Positions 1 through 64,000 of a stretch of 64,000 nucleotides of DNA are shown one piece after another. Numbering within the stretch: position 1 is the first letter of the stretch; each line of letters begins with the position of its first letter. The notes under the pieces were generated by a model that was not told where the DNA came from, did no database searches, and was given only the letters and a program-made list of their open reading frames with translations. Origin of the DNA: Xanthostigma xanthostigma (Eukaryota; Arthropoda; Insecta; Raphidioptera; Raphidiidae); the NCBI GenBank assembly GCA_963575645.1, contig OY754467.1, positions 24,449,001 to 24,513,000 on the forward strand, in the 5' to 3' direction. The translations under genes were made by a program, and so were the position numbers.

Positions 1-284
1 TTGATGATTTCTTGTTAGAAATCGACCAAAAAATTAAAAAAAAATTGTTTGATCGAAATATTTTTTTCTTATTATTATAAAAATTGTTTAAACAATATTA
101 GACCAAATTACCGCCTAGAACATTGGTTTTCATAACCTCTACGCTCTCATGAACTGATTTCAAATTGAATTCGGAACGGCAGCACAAATTCCATGTGTTA
201 TGTTTTTTTATAATAATAAAATTATTTTCATCTCTCTTGGATTTAAGTATAATATAATAGCAATTATGTATCTCGTTTGTAATG

Positions 285-560
285 AAAGATATTATCACTA
301 TAGTGGTAATGTATATTTGAAATATTTTTGACACATCAATTCAGCCATTTTCAATATTTATGTCGACTGTTTATCATAGCCAAGTCTAAATACACTTGTC
401 TTTGTCGTTAATATAGATTTAAATGGCAACTAACAGAAACATAACTACTGAATTGGTAAAATCGCATTACTTTTGTTTTACTTTACGCACTAGTGCAATT
501 TTACTACCGCTGTGCAGGCACGAAAAGAAACTAATTTATAGGTGTCGTACAAAAAATATT
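285..560 (+). repeat. Ancient dispersed repeat, copy 1 of 4
   Basis: This is a diverged copy of a family also seen at about 34,440-34,760, 38,400-38,783 and 39,281-39,730. The best shared block is TTTTACTTTACGC-N-CTAGTGC, here near 472-496. Looser shared blocks come before it (ATATTTTTGACA, a stretch with TGTC) and a GTGC-rich tail follows. No coding capacity or clean ends are visible, so its class is unknown. Confidence 0.45.
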
Positions 561-1500
561 TTTTAAAGTATCAATAACGAAAAAATACCATCATATAGTA
601 TAGGCAACAAAATATGTTTTCGTTTGTACTTCAGAACATCCACATTGATTTTTTTATAACGTGGAAAATCTTTCAAAAGTAGCACACTGTAGTTCACGGA
701 TGTATAATTTACACAATGTGTAAAATCTTTAAGGAAAACATAGAAATGCACTCAGATTTGCACATAAATATATTGAGAAAATCTGATTGGTACATATCAC
801 AGAAAAAGAGCATTTCTTGCCGATTTTGTGGATATAATATAAAAACTGAGTATACCGTACACCGTACATATTTTACTCAAGGGGGGAGTAAGGTTAATTC
901 GATACAATAAAAAGCATATTTTCGATAATTTTTTTTTGACGAACCGGTTAATATATATTTATTTCCATAATGACTACATAATAAAGTAACATTTGAAGAA
1001 TATACTGCGAAATTTTTATGAAGAAATGAGCCATTGACAGCAAATTTCCACGGACGTCTCAAAAAAAAAAGTTTCATTACGGTGCCTCTCATAGCTCATC
1101 ATTGGATCATCTGAAATCAAAAAACCAAAGTGATTTTATTAGTTGATAGATTTCTGCAAGTAATAACGTCGAGTTTTTCTTATTGATTTTTCTTACTTAC
1201 ACTGAATCATCGATGTCAGCTTCATAAAGCCAAGGGCTTTCGGCTAAGATGTCTAGTGGATAATTTTTTTCAAAGGTTTATTTCGAATGACATTTTGTAA
1301 ACATAATGCTGTCTTTAGACTCGACTACCATTTAGGACTCTTTTTACCGAAGACGCGTACATTTTTCTATTTAAACATCGCGACTGACGTAAAATTGTCC
1401 AAAAATATAATCTCGTCAATCTTATTAACGGTTATTTGCCACTTACAACCGTTAGTTTACAGTTTTTGTAACATAAAGTTTTTACATGCTATGCGTAACT
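561..1500. other. Gene-less AT-rich stretch
   Basis: I see no supported gene here. The short open frames are random translations of AT-rich DNA without domain signatures or splice context. The stretch ends where the GGTTCCGT-type repeat begins. Confidence 0.5.
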
Positions 1501-1699
1501 TTTTAGGGTTCCGTCCCCGAAGGTCAAGCGGGACCCTATTACTAAGTCTCCGCTGTCCGTCTGTCTGTCTGTCCGTCTGTCTGTCAGCGGGCTGTATCTC
1601 AAGAACCGTAATAGGTAGAGAGTTGAAATTTTCACAGAGTATGTATTTCTATTGCCGCTAGAACAACAAATAATTAAAAAAACCCCAAAACTCCCCAAA

Positions 1700-1975
1700 G
1701 AGGAGCAAATTCAGTTTTTTGCTTATAAGTCGCTCAATTTAAATCAGATCGTTTCGAGACCTGTCTTAAACGAAAGAGCAGAAAATTTTACATAGATTTT
1801 GTATAACAGAATTCGTCGAAACACTTTTTTTATACAGCTTTATATAGAAATAAAATGTATAAATTCAATTTTGTCTAATCCATAGCATACACGGGGATCG
1901 TCTGTCTTCGTTTGTTGCATACTGTACTATGGGAATTTAAAAATTGCGTATGTTTTGTCTTAAAAAAAAAGATTG
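1700..1975 (-). repeat. Dispersed repeat, antisense copy
   Basis: The reverse complement of this block matches about 19,975-20,240. Shared words include CATACGCAATTTTTAAATT, a TTTCGTTTAAGACAGGT run and TTTAAATTGAGCGA. A looser third relative lies near 51,110-51,260. It is probably the 3' part of a retroelement, but no coding sequence is attached here. Confidence 0.6.
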
Positions 1976-2199
1976 CATTTGTTCAAAAACGAATGTCATT
2001 TCAAATCTTTTGACATTAGTATTTTGTGAAATGCAACGCCTTCTGAGTTAACGATTTGAATAACTAATTTTAATTATTAGAACATATTGCTTTGACAGAT
2101 GCAAACGTCATTTTTGACATTTTTTACCATTCCAACACCATGGATGAGCGGAATGAAACCAAATTTTGGGAGGATATTTGATATGCAAATATGAAGAGG

Positions 2200-2795
2200 C
2201 CTATTGTTTTTGAGAGACGTCGGCGCAAGCCCAAAAGAAATATATATTATAATGTTGTTTTTATAAGATAATAGTATACTTTTCATAACGGCTTATTATT
2301 TTGTTTTACAGGAGTTTTGTAAAATAAATTTTTGAAAAAAATCGGCGCATGCGTAGAAGAAATATATACTATAAGGCTGGTTTTTATATAATAACGGCAT
2401 ACTTTTCATAACGGTTTATTATTCTATCTATGTTTACAAAAGTGTTGTAAATTTTTTGGGAAAAATTGGCGCATGCGCAAAAGAAATATATGCAATAAAG
2501 TTGTTTTATATAATAATAGTATATATTTCATAATGGTTTAAAAGAAAGTTTTGTAAAAAGTTTTAGGGGGAAAGGCGGCGCATGCGCAAAGAGATATGTG
2601 CTATAACATTGTTTTTATATAATAATGGTATATTTTTCATAATGGTTTAATATTCAAAAGTTTTGTATTTTTTTTTTTTGGGGAAATCGGCGTATGCGCA
2701 ACAGAGATATTTGCCATAACGTTGTTATTTGATATAATGGTATATTTATCAAAACTTTATATTATTTTATTCTACAAGAAATTTTTGTAAAAAAA
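2200..2795 (-). repeat. Tandem array with GCGCATGCGC motif, array 1
   Basis: Five to six tandem units of about 109-124 bp. Each has a G-rich tract, then CGGCGCATGCGC, a GAAATATAT-like word, ATAATAATGGTATA, TTTCATAACGGTTTA and an AAGTTTTGTAAAA tail. The palindromic core lies near 2344, 2468, 2577 and 2689 and is decayed near 2222. The same monomer runs in the opposite orientation at 61,560-62,083, and single degraded units occur near 7,045, 44,855 and 56,940. Confidence 0.8.
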
Positions 2796-2817
2796 GTGTT
2801 TATAATATAAAAACGCC

Positions 2818-2872
2818 GGGGTGTATTATGTAAAATTTCACGCCTTGAAATTCTTGAACTACTTGCATACTC
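2818..2872 (-). repeat. Leader block beside array 1
   Basis: Its reverse complement reads GTAGTTCAAGAATTTCAAGG, followed by CGTGAAATTTTACATAAT and ACACCCCGGCG. The same block occurs at 16,478-16,515 and 61,278-61,309. In its own reading direction it precedes the monomer array both here and at 61 kb, which suggests that leader and array belong to one dispersed unit. Confidence 0.6.
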
Positions 2873-3249
2873 CCACTGGTTACATATTGTTATAGCGCCT
2901 CTCTTGTTTCTTTTACAAAAGTATTTAAAAAGTACATAGTGTACGTAACCCTTCGTGTGCGAGTCCGACTCACACTTGACCGGTTTTATTTTATTATTTT
3001 TTTTATTTATCATAATCCAAACTGGTATATGAAAAGATAAATATTATCAACTTTCAACTAAGTATTTTTGATTTGTCAAATAATGCAAAATTCGGTCAAG
3101 ATTTAGTAATTAATTATAATAAAAAAATGTAATAATGAATGTCAATATTTGTGACGCGAGCATAAAAAAAATCGCAGGTAAATTGGTATTGTAAAATGGA
3201 AATTTTGAGTCCCTAGGCGTCAGTTTTTCTGATTTAAAATAATGTTATA

Positions 3250-3840
3250 CAGGGTGCTCTACAAGCTCTATGACAAACTTTGACAGATGGTAGGTCACTT
3301 CATTTTAAACATATTTTTTTTAATAAACATGGGTCCGATTCGTTTTTGTTTATAAGTTACAAGCATTTGAAGAATCAAAAACGTAGGCTGACAAATAGAT
3401 ATATCGGTTGTTATGACAATAATTATTGTTAGTGTCATTTTAAATATTTAATTTTAATTATTTTTATTTATGGGAACACATGAAGCAGCTGGTCTACCAT
3501 GTTGAAATCGCTACCCATCAGCCGTTATTTGAAAGAATTCAAGATGCAGCTAGCCAAATAAGAAATGATCCAAATCTCATTCTGCGAGTGACCGAATCTT
3601 TAGCTCGTCGATGTGAGGCTTGCATTCAAGCTGAAGGTGGACATTTCGAACAATTTTTATAGTCTTAAGTTTTGTGATTATCATTTAAATTAAATTTTTA
3701 TTGTTAATTGTTAATAAAGGTTAAATGCTTGTAACTTCTAAACAAAAACGAATGGGACACATGTTTATTAAAAAAATATGTTTGAAATCAAGCAGCCTAC
3801 CATCTGTTAAAGTTTGTCATAGAGCTTGTAGAACACCCTG
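3250..3840 (+). mobile_element. Mariner-like element, internally deleted, 591 bp
   Basis: Both ends read CAGGGTG(C/T)TCTACAAGC and form terminal inverted repeats of about 118 bp with few mismatches. A TA dinucleotide flanks each end (3248-3249 and 3841-3842), as expected for the Tc1/mariner superfamily. The interior holds only the last part of a transposase. At 591 bp it is much shorter than an autonomous copy of 1.2-2 kb, so it is non-autonomous. Confidence 0.85.
3480..3662 (+). pseudogene. Transposase C-terminal remnant
   Basis: A 60-residue open frame begins at an ATG and ends with a stop inside the mariner-like element. Its C-terminus, RRCEACIQAEGGHFEQFL, resembles from memory the tail of a widespread group of arthropod mariner-like transposases that end in a GGHFE motif. 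The catalytic DDE core and the DNA-binding N-terminus are absent, so it cannot catalyse transposition. The ATG is probably fortuitous: the frame is what remains after an internal deletion removed most of the gene while sparing both terminal repeats. The tail is well preserved, which suggests a fairly recent deletion. Confidence 0.7.
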
Positions 3841-3899
3841 TATAAAAACATTTAAAAAATCTTCAAAATCGGATCTATTTTGGTGGGCTTAGAAGTAAA

Positions 3900-5650
3900 A
3901 AATTGACTCGGCAAATTTAATTTTGTAAATGCACAAAATAGAACGCATTTTTAAAACTCCTGTATTTGCATTCAAAGCGTGAAGAATATATACCAGGATA
4001 GACCCTGCAGTCAATAAATGTTTTAACCGGATAATTAAGACTTTGTAAGAATTAGCAGGATGAATATTTCTAAAAGGGAAAAGTTAATTAGAACATGTGA
4101 AATCGTTAAATTCTACTGATGCGCAAATGAGAAGATATCTTAATTTTAAAAGAAAATAACAGAATTTGGACAAACATAAAAATTTGGCTGATGTCAGCAA
4201 ATTTTACCTCAGGGTCGGTTTTTTCATAAACTATTTTCGCCATAGTTGTCGTTATAATCCTTATTGAAAGTGTTATCTGCAGGATGCATTCAGGATTTTT
4301 TTTTAGATTTTTTGCATAGATAATTTAAAAATTAGAGATGGTTTTGATAACGATTTAAAATCAAATATCTCGTGGATGAAGGGCTAAATTCAAAAGTTCT
4401 TTATAATTTTTTTTTTGTATTTTAGGCGTCCTATTTAAAAATACCCCAGTCGTTGAGATAAGGGTAAAACAATTAGAACACTCAACTCTATAGGAGATAG
4501 TTCAACAAAAATATTTTTCCAAAAATCTCATCATTTCGGTTTTTGGATCATCAATCTAAGTACATCGAATTTCATATTAATTGCTTATATTTATACTAGA
4601 CGGATGGACGAATTTACCGAAATTATAAGCGTTCTTAGTTTCTACGCATTTTTTCCATTTTCGACTATCTTTTTGAGAATCTTTTATTTGGTGTATGTTG
4701 ATTTTTTTTAATATCCTTCGAGTAATGAGATTATCAAAAGAATTTCGATTTTTCTTATAGACGACATATTGAATTTCTATGTCTTTAAATTTTACGTATT
4801 TTTCTGAATAATTTGATAGTACCTAATATGCTGTATATGAACGGAAGTAAAGTTACGAAATTCATCAAAATAATATTGTGCCATCATAATATGCAGATTT
4901 TTAAGGGATATGCAGGATTTTTCTTGTTGGTGTAATCAAATGGTGTTTACTAATGAAGTAAAATGGAATATCGCGATTTGTCTGAAATCGGCTCTAAGGC
5001 TGGTCATATTTCATAAACCGATAAGTCATTAATGACTTTATATAATGTCATCATGAATTAGTTTTAAAAAAATCTAGGTGAATGAAAATCGATAATACAA
5101 AACGAATAAATGAAAATACTCGTTCGATTAAGTCCAATGAGAAAGTCATTTTGGTGAACTAACACCATTTTTTTTAAAGATTATTCAGTTACTTAACCGT
5201 ATAATAATTAGTCTTCCATTTTTACAGCATTTTTTATTTCCCTAAACGATACTTTCTGTTAAACAAAAATAGTGAAATAATTATTATGTGTAACGAAAAC
5301 ATTTTTAGATATGTGTTCAATTACACTACTGTGATAAATATTCTATCTACATATTCACAAAGTTTACTAAAAAATATAGAGAAAATAAAGTACCGAGAAA
5401 ATATGACTTTTTATAATAGAAATCTGATTTTGTCATGATAGTGCGTGATTACAATTTTTATTTTCATTTAGTACATATAGCAAAAGATTAAATACGTACT
5501 TTAATGAAAAGAGACAAATTATTATATAGAAAGAAGCTCCAAACAAACGCGTGCAAATAGTTGATGCGGGCCGGTTTTAAACAGGCACTAGTTTATTGAT
5601 CTGTTAAATTTTTTTAGAAAATTTAATGAATTTAAAAATTAACTGTTATG
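3900..5650. other. Gene-less AT-rich stretch
   Basis: No open frame with a recognisable signature, no clear terminal inverted repeats and no tandem structure were found. Composition is uniformly AT-rich. Confidence 0.5.
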
Positions 5651-5789
5651 AGCGCATTCGTTAATGAAAGGTGATAGACGTGATAAATCTTGAAATCAGC
5701 TGACGTAGATCTGCCTTAAATGAACATTGAACACGTGATGTTCTGGATCCAGTTTTCGACATTGGCCTTTGTACAAATCTTCCTGTATC

Positions 5790-6015
5790 CAGCCATTCAG
5801 AAGAGCACTGACACAGTTTCACGTTGCACAAAGAGAACCGAGCGGTGGCGTGGCAGCGCTGGTTTACTGCAGAACGGGCGGAACACACACCACGCGCTCC
5901 GCTCGTGTCGTTCCTCCTGCTGTATGTAGAGCTGGCTGCTCTCTCCTGCTGCCGGCTTGCAGGAACACTGCGGCCCGATCGATGTCCCGTTTGCACGCTC
6001 GCCTCCTGTACCATT
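5790..6015. other. GC-rich block in AT-rich surroundings
   Basis: About 225 bp with markedly higher GC and several CpGs (for example GAGCGGTGGCGTGGCAGCGC) stands out from its flanks. Overlapping open frames exist on both strands (longest 117 codons on the minus strand, 5661-6014), but none resembles a known family. It could be a non-coding exon, a regulatory element or an old insertion. Confidence 0.35.
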
Positions 6016-6739
6016 GATACGTACTGTAACCGATATTAAAACTCTGGAGGGCTAATTAATTATTATTGTTCCTTAACAATTCACAGTATATTCAAATAAA
6101 GTGTGTGCTATGATTAATTTCTTCATCAATAATTTCACACAAATGCTTTTATAAACAATGTGTACAGAGAAATTAACTTTCTTTCCGTCTGATCTACCCC
6201 ACTCTTAAAAATAGATGGGTACATCGGTAGCTTATTCCCATATAGTAAAAGCTAGATAATTTTTTTACAAAATTCTAGACCTATGGTTTATAACCTCTTT
6301 GTTTTTAAAATGAGAAAAAAAAGTAATGAAAATAGTTGAACCATAATTATATTCACATAAAACCTTCTAATATTGTGCACGGTTTTTTGTATTATATATC
6401 AACACATTTTAGATTTTAAAAATGTTATGAACTTATACTATAACGATAAATATTGGAATGATGCGAAGAAGTACTGTGTGAGCAGAATAGATTTGAGAGG
6501 GAGATTTTAGATAATAGATGGTTGAAAGATTTAAAATAAAAAATAATATCAGAGTCTGCCATTCTTACGTGTTATCGCAGCCCGTTCCGGGTTCGCCCGG
6601 TTCTGTAGTTTGCCGATTATGTCATATTATTCCACAGCGAAATTTCTTGTAGAATATTTTAGATAGTGGCGTGTGTGAGTCGGAAGAAAACTCGAAAATG
6701 TAAATAATTTGAGCCGGAACGAGATTGTTTCCCCTCCCA

Positions 6740-7306
6740 CCGTTTTCGAGGATGCTGAATACGGTGGTGACATTAAAATTTCTCTTTGGGGTTACGTAAC
6801 CCCCCAAAAAGGCCAAAAACCACCCCGGAACGTGGTTAAACTCGTATTTAGTTATTTTCATTCCCAAAAAATGGTTTTTCTCTGTTTTGAGGATGCTGAA
6901 TACGGTGGTGGTGTTGAAAATTCCCGCAGACTTTCACCAACCCCTCCACCGGCCAAATCTGATCACCGAAACAGGTGAATTTTTTTTATATCGGCGTCAG
7001 AATTTATTATTTGCCCGTTTTGGAATCCTTCAAAACAGGGAAATGCAAATATGAAGAGCCATATTGTTTTTGTGAAAAATCGGCGCATGCTCAGAAGAGT
7101 TATATGTTATAATGGTGTTTTTTATATACCTAATACCTAATGGTATAAATTTCATAAAAGCTTGTTTCTAAACTTTATAGTTTTGAAATTTTTTTGAAAA
7201 TAAAAAAAATTACCTGTTTCGGGGGTGACATTTGGCGATAGACGGGTTGGTGAGAGTCCGTGGCAATTTTCAACCGGCGTGCTCAGCATTCTTAAAAACG
7301 GGGAAT
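6740..7306. repeat. Inverted-repeat block around one array-type monomer
   Basis: GAGGATGCTGAATACGGTGG occurs directly repeated near 6748 and 6887. The block around 6880-6978 returns in inverted orientation at about 7213-7306 (ACCTGTTTCGG, GGGTTGGTGA, TTTTCAAC). Between the arms, about 7045-7200 holds a degraded unit of the GCGCATGCGC monomer, with its core near 7081-7092. Both this unit and array 1 are preceded by ATGCAAATATGAAGAG, so the pieces share an origin. Confidence 0.55.
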
Positions 7307-7309
7307 TAA

Positions 7310-9260
7310 CCCAATTTTGCTCTCTCTCTCACTATAAATAATTTTTGAATTTGGACTGATATCCGCAAAAAATGGGGAAAAAGGTTCGTCATTAAAATAT
7401 TAATATCACGTAATGATAAAAAATCTGTTTGTTTTTGTGTGTAGCATGAATATAGTTGCTATTTGGTTGTTTCGGCAAAGTTACCGTTGAAACGAAAAAT
7501 TAATGCCAATTTCATTTGTTTTTTTTTCTATCAAAAATTGAATCGCGGTTGTAAAACCAATTCTAACTTGGGCAAGTCGAAAATGTTGAGCTTTTCGTGC
7601 ATTTTCTCATCTTGAATTAAATGTTTCTTACGTGCTCTGTCATGCGGCTATGATTTAAAGTTTTCCTGATCACTTGTCTCACCGCAGTAAATTTCCATTT
7701 CAGACCCGTCATAGTTTTCATTACTTCGGAATCGTCGTCGGCGACCGGATATTTCTTGCAAAGATATTTTCACGCGGCATTTGTTTCAGTTGAAAATTAT
7801 TATTTTGTTCAGTAAGTAGAATAAATAAAATCTCGCGACAAGCTCCTATGTCATACAAATTGTATAATGTAATATATGGTTGGGTTTGATTTAATTTGAA
7901 GTTTATTTTCTTCTTTTTGGAGTATTTAAATAAAAGCTTGTTGCTGGAAATGTTTTTTTACTATTAATTTTACTTTTTTGATTTTTAGTTTTCGCTAAAA
8001 TACATCGGAACTGAACCAATATGTAAAAATTCAAGTTCGTAGGATTAAAGGAAGTGGTTCTAATTCAGCTTGCAAGATATGACCTAAACAATTTAACGTA
8101 CAAATATTGAAAATTAAATAAAAGCTTGTAATAAAGATTTTCATAGATTAACACGGAATTGCAGGACCTGGGCGGGATCAAATCGTAAAATTATATGGTG
8201 AGATGTGTAGGTATGTACCTATATATAATTTGATCTTGCAGTGCCACGTTAATCTGTGGAAGCATTAAATCTGGATACACTTTGCGATCTGAGAAAAATA
8301 CATCTAGAGCTGGATTGCAGAAAGTATTGTCAAGAAATCTGATTTGACAATAACCTAGTAAAAAAAATCGCTTTTCAAGCTAAATGTGGATCAAAATGCG
8401 TTGAAAAATATTGTTTCCAAGTAGAAAATGGACTATATTTAAATATGCCTGTCTACATAGTTTACAATAGATATCGTCTCAATCGATAATTATTCTTTCT
8501 TAGCAATTCGAAATTCTATAATGATTTTCTTATGAAGAAATACGTGTGGTCACAATCTAAGAGCATTTTCAGATAAAATTTTCTGACAATGTTTTCTGAA
8601 ATTCGGCATGAGTGATCTAAGTTTGCAGTTTAATGAAAACTATTTCCTGAGAAACGGCAATCTCTCTAAAGACTCGTGACACTGAATATGCGACCTTTCA
8701 TTGACCTGAATTATGAAGCATGTTAGATGCCATTTAGAAGATAACTGTTAATTTGATGCGTCTCAAGGCTAATTATTTTTGTATGGAATATTAAATTTGT
8801 TATGAGGTTGACTCTAATTAATTAAAATATAATATTGTAGTTCTTGAAGACTGTTGTGGAAAGTTTTGGATAAGAAACCGTGGCAAAGGATCAATTAAAA
8901 AGTAATACTGAACTATTAAAATTGCATTTATTCTTTGATGTTTCGGTAAACTCCGTGTTCATTGTATAGCTCGGCAAATTGCAACATATGGTGGATTTAT
9001 TATGACTACATATTTTATCAATTCATTTTCCATTAAGTAGAAATTAACAATAAATTTGAGATGAAAAAATGTATTCAGATATTTAATTAAAGTTTCAAAA
9101 AAATCTCCACATAATCGGTCCAGCCAATAAGAATAACACACAGTCAGAGACATACACAAATATACGACCCAAACACCTAACAGCTCTCGGCTTTATGGAT
9201 CATGTTTAACAATTTATAGAATGTAAAGTGTTTATTTTGCGTTTTTGAAGTTATACCTTT
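7310..9260. other. Gene-less AT-rich stretch
   Basis: No supported gene, terminal-repeat element or tandem array was recognised. Short poly-T tracts and random short frames only. Confidence 0.5.
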
Positions 9261-9462
9261 TCGACGTGTTATGAAAAAATGAATTTTTACGATGCGCGCG
9301 AACACTTTAAAATCAAAATTAACAGAATTAAGGTGCTTGCTAAGCCATACGCCTTGCATGTTTCGTCAAATATATTAAAAACCAAATCTACGTCCCCACT
9401 AAACGGCAGTAACTCTTTTCTTGTAATACAGACACTTTCACTTATTTTAGATAAGTTTAGTG

Positions 9463-10400
9463 CAAGATCTGGTTTTAGAAATATATTCCCTCATCTGTTA
9501 TTTGATGGTGACAAAGATTATATGTTAGATAATATATTCATTGATAAATTGCAAATGGGTTGCCTAGCTAAATCGCGTACCGAGACTGTCAAATAAAATA
9601 AATCGAAATTAACTTTTTTGGAGCCACTTCTCTGATTTGTTAGTCATAAAAATCGAGAATTAGCTGAGAGAATATGACAAAGAACTGGAAAAATAGAGGT
9701 TGCCTACTTTCCCCGCATCACAACTGTGAAGTTGCTAGGTATAAACAGGTAAGCAAGCGTTATTAATATACCCTCATCAGTTATTTATTAATTTTTTTTA
9801 TGAAATGAAAGGTTATTTCATTCCCAACCCAACAGTATTAGGATGCTTCAATAAACATTATTTTGTCACATCAATTTTCCGATTGTGTAAGCGCGCTCCA
9901 TTGATCAAATACTAGGTTCAAGTCAGATTAAATATTAACAATCGAAAAAAAATTCTTTCAGAAGAACTATAAAATCTAAGCAACCATCCATGTAACAAAC
10001 TTTTGCTGAGGTAACCTTATACTGTTGGGTAATAAACGCGAAATAATCTTTCATTTAATAAAAAACTGCTTAAATAACTAATGAGGGTATATTTATAATG
10101 CTTGCTTACCTGTTTATACCTGGCAATTTGACAGTTTTGCGGCGGGGAAAGTAGGCAACCTCTATTTTTCCAATTCCTTGTATCATATTCTCTCAGCTAA
10201 TGCTTGATATTTATGATTATCAAATCGGGGAAGTTTCTCCAAAAAGTTAAGTAGAATTTATTTTATTTAACAGCATTGATACGCGATTTCGCAAGGCAAC
10301 CCATTTGCAATGTAACAATGAATTTCATATATTATCTAATTTATAATGTTTGTCACCATCAAATAACAGATGAGGGTATATATTTCTAATATTGGATCTT
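9463..10400. mobile_element. Foldback element with ~375-bp arms
   Basis: The arm at about 9463-9839 returns inverted at about 10,012-10,400. Shared words include AGAGGTTGCCTACTTTCCCC, TATAAACAGGTAAGCAAGC and CATCTGTTATTTGATGGTGA. By eye the arms are roughly 85% identical, with a loop of about 170 bp. The word TA(C)CCTCATC-GTTATTT recurs within each arm. No coding region was found. A non-autonomous DNA transposon or foldback element is the simplest reading; the target duplication is not resolved. Confidence 0.75.
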
Positions 10401-10489
10401 TGATTAATTAATATAGTTCTATTATATAAATGCAAAAGTCTATATTAAAACAAAATAGTTCAGAGGTAACTAAATTATTTATTTACTTA

Positions 10490-10690
10490 CTAGCGCCCGG
10501 TTCGGCTTCGCTCGAATTTGTAGATTTCCACCGTTGCAAAGTTGGTCTCCACGAAAAGCGTTTTTATTTTAACGCGATAATATATATATATTATAGCACG
10601 GCAGTGGAAGGTTTTCGGGTAACGTAGGTCCATTCCCACCTGTGAATAAATAAAAAGGAAAAGACGGACAGATTTCTCAAAACGGTGGAT
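10490..10690 (-). mobile_element. Possible Helitron-type 3' end, antisense
   Basis: Read on the minus strand, the block ends GCGAAGCCGAACCGGGCGCTAG followed by T. This resembles GC-rich, CTAG-terminated Helitron 3' ends in insects. Only a 4-bp AGCG/CGCT stem is seen and no matching TC 5' end was located, so it may be the tail of a different retroelement. Confidence 0.3.
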
Positions 10691-11602
10691 TGTTTGGGCG
10701 GTACCGGTGTTATTTTGGGCCCATAGTGATCAGAGAGGGTACAGCACCACTTCCTCTACCATTCTGAGAAACTTGTGCAGTATTGTAACTAAGAAAAGAA
10801 TATGCAGTTGATCGATAACAATTATATTTAATAATCACTTCAAGACGTGACGGTGATAAGGTACAAGGAAATTTGATTTACAAAATACATTCTTACGATT
10901 AACAATATGGTTTGAGCAATAACATTCTTAGGATTAACAATACGGTTTGATCATGACTAACAATTAGGAGCTGGGGGTAGAACCCTGACAAGGTGATCAC
11001 TTAATTATCTAGGGAAGCACATTTAATAAGATTGATTAAATTAAAAAAAAAATACGTGAAAGAAAAAAAAAACTAGGCGTGAGCTTCATACCTTTTTGAC
11101 ATGAACTTTTACACATGAACATTACTTATTCTATTAATACTTTACATAATTCGTGGATGACTACGGGTAGTTAGGCGCTTCATTGTAGTACAATGAAGTC
11201 TAAAATTTAGCTTGGAGAAGTAGCTTGAAGATGATTCTGTGGTTTATTCCATGAGCGTCCTTTTCGTGCGACCACCTCGAATCCCGGAAAACAACTTAAT
11301 GTTTGTTATTTTTCCGTAACTAATAAATATTGATTTTAATTATTTCGAACCTAACAACTATTGTTTGTCACTTTTCACTTTTGAAATCACAGATACCGCG
11401 TTTTTAGAGTCAGCCGACTGGATCACACGATAGACACACTTATGTTTATAAGTCCAAGCCTCGCGATCCAAATCGTACCGCGCATACAAATACCCGCGAA
11501 TTTAGTGATTTAAGATTTCCTTATTTATATTTTTTTTTATAATAATTTTATGCTAATATTAAAAATTGTCGCGGTGCTATGGCACCACGTGACAATTTAT
11601 TC

Positions 11603-11895
11603 GAGCACTCCGGCTGCGCCGTCGTGCTCGATACCTTAACCTCAGCAACACGTGGTGGTTATGCTATTGAATTGTAGCTTATATGAAACGCTGCGCCATC
11701 TATTGAATATTCACTCAATCCAGTCAACAGGTATCGCCATCTGTTAGAATCCTTTGGAGCTGAGCACTCCGGCTGCGCCGTCGTGCTCGATACCTTAACC
11801 TCAGCAACACGTGGTGGCTATGCTATTGAATTGTAGCTTATATGAAACGTTGCGCCATCTATTGAATATTCACTCAATCCAGTCAACAGATAATT
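11603..11895 (+). repeat. 159-bp tandem duplication
   Basis: The block beginning GAGCACTCCGGCTGCGCCGT at 11,603 is repeated almost unchanged from 11,762. The copies differ at only a few positions (for example GGTGGTTATG versus GGTGGCTATG), so the duplication is recent. Within each unit, GAGCAC-N-GTGCTC forms a hairpin around CGGCTGCGCCG. Confidence 0.85.
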
Positions 11896-11929
11896 ATGAC
11901 TGTCAAGGAATAGACAAATAATTTGCAAT

Positions 11930-12090
11930 AAAATAATATTGCGACTATAAATTGAAATGTAAGCTATCCTATCTTTCAAGTTGGGTCGAATTGCACACGG
12001 TGTGCAAATCAAATTTAAAATCGGTTCAGTAGTTTAGGAGTTCATCGCGGACAAACATGTGACACGTAATTTTTATATATAAAGATTAGG
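11930..12090 (+). repeat. Insect retroelement-type tail
   Basis: The phrases GTAAGCTATCCTATC, CACACGGTGTGCAAATC, AAATCGGTTCAGTAGTTTAG and CATCGCGGACAAACATGTGA, then TATATATAAAGATTA, match from memory a very common insect repeat end. It directly follows the 159-bp duplication, which may be internal to the same element. Confidence 0.5.
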
Positions 12091-12879
12091 TTTTTAGTGA
12101 ATTTTTATTTTGAGAACGTTTAACAAAAATTAGATTGATGGCACTGAGATCGAAAATGTAAAATATTGAAATATGACATATACCAAGTGATGTTTTATTT
12201 CAATACGAATAAAAATTGTATATGCGTCCTTATAAATTTTTACACAGTAATGATTGAAAGTGAGTATTAGTGAATGTAAATGAAAACATTTGTTAATTTT
12301 AAATATGAGTGATAATATATCATTCCACTCGTTTTATTGTATATTAATAAATTATTTTCCTGCAAAATAAAAATTACTTTTAATTACGCTAAAGAAGTAT
12401 AACATCTAAAATGCGTACATATTAATTATTTGTCGCATTTCTCATAAATTGCAAATTTGTTGCGTCTACAGTTCTATGCCCAGCATCTGTAGAAAATCAT
12501 TACTGTACTGTTGTTTAGTAAACAAGATAGAAGTTTCATCATTTGGTCGAGCTCTCTTGAACCCTTATAGATTTCAATGAAAACATTCAAAAAGAGCGCT
12601 CCCGTGTCCAAATACTAAGCCCTGTGGCAGTTTGCTGAGAAACCGTGAGGTTGTGTGTGGCTATTTGTGTGTCGGTGTATAATTTGTTTGTATAAGTGTG
12701 TAACCACATAGATGCAAAGATGCGTAATGTCCAAATCTCTTTGGTCCATCTCAGCATGCGACGTGTGACCAGTGTCATCCCGAGGGTGTCTCAACTGTTC
12801 CTGAACATATCAGCCAGTACCAAACAGATTGACAGAACCACTAGAGATAGCCACCGCGGGACCCGTCTATCCGCTACTC

Positions 12880-12960
12880 TATATACGAACAGTATTCAGA
12901 ACGCTGTTCACACACGTTCCCATTCATTCTCCTTACTCACTAACAAGCGGCGCGTATTTG
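12880..12960 (+). promoter_or_regulatory. Candidate TATA/Inr core promoter
   Basis: A TATATA box at 12,880-12,885 lies 30 bp upstream of TTCACAC (candidate start at A12910), in a region (12,590-13,000) with clearly higher GC than its flanks. CATTCTCCTTACTCACTAAC follows, and a possible weak donor GAG|GTTAGA sits near 12,961. This could be the start of a host gene with a non-coding first exon, but such matches arise by chance. Confidence 0.25.
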
Positions 12961-13019
12961 AGGTTAGATTTCATTCGCTTCTTGAAAGCTTAACAAAAAT
13001 ATTGTTGATAGTAACAGTT

Positions 13020-16000
13020 TAACGGATTGAAATTTAAACTCTATTTACGGTATCTTCTAATAGTTTTAACAGTTCGCGCAAAGTTGTGTTTTTCAAATAA
13101 CTTCATGTGTTTTAATTTGGGCTGTGAGTTTTAATAATCGAAATATAAAAGTTTTGTTCTAATAGAAATGTTTAAATCACAGAAATGTTTCTCAAGGTTT
13201 ACTGGAAATTTATCGATGTTGTAATGTGACGAATGTTAAATTTGTGGTAGTGAATGGGATGAGTTGACGGTTAACCATCGTAGTTGTAGAATTAGATGCT
13301 GAATATCTATTATAGTTGCATTTTGCAAGGTAAAATAATGTTTTTGTTTATAATTTTATTTTACATCTATAACTTATTGAAAATAATACTATGTTTCAAT
13401 CAGTCAATAATATTTAATCAAATTGAATTTAAATTGACAGCAGTTATGTTTTTTTAAATAAGTCAACAGTAATTGTATAATTCGAAATAACACAGAAATA
13501 CTGTGTTGTATTCTTAATGTATAAAAGCACTATTAAATAGTTGCTAGCATACCTGCGTTTAATTCTTATTTATTTCAAATAAAAAAACGATTTCTCTAAG
13601 AAACCAACAAAGAAGAGATTTGAGAAAAAATTACAAAAAAAAGTTTATCGTTAGATTAATATAAGTCTAAAAATCCCATAATATTTACAAATTTTCAAAG
13701 GTTAAAGTGATAATTGTTTTAGAAATAATTTACTCTAGAATTTACATATATAGATTTTTTATATTGTATTATAAACAATTTATCGAGAAATTTGTTTGTA
13801 CAATGAGAAACAAATTTTGACATATGAATATATTGGATGGAATCCCATTTTAAAATATTGTTCTTTTAGAAATATATATATAAAAATTACAAATTCATAT
13901 TATTTATATTCCCTCTTTAAAGCACGACGTATTAAAATGTTTAGATTAATTTTAATGTCACCCTAGCGACCTACTTTATTGTAATTAAAAGCAAATATTG
14001 AAACATCTTTTCTTTCTTTCTCTAGGCACTACAAAGAACACGTTTAAAGATTAATTTGAAAAAAAACACAAGAAGTATGACGTATACTATTTTAATGGAA
14101 CAAACTAGAATATTATTATTTTTTACTATAATTTTTGACAGCCAGCTCAATACAGATATATATATGTATATATATTGCATAGATCATAAAAATCTCAGAG
14201 CAAAAACCTATTTACGCTGTATTTTTAGGTGCGACCTAAGCATTAGCTGGTAGCGCCTATATACACTTGCTTTGTTTGAAAGGCTGTGAGTCGGTCACGC
14301 TTTTTGCATCACGCGTACAGTCCAAACGGCTAAACACATTTGATCGTTTTGTTGTTCGATTTTTGAATGTTTTTTGCTTATGGTTCACCCAATTAAAGTC
14401 AAATTGGTTCGAAACCTATTGTAAACAAAAAGTGAAAAATTTGAAATAGATAATAGAACATATTTTTGTACATCATAAAAACAGAATAAAAACTGTATAA
14501 ACTTGATTTTACCTATTGAAGTGTTTCTTCTCACGCAGTTACACAATTTTATTTTTAATAGAAGGAAACAATAATTTATTTTATTAGTTGAAATTAAAGG
14601 TACATCTTTATTGTATTAGAATTAAGTTGCGAGAGTTTATTTCAAATTATAAATATATTACTAAATAAATAGGGAACTTGTTTCAGTTACTGTTGTCTGT
14701 AGCATAGTGTGCTGTGTGCTATGGACGATAACATATATAGTCTTTCTTAAAGCAAAATTCCTGCAATCTAACATCATTAAGGGCTTTTATTTACTGATAA
14801 CGACGTCATTTTTAATTAATATTATTATTGAAGTTACGATTTTATGCAGAGTAACTTAATATTTTTTTTGCATGACTGTCCTCTAAAATAGGTGATTCTT
14901 CGGTGAGGAGTTTTGGAAGCACATATCGATTCAGAGAGTAAGGAGATCAATTCCAAAGTTAATACACTTATGCTGGGTTGCAAAAATCTGATTTGACAAT
15001 AACCTTAGATTGTGCTCATATAATTACAGTTTCCATATATCAGGAGCAGACGAATGTTGTATTCAAAGTCCCTGTCATCTAGAGTCTAGACCATTAGATT
15101 GTTAGCGTTAGAATTTTTTTTAATCAATCAAAATTTTAAATTTAAATTACTTAAATTAAATAATTAAATTAAAAACTTTTTTGTTTTTGATTTGCTCTCT
15201 TCTGGAATCAAAATTCAAAAATCCGACTCCGATAGGATCTGTCCCATGCCTTACATTATAAGTGTGCCAAATTTCAACTTTCTATGTCTGCGGACAGATA
15301 TACAATAGGTAATTATATAATATGTAGATTTTAGTTACAGATTTTCTTTACGCTTTTTTCTTACACTTTTTCCTTTACGTTTTTTTTCTAGTCCTCTCCA
15401 TTTATATCTATATTGTCCCATAAGGAACTTCGTTCCAAAAATGTTGTGAAACAATTTATATGTGTGCATCCGTCATACTTGTATGAATTATGTACATGGA
15501 CAGAATTCCTTGCCAAAGTTACAATGGAATTATCGTGCTGAATTCTCTTAAAAAATTATTTCTGTCACCAACTTCATATTGTGTATGTGACATCTGAAAT
15601 GATAAAAGCGATTTAACATTATTTGTCATAACCAACATCTCACAATTATGATACCCACATGTTGTAATCTACAATAACTGGATTTATATTTCATATTATG
15701 CTGAACTTCTATAGGTACTGAATGGTACAATAGTGTACGACTTTAAAAATCAGGTTTCGATCGATTTAAAGTAGGGCTACCTTACGAAAAGAAGTATTTC
15801 AACAAAAAAAGCAACAAAAGGTTAAAATGATTTTCATAAAAATTCATCAAATACTCAAAGGGTCGAACTTTGTACAAATTTTGATTTAATCTGTACAAAT
15901 TTACAATCAAATTTCATAGAACATTATAAAATTATCAAAAATAGTCTAATTATAATCTGTTTATTGACACCCAAAGTATGTATACCGTTTAAAACATTTC

Positions 16001-16470
16001 TTATTCAAATAAATCTGAGGACAAAATTGGTGTTCACGAAAGCAAAGCCGATACAATATTAGGTTTTGTTTTAGCTACTGCGCAAGATGGTGACGGTTCT
16101 GTTACCGTTCTCAGACAGCTTGGAACATACCTAATATATATAGGCTAATTTAATTTATGTAAAAGATAATAAATTCGTTTGATTTTATTCATTTGGAAAA
16201 GCATTGTTATTATTATTTATAATGCATTTCCACGCATTTCATTCTCTGTCATGAAACAATTATTGCTGTGTAAATAAATTATTACAGGTCATTAATAATT
16301 ACTAACAATAGAACAAGGGAGATGACAAATCAATAATAAAATTGCATTTGCTTATTTTCATTAAAGTGCAATTTGCTTTACAACTTCATTATACTGGGTG
16401 CACACTGGCAAAAATGAAAACTGAAATGATACAATTCTAAAAAATATTGTCTGAAGACATAAGTAATTTA
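13020..16470. other. Long gene-less AT-rich stretch
   Basis: No convincing coding region. About 14,220-14,330 faintly resembles, in antisense, the repeat tail near 20,330-20,430 (GGTAGCGCCTATATACACTT). About 15,190-15,320 has another retroelement-tail flavour (CTCTTCTGGAATCAAAATTC, GCCAAATTTCAACTTTC). The rest shows nothing recognisable. Confidence 0.45.
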
Positions 16471-16477
16471 AGAATTA

Positions 16478-16515
16478 CAAGGCGCGAAATTTTACATAAT
16501 ATACCCCGGCGTTGG
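16478..16515 (+). repeat. Leader block, copy 2
   Basis: AAGAATTACAAGGCGCGAAA followed by TTTTACATAATATACCCCGG matches the leader at 61,278-61,309 and, inverted, 2818-2872. Here it is followed by the 2.2 kb palindrome. Confidence 0.65.
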
Positions 16516-16540
16516 CCAGGCATAATAGGGTTCGAACAAC

Positions 16541-18772
16541 AAAAAAATTAGTTACAGCAATCCGACACCGGGATATTGTAGAATAAGATGTTCTAAAAGA
16601 GGGAAAAATCGAACAGTCTGCTGCTATCCGGGGTGGAATAGGGTGGCTTTTTAGGGGTTGAAATCAGTTTTTCAAAATTTCTGGCTAAACGATGCATTCT
16701 ATCGAAAAAAGTTAAATATAAAAGTTGTAGATAATGAAAAGATCTACAACTTTTGTATTTACCATTTTTACCCTAACCTCAACATTTTTCGAAAAAAATG
16801 CAAAAAACCGGTTTTTTGGTTTTTAATTTTTTTTTTCGAAAACAAAAAATCAATTGAGCCCAAACTTTGCCAAAAGATACCTTTTGGTATTATAAAGATG
16901 TAGTAATTTTTTTGAAAGGAAATATTTTAAGGTTTTTTTTAAAAATGTATTTTTTCGAAAAAAAAATGAAATTTTTAACGAAAATCCTACCTAAAACTAC
17001 GCAACCTACAGAGTTTAAAATTGTCACACTTACTCGTTGTTACGTCTACTTTCAATTAGTAGTGAAAAAAAGGTACACGCAATGGAAAAAATGGCGGGAA
17101 AATTGAAAAAACCGAAAAAATGACTTTTTTTGTGGTTTTTGGCATATACATCGTCGAACAATCGTTATTAATTAATAAAATCATTATAATTTTCATGTTT
17201 AATCTTTGATTATTGTACAGCGCTACTTTTCAAATGATAAAAAATTTACATACAATCATAATAATCATACAATAGGTAATGTAGTAGATCTATACTTAAT
17301 GATATATACGGATTTTGCAGATAAGAGTGGTTAAATCTGGAAAAGTGGTGGAACAGCTCCGATTTCAAAAATTCTTTTTTTCCTTGATTCCTTAGACCCT
17401 CAGGAACATTCATCACCACTAACCTCCACCTCACTCTGAAAATTGGAAAAAGTAGGGTGTTTTTAACCCTCTCAAAAGCACCCGCAAGTGAAATAGTGAA
17501 AAAAAATTTTGAAAAATAAAAATTTTGCCTTAAAAATCGCCTCTCAGGGATTTTTGAGGTCACTGATTACGAATCCGAGGTCTGTAATCAAGTGAGGGTA
17601 ATCAGTGACCTCGAAAACTCCCGAGAGACGTTTTTAAGACAAAATATTGTTTTTTACTGTATTTTTCATTACAGTGACGACTGGGGGTGATTTTGAGGGG
17701 TTGAAACTACCCTTAGTTGATTACAGACCTCGGATTCGTAATCAGCGACCTCGAAAATCTCTGAGAGCCGATTCTTAAGGCAAAATTTTTATTTTCCAGA
17801 ATTTTTTTTCACTGTTTCACTTGCGGGTGCTTTTGAGAGCGTTAAAACCACCCTACTTTTTCCAATTTTCAGAGTGAGGCGGAGGTTAGTGGTGATGAAT
17901 GTTCCTGAGGTTCTAAGGAATCAAGGAAAAAAGAATTTTTGAAATAGAGCTGCTCCACTACTTTTCCAGATTTAACCACTCTTATCTGCAAAATCCGTAT
18001 ATATCATTGTAGATCTACTACATTACCTATTGTATGATTATTATGATTGTATATAATTTTTTATCGTTTGAAAAGTAGCGCTGTATAATAATCAAAGATT
18101 AAACATGAAAATTATAATGATTTTATTAATTAATAACGATTGTTCGACGATGTATATGCCAAAAACCACAAAAAAAGTCATTTTTTCGGTTTTTTCAATT
18201 TTCCCGCCATTTTTTCCATTGCGTGTACCTTTTTTTCACTACTAATTGAAAGTAGACGTAACAACGAGTAAGTGTGACAATTTTAAACTCTGTAGGTTGC
18301 GTAGTTTTAGGTAGGATTTTCGTTAAAAATTTCATTTTTTTTTTCGAAAAAATGGACTTTTAAAAAAAACCTTAAAATATTTCCTTTCAAAAAAATTACT
18401 ACATCTTTATAATACCAAAAGGTATCTTTTGGCAAAGTTTGGGCTCAATTGATTTTTTGTTTTCGAAAAAAAAATTAAAATCCAAAAAACCGGTTTTTTT
18501 CATTTTTTTCGAAAAATGTTGAGGTTAGGGTAAAAATTGTTAATACAAAAGTTGTAGATCTTTTTATTATCTACAACTTTTACATTTAACTTTTTTCGAT
18601 AGAATGCATCGTTTAGCCAGAAATCTTGAAAAACTGATTTCAACCCCTAAAAACCTACCCCATTCCACCCCGGATAACAGCAGACTGTTCGATTTTTTTT
18701 CCCTCTTTTAGAACATCTTATTCTACAATATCCCGGTGTCAAATTGCTGTAACGAATTTTTATTTTTTTTTT
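16541..18772. mobile_element. 2.2 kb near-perfect inverted repeat (foldback)
   Basis: Two arms of about 1.05 kb (16,541-17,591 and 17,717-18,772) are reverse complements with only scattered differences, around a loop of about 125 bp (17,592-17,716). The ends read TTAGTTACAGCAATCCGACA on the left and, on the inverse right arm, TTCGTTACAGCAATTTGACA. The inner ends share CGAATCCGAGGTCTGTAATC. No long frame resembles a transposase. Part of the innermost sequence recurs directly (GTGACCTCGAAAA near 17,606 and GCGACCTCGAAAA near 17,746). A transcript across it would fold into a very long hairpin. A foldback DNA transposon or an inverted duplication are the main explanations; no target duplication is clear. 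Confidence 0.9.
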
Positions 18773-18828
18773 CAATTTTCCTGCTATTTTTACTGGTGTC
18801 TATTATGTTTGAAAATTGAAGTATATTT

Positions 18829-18950
18829 TTAACGACACTTTGAGCTTAATAATAAATATAATTTAATTAACTTAATCTATGAAAAAAATAACAGTTGAAA
18901 ATATTGAAATACAGAAAGAAAAAAATCATTTTAATAATTTATTAATAATT
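18829..18950 (+). repeat. Dispersed block paired with the leader
   Basis: TTTAACGACACTTTGAGCTT, then a stretch with ATGAAAAAAATAACAGTTGA, and ATTTTAATAATTT match 61,308-61,425. At 61 kb this block directly follows the leader, whereas here the 2.2 kb palindrome lies between the two. Confidence 0.7.
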
Positions 18951-19125
18951 TAGGTTCATAAATATAAACTCTATGATCGTTTTTTAGTCACGACCAACTT
19001 TTTTATAATTATTACCCTAAATTCTTAAAATAATTATATTGCCTTTTTGGTACTTTTCAATAAAAACTTTTTTTTTATTAGTATTTTATTTTTCTTGTTT
19101 TTAGTTTTTCAAAATTTTAACTATT

Positions 19126-19965
19126 ATGACATTAATTTGTAAAAATTATTTGATTATTTTATTCAAGATGGTTGTGAAGGAAAATGTATTCCGTCATCTT
19201 AGGGCATCCGCCATTCAAAAAGACCAAATAGGAACAGCGTATCTACCATATATAAAAAACACAACGGATCGCATTGGTAAACTCCTGGAGAAATATAACA
19301 TAAAAACTATATACAAGCCTAAGATCTGCTAAAGATACCAGAGACCCACTGGCAACACCTGGTATTTATCGCGTTCCTTGCACATGTGGGTCAGTATATA
19401 TTGGGACAAAAAAACGAAGTGTAAAGACACGCATAACAGAACACAAGAGAAGTTGTAGACTGGGACACATCAAAAAATCTGCAATAGCCAAGCATACGTT
19501 GACTCTAGACAACCACAAGATCCTTTTTGAAGAAACCAAAGTTATAGACAGAACATCGAGATACTAGCCCCGCATATACAGAGAGGCCATAGAAATACAC
19601 AAACGCACAAATAATTTCAACCGCAAAAACGAAAATTTGACTTTAAGTAAAAACTGGACACTAGCACTGTGCAATACCAACCCACTGAATAGAACGACCA
19701 ATCACAGAAGAGCATACTACGACCGAGTAGAGAACACGAGCACGTTGGCTATAAAAGACGGAAGTATCAATTTGTTGACACACTTACCTGTGAGCAGCCT
19801 AGAAAGAAACTTCGCCCGTTACCACATCGCCTTTGATAATGTCTACCGCAGTTGTTGACAAAACGTCAGGTAGTAATACCAATGGACCACGGCATACAAG
19901 CCCGGAAACCAAGAAGATTTAAATGCTATCTTTTTGTTTTACTATTGTAATAAATAAAATTATGA
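19126..19965 (+). mobile_element. Penelope-like retroelement, 3' coding end
   Basis: The region encodes the linker and GIY-YIG endonuclease end of a Penelope-like element. Visible signatures are AYLPYIKNTTDRIGKLLEKY, then KDTRDPLATPGIYRVPCTCG and SVYIG (the GIY...YIG pair with a CxC between them), then REAIEIHKRTNNFNR, LSKNW and a tail ending near 19,858. An AATAAA-type signal follows near 19,952. In this family the protein joins a reverse transcriptase to this endonuclease. The reverse transcriptase portion is absent, so the copy is 5'-truncated and not intact (a few breaks). Confidence 0.85.
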
Positions 19966-19974
19966 GCTAATTTT

Positions 19975-20430
19975 ATTTTAAGACACAACATACGCAATTT
20001 TTAAATTACCATGTCATACCGTGCAACAGAAAGAGATAAGAGAAAGATGTTTGCTATCGGTTATATCAGATTGAATTTATTTCTATATAAATGTGTATAA
20101 AAAAACTGATTAGGCAAATTCTGTTGTACGAAATTTATGTAAAATTTTCTCCTCTTTCGTTTAAGACAGGTTTCGAACCGAGCTGATTTAAATTGAGCGA
20201 GTTATAAGCGAAAAACTTCGTTTTTTCTAAATTGCTACCCTCTGGAGCAAAAATTCAAAAATCGGGCAACGTTAGGATCTAAGTCACCCGGAGACGAATC
20301 GAACAAAAAAAAGTTTTTTAAAATCGGTTAAGGCGTTTGAGCTGTAACAATCCACAAAAAAGCGTGACATACAGATTCACAGAAGCGAGTACATATAGGC
20401 GCTTTAGCTTACGCTATTCGCGCCTAAAAA
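19975..20430 (+). repeat. Dispersed repeat, sense copy
   Basis: Its first 270 bp match the reverse complement of 1700-1975. The second half has the general form of a retroelement tail (AAAATCGGTTAAGGCGTTTG, ending TTACGCTATTCGCGCC). It begins just after the Penelope-like element, so it is either the tail of that element or a separate insertion at its end. Confidence 0.6.
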
Positions 20431-20900
20431 TCTGTAGAATAATATTACTATGTGCATAAAAATAGTCCGTTCCTCGATTTAAGAATTTTGCGATTTATGA
20501 CTTTATGAAGGAATACCAAAATATAAATATTTTTAATGTTATATCTAAAATTTTCAGACTTCTTCGAAGTGTTTGTTTTTGCTAATTTGAAAATCCTGCG
20601 TTAGCAGACGGTTGCAACGAATATTATTTTTCGTTAATTAATACTCAGTGAATTATTTTTATTTTGTTGAAATGTACAGCTAACATTATAAATTTGATTG
20701 TAAAAGAAACTTGGCTTATAAATGAAACTTCCGAAATAGGTATGTTGAAACCTTGTGTCATTGTAGAGTTCCATAGTATACAGAACGACGTGTTGTCTAT
20801 GAAAGAGAGAGATTGTAAATTATAGACGCTCAACAGCTGAGGTCATCAGCGTCTGTTGTCTATGAACCCACGACGCACGCCTAATTTGGGGACTGTACAG

Positions 20901-20930
20901 TATAAGTTGAGCGGCGTCCAGTCAGTTCAG
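20901..20930 (+). promoter_or_regulatory. Candidate TATA plus initiator
   Basis: TATAAG at 20,901 is followed by GTCAGTTCAGG. The arthropod-like initiator TCAGTT puts +1 at 20,924 and TTCAGG puts it at 20,929, so the spacing is 23-28 bp, slightly short. The surrounding 20,830-20,940 is richer in GC than the neighbourhood. No downstream coding exon can be tied to it. Confidence 0.25.
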
Positions 20931-21239
20931 GCTTGTCACGATAAGATGCTGTTTAGATAGATTTCTCTTATAACTTTTTAATATGAAGTGGTAATAGTCA
21001 GAGTGCCCGTCGGCAAAAATTTTATTGATACATACTCTCCCCAAACTTTGTATATGGCTTCATTAGGCCTAGTCTGACACCTATTTCCTCTATGACTTTT
21101 CTTGATTTTGGGGCGTTTTCCCTCTAAACTTTCCGAAAGATGTCGTTTTGACGACATGTAAAAATTTGTAGATATCGTTTGTTTTTTTAATTGGATAGAT
21201 TAAAAACTTCAACCAAAACGCTAAAATAATGTTCTCTGA

Positions 21240-21330
21240 CAAATAACATGAACCATTTAAAATGTCTCACACCTCGAATATGGTCGACATATTCGAGGTG
21301 TCAGAAATTTTAAATGGTTCATGTTATTTG
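21240..21330. repeat. Near-perfect hairpin, ~43-bp arms
   Basis: CAAATAACATGAACCATTTA runs outward-in to CACACCTCGAATATG, then GTCGA, then the reverse complement back to TTATTTG. Arms are near identical and the loop is about 5 bp, so this is either a tiny foldback element or an inverted duplication. Confidence 0.8.
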
Positions 21331-22150
21331 TATAACATGCTATATGTAAAGCGTTGGTATTCTGTTACGCAGAACCGACAATAATGTGCGTGTTGTTTAC
21401 GTAGTTCTGACAAAAATGTGAGTATTGTTGTTTACACGGTTCCGACAACAATGTAAGTATTGCTGTCACCTCCGTCCTCCAGTGGCGGTCTCGTTACAAT
21501 ATAAAATCATTCCTGGTTCACTTTTTTGATGTTTAACTTAAAAAAACTAACAGGGATTTGACATGATCATATTAGTACCGTAATTTTAGAGTAGCATTCT
21601 CTCTCGTCTAATATTTAATTGGAATCAGAAAACAATGTGAAAATTTTACAGCCGTAGAGAAAGTTCCTTCTGAGGGTTTAGTTTTTGTTGGATCTGTATC
21701 TTTTTAGTTGGTTTGTATTGTTATTTATTCATAATATATAATGTATAGTTCATCTTAACGTCAAACAGCAAATGCTATGGACATTTGTATTTGTAATAAA
21801 TTGCTTATTATATTCATAAAGCTTAAGGAAATTGCTTTTCAACAATAAGAAACGATTATTCATATTAAACTGAAAATGTTTATTTCACCTTGCTATTTAT
21901 AAGAATGCTACCAGTGCCGGATAAGCAAGTTCGAATTAATTGCATAAAGTAAATATATAAAATTCTGCTTTAGTTTCTTCAAAAATAGTTATGTCCGGTT
22001 TGTTGCTTTAAATAACCTTGAAAAAAAATTTTTAATAATTTATGATAACTCAAAAACCAAAAACATGGGTATGGTTTCACTTCAAGTTATTTTGCAAATA
22101 TAATATCTTGTAGAGCTATGATGAGTTCGAAATTTTAAATCTCCCTTTCA
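21331..22150. other. Gene-less stretch
   Basis: No coding or repeat structure was recognised, apart from a loosely repeated phrase (GTTCTGACAAAAATGTGAGT and GGTTCCGACAACAATGTAAG) near 21,365-21,450. Confidence 0.4.
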
Positions 22151-22156
22151 CAATTA

Positions 22157-22282
22157 CTGTAGAACCTCTCTCTAACGAGTTGTCAAGGGAAAGAAGAAAC
22201 TGTTATATAAATATGAGCGAATTTTTTATCCTTTTTTTGTAAAAACAATCATATTCAATATGATTGTTTTTACAAAAAAAGG
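22157..22282 (+). repeat. Pogo-type end and adjacent hairpin
   Basis: CTGTAGAACCTCTCTCTAAC near 22,159 resembles a pogo/Tigger-type terminus, but no partner end was located. Within 22,230-22,282 there is a hairpin: CCTTTTTTTGTAAAAACAAT pairs with its inverse around CATATTCAATATG. The two features may be unrelated. Confidence 0.45.
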
Positions 22283-22299
22283 AAAATATAACATTTGCA

Positions 22300-23595
22300 C
22301 ATATTCTCATGGTTATGCTAAATATAATATTTAGTTCGGCATTTTTTACGAAATATTTTTTTTATCTTCTAAATGAAAAACTAATTATCAGATTTAACTG
22401 AAATATGATATTTATAATGTTTCCCATTCATATTTTTATCGCAAAGTCCTCGAGTCTGAAAAAATATTCTTTAGTCCAAATTAACCAAAACTTTATAAAT
22501 TGATTTGGAATTTCTTTCTAAAGATAAGTTTTATATGGGAATTTATTAATGTTCTTTTTAATATGATTTGGTATTGTAACATGCTACCGGAGCAACCGTA
22601 AAAACTACTTGAGCCGCGTGCAAACCCGGTTTTAATTATGAATTTTATTGAGTTTCAACTTGTGACAGACTTCTTTATTGATTTCCTAGTATTGCAGTAA
22701 CTAGAATATAAACGTGATGCCAATCCGGGGTTCATTCATTATTACCAGGGTATTGATAAAGTATTGATAGTCACAATTTTTTTCACTTGTGGTAATGCAT
22801 AATTTTCTGTCACGGAAATTGATAACGAAACTGAGGTTATGTGTATGCTTAAAAGCTGTTGATTGTTAAAAACAATCCGGGTCACCACTGACTAAGTGAA
22901 TATTCCTAAACTAAAGCGATCAATGTAGACTGTGACATTGCAACACACAAACTTCCAATAGGTACGCTCAGCCCGTTTGTATAGATACTTACCCGCTTCG
23001 AAAGGTTCACACCAAGCGAATGTTCAATGTTAAAATTTTGAAAACGCTTCATTATAATCAAAAACGAATTCTACAGTTTATGAGAGCAGTAACTTAACTA
23101 TTTAAATATGTGAAAACAAACATTTCTAAATTTCAATTACTTTCCAAAAATGCGTAGTATTTAAATTTAATTGCATGTAAGTGAGTTACCAATTTATACG
23201 TTACAAATTAATAATTGATTGTGTTGTCCTGATATTGTTGTTGACCTAGTTATGTCATGTATGTTCTACCTACATTTTTGCAATGGCTATAAAATTTTTA
23301 TTTTTAAATTAAAAACTCCTAAAGAAAATTCTCAAAATAAAACTGATATATTCCATACTCGGGTCTAGTACGATAACTCGATGTGCCCAAATTTTTACTT
23401 TTTTTAAGTCATATAAAACGCTAAATTTTGACGTTCCAAAAATAAAACTTTGCAAATTATTCACAAATTTCCTCAAAAATACGTAAAAACTTATCGTCTT
23501 TCACTGTCATTTTTTTAATCTAACCAATCAGAAATCACATATGCGCGTCATAGCAACTAGTGTAGACTGTATTACTATCTCACTTTGTATACATG
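22300..23595. other. Gene-less AT-rich stretch
   Basis: Nothing with coding, RNA or transposon structure was recognised. Confidence 0.45.
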
Positions 23596-23597
23596 AA

Positions 23598-23752
23598 TCC
23601 GTAATTGTTTTTTAAAGAACTATCCCCAAACGCCTTCCCCTTTTCACTGCGCAAAAAAAAAACGCCATCGCATCGACACGATCCCGTAATTGTTTTTTAT
23701 ACACGACCACGTAATTGTTTTTTAAAGAACTCTCCCTAAACGCCCTCCTCTT
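23598..23752 (+). repeat. Short direct repeats
   Basis: CGTAATTGTTTTTTAAAGAA with a downstream C-rich stretch (AAACGCC-TCC) occurs at 23,600 and again at 23,710. A partial unit lies near 23,684. The spacing is about 110 bp. Confidence 0.6.
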
Positions 23753-23759
23753 ACTGTAC

Positions 23760-24605
23760 CAAATATCGTTCAAATAAAAATTTATTAGTAATTAGTTTTT
23801 TTTTCATTAATATTATCATTTTGAAAAAATACAGAGCATACATTTATTATATAAAGTAATTAATGATTTATTTTTTATAATTTTTATTTTTTAGCTCAAT
23901 TCCGAAGCAGATCCAAATCCGGATCGAAACGGTAATTGTTTGAATTATATTTTTTAATTTTTGTCAATATATTGTCTGAAAAATTGGTCGGTAATTTTAT
24001 TTGTCATAATCTAATAATAGGGACCAAACCGGCCGGTACCAAAACGTCATGTACCGTGATATTTCCAATATTCAGTAACGTAATTAGCTACAAACTGTTT
24101 TTAATAGTTGTCTTTTTAACTGCTATGCATTGTGCAGGTATAGTTTTACTTTTTGGGATGTCTTTTTTGTTGATCTCATCAATTTATGTGACAGAAAATT
24201 CTGAGTTACTGCGAGCTCGAAAGTTTCAGTTTATTAATGTTTCTGGCAAATTTTGTATAAATTCGAAGAGGAAATAATATGGAGTAATTTATTATTTAAT
24301 TAGTAGGCCTTTTTAAATGAATCTTTGCGTTAATATGTGACTAATGTAGTTTTTAGCAGATACGTATTCCACATGAAAAAAAAAAGAATTTTGTTCCTAA
24401 CATTTTTTATCGAATCTAAACATTTCAACTGAGGGAAAGTAATAACATTTTGTAAACTGCAGCTGATAAAACTAATTCTTTGAAGTGAAACTTCTTTCGG
24501 TACGTTACGCTATGCTAAAATTGATTCATGAGATTGATAATATAACGAAACGTTGCAATATACGTATAACGTATACTTACTATATAAACCAGCTGTAAAA
24601 CATTA
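23760..24605. other. Gene-less AT-rich stretch with one hydrophobic open frame
   Basis: An open frame of about 113 codons (23,936-24,277) is rich in hydrophobic residues, as expected from T-rich DNA. It lacks an ATG at its first codon and resembles no family I know, so it is not called as a gene. Confidence 0.4.
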
Positions 24606-24612
24606 AATTAAA

Positions 24613-24994
24613 GGTCTCTGTACACGAGGCTGGTTTTACTGCTAGATTTGACTGCTATTTTTTAAGCACTGGATTTCGTGATGAATTTTGTGTTCGCTTC
24701 ACTCGATGCACGATTTGAAACTGGCTTTGTAGATGGGTTTGATGCGTGTGCAGTGACAGCTCGAATGTTAACAAAAGTGGACGTTTATTGTCTCGGAACA
24801 GAATACAGACTATGTGTATGACTATGATACCGTTTCCTGATTACTTCTTGTTGAAAAAAAGCAGAAAAACAAACAAGTAAGATAGCCCACCTTTCTATTT
24901 TTAAAATCCAACTTGTAATCACTTACACGAGCTCGCATAACGTCATTTTCACTCTCGCAGCCAGTGGCAAAACCATGCCTCATGTGCAGCGGCC
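24613..24994. mobile_element. Miniature inverted-repeat element, ~382 bp
   Basis: The left end GGTCTCTGTACACGAGGC and the inverse of the right end GGCCGCTGCACATGAGGC form terminal inverted repeats of about 30 bp. TTAA lies next to both ends (24,608-24,611, one base off the element, and 24,995-24,998), which may be the target duplication. There is no coding capacity. Superfamily not assigned; a TTAA target would fit piggyBac-like elements. Confidence 0.6.
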
Positions 24995-25002
24995 TTAAGG
25001 TA

Positions 25003-25062
25003 GAGGGCTGGGTAAAGTGGCTGACTCGTAACCCAAAGGTCGTAGGTTAGAACCCGATGTCG
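25003..25062 (+). repeat. tRNA-like (SINE-type) fragment
   Basis: AAAGTGGCTGACTCGTAACC resembles an A box and GGTTAGAACCC a decayed B box, separated as in a tRNA-derived SINE. TTATTATTATTA follows. It does not fold as a real tRNA. Confidence 0.4.
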
Positions 25063-25145
25063 TTATTATTATTACTTTTTTTTCACAATTATACTGGTTT
25101 TACTTCTTTAATGTGTAATGTAAAATACAGAATCTCTTTTTTATA

Positions 25146-25675
25146 GGCTTAACTTACACGTATTATTTTCCGAAAGTGGTTCTAATGTGGTTGAACTCGA
25201 CCACTTTCCATCAACAGTTTTGTGGACACGCAGACGTTGGTGAAACCACAAATGAACCACACAGAACAGACAGTAAAGCGATTGATTTATTAATAGAATT
25301 TATTGGGTTCATCCAATTTTTGAAAATAGAAACGAGAGTCAATTTCAACAACTTTATCATTGTTTAAGAGTGTACGATGACAAATTTTTTAATTATTTTC
25401 GAATAAGCGAAAGTACTTTCGATTATTTGTGCGTCTGTTCAGTCTGTGGTTGGTTTGTGGTCACTTAGTGGTCGGCGAGTTGCACGTGTGAGCGGGGTTA
25501 ACCATCATCGGCCGGTTTGTTTGTGGGCGATATCACCAACACACGACGACTGTTGTTGACACCGACCATAACTTGTTGTCCGTGTGAGCGCTATCACGAT
25601 ATTACATACTAATGCCGTACTCTCAACCATCGACCACTTTTTTGTGGTTCTAATGTAGATGTGAGTTAAGGCTAA
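25146..25675. mobile_element. Inverted-repeat element, ~530 bp
   Basis: The ends GGCTTAACTTACAC and (inverted) GCCTTAACTCACATC begin long imperfect terminal repeats of about 130 bp. Inside these, ACCACAAATGAACCACACAG on the left pairs with CTGTGGTTGGTTTGTGGT on the right. No transposase was found. It is a non-autonomous DNA element of unassigned superfamily. Confidence 0.6.
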
Positions 25676-25679
25676 ATGT

Positions 25680-26405
25680 AAAAATGGTTATTTGCAAACA
25701 TTAATTCTACTTTCACTTTTTAGAAATTAAAAACAAAATTTGGGTAACTAGTGGCTACGGTTTGCAAATTGTTGTGTTTTTATTTTAATCGAAAAATCTA
25801 GATCAGATAAAAAAATGTTAACGACAAATATTGTTGTTGTTTTCATGTACAATATGAACCTGTAAAAAAATATTTACAGCTTTCAGTTTTAGGAATATTC
25901 ATTTTCAAATTTACACACGACATATTCGAAGCACATTCAAAGTAATAATGTAATCAGTGCATATAACATGACTTCAATCAATTTTACGAACCACATGCTA
26001 TGTTTGTACCTGTATTCAAATTTTGTTTACCAAAAATGCTAGTAGTTCGCTTATAAAGTCAAGCCAATTACTTATTGATCGCTGTAACCACAACACATGG
26101 CATGTTGTTGATAGCATTTAGTTTACCCTCTTCAATAATATCGATACTGGGATAAACATCGTCTAGGTATATAAAGCGTTAAACCAATTGGATTACCTTT
26201 TTCTGTTTGTTTCTTTTGTCACCTAAATAAAATTATTTTTGTGCACGTGTCACCAACGAAATAAAGAAACAACTACTTTATTTTATGAAATTCACAAATA
26301 CAAAGAAAATGTAAAAGAAATGAATTGAATTATTTCGTAGAATAAACTTAGTACCTATCTCTCCAAATCTTATAATACGTGATGTGTATCACATATGTTG
26401 AAGAA
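25680..26405. other. Gene-less AT-rich stretch
   Basis: No coding or repetitive structure was recognised. Confidence 0.4.
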
Positions 26406-26409
26406 GATA

Positions 26410-27355
26410 TTTCAACTACAGCGCGGAGAACAATCACTTCATGGTGTCGTCTTGAAAATTCAGTAATAGAACGCAATAGTCTAGGAGCCAACGACATATT
26501 TAGGTCGTCCATATCCTTACGGCTGAATGACTCATAAAATGCTCTAGACAGTAGTACCATATAGCATCGTGGCCGTCAGCTGCGCCAGTACCGGTGGAAT
26601 AGACAACTGAAGCCTCCTACGCACGGTAAAAAAGATAATATTTTTTATCATTATACCTATTGACTGAAAATTTGTCAAACGATAGTTATTTTAATGATCT
26701 TTTATAAAAAAGAAAAAACGTCAGCTTGCTGTACGATGGTGGATGTTACGTCAGCTGATCATACGAACTTGACGAAATGAAATATGAATTCAGTCATTCC
26801 CTTTCACATGAAACTTTGTCAAAAGATAATTTTTATATTTAAAATAAATAAAATCGTCAGCTGGGTGTATATTGGGGGAAAGATTGTCAGCTGATACAGA
26901 AAAACTGACGATTTTAGTTGTCTATTCAGTTGTCTATTCTCCCGATAGTGCCGCAGGACAGCCACGATGCTTCATAGTACAACTGTCTAGAGCATTTTAC
27001 GAGTCATTGAGCCATATGGAAATTGGTAAGAAAAACCTGTCGCTGGCTCTAGGCTATAATGTCTGTTTTAACCGCTGAATTTATTATGTTCTATATAGAA
27101 GGCACTCGCAGTAGATGTCAAAAATTTAAAATTTTCACTTTTTTTTTATTACTTCAACTCTTCTTGCAACTTTCAAATTTTTGAAGATATAAAAAAAATA
27201 CTTTAGGACGGATATCTCTCTATAAAACTAAGTGTTTACATTTTAAAATTTTATATAGAACATAACAAATTTAGTCGTTGAAAAAGACATGACGTTTTTA
27301 CAATGTGTTTCCAAGACGACACCGCGAAGTGATTTTTCTCCGCGCTGTAGCTTTG
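26410..27355. mobile_element. Foldback element, ~945 bp
   Basis: CTACAGCGCGGAGAA with TCACTTC and GGTGTCGTCTTG at 26,415-26,455 returns inverted at 27,305-27,350. Further inside, TCATAAAATGCTCTAGACAG (near 26,530) pairs with the block near 26,985, and GAATAGACAACTGA with AGTTGTCTATTC. The arms are diverged and interrupted. CGTCAGCTG recurs several times in the centre. Open frames of 60-70 codons in the arms mirror each other and are not genes. Confidence 0.65.
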
Positions 27356-27359
27356 AAAC

Positions 27360-30300
27360 TATCAATCTTAAAAAAGAATGTTACAAAAAATGTAGAGATC
27401 ATAAGATCTACACTTTTTTTAATAGCCTTAATAAACGTATCTCGCACCGATAACGAATTGATTTTCAAATCGTAGATTTCTTCCCCCGTGGCGGCTCGAG
27501 CGGAACCCCCTCAAGATAGAAAACTTTAAAAATTTAGTAATTCGCCAAACTTAACATCATGCCAAATATAAACTTTCCTATACCTTTTTCAAGGTAGAGC
27601 CACTTTTTTGGATCTATTGATTAGGCAATGATATTTTTGATTTGTTTTCTTTTTTTAAGCGACAATATGGAATCACAATTTACGATACAAACAATGAAAT
27701 TGCATTTACAAAATTCATAAGTTTGGTCCAGTCGGACCGATTTTTTTATGAAAACACATGCAATTTAATCCAATGTCACAAAATAGTATGCTTCAAGTTC
27801 AGGTCGGAATGAGTACATTTGTATAAATTAACGAATTTTTAGTAAGATTTTAAGTTTTGTCTATTTCATTATATGAAGCTTTATTTTGAATCCGCGGACA
27901 ATCGTTACAAACAATAGAATATCCTTAACTTAATATCAATATCTGTATTGTCTTCACAAAAGATAATTAACTTATATTGCATTGACATTAAATAATAATT
28001 AGAAATATCATCTTAAATATGTATTACTGATAATAACTAATTAATATGTTTCACAATAATTCAAATCTCTTTTCTATCTAAGCAACAGTTAAACCTCGTT
28101 ACTTTCAGCAACCTACTTCATACTTAGAGCTAATGGCCTTGCTGCCGAAGCCTCATAATATATAAAAAAAAAAAAATCTCTTTTCTATACTAAATTTTAT
28201 TTTTCTATAATCACCTATATATTATAGCATATAGAATGTATTATAAATATATTGAAAATATTCCTAGTTTTGTTTATCGACTATTTATTGTGGGTGCGGC
28301 GCGGCGCGAAGTCGGAATGTGATTTTCAGAACGCCATAGTAGAAATAATTTCTCAATTTATCGAGATAAGACAAAAAGCATTGTTAGGACATAAATTTCC
28401 TATGGATTCGTAGACGAATTTATTTTATTTGGTGTAGAAGGTACGCGTAACACATGTCAAAAACATGTAAAACTCTGTGACGATTCCAACTTTAACTGAC
28501 TACAACTTCTCAATTCTATCGATGTAGAACAGAAAACACGATTTTATGCTTTATGAACACTTGTAATTTCAACTTACAGCTCAACAAAGAACATGATAAA
28601 TAAAGCTGTCGAAAAAAACATTACGTTTCAGCCATTAGTAACTTCCAAAGCGACAAAAACACATAACTTTCTAATCCTTTTTCTGGCGATACGTTTACAC
28701 GTAGGTACCCAAAAATGTGTAAGAACTAAATTTTTAAAAATCTGATAATGGAACAAGTTTTGTTTGAATTTTTTTTTTGTATACCTATCTAATGTTAATT
28801 TTTTGAGATTTTTACAGAAACATATATTCTATGGGTGTAGTTTTACTACCTCCATTGCTTTCAAAGACTAGATGTCACGTGCTCCAGTATCCTTTTACAA
28901 TTTAAAGATATCGCTGTGCCAAATTTCATACTTTATATGTAAAATGCACAATACTACTGTATTTTTTAATTTATATGCCCCACTTTAACGTCTGAAAAGT
29001 TTTTTGTTTGAAATATTTATTAATTAATAAAATTCTAATCGATCATATACCTACCCCATCTAACTTAAATATAAGAAATAAAACATATACATTCGTTGTT
29101 TATACTTGTGTAATAACAGAATAATCATTCTTTTAATTTTTTTAAATTAGATGAGCTTTCATCTGTCAAAGTTTGTTGGTGTGCTAACATATCATCGGTA
29201 TGATAAGTTAAAAAAATTGAAAAATTAACATGTGGCGGAAGTTCCGGTGCTAGTGGTGGGAAAACGTGTTCAGTCATTTACAAACGGTTTTATTTAACTT
29301 CATGTAAATTTTCTTAGTTATTAATGATTTATTACGATAAGTGGATTTTAAGGGTTAAATAATACTTCACTGCAGGGGGATGCAAAGATTTCAAAAAACA
29401 GTATTGTGGAAATAACTGGAAAGTGAAAATTTTTAGTTTATATTTCTCTAGTTACTAAATAGCTTCGTATTTGGCCAACCATGAGTAAGCTACCTTATTT
29501 TGTAATGAAAACAGAAATGAAACGAAATCGGGTTAGATATCAAGAGACGGCATTACACTTTTCATGCAGGTCTACTGATAACTGAAAATCTAATTTTATT
29601 ATGCCTGGTGAGGTCTGTTCATATTTTATCACAATTAAGTATTTGACGTAATTATTGTGGAAATGTGGATGTTACCTCGGTATCGCCAATTCCTAAACAC
29701 GATGGTACCCTCAAATCATTGACCATAGTTGATAATAATATTATTACAGATCATGACGTAGTTGTTGCATCAGAATATAGATGTCGTATATAAAAAACAA
29801 TAAGTATTTCCATGATTTACGTGTATAATTAAATATCAATAGGGAAATTTCATTAAATTATATATTTAAATATAAAATAAATATCACAGTGATTTTAAAT
29901 CAATGTTTTTTATTATATTAAAAAACTATATTTTTGAAACTATTAATATTTACAAACCATAAGGTATTTATCACATAATATAATATCAACATCATTTAAA
30001 TATTTACTTTGAGTTCATAAATTGAAATTAGGTACTTATAATTTTTTTAAAACATAGTAGACATAAAATATATATATATATTGATAACGAGAAATTGGTG
30101 TTTTTAACTTAAGAAATCTATCAACTGACAAATATTTATCAATTATTATTAAAAATATATATCTACTATTTTGCTAATGCATTTTTTGTGAGTGAGAACT
30201 GAAACATTTTGTGGTTTGTTATAATATGGTTTTTAATTACGTGGCATTAATTAAAGTATATTTAATAAAACAGAAAAAAAATTGTAGGTAGTTATGTAAA

Positions 30301-31030
30301 AATACATTAGAATGCATGTTTTAAAATAGTGTAATATTTGGGCACGCTACAAATGTGAAATATTTTGTTAATCCAGTAAAATATGTGCTTACATAAACGT
30401 GTACGAAACTTTTGAATGAAACCACAGTGTTGTAAATATACACTATATTTATCAGAACTGTATTTCCAATTTACAGAAATAGTGTAAAATTATTTTTTAT
30501 AAAAAACACTAGAAAAAATTCAAAGCGTTGAAATATATTATCAAAATATTTTAGTATGTACTTACAATTAACAATTAAGAAGTATAATATTTTTTAAAAT
30601 AACTTGATAAAAAATATATGAGTAACTCACAACAGATAAAATAAATTGTGGAAAAATAAAGTGGTGAAAACTGAAGTGCGGTATTGTTAATTACTTAAAT
30701 TGTTAATTTACTAAATATTTTATAAAAACATTTTTTTTCAAACGATTTTAAAATAAGCTTATATATCAGATTAGTCAGATTAAAATACGAGTACTACCTA
30801 ACAAGTAACGGGAGTCAAGCTTTATAATTAATAGAAATAAAATAAAAACAGTCTTTTTTTAAGAACTCGTCTATTATTTAAATGCGTTTTTATTAAAAAT
30901 GTGTGAAAAAAATAGAACAGAAAAAAAATATTTAGTGAAAAACTAAAGTGTGGTTTTTGTATTAGCACTTACACTAAATTTAAATCAAAACAAATTGTTC
31001 GATTGTATATAAAATAGTATCTGTAATAAC
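27360..31030. other. Long quiet AT-rich stretch upstream of the host exon
   Basis: This 3.7 kb has no clear transposon ends and no supported coding region. A faint resemblance links about 28,420-28,640 with 27,080-27,290 (AATTTATT, AGAAGG-AC, ATGTCAAAAA, GAACAT). If the exon that follows is internal, much of this is probably intron. Confidence 0.4.
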
Positions 31031-31035
31031 GTCAG

Positions 31036-31456
31036 TGTGGGGAAGCGACGTGGCTCCGCGTCGTGACAACGGCGGCGCCCTCTACAGCAGGCTGGCGGCG
31101 ATACAGACTGAAGTGGAGGACGCGGCCTCCAATGGCGACGGTAATGGTGGTGGTGACGGAGCACTGGCCGAAGAAGATCCTCAATGTTGGACGTATGAAC
31201 AACTACCCGACACTCCGGTGGATACGATCAGCGACATCACGGCAAATGATGATCCGGAACCGCCTTCTACGCCGACGGTGTTCCCGCGACCTCAACACAA
31301 CCCGTTGGTTCGCGTCAACTTTCCGCCCGAGTTTTCTTCGGGCGCTGGACGAAGGGTGAGTCGCACCACAACGTTGATACCGAAGCGCGCGAGGAGTATG
31401 AGCGCTTGGAGCGATATCAGCCGGTCCAGCTGCAGGCTTGACGAGCGATTCGAAAG
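31036..31456 (+). CDS. Putative host exon, unknown protein, partial
   Basis: This is the only GC-rich, CpG-rich open block in the window that looks like host coding sequence. The frame is open from 30,984 to 31,457 (about 158 codons) with no ATG until residue 122 counted from the GTG at 31,035. It therefore probably begins at a splice acceptor (CAG|TGTGGGG, just before 31,036, with a weak pyrimidine tract) or has its ATG in an upstream exon. It ends at a good donor, AAG|GTAATG, at 31,456/31,457; a stop follows at once in the intron. The peptide is hydrophilic: a glycine/aspartate run ([11 protein letters not shown]), an acidic-proline stretch ([20 protein letters not shown]), then a basic, serine/arginine-rich end ([20 protein letters not shown]). 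There is no membrane segment or signal peptide. It looks like a disordered cytoplasmic region, and I do not recognise the family. Confidence 0.6.
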
Positions 31457-31559
31457 GTAATGTCACACTAAACTAGCAATTTATCTGCTATTTTTTCAGT
31501 AGGCATATTTTAAAAATATTGACCCGATTAGTGCAGGCATATCAAACTTTTTAGGAGAA

Positions 31560-31967
31560 ATAATTCATGAACTATACCGGGTGAGTTTTTTAACCAGCCA
31601 CATCTTAATATCTCGAGAAGTAAGCACTCTGAGGAAAAATATCACGGATCAAAGTCAAATTATTCCATAGTGGAAAGACTTTGGTGCCAAAATTACCTAA
31701 CCCCCTGAGGGAGGGGGGAACTTTGAAATGTTAAATAGGGCCCCCTATTTTCTATTGTAGATTCGGACTCCCCGACTAAAAATACAAAAATTTTACCCCA
31801 AATATTTTACAAGAAATTGTAAAATTGACTGAGCAGACATTGACCAATTTTTTGCTTAGTTTGACAAAAAATTGATCAAATCGACAACATCTGTTGAGTC
31901 AATTTTAGAATTTCTTGTAAAGTGTTTGGGGTAAAATTTTTGTATTTTTAGTCGGGGAGTCCGAATC
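31560..31967. repeat. Intronic repeat with inverted arms
   Basis: From 31,760 GATTCGGACTCCCCGACTAA runs inward for about 100 bp and returns inverted, ending at 31,967. The sequence ahead of it (CCGGGTGAGTTTTTTAACCA, ATCTCGAGAAGTAAGC, CCCCCTGAGGGAGGGGG) has the look of a known insect repeat. It begins about 100 bp after the exon's donor, so it would be intronic. Confidence 0.65.
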
Positions 31968-31969
31968 AG

Positions 31970-33230
31970 CGATAAAAACGAACCTGTTTTGAGTTTTCCT
32001 GATTTATCTTCTAAACAGTTACTTGTACCTACGAAAAAAAACATAGGACAAAAATTGTAGAGCAGAATCTTTTCTATAAAGCGCATATGTCTCACATTTT
32101 TTTTATGTTCGTCGACCAAACAAAGTGAGGTGATTGAGGAGTCTATTTCCTATCAAAATAATCATATAAAAAAAGTTATTTTAATTTTGTATTTTGCTCT
32201 GTAATCGTCTAGAGCCACCACTTACACATTAATTAAAAATATATACCTACAGTAGTTTGCTTATTTTTAAAAATTATCCTGAAGAGTCTACCTTTCCAAA
32301 AAAAAAAGCATTTTCGTGAGTTCTGTTATTATTTGTCAAATAAAAAAAAAGATTTTGAAAACGTTTTCCGGTCGCAAAAAAATTTATTTTATTTTTAACA
32401 AACGTTAACAGAAAAAAAATTATGTAATATACCTATAATCAAAAAAAGTTGTCCATTTAGTGAAGATTCTAACATGGTATAATACAAACTGATAATATTC
32501 AGAACATTTTTTATATTATTTTTTGACATTGTAAATAGCGTTAAAAATACATTTTAAAGATCGCGCACATTATACTAGCACGATAAAATTTCATATTTAT
32601 TATAATATTATGTATTAAGATTTTTTGTTGTTGCCGTTTGTTACCTTAAAAAAGAGACCACATATAGAATATGTGTTGGGCGCTGGCATAGACCATACCG
32701 CTCAACTTGCACCAAAGTATTTATCTTCTCTCATTCTACACTCATTTTGTCACGTAATGATAACATACGCGTGATTACGGTTATTGAAATATTTATGTTG
32801 ACTTTTTGCTCGGACAAGTCATATTTTCCTGTTTGTGAAAAATTCAAATGTTCCACGAAAAGTTTGTTTATTTTGAATTTAAATTACGTTCAATGATTAT
32901 AGTTAAAACATATTATTTTGTAAACTAAACGGGTAATTGACTTTGATTTTACTCTATTTATTTTTTAATTTTAGTTATGTCTGTCAATAAATTAAAAGCA
33001 AGCTAACGTTTATATCTGACTATAGTATGCATATTTATTAATTTTATTAACGGAAAACACAATTTCTATTTTTATGAAATAAAAAACTATAATTGAAAAA
33101 AAAAACAAATCGGTACATTAGTTAAAAACATTTTTCAAATTAAATTTAATATGGAATCGTGTTCTGAACTGATTATGAAAGTGCATGTTACCAGTTGGAA
33201 ACCTGGCCTCAAGTATCGTTTAAATCGAAA
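31970..33230. other. Gene-less AT-rich stretch
   Basis: No coding region or element ends recognised. Probably intron or intergenic. Confidence 0.4.
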
Positions 33231-33239
33231 TTGTTAAAC

Positions 33240-33476
33240 CAGCGCTGGGCAACCTATGACTTCTGAAGAGCGACCAGCCCTATTTCAAAGGTCTCTACTG
33301 TTCTTTACGCACAGGTAGATTTACGAACCCAAGTGAGATGAGTATAGTTTTCAGTTAAAATAAGAAAAGAGACAACTGTAAAAGTTATGTACCTCTCTCA
33401 CTCACTCTTACACTCACTTATGGGAGCTACCTGGAGAGCTCCTAGGAGGTCCAAGAGCCGAGGTTGCCCAGCGCTG
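33240..33476. mobile_element. hAT-like miniature element, 237 bp
   Basis: Perfect terminal inverted repeats CAGCGCTGGGCAACCT and AGGTTGCCCAGCGCTG bound the element. The 8-bp flanks TGTTAAAC (33,232-33,239) and GTTTAAAC (33,477-33,484) match at seven of eight positions, consistent with an aged hAT target duplication. No coding capacity. Confidence 0.75.
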
Positions 33477-33489
33477 GTTTAAACAATAC

Positions 33490-33988
33490 TTTAGAAATGA
33501 ATATTTATATACCTAGTTTATAATGCATTATTTTATGACGAGTTGTGACATTGTGTGATTAGCGTTGTTACGTGGTTAACATCGGCTTCAGAATTTAACA
33601 ATTAACTATGTTTGATTCTGGTTATTACGGCCTCAGTAAGTTACTTGGTTGATATTGGGTTGGTTTTTTAAATCAGGTTCGTAAATTAATTTTTACAGGT
33701 ATATTTTAAAATAAATAGACGTGATACAAAAGTTTTACATATAGTTTTAACAATAATTAAATAATGTTAATTCTCTCGGTCAAAAAGTATATCAGAATAC
33801 AGTATACAATTTCAGCATAACAATGCTTTCAACAATCGGACATGAAATTATATAAAAAAGTCAAACTTGTGCAAATAACGAATTAATACCACGGGGGTCG
33901 GGTCATTATTGGCAGAACAAACGGTCGGGTCAGGTTGATTATGGTCCACCCTACGTTGTGTTTTTTTATTAATGGGTCCAACAATTAG
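33490..33988. other. Gene-less AT-rich stretch
   Basis: Nothing recognised apart from a GGTCGGGTCA / GGTCGGGTCAGG repeated phrase near 33,896-33,935. Confidence 0.4.
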
Positions 33989-33990
33989 GT

Positions 33991-34158
33991 CAGTGTAATG
34001 TCATGGTGGACGAATGTTCTATCGCACCAAAGCGTATTGTAAGAGCAGACGAATTGTCGATCATACTCAGTGTAATGTTAAGGCGGACGAATGTTCTATC
34101 GCACCAAAGCGTATTGTGAGAGCAGACGAATTGGCGATCATACTCTGTCAGTGTAAAG
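33991..34158 (+). repeat. 77-bp tandem duplication
   Basis: CAGTGTAATGTCATGGTGGA at 33,991 is repeated from 34,068 with a few differences, and CAGTGTAA begins a third partial unit at 34,149. Each unit contains GGACGAATGTTCTATCGCAC. Confidence 0.8.
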
Positions 34159-34439
34159 TGTAAAGAGTCAGATAAAGCGAGCTTCAAAAGACTGAATTAT
34201 TATCAAAAATTGTTCAATAAATCTCGTATCGCAAACAATGCGAACGCGTTAGTAATTCATTAATAAATTTTAATTAATAAAATTTAGGTAGTAAGCATCT
34301 ATCTGTCGCGAGATGAAACACGGCTCGCTACACGCACCGCAGCGCAACCATGCATCAAAACGACAAACAGATTGTGGCTCATTACTAATGTGCATTTCAT
34401 GTAGGTACTACAACGTACATGAAAAATAAAAAATAATAA

Positions 34440-34760
34440 TTAATTGTAAATATTGATTGACTCAAAATTAATATTTATAACAGCGTGTTTTAACTGTCAT
34501 GCGAGTCATAAAAACACTGCAGTCGAGATACATACTACATTTATTGCACGTAACAGATTAACACATCATAGTAAGTATATTTGTAATATTTTTAACATTT
34601 CACGTTCGGCCATATTTATATCAGCTATAATATGGACTGTTCAGCGCCTACTTTGTTTCTTTGTCGCTCATATGGATTCAAATAACAGCAGACAGATATT
34701 GGATATGATAATCTCATTACGTTAGTTTTACTTTACGCCCTAGTGCGAAAAAAAGAGGGC
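34440..34760 (+). repeat. Ancient dispersed repeat, copy 2 of 4
   Basis: Shares CGAGTCATAAAA, an ATATTTTTAACA word, CGGCCATATTT and TTTTACTTTACGCCCTAGTG with the copies at 285-560, 38,400-38,783 and 39,281-39,730. The order of the words is conserved and overall similarity is low. Confidence 0.5.
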
Positions 34761-34764
34761 ACTT

Positions 34765-35750
34765 TCTTTAGGCATGTTAAAAATCCTATCAATCCGCTCA
34801 GAGGTTCGACCTGTATCGTGCTCACACACTTGCAGATCACCAGACACAGACGAACAGACTTTTTCTAAAAGTATGTTCTTTGAACTCGGAATACCGAAAA
34901 ACGAAGAAAGAACATTTTGACATTTTTAAAAGGGAAATTTGACCTAAATTAACAATAGTGGAGTATTTATTGTAAAATATTTTAACCGTTTATTAATCTA
35001 CAATCTAATGTAATAAAGAAAATAGGTAAAAAAGCTTTTCGAGTTCATTTTATTATACAATCGATGATGTACTAAAAGCTAGAAAATAATTGTGGGTCAG
35101 CAATCTAGGTCTTTAATTAGTCTAAAATAAAATGGTAGGGTGCATATTACTCATAGAAAGCAGTCGAAGGCCAGATATATTTTTAATTTCTAAAGTTTTC
35201 TACTAGGTGCGTCTCACGATTTTATTTTTGTGTCCCAGATTGCTGGTTCATATGCTTTTTCTAGCTTTTATCACAAAATCAAACATATGTGATAAATCCA
35301 TTTAAGTTGAAATGATGGTTTATCTATTTTATTTTTAATTTTTTAGTGTGGTTTATTTGCTTAGCTTGATTTTATTACATTTTTACAATCTCATTATACG
35401 TTACGAGAGCTTGACCTTTGGAAATGCAGTTATAGATAAATAGTAGGCGTTTTAATTGCGTTAATTAAAAAAAATAACGTTTGGGTTTCATAGTTACAAA
35501 GGATGCACACGCTCCTTAGACATATTGTGAGGAAAATTTCAACTCAGTTGGTTACTGTTAGATAAAAAAAAGATCAATCAACAAAATGTCACTATACAAA
35601 TCGATTGCAAGTTTTCTGAAACGAATTACACTCTTAAATTGAAATGTCATTCTTTGCAAGCTGTGACAAACACTTATCAATCACCAGTAAAAAGATTAAA
35701 AATTTCGTAAAGGTAAAAATTCAATTTGGACAAATTGTCCTTAGTTTTAA
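34765..35750. other. Gene-less AT-rich stretch
   Basis: Nothing recognised beyond short AT-rich words. Confidence 0.4.
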
Positions 35751-36173
35751 ATAGTTGGCAAAACCAAAAGTGCACAGCCTGCAAGTTTTCCACTGTATAA
35801 TAAAAAGTGAAGTTACTTACTTACTTACTTAAAACTGCATTTGAAATTTAATTCGTTACAGGAAGTTGACATTCTTATATATTATATATTATATACAAAA
35901 ATAAATTTATTGTTACAATACTTAATTTTTTTTTATAAAACACTAAAAACTATAATAATATAATTGTTCTTATATATGTATATCGAACACTATGAATAAA
36001 TAGAAGTTAGTGATATTTGCGCACACCCAGCTTCCAACTTCACTCGTATAGCATAAAACTCCTTATTTTGAGCATATTAGCCATATAGAAGTAAATATCA
36101 CTAATTTGCTTCTCTGTCAGCTCAGCCACCAAATATTGATAGTTATTTTCTTTAATATTTTTTGAAGTTTTTC

Positions 36174-36404
36174 TTAAGAAATAGTTTCTGATGTGCTCGT
36201 ATGGCATACGCACAAAACGTGATAAATATTTTCATTTTTTTTTAAGTTGCACACTATGCATATTTTGTTTGTATCCCAACTGTAATAATACCATCTTATA
36301 ACTAATTTTACAAAATTTTCCCCCAAAACTCTCAACTGGCTTATTACTCTTATTTTATCTATGTTTATTTTATTTAACAAATATTGTTCTGTTCCAAGAC
36401 ACAT
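36174..36404 (-). pseudogene. LINE C-terminal cysteine-motif segment
   Basis: This open segment of 76 codons includes YYYSWDTNKICIVCNLKKNE and NIYHVLCVCH. The pattern W-D-x4-C-x2-C-(N)-x5-N-x2-H-x4-C is the zinc-binding motif near the C-terminus of many LINE ORF2 proteins. It lies just downstream of the polymerase segment on the same strand. Several stops lie between the two segments. Confidence 0.75.
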
Positions 36405-36791
36405 TTTTATGGTTTGATAGCGTGGTTTATATGATGCATTTTTTACCCTTTCTTTATCTTTTTAGTTTAATTTAGCGCTATATTTAATAATTATATTGTT
36501 TATTTCAATTTTAATTTTGTCACTTCTTTGTTCTTCCCATAAATTGCCAAATCCCAATTCTATAATTATTTCCTTTAGCTGAGTTGCCCAGTTAAATTTA
36601 CTTAAATGTATTATTGTTATTATTATCTAATTTTTAAGTCTATTAAAGCATTGCTTAGGAAGTCTCTTATTTGGCATTTCCAATATTTTGATCCACCACC
36701 ATAGTGCCATTTTTAAAACCTTAACTCCTAGTTTTAGCATTCCTGTCTCTATCCTAATAATATGTCCCGGTGTACTTTTCGGCCAACAATA

Positions 36792-37130
36792 TTATATTGA
36801 TTTAAAAAAATTAGTTTGCACTTTTTCAATTAAATTAATATATCGAAATCCCCATATTTCTGCGCTATATAGTAGATTCGCACTAACGATTGCGTTAAAC
36901 ATAGTTAATCTAGCTTCCCACGAGGTTGTTTTCATTTTGCCTAACGAATTTCTCACAGCCCCTATTGCCATATTTGCTTTTTGTATAGCTTGTTCCGCAG
37001 TTTTATGAAACACTGCTGATGAGGAGAAAAGTAACCCCAAATACGTGTAATCACTGACCGTTGTAATTTCCTTTCCTTCAAGTATCAAATTTTTCGTTTT
37101 AATTTTGCCACCCCTTCTAAATATGACCAA
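36792..37130 (-). pseudogene. LINE reverse transcriptase C-terminal segment
   Basis: This open segment of 112 codons continues from the YADD region, which lies in another frame (a shift near 37,200). It contains VIFRRGGKIK, the DYTYLGLLFSS motif and AEIWGFRYINLIEKVQ, all typical of the region after the catalytic aspartates in I/Jockey-type LINE polymerases. The frame stops at about 36,790; related sequence continues as KSTPGHIIRIETGMLKLGVK and ALWWWIKILEMPNKRLP in a neighbouring frame. It is non-functional because the polymerase core and endonuclease are missing. Confidence 0.8.
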
Positions 37131-37437
37131 CTTGGTTTTGTTTGTGTTAATTGTTAGTTTATTTTTTTTGCAGTATACATTTAATACATCTAGCTTTTTT
37201 GAGCTTCATTAAACGTGTGTGACAGTAAAACAAGATCATCCGCATACAATGAACATGTGATTTCATTATATCCATCTATGTTTAGCCCGGTTAATTTTTT
37301 ATTTAACATAAATTCTTTCAGGTCATTTAAATTAAAAAAGTGAAGTTATAAAATTGAAAAAAAGAATATATGAGAAATATATATAATATATAAATATCAA
37401 GTTGAATAAAATGGAATAGAAAAATAATTGCACTGAC

Positions 37438-37502
37438 GTCGGAAGGGATCGAACCCAGGACCTTGTCACTACTAGACCTAGGGTTTATCCACTGTGCCAT
37501 GG
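37438..37502 (-). repeat. tRNA-like promoter region of repeat A
   Basis: On the minus strand ATGGCACAGTGGATAAAC resembles an A box and GGGTTCGATCCC is a B box, preceded by GGTCCT. The T-stem and acceptor stem do not pair properly, so this is a tRNA-derived SINE-type region, not a working tRNA. Confidence 0.65.
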
Positions 37503-37974
37503 TAGAGTTCTAGATGTAAGCCTGCATCGTGGTATAGAAGTATAGCGCTTATTCTACGGTAATTTACTCTAGTAATTATTTTTTTACTATTTGCTGTCAA
37601 AAATAATACAAAATAAAACTGTTTATTAAAATTAAACTACTAAACACATTTCAGTGAATTTAAATAGGGTTCTGGTCTGATAGTAAATAAAGTGAATAAA
37701 ATATAAATCACAGCGATCCGACCAAAATTGCGATCTGTAGAGCTCAGACGTACATACGTACGTTCAGACCAACCAACAACTGCTGTTCGTGATTTTCAAT
37801 TACAATTTTAGTAGTAATTATGAACTAGAATCGATGTAAAAGTGGTCCTGTTTTATAGACCAAAATCTTTTCTTTTCATTGGATTTCGTGTGAAAATAAC
37901 TGAGATATAACTTCTTTTATGAATGGAAGTTACATACCGCTAGTGTAGCGGTATGTGCAATAATAGAGTATATT

Positions 37975-38375
37975 ATGTAAGAAGGTGACCGAGCTTTGCT
38001 CGGAAAGTTAAACAAAATACTGATACTCAAATACGTATTTATTTTAAGTCTCACTTGCATAGTAATTAAAGTTTAACTGTCATAATATTTTGAAAACAAT
38101 TGTTTCATTGTTTGTATAAAATTCCAAAACCTACTTACAATATTTAAGTATTTTCATACGTCAAAAAATTGATTTTTTTAATGTTAAAATTTGTAAGAAA
38201 ACGATTTTTTCTAGAGATGAGACCTAGCTAAAACGATTTTTTGGCCCCCAAAATCCCTGTGCAGTAAATTTAATCCAAATCGTTAGGGCCGTTTTCGAGA
38301 AAATATTTAGAGACATAGGTAGATAGGTACATAGGTAGATACAAGATTAGCTCGTTTAATAATATAGGGATGAAA
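37975..38375 (+). repeat. Insect repeat, GTGACCGAGC type
   Basis: It begins AAGGTGACCGAGCTTTGCTC, has ATCGTTAGGGCCGTTTTCGA inside and ends near AGCTCGTTTAATAATATAGG. From memory this is a common insect non-autonomous repeat. No coding region. Confidence 0.55.
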
Positions 38376-38399
38376 ATGATGTAAATGACAAAATAAAAA

Positions 38400-38783
38400 C
38401 TGCAGTTAGCGAGCTATTTATCAATCACACGAGTCATAATATAGATATTTTCGATATATATTAATTTTTTTTGGACGCACCTTCTATAAAAATAACGTTT
38501 TTTACATAATTTTCATTTTTCAATATTTTTGACAGTTCCAACTTCACATCCATTTGGTTGTATAGGAAAATTACACCTAATATGGATTGTCATATTATAC
38601 TTTTAATAATAACTGACAGGTCATTTATGGAAATTTCTGTTGAATTGATTGGATTGCATTTCTCTGTTTTACTTTACGCTCTAGTGCTAAATGGGTCATT
38701 GCAATTGTACGACAGCTATTCAAACATTAAAAACAACAATTTTATATAAGTGCGTGCAAAATAGTAAAGCCTGCGTATCTAGA
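38400..38783 (+). repeat. Ancient dispersed repeat, copy 3 of 4
   Basis: Contains CGAGTCATAATATAGATA, AATATTTTTGACAGTTCC, GAAATTTCTGTTGAATTGAT and TTTTACTTTACGCTCTAGTG. The Harbinger-like element inserted right after it separates it from copy 4. Confidence 0.55.
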
Positions 38784-38786
38784 TTA

Positions 38787-39277
38787 GGGGTCATCCATAA
38801 ATTACGTCACACGTTAATGGCGGGGAGGGTATTACCGGAATGTGACATAGTGTGACAAGGGGCAGGGGGGTCAAAAGCTTTGTGACGTCACATGTTAAAA
38901 TTCAAAATCCATAACGCGAAATTTATATGTGAATAAAAAACTTTAAAAATTTACAAACTTGATCTATATCTATTAATAATTTAGCACTCTCCTTATGAGA
39001 TTATCTCTCAAGCAACAACTGTTAACTTTTAGAGCGGCGTTGTTATCTAAAATATTTGACTTTATGTTGATTTAATTAAAGATGATTTAATAGAAATAAG
39101 AAAAAAATAAAAATAACTGTTTTCTTTTGATTATTTTTAAATACATGCATAAATTTGAAAAATGTGTGACGTCACATCAGGGGGGAGGGAGTTCTGAAAA
39201 AAAACCTGTGACAAGGACGGGGCGAGGGGTTAAAAAGTCCTAAAATTATTGGTGTGACGTAATTTATGGATGGCCCC
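38787..39277. mobile_element. Harbinger-like miniature element, 491 bp
   Basis: The ends GGGGTCATCCATAAATTACG and (inverted) GGGGCCATCCATAAATTACG continue to GTCACAC. A TTA duplication flanks them (38,784-38,786 and 39,278-39,280), which fits PIF/Harbinger elements. Inside, GTGTGACGTCACAT and G-rich tracts are mirrored from both ends. No transposase. Confidence 0.8.
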
Positions 39278-39280
39278 TTA

Positions 39281-39730
39281 TACCTAATGCAATATTTTAT
39301 GTGTGAGTTGTGACATTAGGGGAAAACGACTGTCGGTAAGTTTTATCAGTCACACAAACCATAAAAGTATTACATTTGAGATACCTACTATATTTTTTAC
39401 ACGTACCTCCTTTAAAATAGCTGATTTTGACTTCATAATAACATACCTGACAGCTGTCATATTCTGTGTGTGCGGTCATATTACATTTAATTTGAGTCGT
39501 TATCGAAAACTTTGCCTGCTTTGTGTGGTATGCACGAAGTCGTATGCTATCTCTGATCAGTCTATAGAATTAAACGGTAAGTGACAGGTCGCTATTAAAA
39601 ATTTCTGTTGAATGCTAAGATAGCATTTTTTTTTTGTTTTTTCTACGCACGGACTAGGACATTTTACTATCGCAATATAGGCATGATAAGCAACAATTTT
39701 ATAGGAGACTGTGCAAAAATACTCCGTATA
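39281..39730 (+). repeat. Ancient dispersed repeat, copy 4 of 4
   Basis: Shares CACAAACCATAAAAGTATTA, TGCGGTCATATTACATTTAA, GTGACAGGTCGCTATTAAAA and AAATTTCTGTTGAATGCTAA with copy 3. The CTTTACGC block is degraded to TTTTCTACGCACGGACTAG. Confidence 0.5.
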
Positions 39731-39819
39731 TTAATATTTTTTCTTCAAAAAATTATTAAGGAAACATAATATATTTTAAATTCTTGGAGAGGTACAGGAG
39801 TAGTTTGGATTATCCATCT

Positions 39820-40352
39820 TTAAATAACGAAAGTAGACCAAATCCAAAAATTTATTGAAACTTTAAAATTACACGATCGTTTCGGCAATTTAAGCCATCA
39901 TCAGTAGCTATTTTATAAGAAATTAATATTAGAACACCACATTAATTAAGTACTCAAACAATTAAAACTATTAAATTATATTTGAAAAACAAAATGTTTT
40001 TACGTAAAGGAGAAAAACAGTATACGTCTGTAAGAAGTTCCATTTTCCAAGTTCAACATCGAACTTCTTACAGACGTATACTGTGTTTCTTCTTTACGTA
40101 AAAACAATTTGTTTTTTAAATATAATTTAATAATTTTAATTGTTTGACTACTTAATTAATGTGGTGTTCTAATATTAATTTCTTATAAAATAGCTACTGA
40201 TGATGGCTTAAATTGCCGAAACTTTGTTAATGTCGTGTTCTAATATAAATTTCTTATGAAATAGCTACTGATGATGGCTTAAATTGCCGAAACGATCGTT
40301 TAATTTTAAAGTTTCAATAAATTTTTCGATTTGGCCTACTTGCGTTATTTAA
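39820..40352. mobile_element. Inverted-repeat element with internal duplication
   Basis: TTAAATAACGAAAGTAGACC at the left and its inverse at the right start arms of about 220 bp that meet around CATTTTCCAAGTTCAACATC near 40,048. The right arm holds a second partial copy of about 75 bp containing CTACTGATGATGGCTTAAAT and TGCCGAAAC (near 40,190 and 40,265). The phrase CCGAAACGATCG...GATGATGGC resembles termini seen in Penelope-like elements, so a Penelope-derived head-to-head structure is possible. Confidence 0.7.
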
Positions 40353-40354
40353 AA

Positions 40355-41175
40355 ATATTTTAAAAACAAATTATTATTATAAGTACTTATGGCACAATGA
40401 ATCGCAAATCTGAAACAAGTTTTTAGTTTTTTACGTCAGTTGTAAATAACAAAAACTATTTTATCTGTGTTTGTAATTCACCGTGATTGATGAATAAATT
40501 TTGATTAAATGGTCGTTTATCTCATTTTGTTAAAATAAAAATGATTGAGTAGCAATGTCCAATATTTCTACAAAATTCTTACTGAAGAGTTGATAAAAAT
40601 CATGTTATCTGTCTGATAGATTTTTTATTAATAAAGGTAACGAATTTAATTTTGGAATCACTCTTTGTGAACCAATTTTAGTGAAGTTTGATAAAAAAAT
40701 TCTTAAAATTTTAAGCTACATATAATTGCTGAGTATTTTTTTTCTTCTTACACTTCATTAGCCATTTGGATGATAGTGTCTTAAATAAAGGTTGATCCGT
40801 TCGTTCCTAATACTCTTTGACGGAATAATAAATTAATGCAACCCTAAGCAAGTTATTGCTGCAGTTGCAGTATAAACTTTAATTGCAAATTGAAATTACT
40901 GCTTATTTACTAGGTAATAATATTGGCATTATATTGTATTCAATTCAGTTGTATTTTCTGAAATGTAGGACACCGAATCAGCACATTAAATTTTGTCAGA
41001 CAGAGAGATGTAGGTAGAATATCCTGAAACATATTATTATATTCTATAATATACAGTGTGTCCCATCGATATTGCATGTATAAAATAAATAATCTTTTAT
41101 TTGGCATTTATATTCTCTATTTTATTAAGTTTTAATAGTTAAACTTTGGGCTGCAAAAAGAATTAATAGAAAATC
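40355..41175. other. Gene-less AT-rich stretch
   Basis: Nothing supported apart from ACAGTGTGTCCCATCGATAT near 41,054, which looks like a single mariner-type end without a partner. Confidence 0.4.
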
Positions 41176-41179
41176 GGAA

Positions 41180-42146
41180 TCTATATATAATATAAAAGGA
41201 GAAGCTGACTGACTGACTGACTGACTGACATATCAACGCAGGGCCTAAACTATAAGGCTTAGAAACTTGAAATTTTGTACAGGGGTTCCTTTTATAACGT
41301 AGGGGAGCACTAAGAAAGGATTTTTGGAAATTCATACCCTAAGGGGGTAAAAAAGGGGTGCAAAGTTAGTATGAAACTTTCCGTTTTTGAAGTTATTCGA
41401 TTAAAACCACTGGAGGGAGTGGGCTAAAATTTGACACACAGATAGTTGTTATGACGTAGCCATCCGCAAAGAACGGATTTTTGAAAATTCAACCCCTAAA
41501 AGGGTGTAACGGGGGTTCAAAATTTGCATGGAGAAATCATATAAGATAGATTTATCAATTCGAAAATGCGCAGGATTGCTCCTATGAACAAATAAATAAA
41601 CACGTGTTCCGAGATTTTTTAAAAACAACCCCGTCAGAGGGTGAAAAAAGGTAAATAGTCTAAAAATCAACATGGGTGTCATTTTCAAGGTTTGTCGGGA
41701 CGTTGATCACGTGAATGTCATCAATTTTGCAATTTATTACACTTGAACAGAAAAATTCTAAAAAGTCATAATTTATTATTAATTTGTACTGATCTAAATA
41801 ACAATTTTTTCCCGCGATTAAGATGGATCACGATAAAATGTGACAGTAGTTTCCTTTTATGACGTAAGCACCCGTTAAGAAGGGGTTTTATGTTGTTGTT
41901 TAGTTTGAAGAGGACATTCTTTGGAGATAAATATCACCCCCATCCCCAACTCCTGCACAGGAATGAGGGTGACTTGGACATTTTTAGGAACACCTATTTT
42001 TATCACAAAAATTATAACTTTTCGGGAAAACATGTGCAATATTTGCCTGAAAGATTTTTTTACTCGATGCCTCCCTCAACCCCTAATCTGCATGTCAAAA
42101 GTTGATTTCTATCTCAATCGCGGGCGTAGCCGCGGGTAGCGGCTAG
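41180..42146 (+). mobile_element. Non-autonomous Helitron, 967 bp
   Basis: It begins TCTATATATAATATAAAAGG after an A and ends GCGGGTAGCGGCTAG before a T, the A|TC...CTAG|T insertion pattern of Helitrons. A hairpin CGCGG-GCGTAG-CCGCG sits just upstream of the CTAG end. A (GACT)n run follows near 41,206-41,229. Blocks such as TTATGACGTAGCCATCCGCA and TTGAAAATTCAACCCCTAAA are repeated in variant form inside (41,290, 41,450 and 41,860). No RepHel protein is encoded, so it depends on helicase supplied from elsewhere. Confidence 0.85.
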
Positions 42147-42967
42147 TAAACAATAATTGTTAGTGTAGTAAGCATAAGATCGTAACCATTGATGGGCAGC
42201 TATGTTTCTTACAAAAAATAGTAGGAAATTGTGAACACGTTGAATTATGAATATTATGTTAAATTTTAAACAACTTTTTTAGTTCGCAGTGACGCAGATT
42301 TTCTGTAACGGAAATGCGGTTAAGGAAATATCTTATGCGCATGACATATGTAAGGCTGCTGTTAGTACGACATATTTATGTGCTGCGTACCAATACCTTT
42401 TTAGAGTCGAGTTAAATCAAAGAAATAGTGTAGACCAGCTGCTTTGGTACGTGGTTAGCATCATTCCTCAATAACTCGTGTGTAACTAGACCACCATTAA
42501 TTTTAATACGATTCCAAATTCACAAGGGGGGAGGATGGTACTAATTTAGGTCGAAATTCATTTTTTAGAATTGTACAATACTTTTTGAGTTTTGAGGTAT
42601 CCCGAGTCTAAGAAACATGTTTTGGCTTGATGGATTTTAAGAAATAAGGTATCGCAAAATAGGGTCAGCGAATCAGAAAATAGATAAGGAATAAAAAATA
42701 TAGTTGGCAAAACCAAAAGTGCACATCCCGCAATTTTCCACTGTATGATAAAAAAATAACAATTAAAAAATATTTTTAATAAATTTAACAAGATTTAAAA
42801 ATTTAAAGAAATAAATAATTAAAAATTGAAAAAATATTTTTTTTTAAGTTTGCAAAAATAAAAAAAATTAAGAACTAAGTATACATAATATAATATATAA
42901 TTAATATCAAGTGGAATAAAATAAAACAAAATAAAAAGAAAAAAAAAAGAAAAAAATCAATGATATC

Positions 42968-43035
42968 GTAAGGATTCGAACCCAGGACCTTGCCCTTGGG
43001 GATCCGACGGCATAACCATTGCGCCACGGCTGCCT
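42968..43035 (-). repeat. tRNA-like promoter region of repeat B
   Basis: On the minus strand GTGGCGCAATGGTTATG is a good A box and GGGTTCGAATCC a good B box, with GGTCCT between. The T-stem pairs poorly, so this is a SINE-type region and not a functional tRNA gene. Confidence 0.65.
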
Positions 43036-43289
43036 AATACGTCTAGTGGTGTTATCACGGTATACAAGTGTAGCACTTGTTTTATGGATTACACTGTATT
43101 TACCAGCAATTATTATATTGTTTTAAACTATTACCTAGCTGTCAAAAATAATAAAAAATAAAACTGTTTATAAAAATTAAACTACTGAACACATTTTAGT
43201 GAATTTAAATAGGGTTCTGGTCTGATAGTAAACAAAGTGAATAAAATATAACCCAAGGCAATCCGACCAAAATTGCGATCTGTAGAGTC

Positions 43290-43342
43290 GTGACGTACGT
43301 ACATACGTACGTACATACGTACGTACGTACATACGTACAGAC
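43290..43342 (+). repeat. ACGT-rich microsatellite
   Basis: ACGTACGTACATACGTACGT continues for about 50 bp inside repeat B. Repeat A has only a short form (ACGTACATACGTACG near 37,750), so the tract expanded or contracted after the copies split. Confidence 0.85.
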
Positions 43343-43966
43343 CAACCGACAACTGCTGTTTGTGATTTTCAATTACAATTTTAATAGTATTTATGAACTC
43401 AAATTGATTTAAAAATGGTTCTATTTTATAGATTAGAATCTCCTCTTTTCAAAAAGCTTCAATTTGAATGGATTTCGTGTGAAATTAACTTAGATATAAC
43501 TTCTTATATGAACGAAAGTCAGCTCTGACGCACAAAGCGATAATAAAGCACATACCGCTAGTTTAGCGGTATGTGCAATATTGTTATTATGTATATCAAA
43601 ACGGGTATCAAATAGGTATATACCTATATAACACTTTTGTGCTACCATTTTGACACAAACTACAAAAAAAGTAAAAAAAACTCGAATACGTAAAAATGAC
43701 TAGGCAACTAAAGGGAAGAAATTAAAAAAAAAACAAGAAACCCGACTGCAAAAAATGAAATAAATTACTAAAAATAGGATAATTAAGTCCGAAATTCTCA
43801 ACATGCAACAGGTGAGGACCCATTCAAAAACAAAAGAAAGAGACAAATAGGTCTCCACCTACCGCACGATTTTCCGATTTGTTTTCCTATTTTTAGTAGG
43901 TAATAAATTTATACTAATATACTATATCTATAATAAATACTTACCATACTTACCTATCTAATAATA

Positions 43967-44655
43967 GCCTAGACGGCGAGGAGGTAAAAACGTTAAAAAG
44001 TGCATTATTTGGAAAAAATTAATTCTAACCGATTTTATAACGATTGAATATTGGAAAAGTTATATGGTTTTATACGTTTGTCTAACGGGATACTAAAGTT
44101 GAATGGATTTGTGATTTTTCTGGCTTGGTCCGACCAGCGAAACTCGTTTGTGAAAAAAATGGCGGAATTTGCAATTAAGGAAACAAAAAAACGGTGATAG
44201 TTAATTACTCGAGAAGTAATTGACCGATGACGCTAAAATGATTCATGCATGTTTGGGTCAACATAGACATTATTTTTGAGAATTTTCAGCCATCTATGTG
44301 CGGTCATTTTTTAGTAAAAAAATAGTGAGAAAAACGTGTTTTTTAACTTTCGGGGCTATTTGCAAGTTAACAATTGCACTTAGCGACCTCTGTCAGTGCT
44401 CATTTTTTAGGAAATTTCATAAGGAACAACTTTCTCAATGCATATGTTATAATAAAAGTCAAGAGGAACGGAGATATTAAAGGAAATAGAGAAAAAAGCA
44501 CTATTTTCGTCACTAATTGTCAATTATAAAATCAAGCACACCAACAATTTGTAAGCAAACTTAGGGGGCTGAACTACACCCTAAAACGAAGCGATTCCAA
44601 CAATAATCTCGCCTGTGCCTGAAAAATACACCCAAAACTCCTCGCCGTCTTGCCT
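43967..44655. mobile_element. Inverted-repeat element, AGACGGCGAGGAG ends
   Basis: AGACGGCGAGGAG begins at 43,971 and its inverse ends at 44,650, with GCCT or GGCA just outside. The interior (for example GTTAATTACTCGAGAAGTAA) encodes no transposase. The terminal repeats are short (13-17 bp) and the target duplication is unclear, so the superfamily is not assigned. Confidence 0.5.
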
Positions 44656-44854
44656 ATAAGTAAAATTACCATTATATTATTCATAAATTTGTAATTTTTG
44701 CAGTATTGTGATGATAACCACAGCAAACAATTGTAATCATTTTGTAGTGATAATGGCCACAGCAGCCGATTTACTTGTTTTTTTTTTGTTAAAATAAAAA
44801 AAAAGTTATTTTTGTGCAGTCAGCTTTCTTGTTCTTTATTTAATTGTTATTTCA

Positions 44855-44940
44855 ATTATAATGGCATACTTTTCATAACGAATTATATATTTATTTTGTT
44901 CTTTTTTGCAAGAAAGTTTCCTAAAAATTTTTTTTCTCAA
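44855..44940 (-). repeat. Remnant of the GCGCATGCGC-type monomer
   Basis: ATAATGGCATACTTTTCATA and GCAAGAAAGTTTCCTAAAAA match the AT-rich part of the array monomer. The palindromic core is missing. Confidence 0.5.
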
Positions 44941-45689
44941 GATCTAGCGAAAAGAAATTGATTAGATAACTGACCCCTATGTTTTGGTTAATTTTTTCAT
45001 ATGAAAGCATTTAACCACATATCATATTTAACCGCGTTAACCGCGTAGTCACACGCGTAACAGTGTTATTTTAATTATTATACGTCAAGTATCATTATTT
45101 TTGAAGTTGCAATGGTCCTATCATTCAATTAACTGAATTTTTCTCTGTCGTTTAGTATTATCTGTTTTAACCTCCTGATTTTATATAAAATTTTTGTAAT
45201 ATATCACGAAATTTCCAGTAATAAACTGCAAAATTTAATAAAAAAGCTTTTTACTGTCATACTGTGGCGATTCGCATAGGTACTCTTACATATATGACTA
45301 AGAAACATGTGTGTGAAAGACGGTTCTGCGGATGCAGAGTGTTTTCAGAACCATAAAACAAGCTATGTGCGTGTTCCTTCTTCAGCTCCATTCACGGTTT
45401 ATTACTTAATAATACGTGCGCAAGTTGTATTGTAAAAACGTCTTATATACCTGTACAAAAACTATTTCTTTTCTTAATTTTTCTATAAAACATGTAATAA
45501 AATGTTGCTCTTTGTTTCATACCACTAAGTTTTACTGACTACAATTTTCTACATTTTCTAGGGTTTCTAGATAATAAAATCTTGTTAAAAAAATGAGTTT
45601 TATAAATTTTATATTGTTCATAAAAGTATATTTTAGATTTATTTATATGAGATTAGCCGTGCTCAAAAAGCTAGTAAAAATTAACGAAA

Positions 45690-46080
45690 CAATGCTATCT
45701 TCTAAAACACTACCCAGTGTTTCCTCTTAGCATTTTTATAACAAACATGTTTTTTTGAAAGTTATAGAGTAGGGAAAAATTTGTCATTAATATTAAAAAG
45801 CTATTTTCAAATCACGTCAAATCTATATGATGAAATTTAAATATCAACTATTGTTATTAATTTTGACGATTTTTAGTTCGCAATCCGATGCAAAAGTTTA
45901 CTTTTCAACAATAAAAAACAAATACCCGTTCACAACTGACATCTATGTAGATTATAGATATTTGTAGGTGTTGTCCACAAGCAATTCTAAAATATCACCA
46001 ACATATTACTACTTTTTTTAAATATCAAGGGTTGTTCAAACTTTCCGACTGCCTAATGATTCCTTACTACCCTGTGCTAT
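45690..46080 (+). repeat. Diverged dispersed repeat, copy 1
   Basis: Shares an ordered set of words with 49,555-50,045: ACTACCCAGTGTTTCCTC, TTTTATAACAAAC, TTTTGACGATTTTTAGTTCG, GATGCAAAAGTTTACTTTTC and AATGATTCCTTACTACC. No coding region. Confidence 0.55.
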
Positions 46081-46881
46081 TCTGTATGGTTAATGCAAAA
46101 ATTTAAATACTGTTAATTTTTTCACTTTCTAACAAATTTAACATCACATATATGTTAAAGTGTGACATAAGTTTAAAAGTGCTTTTAATCTTGACAGTGA
46201 CCATAATTAATTGAGTCACTAATGTAGTATCATAAAATAACATTAGTAGTGTGTGAAACTATGAAAATCATAGACCTATGTCGTTAGTTCACTTCATCAT
46301 GAGCTATAATGCTATTTGCGTCTAAAAAGTAGGAAATAATGATACACACGGAAGCTGTGTTGTGTCTAAATATAAAGACGACTATGAAACAATTTTTCTT
46401 AATATACAAATTTATATAAAAGGAAAGAGTAACGTTTTAATGTTGTTATTTGTTTTGTTTTTTTTTTTTAATCTGACAAAGCACATGACATGAACACATG
46501 TTTTGATTATCATATTTACAAAGAAAACGGACACATATAATAAAATATAAAAGTTTTTAAAGTGAACCAGCAATACAGATTGTTCCTTATCTAGTAGTAA
46601 GCTAATGTACTTTTAATTAAAAAAAACATGTTTTTAACATTATAATTCTGTTTTAAGTTTTAAAATTGAATTGTACCTACATATGTAATATGATTTCTAT
46701 GGGATAATTAACTAGAGCAAATATTGCTTAAAATTCATCAAATTCAGCTTTAACATGACTCTTCCACTGTTTTTTTAACATTTGTTGTGAATATTTCACA
46801 TAAGTATGTGAATTTTGAACTTTAGGCAAGCTAATTTTTAATTAGCCTTTAAAAAAACAAACACATACGAATACTTGTATA

Positions 46882-47052
46882 CAGCGTGTATTACAAGATT
46901 CACAGGGAAAACACTTGTAGTGAAAATACATTTTTAAAAAACCTGTGGTCCATTGGTCGTCTTTTCATGCTTAAAAAATATGTATTCTCCCTTTGTGACG
47001 CTACTCACATTACGTAATGTCCTTGTTTATTCTTCTTTTAATATACATCCTG
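46882..47052. mobile_element. Mariner-type miniature element, 171 bp
   Basis: CAGCGTGTATTA and the inverse of the right end CAGGATGTATATTA lie between TA dinucleotides (46,880-46,881 and 47,053-47,054). Similarity between the ends is short, so this is a tentative call. Confidence 0.45.
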
Positions 47053-47059
47053 TATACTT

Positions 47060-47675
47060 TTTAGTTCTTACGCGTAACATTTTTCTAGTATCTAAATTCA
47101 TCAAACAAAAATCGAACGTAACGCAAAGATAAAAACTTTTGTGATGTATTATATAAGTTTAACAAAAGCCAATATTACACTTTGATCTTCGTGTAAGAAT
47201 TTTGGATATTCTCAGCACGTAGACTATGTTCAAAGACATTATTCTGTAGTTGCCTCTTGTTAGAAATACGTCGACTGTGAACACGAGTCTTGTGTTCACA
47301 AAACAAAGACACCTCTGCCAAGACATAATAATATGTTTAGTTTAGAACTTGTTTAAACGAAATTGACTTATCACCCGTTAAACCATCGATGAGTGACCGG
47401 TCAATAAATAACACATCCGAAAATTGTCTCTGTCATCGCTTGCAATATAATTAATAAAAAAATAAATGACTGCACTAATTTATATTTGCATTATTAATAA
47501 TTTTAAAGCAGTTTTTAATTCTACGACAAATCCAGATACTTTTGTTAAGTTTTATTGTCATTGAATAAAGCTTAATAGCTTAGTTTGGGAAATAGCCTCT
47601 TCATTGAATTAGATTCACAAATTTAATACCGGTTTACTGATTCACCTAGTAATTAAATAATCGTAAATAAAAGAT
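47060..47675. other. Gene-less AT-rich stretch
   Basis: Nothing supported. Confidence 0.4.
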
Positions 47676-47678
47676 ATA

Positions 47679-47896
47679 ATAAAATATTTTTAACAAAAAA
47701 ATTGAACCGACTTCAAAAAAGGCACTAAAAATTAAAAAATAATTGCGTATTGAAATGTTTTGGAGTCGGTGTAGTTCTCGGAATAGATTTCATTTTGGCT
47801 GACACCGACTCCAAAACATTTCAATACGCAATTATTTTTTACTTTTTAGTGCCTTTTTTGAAGTCGGTTCAATTTTTTTGTTAAAAATATTTTATT
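47679..47896. mobile_element. Foldback miniature element, 218 bp
   Basis: Arms of about 95 bp starting AATAAAATATTTTTAACAAA are almost perfectly inverted around a loop of about 29 bp (GTTCTCGGAATAGATTTC). Each arm holds GAACCGACTTCAAAAAAGGC, a phrase common at insect retroelement tails. It may be an inverted duplication of such a tail. Confidence 0.8.
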
Positions 47897-47899
47897 TTT

Positions 47900-48182
47900 C
47901 TCTTTTTAGTGTTAATCTAACACTAAAAATCGGTGAACATACATAAAAAAACATTATGCATGCCTTTGAAATTTGAGAGTTTCCTTCGATTTCTCCGGGA
48001 TCCACCATCAGATCCTGACTTGGTTCCGATGGGACCACCTCGGAAGTGCACTCTTTCGAATAAAAAAAAAATTTGAAAATCGGTCCATAATTGACGGAAA
48101 AATCGGTGAACATACATAAAAAAAAATATATATATACAGACGAACACAGAACCTCTTCCTTTTTGTTGAAATCGGTTAAAAA
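47900..48182. repeat. Insect retroelement-type fragment
   Basis: AAATCGGTGAACATACATAA occurs twice (near 47,927 and 48,101) around a block with GATTTCTCCGGGATCCACCA and TCCGATGGGACCACCTCGGA, a phrase I recall from insect repeats. Ends next to the 48,183 miniature element. No frame of interest. Confidence 0.5.
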
Positions 48183-48458
48183 ATAAGTTCAAAAACTAAA
48201 ACTCGACTACTGAAAAGTATGAAACACGAAAATATACTCATCTGAGGAGAGCCGTGGTCATATGCCATCTCATATAATATATGAGGCCTCTCTAGATGTA
48301 TAGCGTGATGCACTTTGCCCTAGAGCTTATGATCGCTTACTACTGTTAATATGTAATGTTTTGTTAAGGTAGGTGGAATATAACCACGGCTATCCTCAGA
48401 TGAGAATATTTTCTTGTTTCATACTTTTTGATAGTCGGGTTTTAGTTTGTGAACTTAT
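48183..48458. mobile_element. Miniature element M, copy 1
   Basis: Ends ATAAGTTCAAAAACTAAAAC and its inverse form terminal repeats of about 85 bp that include ATTCTCATCTGAGGATAGCC-type sequence. The unique centre reads TCTAGATGTATAGCGTGATG. The second copy is at 51,838-52,094. Non-coding. Confidence 0.8.
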
Positions 48459-48459
48459 G

Positions 48460-48830
48460 TTTTATTGACTTAAGACCAAACCGGTGAAGATCAAAATTTG
48501 AAATTTAGACAGTACCTTCCTTTTGTGACGTAAGCGCCGACCAAAAATGGATTTTGTAAAATTTAAGCACTAAGGTGAACAAAATGAGGTATAGAGTTTT
48601 TTAAAAATGTTCTTATATCGCGAACCGTTGAAATGGAAGGTACTGAATTAATTTATAATCTCTTCGTTAAAAAAAATAAGTTTAAAAGCTAAAACCCAAC
48701 TATGGTCCGGGTAACATAGGCTACATTTATTTTTGAATTTTGGTCCCATGGGTGAGCAAATTGAAAACAAATAAAAAATAAAAATCCAAATCTTTGATTA
48801 ACGTCTGAATAGAACTCTTCAAATAAATAA
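48460..48830. repeat. Repeat fragments around element M
   Basis: CCTTTTGTGACGTAAGCGCC resembles the Helitron interior at 41.8 kb. GGTCCGGGTAACATAGGCT with AAATTGAAAACAAATAAAAA is the inverse of about 52,120-52,195. Confidence 0.45.
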
Positions 48831-49000
48831 AAATGTCGACCATTTTTTTTCAGACTATATATTGACAAAAAATAGTATAAAAATATAAATTAATATAACA
48901 AAAGATGACGTTTCGATCCGGATTTGGATTTTCTTCAGAAATATCCAAAGAATATAAAAATTAATTAATATTAGCTTCTTATTTTCTAATAGAATGCAAG

Positions 49001-49155
49001 ATTGAATGGTAGTTTGAATGATTGAAAATTAATGAAAAATTAATTAATTATTAATTTTTCATTAATTTTCAATCATTCAAATCATTTCAATTAATAAAAA
49101 ATTAATAATTAATTAATTTTTCATTAATTTTCAATCATTCAAACTACCATTCAAT
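49001..49155. repeat. AT-rich palindrome
   Basis: ATTGAATGGTAGTTTGAATG at the left pairs with its inverse at the right. The inner sequence is made of repeated ATTAATTTTTCATTAATTTT words that pair in more than one register. Confidence 0.75.
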
Positions 49156-49156
49156 C

Positions 49157-49294
49157 AACGAAGAGATGAATATGATCCTTGGTTGATTATAATTTTTGAA
49201 TGAAGAAATTCTTCGCAGCATAGGATTAGAAAAAAAGAAGAATTTCTTTATCCAAAAATTATAATCTACCAAGGATCATATTCACTTCTTCGTT
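49157..49294. repeat. Adjacent second palindrome
   Basis: AACGAAGAGATGAATATGAT and GATCCTTGGT...ATTATAATTTTTG pair with the inverse block ending at 49,294, around an inner hairpin GAAGAAATTCTTC. It abuts the preceding palindrome. Confidence 0.75.
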
Positions 49295-49554
49295 AAGAAA
49301 AATTAACAAGATTTACATTTTAAATAAATTGTTTTTTTTTTTTAGAATTCCCAATTATGGAAACAATTGCCGTGCCATGTAAATTTTAAATTACTTGCAC
49401 ACCTCTATTGACTGAAGAGCATGGTAACTCGGACTCAGTTTCACTTTACCATTTAGGGGAGGGTGAGAACCGCATTTTAAATATCGTTGAGGATAAGATC
49501 TCGGAAAATCATAATTTCTAGCAGTCGTTTTTATTTTATATCCCTCATGCCTTC

Positions 49555-50045
49555 CAAAACGTGCCTTTTAAAATACTACCCAATGTTCCCTCACAGTACT
49601 TTTATAACAAACGATTTTTCAACAAATTTAAAGGCCCGGAATTAATTAATTAATATATAAAAATACTTTCAAATCATTATGAATCTATGTGAGAAAAATG
49701 AAGTGCCACCCTTTTTTACTAGTTTTGATGATTTCTAGTTCGAAACTTGATGCAAAAATTAACTTTTGAAGAATAAAAAACCAGTGTAACCTATTCTTTC
49801 TTTTTTAGTAACGCATATAGCCCCGCTGCTGCGCGTTTATGTATGTAAAAAAAAAGAATAAAAAACAAACAATAAACGTTAGCTACTCTGAAATTTAACA
49901 CAATTGACACCAATATAAACGTTTATAGACATTTTTCATAAGTGATTCTAAAGTACTTCCAAAATTTAAATGATAGCATATTCCCTTTTTCAAATATATA
50001 AAGGTGCCAAACCTTGCGATTAATCAATAATCCTTTCTACCTCTC
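49555..50045 (+). repeat. Diverged dispersed repeat, copy 2
   Basis: Counterpart of 45,690-46,080: ACTACCCAATGTTCCCTC, TTTTATAACAAAC, GATGATTTCTAGTTCG, TGATGCAAAAATTAACTTTT and CAATAATCCTTTCTACC in the same order. Confidence 0.55.
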
Positions 50046-50049
50046 CTAT

Positions 50050-51105
50050 ATATATTATTATTTTCCATTTAGCGTTTATATTCTGTCAAAGATTATTTAA
50101 ATTATCCATGTAAAGTTCGCAACCAGACAAAATGTAATCTATTTGACAAGGAAGAGGTTGGCTAATCTACATAACGACAAACTGGAATTAGGTGGACAAT
50201 ATCATTTAATGGCGGTTCAAGAAGCAAACATTGTTTCTGGTTACATTGACGGGTTATCTTATCTCGTTTTAGTCCGGTACTAGAATTAAAGGTAAACATT
50301 GACACAATTAACATTGAAAATAAATTACATGTAAAATACATACTAGTAATATCCCTTGATTAATTCTGGATCATCTTAAAAGTACGTGCAATATACACAA
50401 TGATGGAAAATGATAGCCCTTCTGTTGCTTCTACAAAAGAAACAGTCACTGCAAATTGTTGGGAGTTTGATATTTATAATTTTAAAAGCAGCAAATATGC
50501 GTTTTAAAAAATATTAGTGAAAAAAACTTTTTAAAGTCAAGCTTTTATTGAAATGTACTAAAAAGAAAAAAACATGCAGTAAATTAGGTTATGATTATAA
50601 AAGCATTGGTTATAACTAATAAACACTTATAGAGGTTACAGTCCACGCTTTTATAATTATGAAGTTAAATTATTAAAAATTATTTTTCATTTTTGGTACA
50701 TTTCAATAAAAGTCTTTAAACTATAATACATTTTTTAGGTGTAAAACTGAAAGTATACCCTAATTTTTTTCTACGGTGTCCTGTAAATCTACTTCTACTA
50801 AATTTTAGTTACAGTTTGACCGCTATTAGCTTTTTGCACACTGAAAAAACTCGCAAAAAATAATATCAGATTCCACAACATATCTCAAAATAATAATTAA
50901 ATTATAGTTCTAACTCAGATGGCCCTTTTTAAATATTTTAATAAAAAATGACATTATCATCAAAGAATTGTCTAAATTATTTTCGATTGTAAGAAATTGT
51001 AATTTAAAAGAGACCATAATATTATGTTAACTTTTATATCACGGTGTGGAACAAACAAGAACAATCGAAACAAGTTCGAGATGTATTAAGTAAAATCAAA
51101 TTTTA
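50050..51105. other. Gene-less AT-rich stretch
   Basis: Nothing supported. Confidence 0.4.
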
Positions 51106-51109
51106 ACAG

Positions 51110-51455
51110 TTTATATTAGTTATAAATCGGTATTGTAGGTATAAAAAAACTGTTTTGACACATTCTTTTATCCGAAATCTATGTAAAAAGTTTTCCATTT
51201 TGGTTTGAGATAGGATTTTATGTGAGTTATAGATGAAAAATACCGAATTTTGTTTTTTTATATCCCTTCTGGAACCAAAATTTGTAAGCCGAGTAGCATT
51301 TGGATCAATTTCGGAAGAAATCGTTTAAAAAAACGTTTTTTAAAGTCGGCTCATCCGCTTGGGTTGTAGGTACACTGCATACAAATAAGCGTGACTATCA
51401 CACACAGAGGCTTACAGACAAAGGGAGTTTATTCGCGTTTAAAAATTTGTATAGA
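51110..51455 (+). repeat. Retroelement-type tail, relative of 19,975-20,430
   Basis: Word order matches the copy at 20 kb: GTATAAAAAAACTG, ATCTATGTAAAA, CTTCTGGAACCAAAATT, AAACGTTTTTTAAAGTCGGC and AAGCGTGACTATCACACACA. More diverged than the other two copies. Confidence 0.45.
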
Positions 51456-51837
51456 AAATAATTAAACCGTGCTATTTACTACCAACTAGTAGTTTATTTA
51501 TTTGTTTCTATTTATTTTCTTTTTCAAATATATTTTTTTATAAAAAAGAGAAACTCTTTATATATTTTTTCCAACAGATGGGCGGTGTGTAGACGCCATG
51601 CTGTAAAATGTAAATGGATATTAAAAATGTGGCAATTAAGTGAAGAACTTTAAAATGCAGACAGGAAAACAGAAATATACCTACATTATAGAAATACAAA
51701 CAGAATAATAAAATAAGTACTTTGAAAATTCCATCTTAAATTTTCAAAAACTGTTTTTGATACAAAACCATTTTTTTTTAATTTTACCAAAAAATATGTG
51801 CTTCAATAAATGTTATCAAAGTAATACAAAAAAAAAA

Positions 51838-52094
51838 ATAAGTTCAAAAACTAAAACCCGACTATTGAAAAGTATGAAATAAGAAAATATTCTCATCTGA
51901 GGATAGCCGTGGTCATATGCCACCTACCCTACATTTTAACAGTAGTAAGCGATCATATGCTCTAGGGCAAAGTGCATCACGCTATACATCTAGATGTATA
52001 TGTATGAGATGGCATACGACCACGGCTATCCTCAGATGAGAATATTTTCTTGTTTCATACTTTTCAGTAGTGGGGTTTTAGTTTTTGAACTTAT
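51838..52094. mobile_element. Miniature element M, copy 2
   Basis: Same terminal repeats as 48,183-48,458. The centre (GCGATCATATGCTCTAGGGC, GTGCATCACGCTATACATCT) is in the opposite orientation relative to the plus strand, so the two insertions face each other. Terminal repeats agree closely between copies. Confidence 0.8.
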
Positions 52095-52119
52095 TTTTAT
52101 TTAATTTTTTTAACTTATT

Positions 52120-52345
52120 TTCTATTGTTTTTAATTTGCTCTCCTCTGGGACCAAAATTAAAAAATAAATGCAGTCTATGTTACCCGGGTCATAATAAAG
52201 AATCTATTGACACCTTATTTATCAAAATCAGATGAATAGTTTAGGCGCTACGGTAGAACATCTGTGAATACAAACATACATACATAAGACTGCTAAACTC
52301 ATAACCCTTCCTTTTGGCTTCGCCGTAGTCGGGTAAAAATAAAAA
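52120..52345 (+). repeat. Retroelement-type tail
   Basis: TTTGCTCTCCTCTGGGACCA, GATGAATAGTTTAGGCGCTA, ACAAACATACATACATAAGA and CTTTTGGCTTCGCCGTAGTC lead to an A-rich end. This has the structure of an insect LINE or SINE tail. Confidence 0.5.
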
Positions 52346-52349
52346 AAAA

Positions 52350-52985
52350 GTTACATTTTTAAAACATGACACATAAGTGCACTTTTGATGAATATAGCCG
52401 CGGGCACTATTAATTTATTGATTGATCGTAGGATTTCTTAATCTCTAATTTATTGTTATAAATTACCTGTCGATAAAAACATATTTCAAAACGATTGCCA
52501 CTTGAAAGAGAAAATTTATTATTAAGAAAGGATGCTAAAAGCACTTAAAAATCTAAGTACTGTAGATTTATGCAAATTAGAATTCATAGACATTAAGTAA
52601 AAGTTGTATGGTCCGTTATGTTTCACAATAAAACGAAGACATTTTCAACATTCATTGTATTTTCTTAACAACACTTGTAAACACCAAACAAACAAATTAC
52701 AAGTTATTTAAGTATTGATGCTGGAAGTCGGAGAATTTTTATTAGAAACAATGTAATCAGTCGAGATTCACAAAAAAATGTTCTAAACGTTGTGTGCAAA
52801 ATCAGACAATTTATTCCATCATTTAATGTTACAAACTAACTGAAATTTTAATCTTTACGACTATTGGTTATATATACAGTGCATACCAAAAGTCTGGATC
52901 TATGGAAACTAGGAATGCTCGATTTTCCCATAAGATAGATTTATTGATTTCAGTTATACAAACTAACATAAAAATTTTAATTGTA
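52350..52985. other. Gene-less AT-rich stretch
   Basis: Nothing supported. Confidence 0.4.
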
Positions 52986-52989
52986 ACAA

Positions 52990-53715
52990 CTGTATTAAAT
53001 ACATACATATTACATAATTATTATAATATGCAGATGATGTAAACATATTTAGGACACTCATTTATGATAGTGACTGTGTACTAATTCAATCAGATTTGGA
53101 CAAAATCAATTAATGGTGTCAGCTTAATAAATTAAATATAAATATGTATTTCAAAATGCAAACCCCTATCCTATACCAGGAAACAGTTAGTCGTTAATTT
53201 CAAATATTATATTCTTGGTATTCAACTTGACAGATGCGTCACAATTAAAGACTTGTGTCATATTTCAGAGCAACCTCTCTTTTAAAATGCACATTGAAAC
53301 AATGGTTAATAAGCCATATAAATTACTAAGGCTCATTTTTTGAGAGACCTAATTAATGTTTATGTTATCTTAACGTTATTTGACTCCTTTGTTCGGTCTT
53401 AACTTGAACATGCTGCTATGGAATCTGTTATTTGATGTATACTTACACACAAAAAAAATTAAATGATACAAAGCAAATTTCTTAGATATGCTCACTATAA
53501 TTTCGAACAAAATTATCCCACTTCTGTGCATTTCGAGATTTGATTAACTTCAACGTAGGAGGGAATTTGCCAGTCTGGTTTTTGTGTATAGATTATTTCA
53601 TGGACCCATTGACAGTAGTAATTTGTTATCAGTTCAATATTGTCATACAAGTCATAAATACAACGAGAAAGAACACGACCTTCACAACAAAAATAAAATC
53701 TTTTATCCATGATAG
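52990..53715 (+). pseudogene. Decayed LINE reverse transcriptase fragment
   Basis: YADDVNIFRTLIYDSDCVLI begins at 53,027 and is followed by QSDLDKIN-WCQLNKLNIN, the catalytic motif C region of a LINE polymerase. Later, in other frames, come HIETMVNKPYKLLRLIF, a LNLEHAA-type segment, QSKFLRYA and REFASLVFVYRLFHGPIDSS, which match the order of the C-terminal region of CR1/Jockey-type ORF2. Many stops and frame changes separate the pieces, so the copy is old and dead. The 5' part (endonuclease and polymerase fingers) is missing. Confidence 0.8.
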
Positions 53716-53719
53716 CTCA

Positions 53720-54875
53720 CTTGTAGCACAAATGTGCAATTTATTAAATAGGCATTTGGAAAGATTTCCAAACATTGATTTTTTAGTACCATCTTTAGTC
53801 TTTCAGTCTTGTTCATAATGTTTTTAACGTTCATTAAGGTAGCAATGTGCTTTTTTCTTTTCTATTTTTTGTGATACTGTATGTGCACATGTACTGTGAT
53901 GTCACATTGAGTAATTACTCTCTAATTGGAACTTTGGCATCTAGAGGAGAAGTCAATAAATATAAATAAAGTAATGTTTCCGATCTCTTCATTATTTTAA
54001 TGCTACAATTATTGTACATAAAAAAGTCGTACATACTGCTGCCTCTGAATAAGTTAAAATACAATTAGAATAAATTAATTTGCTCATAATCACTTTCATG
54101 TGAATTCAAACTATCACTGACTGAAATATACTCTAATAATTTAGTAACGGTTTCTTGCGGTCAACTGGTGACACTGATAAACGATGAGGAGGCGTCCAAT
54201 TTATGTTCATTTATGTTATTACATAGGCGGTTACGCGAAAATTACTGTGTTCACGTTAAAGAAGTTACTGCGCCGGAATATCAGGTACAAACGTTATAGA
54301 AAGTTTAAGGAAAAACGAATTTTACATATTTTCCTTATACGTTATACAAGAAATTTTCTTAACTGTAAAGACATCGTATGTGTTTTTCGGCATTTTTCAT
54401 TTTAAAGTTATTAGTTTCCTTCACATATTATTTATGACAAAAATTTTAACATTTCTGCTGAGTTATTTCATAACTTTTGCTTAGAAATATTTCCTTACTA
54501 TTGGTTTAGATACTGCAAAGAACTTAATCTTAAAATATTATGCCATATATTCAAGTTCCTTATTTTTCAAGTTGTCGACGTTATTTTCTTTCGCCAACTT
54601 ATGTAGTTATTTATGTAGTTATGGAAGGTACACAATTTTTTACAATAATAAGATGTATGGATGGCTAGTGACTTTCCAAAAATGTTTCTTTTCAATAATT
54701 AAAAACAATGAATGCCTGTTTAAGGACGTTCCCACAAAAATCAGTTTTCTTACGATTTTTTTGAAACTTTGAATACACCTACTTATAAATGTCTTTTATA
54801 CGTACATTTTTTTTTCAATAGTTCTTGCGGCAGTAAATTTTGAAATATTGACTATTAAAATTTGCATATTTAACA
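53720..54875. other. LINE tail region and gene-less stretch
   Basis: The first part, to about 53,990, may be the 3' end of the LINE remnant (ending AATATAAATAAAGTAATG). The rest shows no supported gene. Confidence 0.4.
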
Positions 54876-54879
54876 TGGA

Positions 54880-55490
54880 AACTCTATCCCGATCTTTGGC
54901 ATTCTGGGCAACAAACTTGTTGATCAGGTTTATAAGTTTATAAGTTTCGTAGACGAACCTTATAAAAATAACACAGCCTTGATGATACCCATCACCAAAG
55001 GAGATATGTTAAACAACCAACAAAAAATATGTACACGGAATGGGACAACGAGTGGAAAACACAAACTGAAAATAAATTATACAAATAAGGAATTATGTCA
55101 ACATCTAAGGTACATCCACTTATAAGCACAGATGAACGGATATCGTTTCAACAAGTCTACGAATAGGTCATACGGCACTAACTCACGCGCATATTCTAAA
55201 TAGAGCGCCTCCACTAATCTGCGATACGTGCAGTCAGCGATTAACTGTCGAACACATCCTATTAGCATGCTAGGAATATCAACAATATAGAATAAACTTC
55301 CCTGATCAACTCTCCAAGATACTCGTAGATGAAGAAACTGCAGTAAACAATTGACTTCTTACTTACCTTATTCACTCGAAGAAGTTCTAATGGACGATGA
55401 TTCTAATTTTTCAAAAGTGCTGAAGTTTTTGGACCTTACGTGCCTAAAAGACAAAATATAATATAGAAATTATACTTACCTACTGCTTAC
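54880..55490 (+). pseudogene. Decayed LINE RNase H and C-terminal fragment
   Basis: FGILGNKLVDQ near 54,896 is the end of the (W)IPGHxGIxGNExAD motif of a LINE RNase H domain. It is followed by MIPITKGDML and, in another frame, SLRIGHTALTHAHILNRAPP and LICDTCSQRLTVEHILLAC, the classic C-terminal cysteine-histidine motif of I, Jockey and R1-type elements. Several frame changes and stops show that it is dead. No polymerase was found nearby, and the 53 kb fragment appears to be a different LINE lineage. Confidence 0.85.
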
Positions 55491-55777
55491 AAATTTTAGA
55501 GTCATGCATGTATGTTACTTACCATGAATTAATATTATAGACTCGTGCACATAGCCTTAGTCGCTGCGCACTGTATATATATTAAAAAAAATTGACTTCT
55601 TGGAAACCGCCGATTATATTATATTATGTCCATAATATACCTACGTTATATTTAGTTATCATTTACCTTACATTATATACACCTAATACTCTGATAACCC
55701 AGCTCTTGTTATCACAGTGAAAAGAGCCTTCGTTGCTGTTCACTGTTTTTTTGTTAGATAAAAAAAAATGTATATAT

Positions 55778-56727
55778 TGTTACAATATCCCCGTTGTGCT
55801 TAGAGATGTTATATTATGGTCACTTTGTAGTAATCCTAATATTGAATATATCGGTTTACTGATATTAGGTAGCTTACCTATTACCTGGTATTAGTCAAGT
55901 AATAGTAACGAAGTTCACCGTCCGTTTCATCAGATCGTATTAATATAATATAATAGCGTTACCGATCAACATGGCAGTTACATGCGTAACTGTGTTAATA
56001 CTAATATTCTGATATTCGTTTCATGTGGTACCTAATACGCTATGCATACCAAGATATTAGTTTGTGTTGTTTTCGTCTAAAATAATAGGATAGCTTTAGA
56101 AAAGGAGACGTGCATATTACTGCAGTAAAGAAGCTAGGTGAGAGAACAGGACAGATAGAGGCATGGCAAGTACGTATTCGGTATTAGGTACACGCTTGCA
56201 GTGCGAGTGCGGCAGCTCGGCGAGATCTGCAAAGTGCAACTTATACGTGCGAAAGAGAAGAGAAGATATTACTATTATTACTAATATATTAATACAAAGC
56301 GACGGTAAAATGACAACGTTGCTTGCATGGTAGTATGTACGTTCAAACGTTGAGTAGAAAAATAATACGAATATCCGATAACCTAATCCACAATATCATG
56401 GTAATCATATCCCAATAAACTTGCTCATATTAGGTTACGTTTACCTATTATGAATATATTAGGCACACCACTAGTTGTGCTTCTGTGTTGTAAATAATCG
56501 TGTGTATATAGTTGTATATTATTTTATTTTATTATTTAGAACTGTCGTTTTGTTTCTGTTCCGTTACGTTTTGAGAAGTACTTTTCGTTTGTGTGTTTAT
56601 TTGTTCTGTTAAGGCTTCACTTTTGTAAATAAATATTTTTCACCACGAGTTAGAACAGTTTGTTACACTGACGAGTCGATTGTTATCTCACGAAATTCTT
56701 TGTTGTCCCAACGGGGAGATTGTAACA
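55778..56727 (+). mobile_element. Solo LTR, 950 bp (fossil)
   Basis: The ends TGTTACAAT and ATTGTAACA form the TG...CA inverted terminus of an LTR. CCCCGTTG and CAACGGGG extend the mirrored ends. A 4-bp ATAT lies on both sides (55,774-55,777 and 56,728-56,731). A TATATAG box near 56,505 and an AATAAA near 56,627 are possible transcription signals. No internal coding region or second LTR lies beside it, so it is a solo LTR left by recombination. Gypsy-like or Bel/Pao-like is likely; its ends are well kept, so it is not very old. Confidence 0.75.
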
Positions 56728-56939
56728 ATATGATACCTGATAAGTAAAAAATTCACGGGCTACAGTTGACTTTTTTTTACTTGAATATATAGTTAACCAA
56801 AAAGCATTTTTTTTAGTTGATGGCACTAATCTAGGTAAACATTTTCTTTTTCGTAATTAAGATCCCCGGTCGTAATCCAACAACTAAGTCAGTACATCTG
56901 TCTGTCAGTAAGATAAAAACTTAATTTTGATGTTAATGG

Positions 56940-57060
56940 GAAGATCTCTATTGTTTCTGGGGACCATCGACGCATGCTTTTATTCTACTCATTGTGAAAA
57001 GAAAGTTTTGTAAAAAAGTTTTTATTAAACTTTGTAATTTTAAAATATCTGGAAATAAAA
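56940..57060 (-). repeat. Remnant of the GCGCATGCGC-type monomer
   Basis: TCTATTGTTTCTGGGGACCA, CGACGCATGC and AAAGAAAGTTTTGTAAAAAA match one array monomer in the orientation of array 1. Confidence 0.55.
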
Positions 57061-57167
57061 AGAAGTTTTTTTTTTAGTTTAAACGGAGTAGATTTGGTCA
57101 AGAAGAAACCATTAGTAATCGAGAAAACGAAATACGAATGTCATTGTAAATAATATTTTTCATATTA

Positions 57168-57460
57168 CAGTAGTACCTCTGTACGTCGAACTTCAAGGGA
57201 GACACCAAATAACTCGAGTTATAGAGGTTTCGACTTATGATGTGGATTTAGACTTAGGCGGATTTCGTAAGGTTAAGATTAATTCTAGCTAATTTTGAGT
57301 TCGAAATACAGAGTTCCAGTTTATTTTTTCGAGTTATGGAGGGAAAATATGCACCGAAATGGCTTGTATGGACTCATAATTTCGACTTATATAGAGGGTT
57401 GAGATTTCGAGTAATGGAGTATTCCAGCTTATCGAGGTCCGACTTAAAGAGGTTCTAATG
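57168..57460. mobile_element. Pogo-like miniature element, 293 bp
   Basis: CAGTAGTACCTCTGTACGTC and the inverse of the right end CATTAGAACCTCTTTAAGTC form the termini, flanked by TA (57,166-57,167 and 57,461-57,462). GTCGAACTTCAAGGGAG and repeated TCGAGTTAT words are typical of pogo/Tigger-type ends. Non-coding. Confidence 0.75.
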
Positions 57461-57464
57461 TATT

Positions 57465-58620
57465 ATGAAAATATATAAATACCTTTTAAATTAAAATAAT
57501 GGTTTCGCCGCCTAACCGACCGCAGCTTTTCATTGAAGTGTGTAATGATTGTAAGTTTTTAGATTTGTAATACACTGTCGACAATTTTGCCATTCATTCC
57601 GTATTTTTTGTTTTATCATTTCGGCAATATGTGCATGTTTTAAAACCGGTAAACTGGCGATAATTATTGTAATTCTCTAATGTAACTTCGAATTCCAGTA
57701 GATTGCATCTGCTGTGAGTAGACAATAAAACCGATCCTAAGTTAAGGTAATGATGGCGACATTATCTCAAATGACTGTTCATTTTAGAGATTGGATTTGA
57801 TCGCAGGAAACAAGATATCAAGTGCCGACACGTTTTTCAGGGGTGTGTTTCACGCTCTTAAAATTTTATTGAAATGTTAACAATATTTTATTAAAACGCC
57901 ACGAGAAAACCGCAACAAAATTCAGCTGAGACAAGAGTAACACCTTTTCCATCATAAAAACTGATAAGTTAATTTAATGTTCTATTTTTTAATTTAGGGA
58001 TCTTGAACTTGCCCTTTTCATCAAAATATATTTTATCTTTAATACGGTGGAAGTACGGGTTACGTATGGTGTAGGTACGGGTCAAGTTGCCATCACCATA
58101 AAGCCGAATGATGTCAGTAATGTTATTGATGTAAGGGATATCAAGAGCTAATTTAGTGCTCCTAATTTAAATTTAGGGTTCTTGTCCCTTTTGCCAAAAT
58201 ACTTGGTTATAGTCATACAGTGGAGATGCTAGTCACATATGCTGAAAACTTCAGTAATGCAATATTATAACGTAAAAAAAATATAATCTATGTCTTATTT
58301 AAGCACTATTTTACAACTCTCAAATGATATCTCGGCCATATCGCTGAAACCCTGGTTTATGCTCGTATTTTACTAACTAAAATTTATTCAAATACTTTAA
58401 TAAATGAATTAGTCGAGTCGAACCATTTTGTTCTTTTTTATCAAGTATTAACCCCCGCCACGATCTAATGTTAACTAAGTTGCTCAGTAAACAAGTTTGA
58501 TCCTGTTGTCTTAGTCGAGCTCAATTGATGGCGCAAAAATGTCATTTCGTTGGACCGAAGATGCAAATACAATTTTTTTTGCACATTATTTTATAACATG
58601 AGTGCCTTGCGAACGTTAAG
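57465..58620. other. Gene-less stretch
   Basis: Nothing supported. Composition is slightly less AT-rich than average. Confidence 0.4.
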
Positions 58621-58689
58621 GGGGTTATATCTGGTCTAGAGGCCTAAATATTAAGCGGTTTTTCGAGTGGGATAAAACAAAAATCAAAA

Positions 58690-58885
58690 ACATTTTTAGT
58701 ATTTATTGACGTGATAACGTCTTATAAATTGATGAATCACGTCAAAATAAAAAGATGAATGACCTAGCTGTCGACCCACCTATATAAATAAAAAAAAAAA
58801 AAAAGATGAAACACCGGCTGCATGCACGAAAAAGTGTAACGTTCCTAACGGTCCTAACGTTCCTAACGTTCCTGACGTTACTAAG
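58690..58885 (+). repeat. Left flank of the 120-bp array
   Basis: TGACGTGATAACGTCTTATA and CACGAAAAAGTGTAACGTTC recur on the right side of the array (59,889-59,950), so the array sits between two copies of the same sequence. Within it, CGTTCCTAA is repeated about five times at 58,838-58,879. Confidence 0.7.
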
Positions 58886-58990
58886 TGAGCGACTAGAATG
58901 CCTTCGGTAAGTTTGAAGCAGATATCATCAACCGATTGAGATGAAAATTTGTATACACGTTTAGTTTGAATGACAATGCATGGTTAGCTG

Positions 58991-59881
58991 TGTGACGTCA
59001 CTCTAAATCCAATACGGCGGACTTCTAAAGATGGCGGACTAATTTTATTATGCTTTCCTACAATATGGGTATCAAATGAAAGGGCTTGCTGAGAATAACT
59101 CGTAAAATAAAGTGACGTCACTCTAAATCCAATATAGCGGACTTCTAAAGATGGCGGACTAATTTTATTATGCTTTCCTACAATATGGGTATCAAATGAA
59201 AGGGCTTGCTGAGAATAACTCGAAAAATAAAGTGACGTCACTCTACATCCAATATGGCGGACTTCTAAAGATGGCGGACTAATTTTATTATGCTTTCCTA
59301 CAATATGGGTATCAAATGAAAGGGCTTGCTGAGAATAACTCGAAAAATAAAGTGACGTCACTCTAAAACCAATATGGCGGACTTCTAAAGATGGCGGACT
59401 AATTTTATTATGCTTTCCTACAATATGGGTATCAAATGAAAGGGCTTGCTGAGAATAACTCGTAAAATAAAGTGACGTCACTCTAAATCCAATATAGCGG
59501 ACTTCTAAAGATGGCGGACTAATTTTATTATGCTTTCCTATAATATGGGTTTCAAATGAAAGGATTTGCTGAGAATAACTCGAAAAATAAAGTGACGTCA
59601 GTCTAAATCCAATATGGCGGACTTCTAAAGATGGCGGACTAATTTTATTATGCTTTCCTACAATATGGGTATCAAATGAAAGGGCTTGCTGAGAATAACT
59701 CGAAAAATAAAGTGACGTCACTCTACATCCAATATGGCGGACTTCTAAAGATGGCGGACAAATTTTATTATGCTTTCCTACGATATGGGTATCAAATGAA
59801 AGGGCTTGCTGAGAATAACTCTAAAAATAAAGTGACGTCACTCTAAATCCAATATGGCGGACTTCTAAAGATGGCGGACTA
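58991..59881. repeat. 120-bp satellite, ~7.4 units
   Basis: Seven full units and one partial unit have an exact 120-bp period and very high identity. Each unit starts with GTGACGTCAC or a close variant, then carries two GGCGGAC words about 20 bp apart (ATATGGCGGAC, AAGATGGCGGAC), then TTTTATTATGCTTTCCTAC and GGGTATCAAATGAAAGGGCT. Because 120 is a multiple of three, a 245-codon minus-strand frame stays open across six units (58,984-59,721); this is a by-product of the period and not evidence of a protein. Confidence 0.9.
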
Positions 59882-59884
59882 AGT

Positions 59885-60065
59885 TTCTGACGTGATAACG
59901 TCTTATAAATTGATTTAACACCAGCTGCACGCACGAAAAAGTGTAACGTTCCGTAACGTTCCGCCTGACCCTGTGCGTGCAAGCGAGAGCGCAGTAATGT
60001 ATTATTAAATATGATATTCGAGCGGAATACGTTATCACGTAAAACTATCGTCCGTAAACCGACTT
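59885..60065 (+). repeat. Right flank of the 120-bp array
   Basis: A second, longer copy of the left flank. TGACGTGATAACGTCTTATA near 59,889 pairs with its partial inverse TACGTTATCACGT near 60,029. Contains CCTGACCCTGTGCGTGCAAG. Probably the rest of the element that carried the array. Confidence 0.65.
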
Positions 60066-60079
60066 TACAGACAACCAAT

Positions 60080-61270
60080 TTTTTTTTACAAGATGTTTAT
60101 TGTCGTTTCAAGAATACAAAAAAATTCACCATAAAAAATTAAAAATTCAGACTTACAGGCTAGTGAAGTGGGGGCAAAAAAAAGGTGCGTCCTGGTTGAC
60201 ATGTTTCCAGCCCTAGTAGTGTTCTAAAAAAAATCACAAAATGGCGACGATTTGAAAAAAAAATCTATGGTCCCGACTATAGAGGGATATACAAAGAAGA
60301 TTTCCAATAAATTTTAAGTAAATCGTTCGAGAAGAGCTTCAGATATCATGTCAACCAAGTCGGAAAAAGTAGTTTCGAGAAAAAAGCGTTTAAAGTGCTA
60401 GTCCTCAGGTAGTGTAGCAATGTTTACCGTCACAAAAGTCACCGTAACTACGAAAATAATTCGAATTTTCGACAAATCCTCTTGAGCCCATATTCTTAAA
60501 GGTCTAAACTCAAATTTCTAGACCCAAATACTCTTTTAAGTTCCCACTTTATAAAAACAAGTAAGCCAAGCAATCTGCGTATGCTGATTTAACAAAGATA
60601 ATCTGGATATCTATCTTCTTCCATCTTTTTTAAAATTGTACAATAAGCTTCATTAGTTTGTTGACTTTGTTGCATTGCAGTCTGTTTATCTTGCAATACA
60701 CCACTCACCAGTTTACTATACTCGACTGTGATGTGAACACTTTTTGGTCAGAGGTTAAACGTCTAATTGCTTAATTATTTTTCAGGCGAATATAATACTG
60801 GTATAATCCGAACTATGTAAATTACTGCAAGTTGAGACCTAAAATAAACGAAAGCTTGCAGTTCTCCAGTAGTTTTAAAATAATGAGACGAACCGACTGG
60901 CAAATTTAAAATAGTAAGAATTGAAAGCTATAATAGAGAAAAGAAAGCTTAAAAAGTAACATAACAATCATGAGTTGCAGATGTACATAATATATTAAAT
61001 TGAAACGAACGTGTTGCAATATTTTTCGGCAGCCAACGAGCACAGTGAAAAAATCGGAAGCTTGCCAAGACATGCTAAGATCCGTTTTATGGAAAGATAG
61101 AAAACCTCTCCGACAATAAACATAGTTCCTGGAACTATACACGAGCAAAATTACCAAAGTCGAAATATGTTTTTGTCTAAGGCATAATCTATGACATGAG
61201 TGCTACTAGTTCAGTCAATCTTTTTTTTTTTATTAACACACAAATACAACAAGAAACAGTGGGCGTATAT
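60080..61270. other. Gene-less stretch with a possible repeat
   Basis: About 60,150-60,540 (AGTGGGGGCAAAAAAAAGGT, GTTTCGAGAAAAAAGCGTTT) has the style of an insect repeat, but no boundaries or partners were found in this window. The rest shows nothing. Confidence 0.4.
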
Positions 61271-61277
61271 GCCCAAG

Positions 61278-61425
61278 TAATTCAAGAATTACAAGGCGCG
61301 AAATATATTTAACGACACTTGGAGCTTAATATAATAATATAACTTATTTTACTTAATCTAAGAAAAAAATAACAGTTGAAAATAATGAAACACAGAAAGG
61401 AAAATATAATTTTAATAATTTCATG
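61278..61425 (+). repeat. Leader plus second block, contiguous
   Basis: AAGAATTACAAGGCGCGAAA is followed at once by TATTTAACGACACTTGGAGC and the block shared with 18,829-18,950. In the 16.5-18.9 kb copy the same two blocks are separated by about 2.3 kb, most of it the palindrome. Confidence 0.7.
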
Positions 61426-61559
61426 GTTCTCTATGTAATATGTTATTGTGTCATGCAAAAATTAAACAAAGAACTACCTAACTAACATCTTCAGAACAAA
61501 AGAACAAAAGATTTTTTTTCAAAATATTTCTGAAATTATGAGTGTAGAAAGAAAAATTC

Positions 61560-62083
61560 ATAACTTTCTTGTAAAAGCAGATAGAAATATAAACTGTTAT
61601 GAAAAGTACCCAATCATTATATAAAAACAACTTTATAGCATGTATGCGCCGACTTTAGCTCAAAGAATATTTTACAAAACTTTCTTTAAAATAGAATAAT
61701 AAAACATTATAAAAAGTACACCATTATTATACAGAAAACAACTATGGCATGTATCTCTTTTGTACATGCGCCGATTTTTCCCAAAAATTATACAAAACTC
61801 TTGTAAAAATAGATCAAATAATAAACTGTTATGAAAAGTATACCATTGTTATATACAAACAACTTTATAACGTATACCTATTCTGCGCATGCGCCGACTT
61901 TCCCTCAAAAAAACATTTTACAAAACTTTCTTATAAAGTAGAATAATGAAACCATTATTATATAAAAAACAACTATGGCATGTATCTCTTTTGCGCATGC
62001 GCCGATTTTTCCCAAAAATTATACAAAACTCTTGTAAAAATAGATCGGATAATAAACTGTTATGAAAAGTATACCATTGTTAT
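61560..62083 (+). repeat. Tandem array with GCGCATGCGC motif, array 2
   Basis: Four to five units of about 108-121 bp. The cores are ATGCGCCG near 61,644, ACATGCGCCG at 61,764, TGCGCATGCGCC at 61,884 and again at 61,992. Each unit also has CTGTTATGAAAAGTATACCA, an ACAACTTTATA word and TTTTACAAAACTTTC. It is the reverse orientation of array 1. The last unit runs into the LINE ORF1 at about 62,083. Confidence 0.8.
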
Positions 62084-62901
62084 TAAATTCGAGTGGCAAG
62101 GAGTGGAAATGCCCTAAATGTATAACAGGCGAGAAAACATCAAATAGAAGAGATTCTAGTAATGACACTTCTGAGTCAACTCTGCAAGATATACTCAAAG
62201 AACTGAAGATAATGAATAACAGGCAGAAAAATATGGCAGATTCGATTGAACTCTGTCACAAAAATATTGCTGAAAATAATAAGTTGATATCAGAACAAGA
62301 AAAAAACATAAATTTATGCGAGGAAAAAATAGAAGAATTACAAAGAAACAATGACCAATTAATAATAGAGAATGAAGAGTTAAAACAAAAATTGAACCTT
62401 CAGGAGCAATATACTAGAGCCAATACATTAGAAATAAATGGTATTCCAGAGATTCAACAAGAAAACATAATCATTACCTTAAGCTACATTTGTAAAGCAA
62501 TTAACTTTGAATTTAATCCTCTGATGATAGATGCTATCCATCGTCTTGGAAAGAATCCGAACCGTCCAGATGAACCCAGAGGTATTATAGTAAAATTTGT
62601 TAGACGGATTGACAAAGAAGAATTTCTACGAAAGAGACGCATCAGAAAGAATTTCAATAAAAACGATCTTCCAGTACTCTCTCAATTAGCTGAACAACAA
62701 ACCCCGATATACATAAATGAATCTTTAACCAAAGCAAACCGAATTCTTCTAGCAAAAACTAAAGCATTCAAAAAATCATCGGATTACAAATATGTGTGGA
62801 CCAGAAACGGGAAAATATTTCTGAGACAAACAGACCAATCCAAGGTGATAGTTGTAGACTCGGAAATACAATTGCAAAGCAATGTAAATGAACGTACCTA
62901 G
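62062..62901 (+). CDS. LINE ORF1 protein, N-terminally truncated
   Basis: A 279-residue open frame. WKCPKC (residues 15-20) is the last cysteine pair of a PHD-type zinc finger; the first part of the finger is absent. Residues about 40-118 form a charged coiled coil (for example EEKIEELQRNNDQLIIENEE) ending in EQYTRANTLEINGIPE. An RRM-like section follows (IDAIHRLGK, RGIIVKFVRRIDKEEFLRKR). The C-terminus (YINESLTKANRILLAKTKAF, YVWTRNGKIFLRQ) resembles the baculovirus FP25K-type C-terminal domain found in LINE ORF1 proteins. The family binds element RNA in ribonucleoprotein particles. The first codons (MKSIPLLL) lie in the final array monomer, so this ATG is borrowed and the copy is 5'-truncated. 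The rest is intact, which suggests a young insertion of a CR1/Jockey-group LINE. Confidence 0.85.
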   Translation: MKSIPLLLNSSGKEWKCPKCITGEKTSNRRDSSNDTSESTLQDILKELKIMNNRQKNMADSIELCHKNIAENNKLISEQEKNINLCEEKIEELQRNNDQLIIENEELKQKLNLQEQYTRANTLEINGIPEIQQENIIITLSYICKAINFEFNPLMIDAIHRLGKNPNRPDEPRGIIVKFVRRIDKEEFLRKRRIRKNFNKNDLPVLSQLAEQQTPIYINESLTKANRILLAKTKAFKKSSDYKYVWTRNGKIFLRQTDQSKVIVVDSEIQLQSNVNERT

Positions 62902-63648
62902 TCATTAATCTCGAAACAAAGTGATAAATTATTTATGTTTTTTTCCCCATTTCAGTTTCTTTTATAACCTTTTTGGTATTTGTCTTTTTTTGAATTATTA
63001 AGGATATCTACTTTCTGTTTAGAACCACTGCCTAATGTAGTTTAATTTATCTCATATTTGACATGTTAAATTTTGTATAGCTTAGTATCTAATTATAAAA
63101 ATCCTGTACAAATCAAAACAATATCATAGCCAAATAATAAAAGTGAAATTATTCTTTAACAATAGTATAAAATAATATCTATCAGAAAACGCGAAATAAT
63201 ATTTCTCCCAAATTGTGGTATAAACTAATAAGTACTGTAAAATGATATAATATAGAATTAAATTTTTGTCTATGTGAATTGGTGTACAAGGATGTATGAG
63301 TGAAAAGATAAATGGAAAGTGAATATAGTACGTATATGAAAATTTGTCAGATGAGCTTAGAATAGCAAGGTATGTGATCAATTTATAAAATATGTGTATT
63401 TGTGCATGTTATGAATGTAGGTAAGAAATGCATATAATTATGATAGATATAGTTTAATTATTAATAGATTGAAGATAATATCTCAAAATAAAATCTTCGG
63501 AACCATCTAGTAACAATAGGTAAAGTACATAGGCAACTACCAACTGCTAGGGTAAATTAAATTAATTTTAACTTCACGAAAATTTTTCAGAAAATATTTA
63601 ATTTCTATTCTCCTTTTTTACTTTTATTTCCCCATTTTTAAGTAATAT
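62902..63648 (+). other. ORF1-ORF2 spacer of the LINE
   Basis: 747 bp of AT-rich sequence separates the ORF1 stop from the ORF2 ATG. No domain signature was found. Stops occur in the ORF2 frame directly upstream of its ATG (TAA at 63,643). The spacer is long for this group of LINEs. Confidence 0.6.
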
Positions 63649-64000
63649 ATGGATAATATATTAAATCAGATTGACAACCTCATATTTAAAGAACCTACTA
63701 TAATTAAAAAGGATGGAAAATCAGTAAAGAATTTATTAGATAACTATGAACTAAAAATTTTGCTTCAAAACATCAGAAGTGCACAAAAGAATTTTGATGA
63801 CTTTACAGTACTTCTTCAGAATTTTAATCTAAATTTAGATGTAATTATACTGACGGAATGCTGGTTAAAAGAAAATTCAATAATTACAAATCTGCCAGGT
63901 TACGATGTATTTTATACTACACAATCCAAAAATCAAAATGACGGAATCATTGTTTATATTAAAAGTGACCTAAATGTTTTAGTAAAAGAAATAACATTAT
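63649..64000 (+). CDS. LINE ORF2, endonuclease start, cut by window end
   Basis: The frame is open from the ATG for 117 codons to the window edge. ELKILLQNIRSAQKNFDD, LNLDVIILTECWLKENSI and GYDVFYTTQSKNQNDGIIVY match the N-terminal motifs of an APE-type endonuclease of CR1/Jockey LINEs: the N in QNIRS and the E in LTECW are the conserved metal-binding positions, and NDGIIVYIK corresponds to the usual GGV-ly strand with N-D in place of G-G. Reverse transcriptase should follow beyond the window. It is in the same orientation as ORF1 and appears intact so far. Confidence 0.9.
   Translation, partial: MDNILNQIDNLIFKEPTIIKKDGKSVKNLLDNYELKILLQNIRSAQKNFDDFTVLLQNFNLNLDVIILTECWLKENSIITNLPGYDVFYTTQSKNQNDGIIVYIKSDLNVLVKEITL

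What the first reader, a model, noticed from the sequence alone, without database searches (positions are those of the whole stretch)
16541..18772. 2.2 kb near-perfect palindrome with ~1.05 kb arms
The two arms are far more alike than expected for old sequence, and both ends share a TTACAGCAAT-type terminus. It could be a large foldback transposon, a recent inverted duplication, or a source of long hairpin RNA that feeds the siRNA pathway.
Basis: partly seen in the sequence, partly recalled or inferred. Interest (0 to 1): 0.8.

Follow-up and report, generated by a model that had tools for sequence, protein, structure and literature searches.

The report
Foldback transposon with self-matching arms
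The palindrome is one copy of a dispersed family of apparently non-autonomous jumping DNA elements built almost wholly of two mirror-image arms, which seem to copy each other while the element's two different tips stay apart.

Summary
The palindrome is real: arms 16543-17592 and 17717-18761, apex 17593-17716, 96.5% identical in ungapped columns (93% over 16535-18769 with gaps). It is not a one-off: the window's own genome (623 Mb) yielded 28 loci with the arm, 27 with inverted arms at least in part (17 complete). The palindrome is the inside of a transposon, 16512-18802, whose tips lie 31 and 41 bp outside the arms and differ (A: TAGGCCAG..., B: ...ACTGGTCTA). Of 31 family members and relatives with both tips, 28 carry an exact 3-bp target-site duplication; the window copy's tips are altered and show none. 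Within a copy the arms match better than random pairings, no column separates A arms from B arms, the apex is inverted in 2 of 7 short-apex copies, and all 27 convergent tip pairs found are A+B. So arms exchange sequence and tips do not. A relative with an intact 1513-aa ORF, 1.05-kb inverted repeats, related tips and TSD CAT is the best candidate source of transposase. TSD length and weak FEN1/XPG-like nuclease motifs point to AcademX: inferred, not proven. Best filed as a foldback-type element, a new variant of a known kind. The siRNA idea could not be tested; an assembly artefact is very unlikely.

The parts
16512..18802 (+). whole element, tip A to tip B (2.29 kb); this copy's tips are altered (TTGG for TAGG; GGTGTCTA for GGTCTA)
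   Evidence: tip sequences shared with other copies
16512..16542 (+). tip A, outside the palindrome, unlike tip B except for an outer ~8 bp (TAGRCCAG in other copies)
16543..17592 (+). arm A of the palindrome
16724..16750 (+). 27-bp hairpin motif GTTGTAGATAATGAAAAGATCTACAAC inside a ~100-bp block shared with relatives and the autonomous candidate; possible transposase site (inferred)
17593..17716 (.). apex, a diverged copy of the arm's inner end; reversed relative to the tips compared with 5 of the other 6 short-apex copies
17717..18761 (-). arm B of the palindrome
18551..18577 (-). second copy of the 27-bp hairpin motif
18762..18802 (+). tip B, outside the palindrome
16461..16511 (+). left flank: part of a repeat with other copies in the window (61275-61304; 2812-2864 reversed) that lack the element
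18823..18940 (+). right flank: same repeat; in the copy at 61275-61421 it follows the left part directly, with about 43 bases around the site missing there

Best explanation
This is a non-autonomous, foldback-type DNA transposon. Shown: it is dispersed, ends in two different short tips (A and B), makes 3-bp target-site duplications as a family, has no ORF of 120 aa or more, and is filled by a ~1.05 kb inverted repeat around a modular apex. Shown statistically: its two arms exchange sequence within a copy while the tips do not. Inferred: a transposase encoded by a relative such as the 6.8-kb element at G000:C4:19932803-19939596 (intact 1513-aa ORF, same tip plan, 3-bp TSD, long near-identical inverted repeats, shared subterminal blocks) recognises tip A and tip B together and moves the element by cut and paste. 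During gap repair or hairpin formation one arm copies the other, which keeps the palindrome near-perfect, occasionally flips the apex, and in relatives has pushed the arms into coding sequence. The superfamily is most likely Academ (AcademX-like); this rests on TSD length and weak nuclease motifs.
For: 28 loci with the arm, 27 with inverted arms at least in part (L028 shows one arm plus apex units in the stretch fetched). 3-bp TSD exact in 28 of 31 with both tips: 19 of 22 palindromic copies and 9 of 9 relatives; shuffled partners 2.8 on average, maximum 9; 1 of 31 at 4 bp (48 stretches = 44 distinct loci examined). Tips: 27 of 27 adjacent convergent tip pairs within 10 kb are A+B, none A+A or B+B. 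Arm exchange in 17 copies: own-arm identity 97.4% against 96.1% for permuted pairs, longest identical run 316 against 131 bp, each 0 of 20000 permutations; own arm ranks first of 17 by identity in 9 copies and by run in 11; 0 columns where at least 80% of A arms and at least 80% of B arms hold different letters. Apex flipped in 2 of 7 short-apex copies at 95-99% identity. Autonomous candidate L056: 1513-aa open ORF, inverted repeats 98.1% over 1060 bp, TSD CAT, shared blocks at about 69-78%; its left arm carries an inverted copy of the last 25 residues and stop of its own ORF. Three 2.8-3.0 kb relatives (L036-L038) share tips, TSDs and ~620 bp of arm at 92-93% and carry inverted transposase-like fragments. 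Six short derivatives of 321-630 bp have the same tips and TSDs (L040-L043, L050, L053).
Against: The window copy has no exact TSD and altered tips; L024 and L045 also lack one. The neighbouring repeat copies do not keep the exact target site. The closest relative's protein fragment (L036) matches the 1513-aa ORF at only 41%, and no closer long open frame was among the matches (one search scored 31 of 732 candidates), so cross-mobilisation is unproven. Academ membership lacks any domain hit: Pfam gives only DUF6589 below its cut-off of 27 (24.6 bits; 26.6 bits for the middle piece); the FEN1 comparison has hhalign probability 5.7% (score 29.7; best of 20 column shuffles 22.05); no supporting hit in PDB sequences or NCBIfam. 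Two of 17 copies (L030, L031) show no excess similarity between their own arms, and 0 of 10 long-apex copies has a flipped apex.
Confidence: 0.82

Rival explanations
1. Foldback transposon of a superfamily other than Academ (an undescribed superfamily with 3-bp TSDs, or a lineage carrying a DUF6589-like domain).
For: No Academ-specific profile was available; Pfam gives only DUF6589 below its cut-off; the FEN1-like signal is weak.
Against: AcademX makes 3 or 4 bp TSDs and encodes a nuclease (PMC10045372, passages seen), which fits; motif order and eight invariant C-terminal cysteines fit what I recall of Academ proteins.
Confidence: 0.25
2. An inverted duplication that arose at this site by replication or repair and is not mobile.
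For: The window copy lacks an exact TSD.
Against: 27 loci with inverted arms, shared tips, 3-bp TSDs in 19 of 22 palindromic copies with both tips, and flanking repeat copies without the insert.
Confidence: 0.02
3. Assembly artefact (one arm duplicated).
For: Long palindromes are hard to assemble (general knowledge).
Against: Arms differ by about 3.5%; sister loci have the same plan with different flanks, TSDs and apex lengths.
Confidence: 0.01
4. Kept by the host as a source of long hairpin RNA feeding siRNAs.
For: A transcript through it could form a ~1 kb duplex with a perfectly paired run of 257 bp.
Against: No RNA data; no Rfam match; copies behave as dispersed transposons, four of them (L044-L047) split by other sequence. 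Small RNAs could still arise from it as transposon defence.
Confidence: 0.05

Closest known systems
Galileo of Drosophila (P superfamily; PMC3573991: listing, abstract start and passages seen)
   Same: Long inverted repeats (about 300 bp to 1.2 kb), first copies almost only arms, first classed as Foldback-like, transposase found later.
   Different: P-superfamily transposase; THAP domain by title and abstract of PMC3688188 (listing). Here TSD is 3 bp and the candidate transposase, 1513 aa, has no P or THAP hit in Pfam. Galileo's TSD length is recalled to be longer.
Tm1 Mutator/Foldback family of root-knot nematodes (PMC3169594: listing, abstract start and passages seen)
   Same: Two different short terminal motifs (A1, A2) that its authors count apart from the inverted repeats; MITE-like and transposase-coding relatives.
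   Different: 9-bp TSDs and a 496-aa putative transposase; classed with Mutator.
Tetris of Drosophila virilis (PMC4079207: listing, abstract start and passages seen)
   Same: Non-autonomous foldback with modular tandem repeats and a short relative (DAIBAM) sharing the ends.
   Different: 8-10 bp TSDs, repeats of about 220 bp within the arms; here 141-bp units sit at the apex.
AcademX DNA transposons (PMC10045372: passages seen; the primary paper PMC7165386 is not held)
   Same: 3-bp TSD; nuclease in the transposase (weak support here).
   Different: No foldback Academ was found in the held library: 0 papers hold both 'Academ' and 'foldback' as whole words.

Membership tests
Foldback-type element | Long inverted-repeat arms make up most of the element, with little or no middle | tested here: met
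   arms 1050 and 1045 bp of 2291 bp; 17 copies measured
Foldback-type element | Modular repeats in arms or middle, variable in number | tested here: met
   apex lengths 124, 265, 297, 321, 460-464, 590 in 17 copies; 141-bp units
Foldback-type element | Non-coding; moved in trans | tested here: inconclusive
   no ORF of 120 aa or more in 16512-18802; mobilisation in trans not testable here
Foldback-type element | Inverted repeats reach the very ends | tested here: not met
   arms stop 31 and 41 bp short of the tips; only ~8 bp shared at the tips. Tm1 also has unlike terminal motifs, so I keep the filing as foldback-type, not as a strict member
AcademX | TSD of 3 or 4 bp | tested here: met
   28 of 31 exact at 3 bp, and L056 CAT/CAT
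AcademX | Nuclease (XPG/FEN1-like, by recall) in the transposase | tested here: inconclusive
   no such Pfam hit; hhalign score above all 20 shuffles but probability 5.7%
AcademX | Transposase groups with Academ references | not testable with these tools
   no Academ reference sequences held
PIF/Harbinger | 3-bp TSD of type TWA and a DDE_Tnp_4-type transposase (features recalled) | tested here: not met
   9 of 28 TSDs are TAA or TTA, the rest include GTG, TGG, AAC, AAG; no such Pfam hit
Zator | 3-bp TSD and ISAzo13-like transposase (PMC10045372) | tested here: not met
   TSD fits, but no such Pfam hit in the 1513-aa ORF
Mutator foldbacks (Tm1, Tetris) | 8-10 bp TSD | tested here: not met
   28 of 31 match at 3 bp, 1 at 4 bp, 0 at 5 or 6 bp; lengths above 6 were not counted

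The most novel reading that the evidence does not exclude
The palindrome is produced and renewed by the transposition chemistry itself. Each move leaves an intermediate (hairpin or resected end) in which one end is copied into the other up to, but not through, the paired but unlike tips. A FEN1/XPG-like nuclease domain fused to the transposase sets where copying stops. Any member could then grow arms into its own coding sequence, as the inverted transposase C-terminus in L056 and the inverted N-terminal fragments in L036-L038 suggest, and so turn itself into a non-autonomous foldback.
Probability: 0.15. Interest if true: 0.7.

Novelty: new variant of a known kind. Interest (0 to 1): 0.5.

Why it matters
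How transposons acquire long foldback arms is, to my knowledge, an open question. This genome holds, among elements with the same or related tips, short derivatives (321-630 bp), palindromes with 124-590 bp apices, relatives whose arms have grown over transposase sequence, and an intact candidate autonomous element. The unlike tips act as internal markers, so arm exchange can be told from tip exchange. Most foldbacks seem to belong to Mutator, with exceptions such as Galileo (PMC4079207, passage); an Academ-type foldback would extend that list.

Tried and rejected
Considered and rejected: in-situ inverted duplication and assembly artefact. The palindrome edge as element end was my first reading, with an AATT target duplication there; both were dropped when the copies aligned 31-41 bp further out. 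A host RNA reading: no Rfam match at gathering scores. Relatives outside this genome: none of the 1513-aa ORF in viral contigs or plasmids, no exact match of the arm-end pattern in viral contigs; the element was not sought in phages, metagenomes or genome contigs, and no eukaryotic collection is held. Nuclease identity by Pfam, NCBIfam and PDB sequence search failed. The first arm-comparison script failed and was rerun with default blast gap costs; a fuzzy-match script timed out and was replaced. Structure prediction was not used: its stated rule admits only window proteins or loci from the search for related loci, the DNA search or the look-up of encoding contigs, and L056 came from the fetch from genomes.

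Rows left out: the arm-exchange test used 17 of 28 loci; the other 11 (L011, L015, L018, L019, L027, L028, L029, L032, L033, L034, L035) were left out by me because an arm is truncated, interrupted or absent in the stretch, or a tip is missing. The TSD count examined 48 stretches, which are 44 distinct loci because L011, L018, L027 and L035 were fetched again, longer, as L044, L046, L045 and L047; 31 had both tips within the mismatch limits and 17 stretches were dropped. In the tip pairing, 54 of 86 tip sites fall in the 27 pairs; 32 sites have no adjacent convergent partner within 10 kb. The FEN1 profile used 47 archaeal sequences from 48 of the 53 loci fetched (one under 300 aa was dropped; L108-L112 were not given).

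Full report
Observation. The window holds a palindrome at 16535-18769 (93.0% over 2253 columns with gaps). Its arms are 16543-17592 and 17717-18761 (96.5% of ungapped columns, longest identical run 257 bp), with a 124-bp apex.

It is a family. One arm used as a query gave 95 matches from the 40 candidates scored of 473, falling in 28 loci, long matches about 90-95% identical. In 27 of the 28 both orientations of the arm are present at least in part; L028 shows one arm and apex units only in the stretch fetched. The 28 loci lie near contig middles (mean distance from centre 0.105 of contig length against 0.25 if uniform, 0 of 20000 simulations), with the caveat that only best-scoring copies were used and neighbours may not be independent.

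The element is larger than the palindrome. Aligning the copies shows conserved sequence running 31 bp beyond one arm (tip A, TAGGCCAGGCATAATAGGG...) and about 41 bp beyond the other (tip B...ACTGGTCTA), the two tips sharing only an outer TAGRCCAG. Of 48 stretches examined (44 distinct loci), 31 had both tips; 28 of the 31 are flanked by an exact 3-bp duplication (19 of 22 palindromic copies, 9 of 9 relatives), against 2.8 on average with shuffled partners, and only 1 matches at 4 bp. The triplets vary (for example TTA, AAC, GTG, TGG, CTA). The window copy is one of the three without a match (with L024 and L045); both its tips are altered. Its flanks belong to a repeat with another copy at 61275-61421 that lacks the insert but also lacks about 43 bases around the site, and a third partial copy at 2812-2864 that matches the left flank only, so neither keeps the exact empty site.

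Apex. The apex of the 17 complete copies is 124, 265, 297, 321, 460-464 or 590 bp, built largely from diverged 141-bp copies of the arm's inner end. Among the seven copies with a 124- or 265-bp apex, two (the window copy and L016) carry it reversed relative to tips A and B; 0 of 10 longer-apex copies does.

Arms exchange, tips do not. In 17 copies the two arms of one copy agree at 97.4% on average, against 96.1% for random pairings, and share identical runs of 316 bp against 131 bp; neither value was reached in 20000 permutations. The own arm ranks first among 17 by identity in 9 copies and by run in 11. In no column do at least 80% of A arms and at least 80% of B arms hold different letters, and between-copy identity is the same for A-A (96.0%), B-B (96.4%) and A-B (96.0%) pairs. 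Two copies, L030 and L031, show no excess. In the genome-wide tip search (48 A sites and 38 B sites with up to 2 mismatches), all 27 adjacent convergent pairs within 10 kb are A with B; 32 sites are unpaired. The simplest reading is gene conversion, sometimes with crossover, between arms of one copy, with both tips needed for movement. The mechanism is inferred.

Relatives. Three 2.8-3.0 kb elements (L036-L038) have the same tips, TSDs and about 620 bp of arm at 92-93%, while their inner arms hold inverted copies of a transposase-like N-terminal fragment. That fragment (218 aa, from L036) matches an intact ORF at 41%. The ORF lies in L056, an element of 6.8 kb at G000:C4:19932803-19939596, with tips TAGTGCAGGCAAATTA, TSD CAT, and 1.05-kb inverted repeats at 98.1% that become near-identical only inside unlike subterminal stretches, the same plan as the palindrome family. 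Its left arm carries an inverted copy of the last 25 residues and stop of its own ORF, so arms have grown into coding sequence here too. Six short derivatives of 321-630 bp keep the tips and TSDs. A ~100-bp block with a hairpin motif GTTGTAGAT..ATCTACAAC is found, at least in part, in all ten relatives tested (only 40 bp of it in L040), twice per arm in L056; the motif gives 386 strand-wise hits genome-wide with up to 1 mismatch (some sites read on both strands), its reversed control 0. It is a candidate transposase site, by inference.

Superfamily. Pfam gives the 1513-aa ORF only DUF6589 below cut-off. Its C-terminal part, aligned with three paralogues (38-42% identity), has invariant blocks V-DGG-LLH, FDGY, DAD, G-D-DL-V, GCDTTS and eight invariant cysteines near the end. 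Their order resembles FEN1/XPG nucleases (reading by eye). Profile comparison with 47 archaeal FEN1 sequences aligned the last three blocks in register with score 29.7, above 20 column shuffles (maximum 22.05), but probability was 5.7%. AcademX transposons make 3-4 bp TSDs and encode a nuclease (PMC10045372, passages). I therefore file the autonomous relative as AcademX-like, unproven. The genome has a large related set: 732 first-look candidates of which 31 were scored, with several further long open frames.

Novelty. Foldback elements are known (Galileo, Tetris, Tm1; passages), so this is a new variant of a known kind. The searched library has no paper with both 'Academ' and 'foldback', which is weak evidence since many papers, including the main AcademX paper, are not held.

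Function. No host role is shown. A hairpin transcript and small RNAs remain possible and untested.

Noticed in passing
window 58992-59886: Tandem array of a 120-bp unit (about 7 copies, 95-97% alike) with an open frame of 278 aa on the minus strand, 58984-59820.
   Followed up: no
window 62056-62901: ORF of 281 aa with a Baculo_FP_2nd match (PF25298, E 6e-17), perhaps a retrotransposon ORF1 (recall), preceded by ~230-bp tandem repeats at 61552-62087 that recur inverted at 2207-2792.
   Followed up: partly
window 19160-19400: Fragment reading like a GIY-YIG/Penelope-type element next to the palindrome (by eye).
   Followed up: no
L046:1671-5687: Open 1339-aa frame that reads like a gypsy-type polyprotein (by eye, not searched) inside the A arm of a palindromic copy that still has its 3-bp TSD.
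   Followed up: no
G000, for example C1:34466262 and 34467236: The hairpin motif recurs in convergent pairs about 0.3-2.1 kb apart at seven further places on contig C1 in the listed part of the hits, suggesting other palindromic or TIR families.
   Followed up: no
G000:C5:19371536, C10:29949116, C8:38224683: Further long paralogues of the 1513-aa ORF: two in open frames of 1449 and 1463 aa, one with a single stop; their C-terminal parts were fetched.
   Followed up: partly
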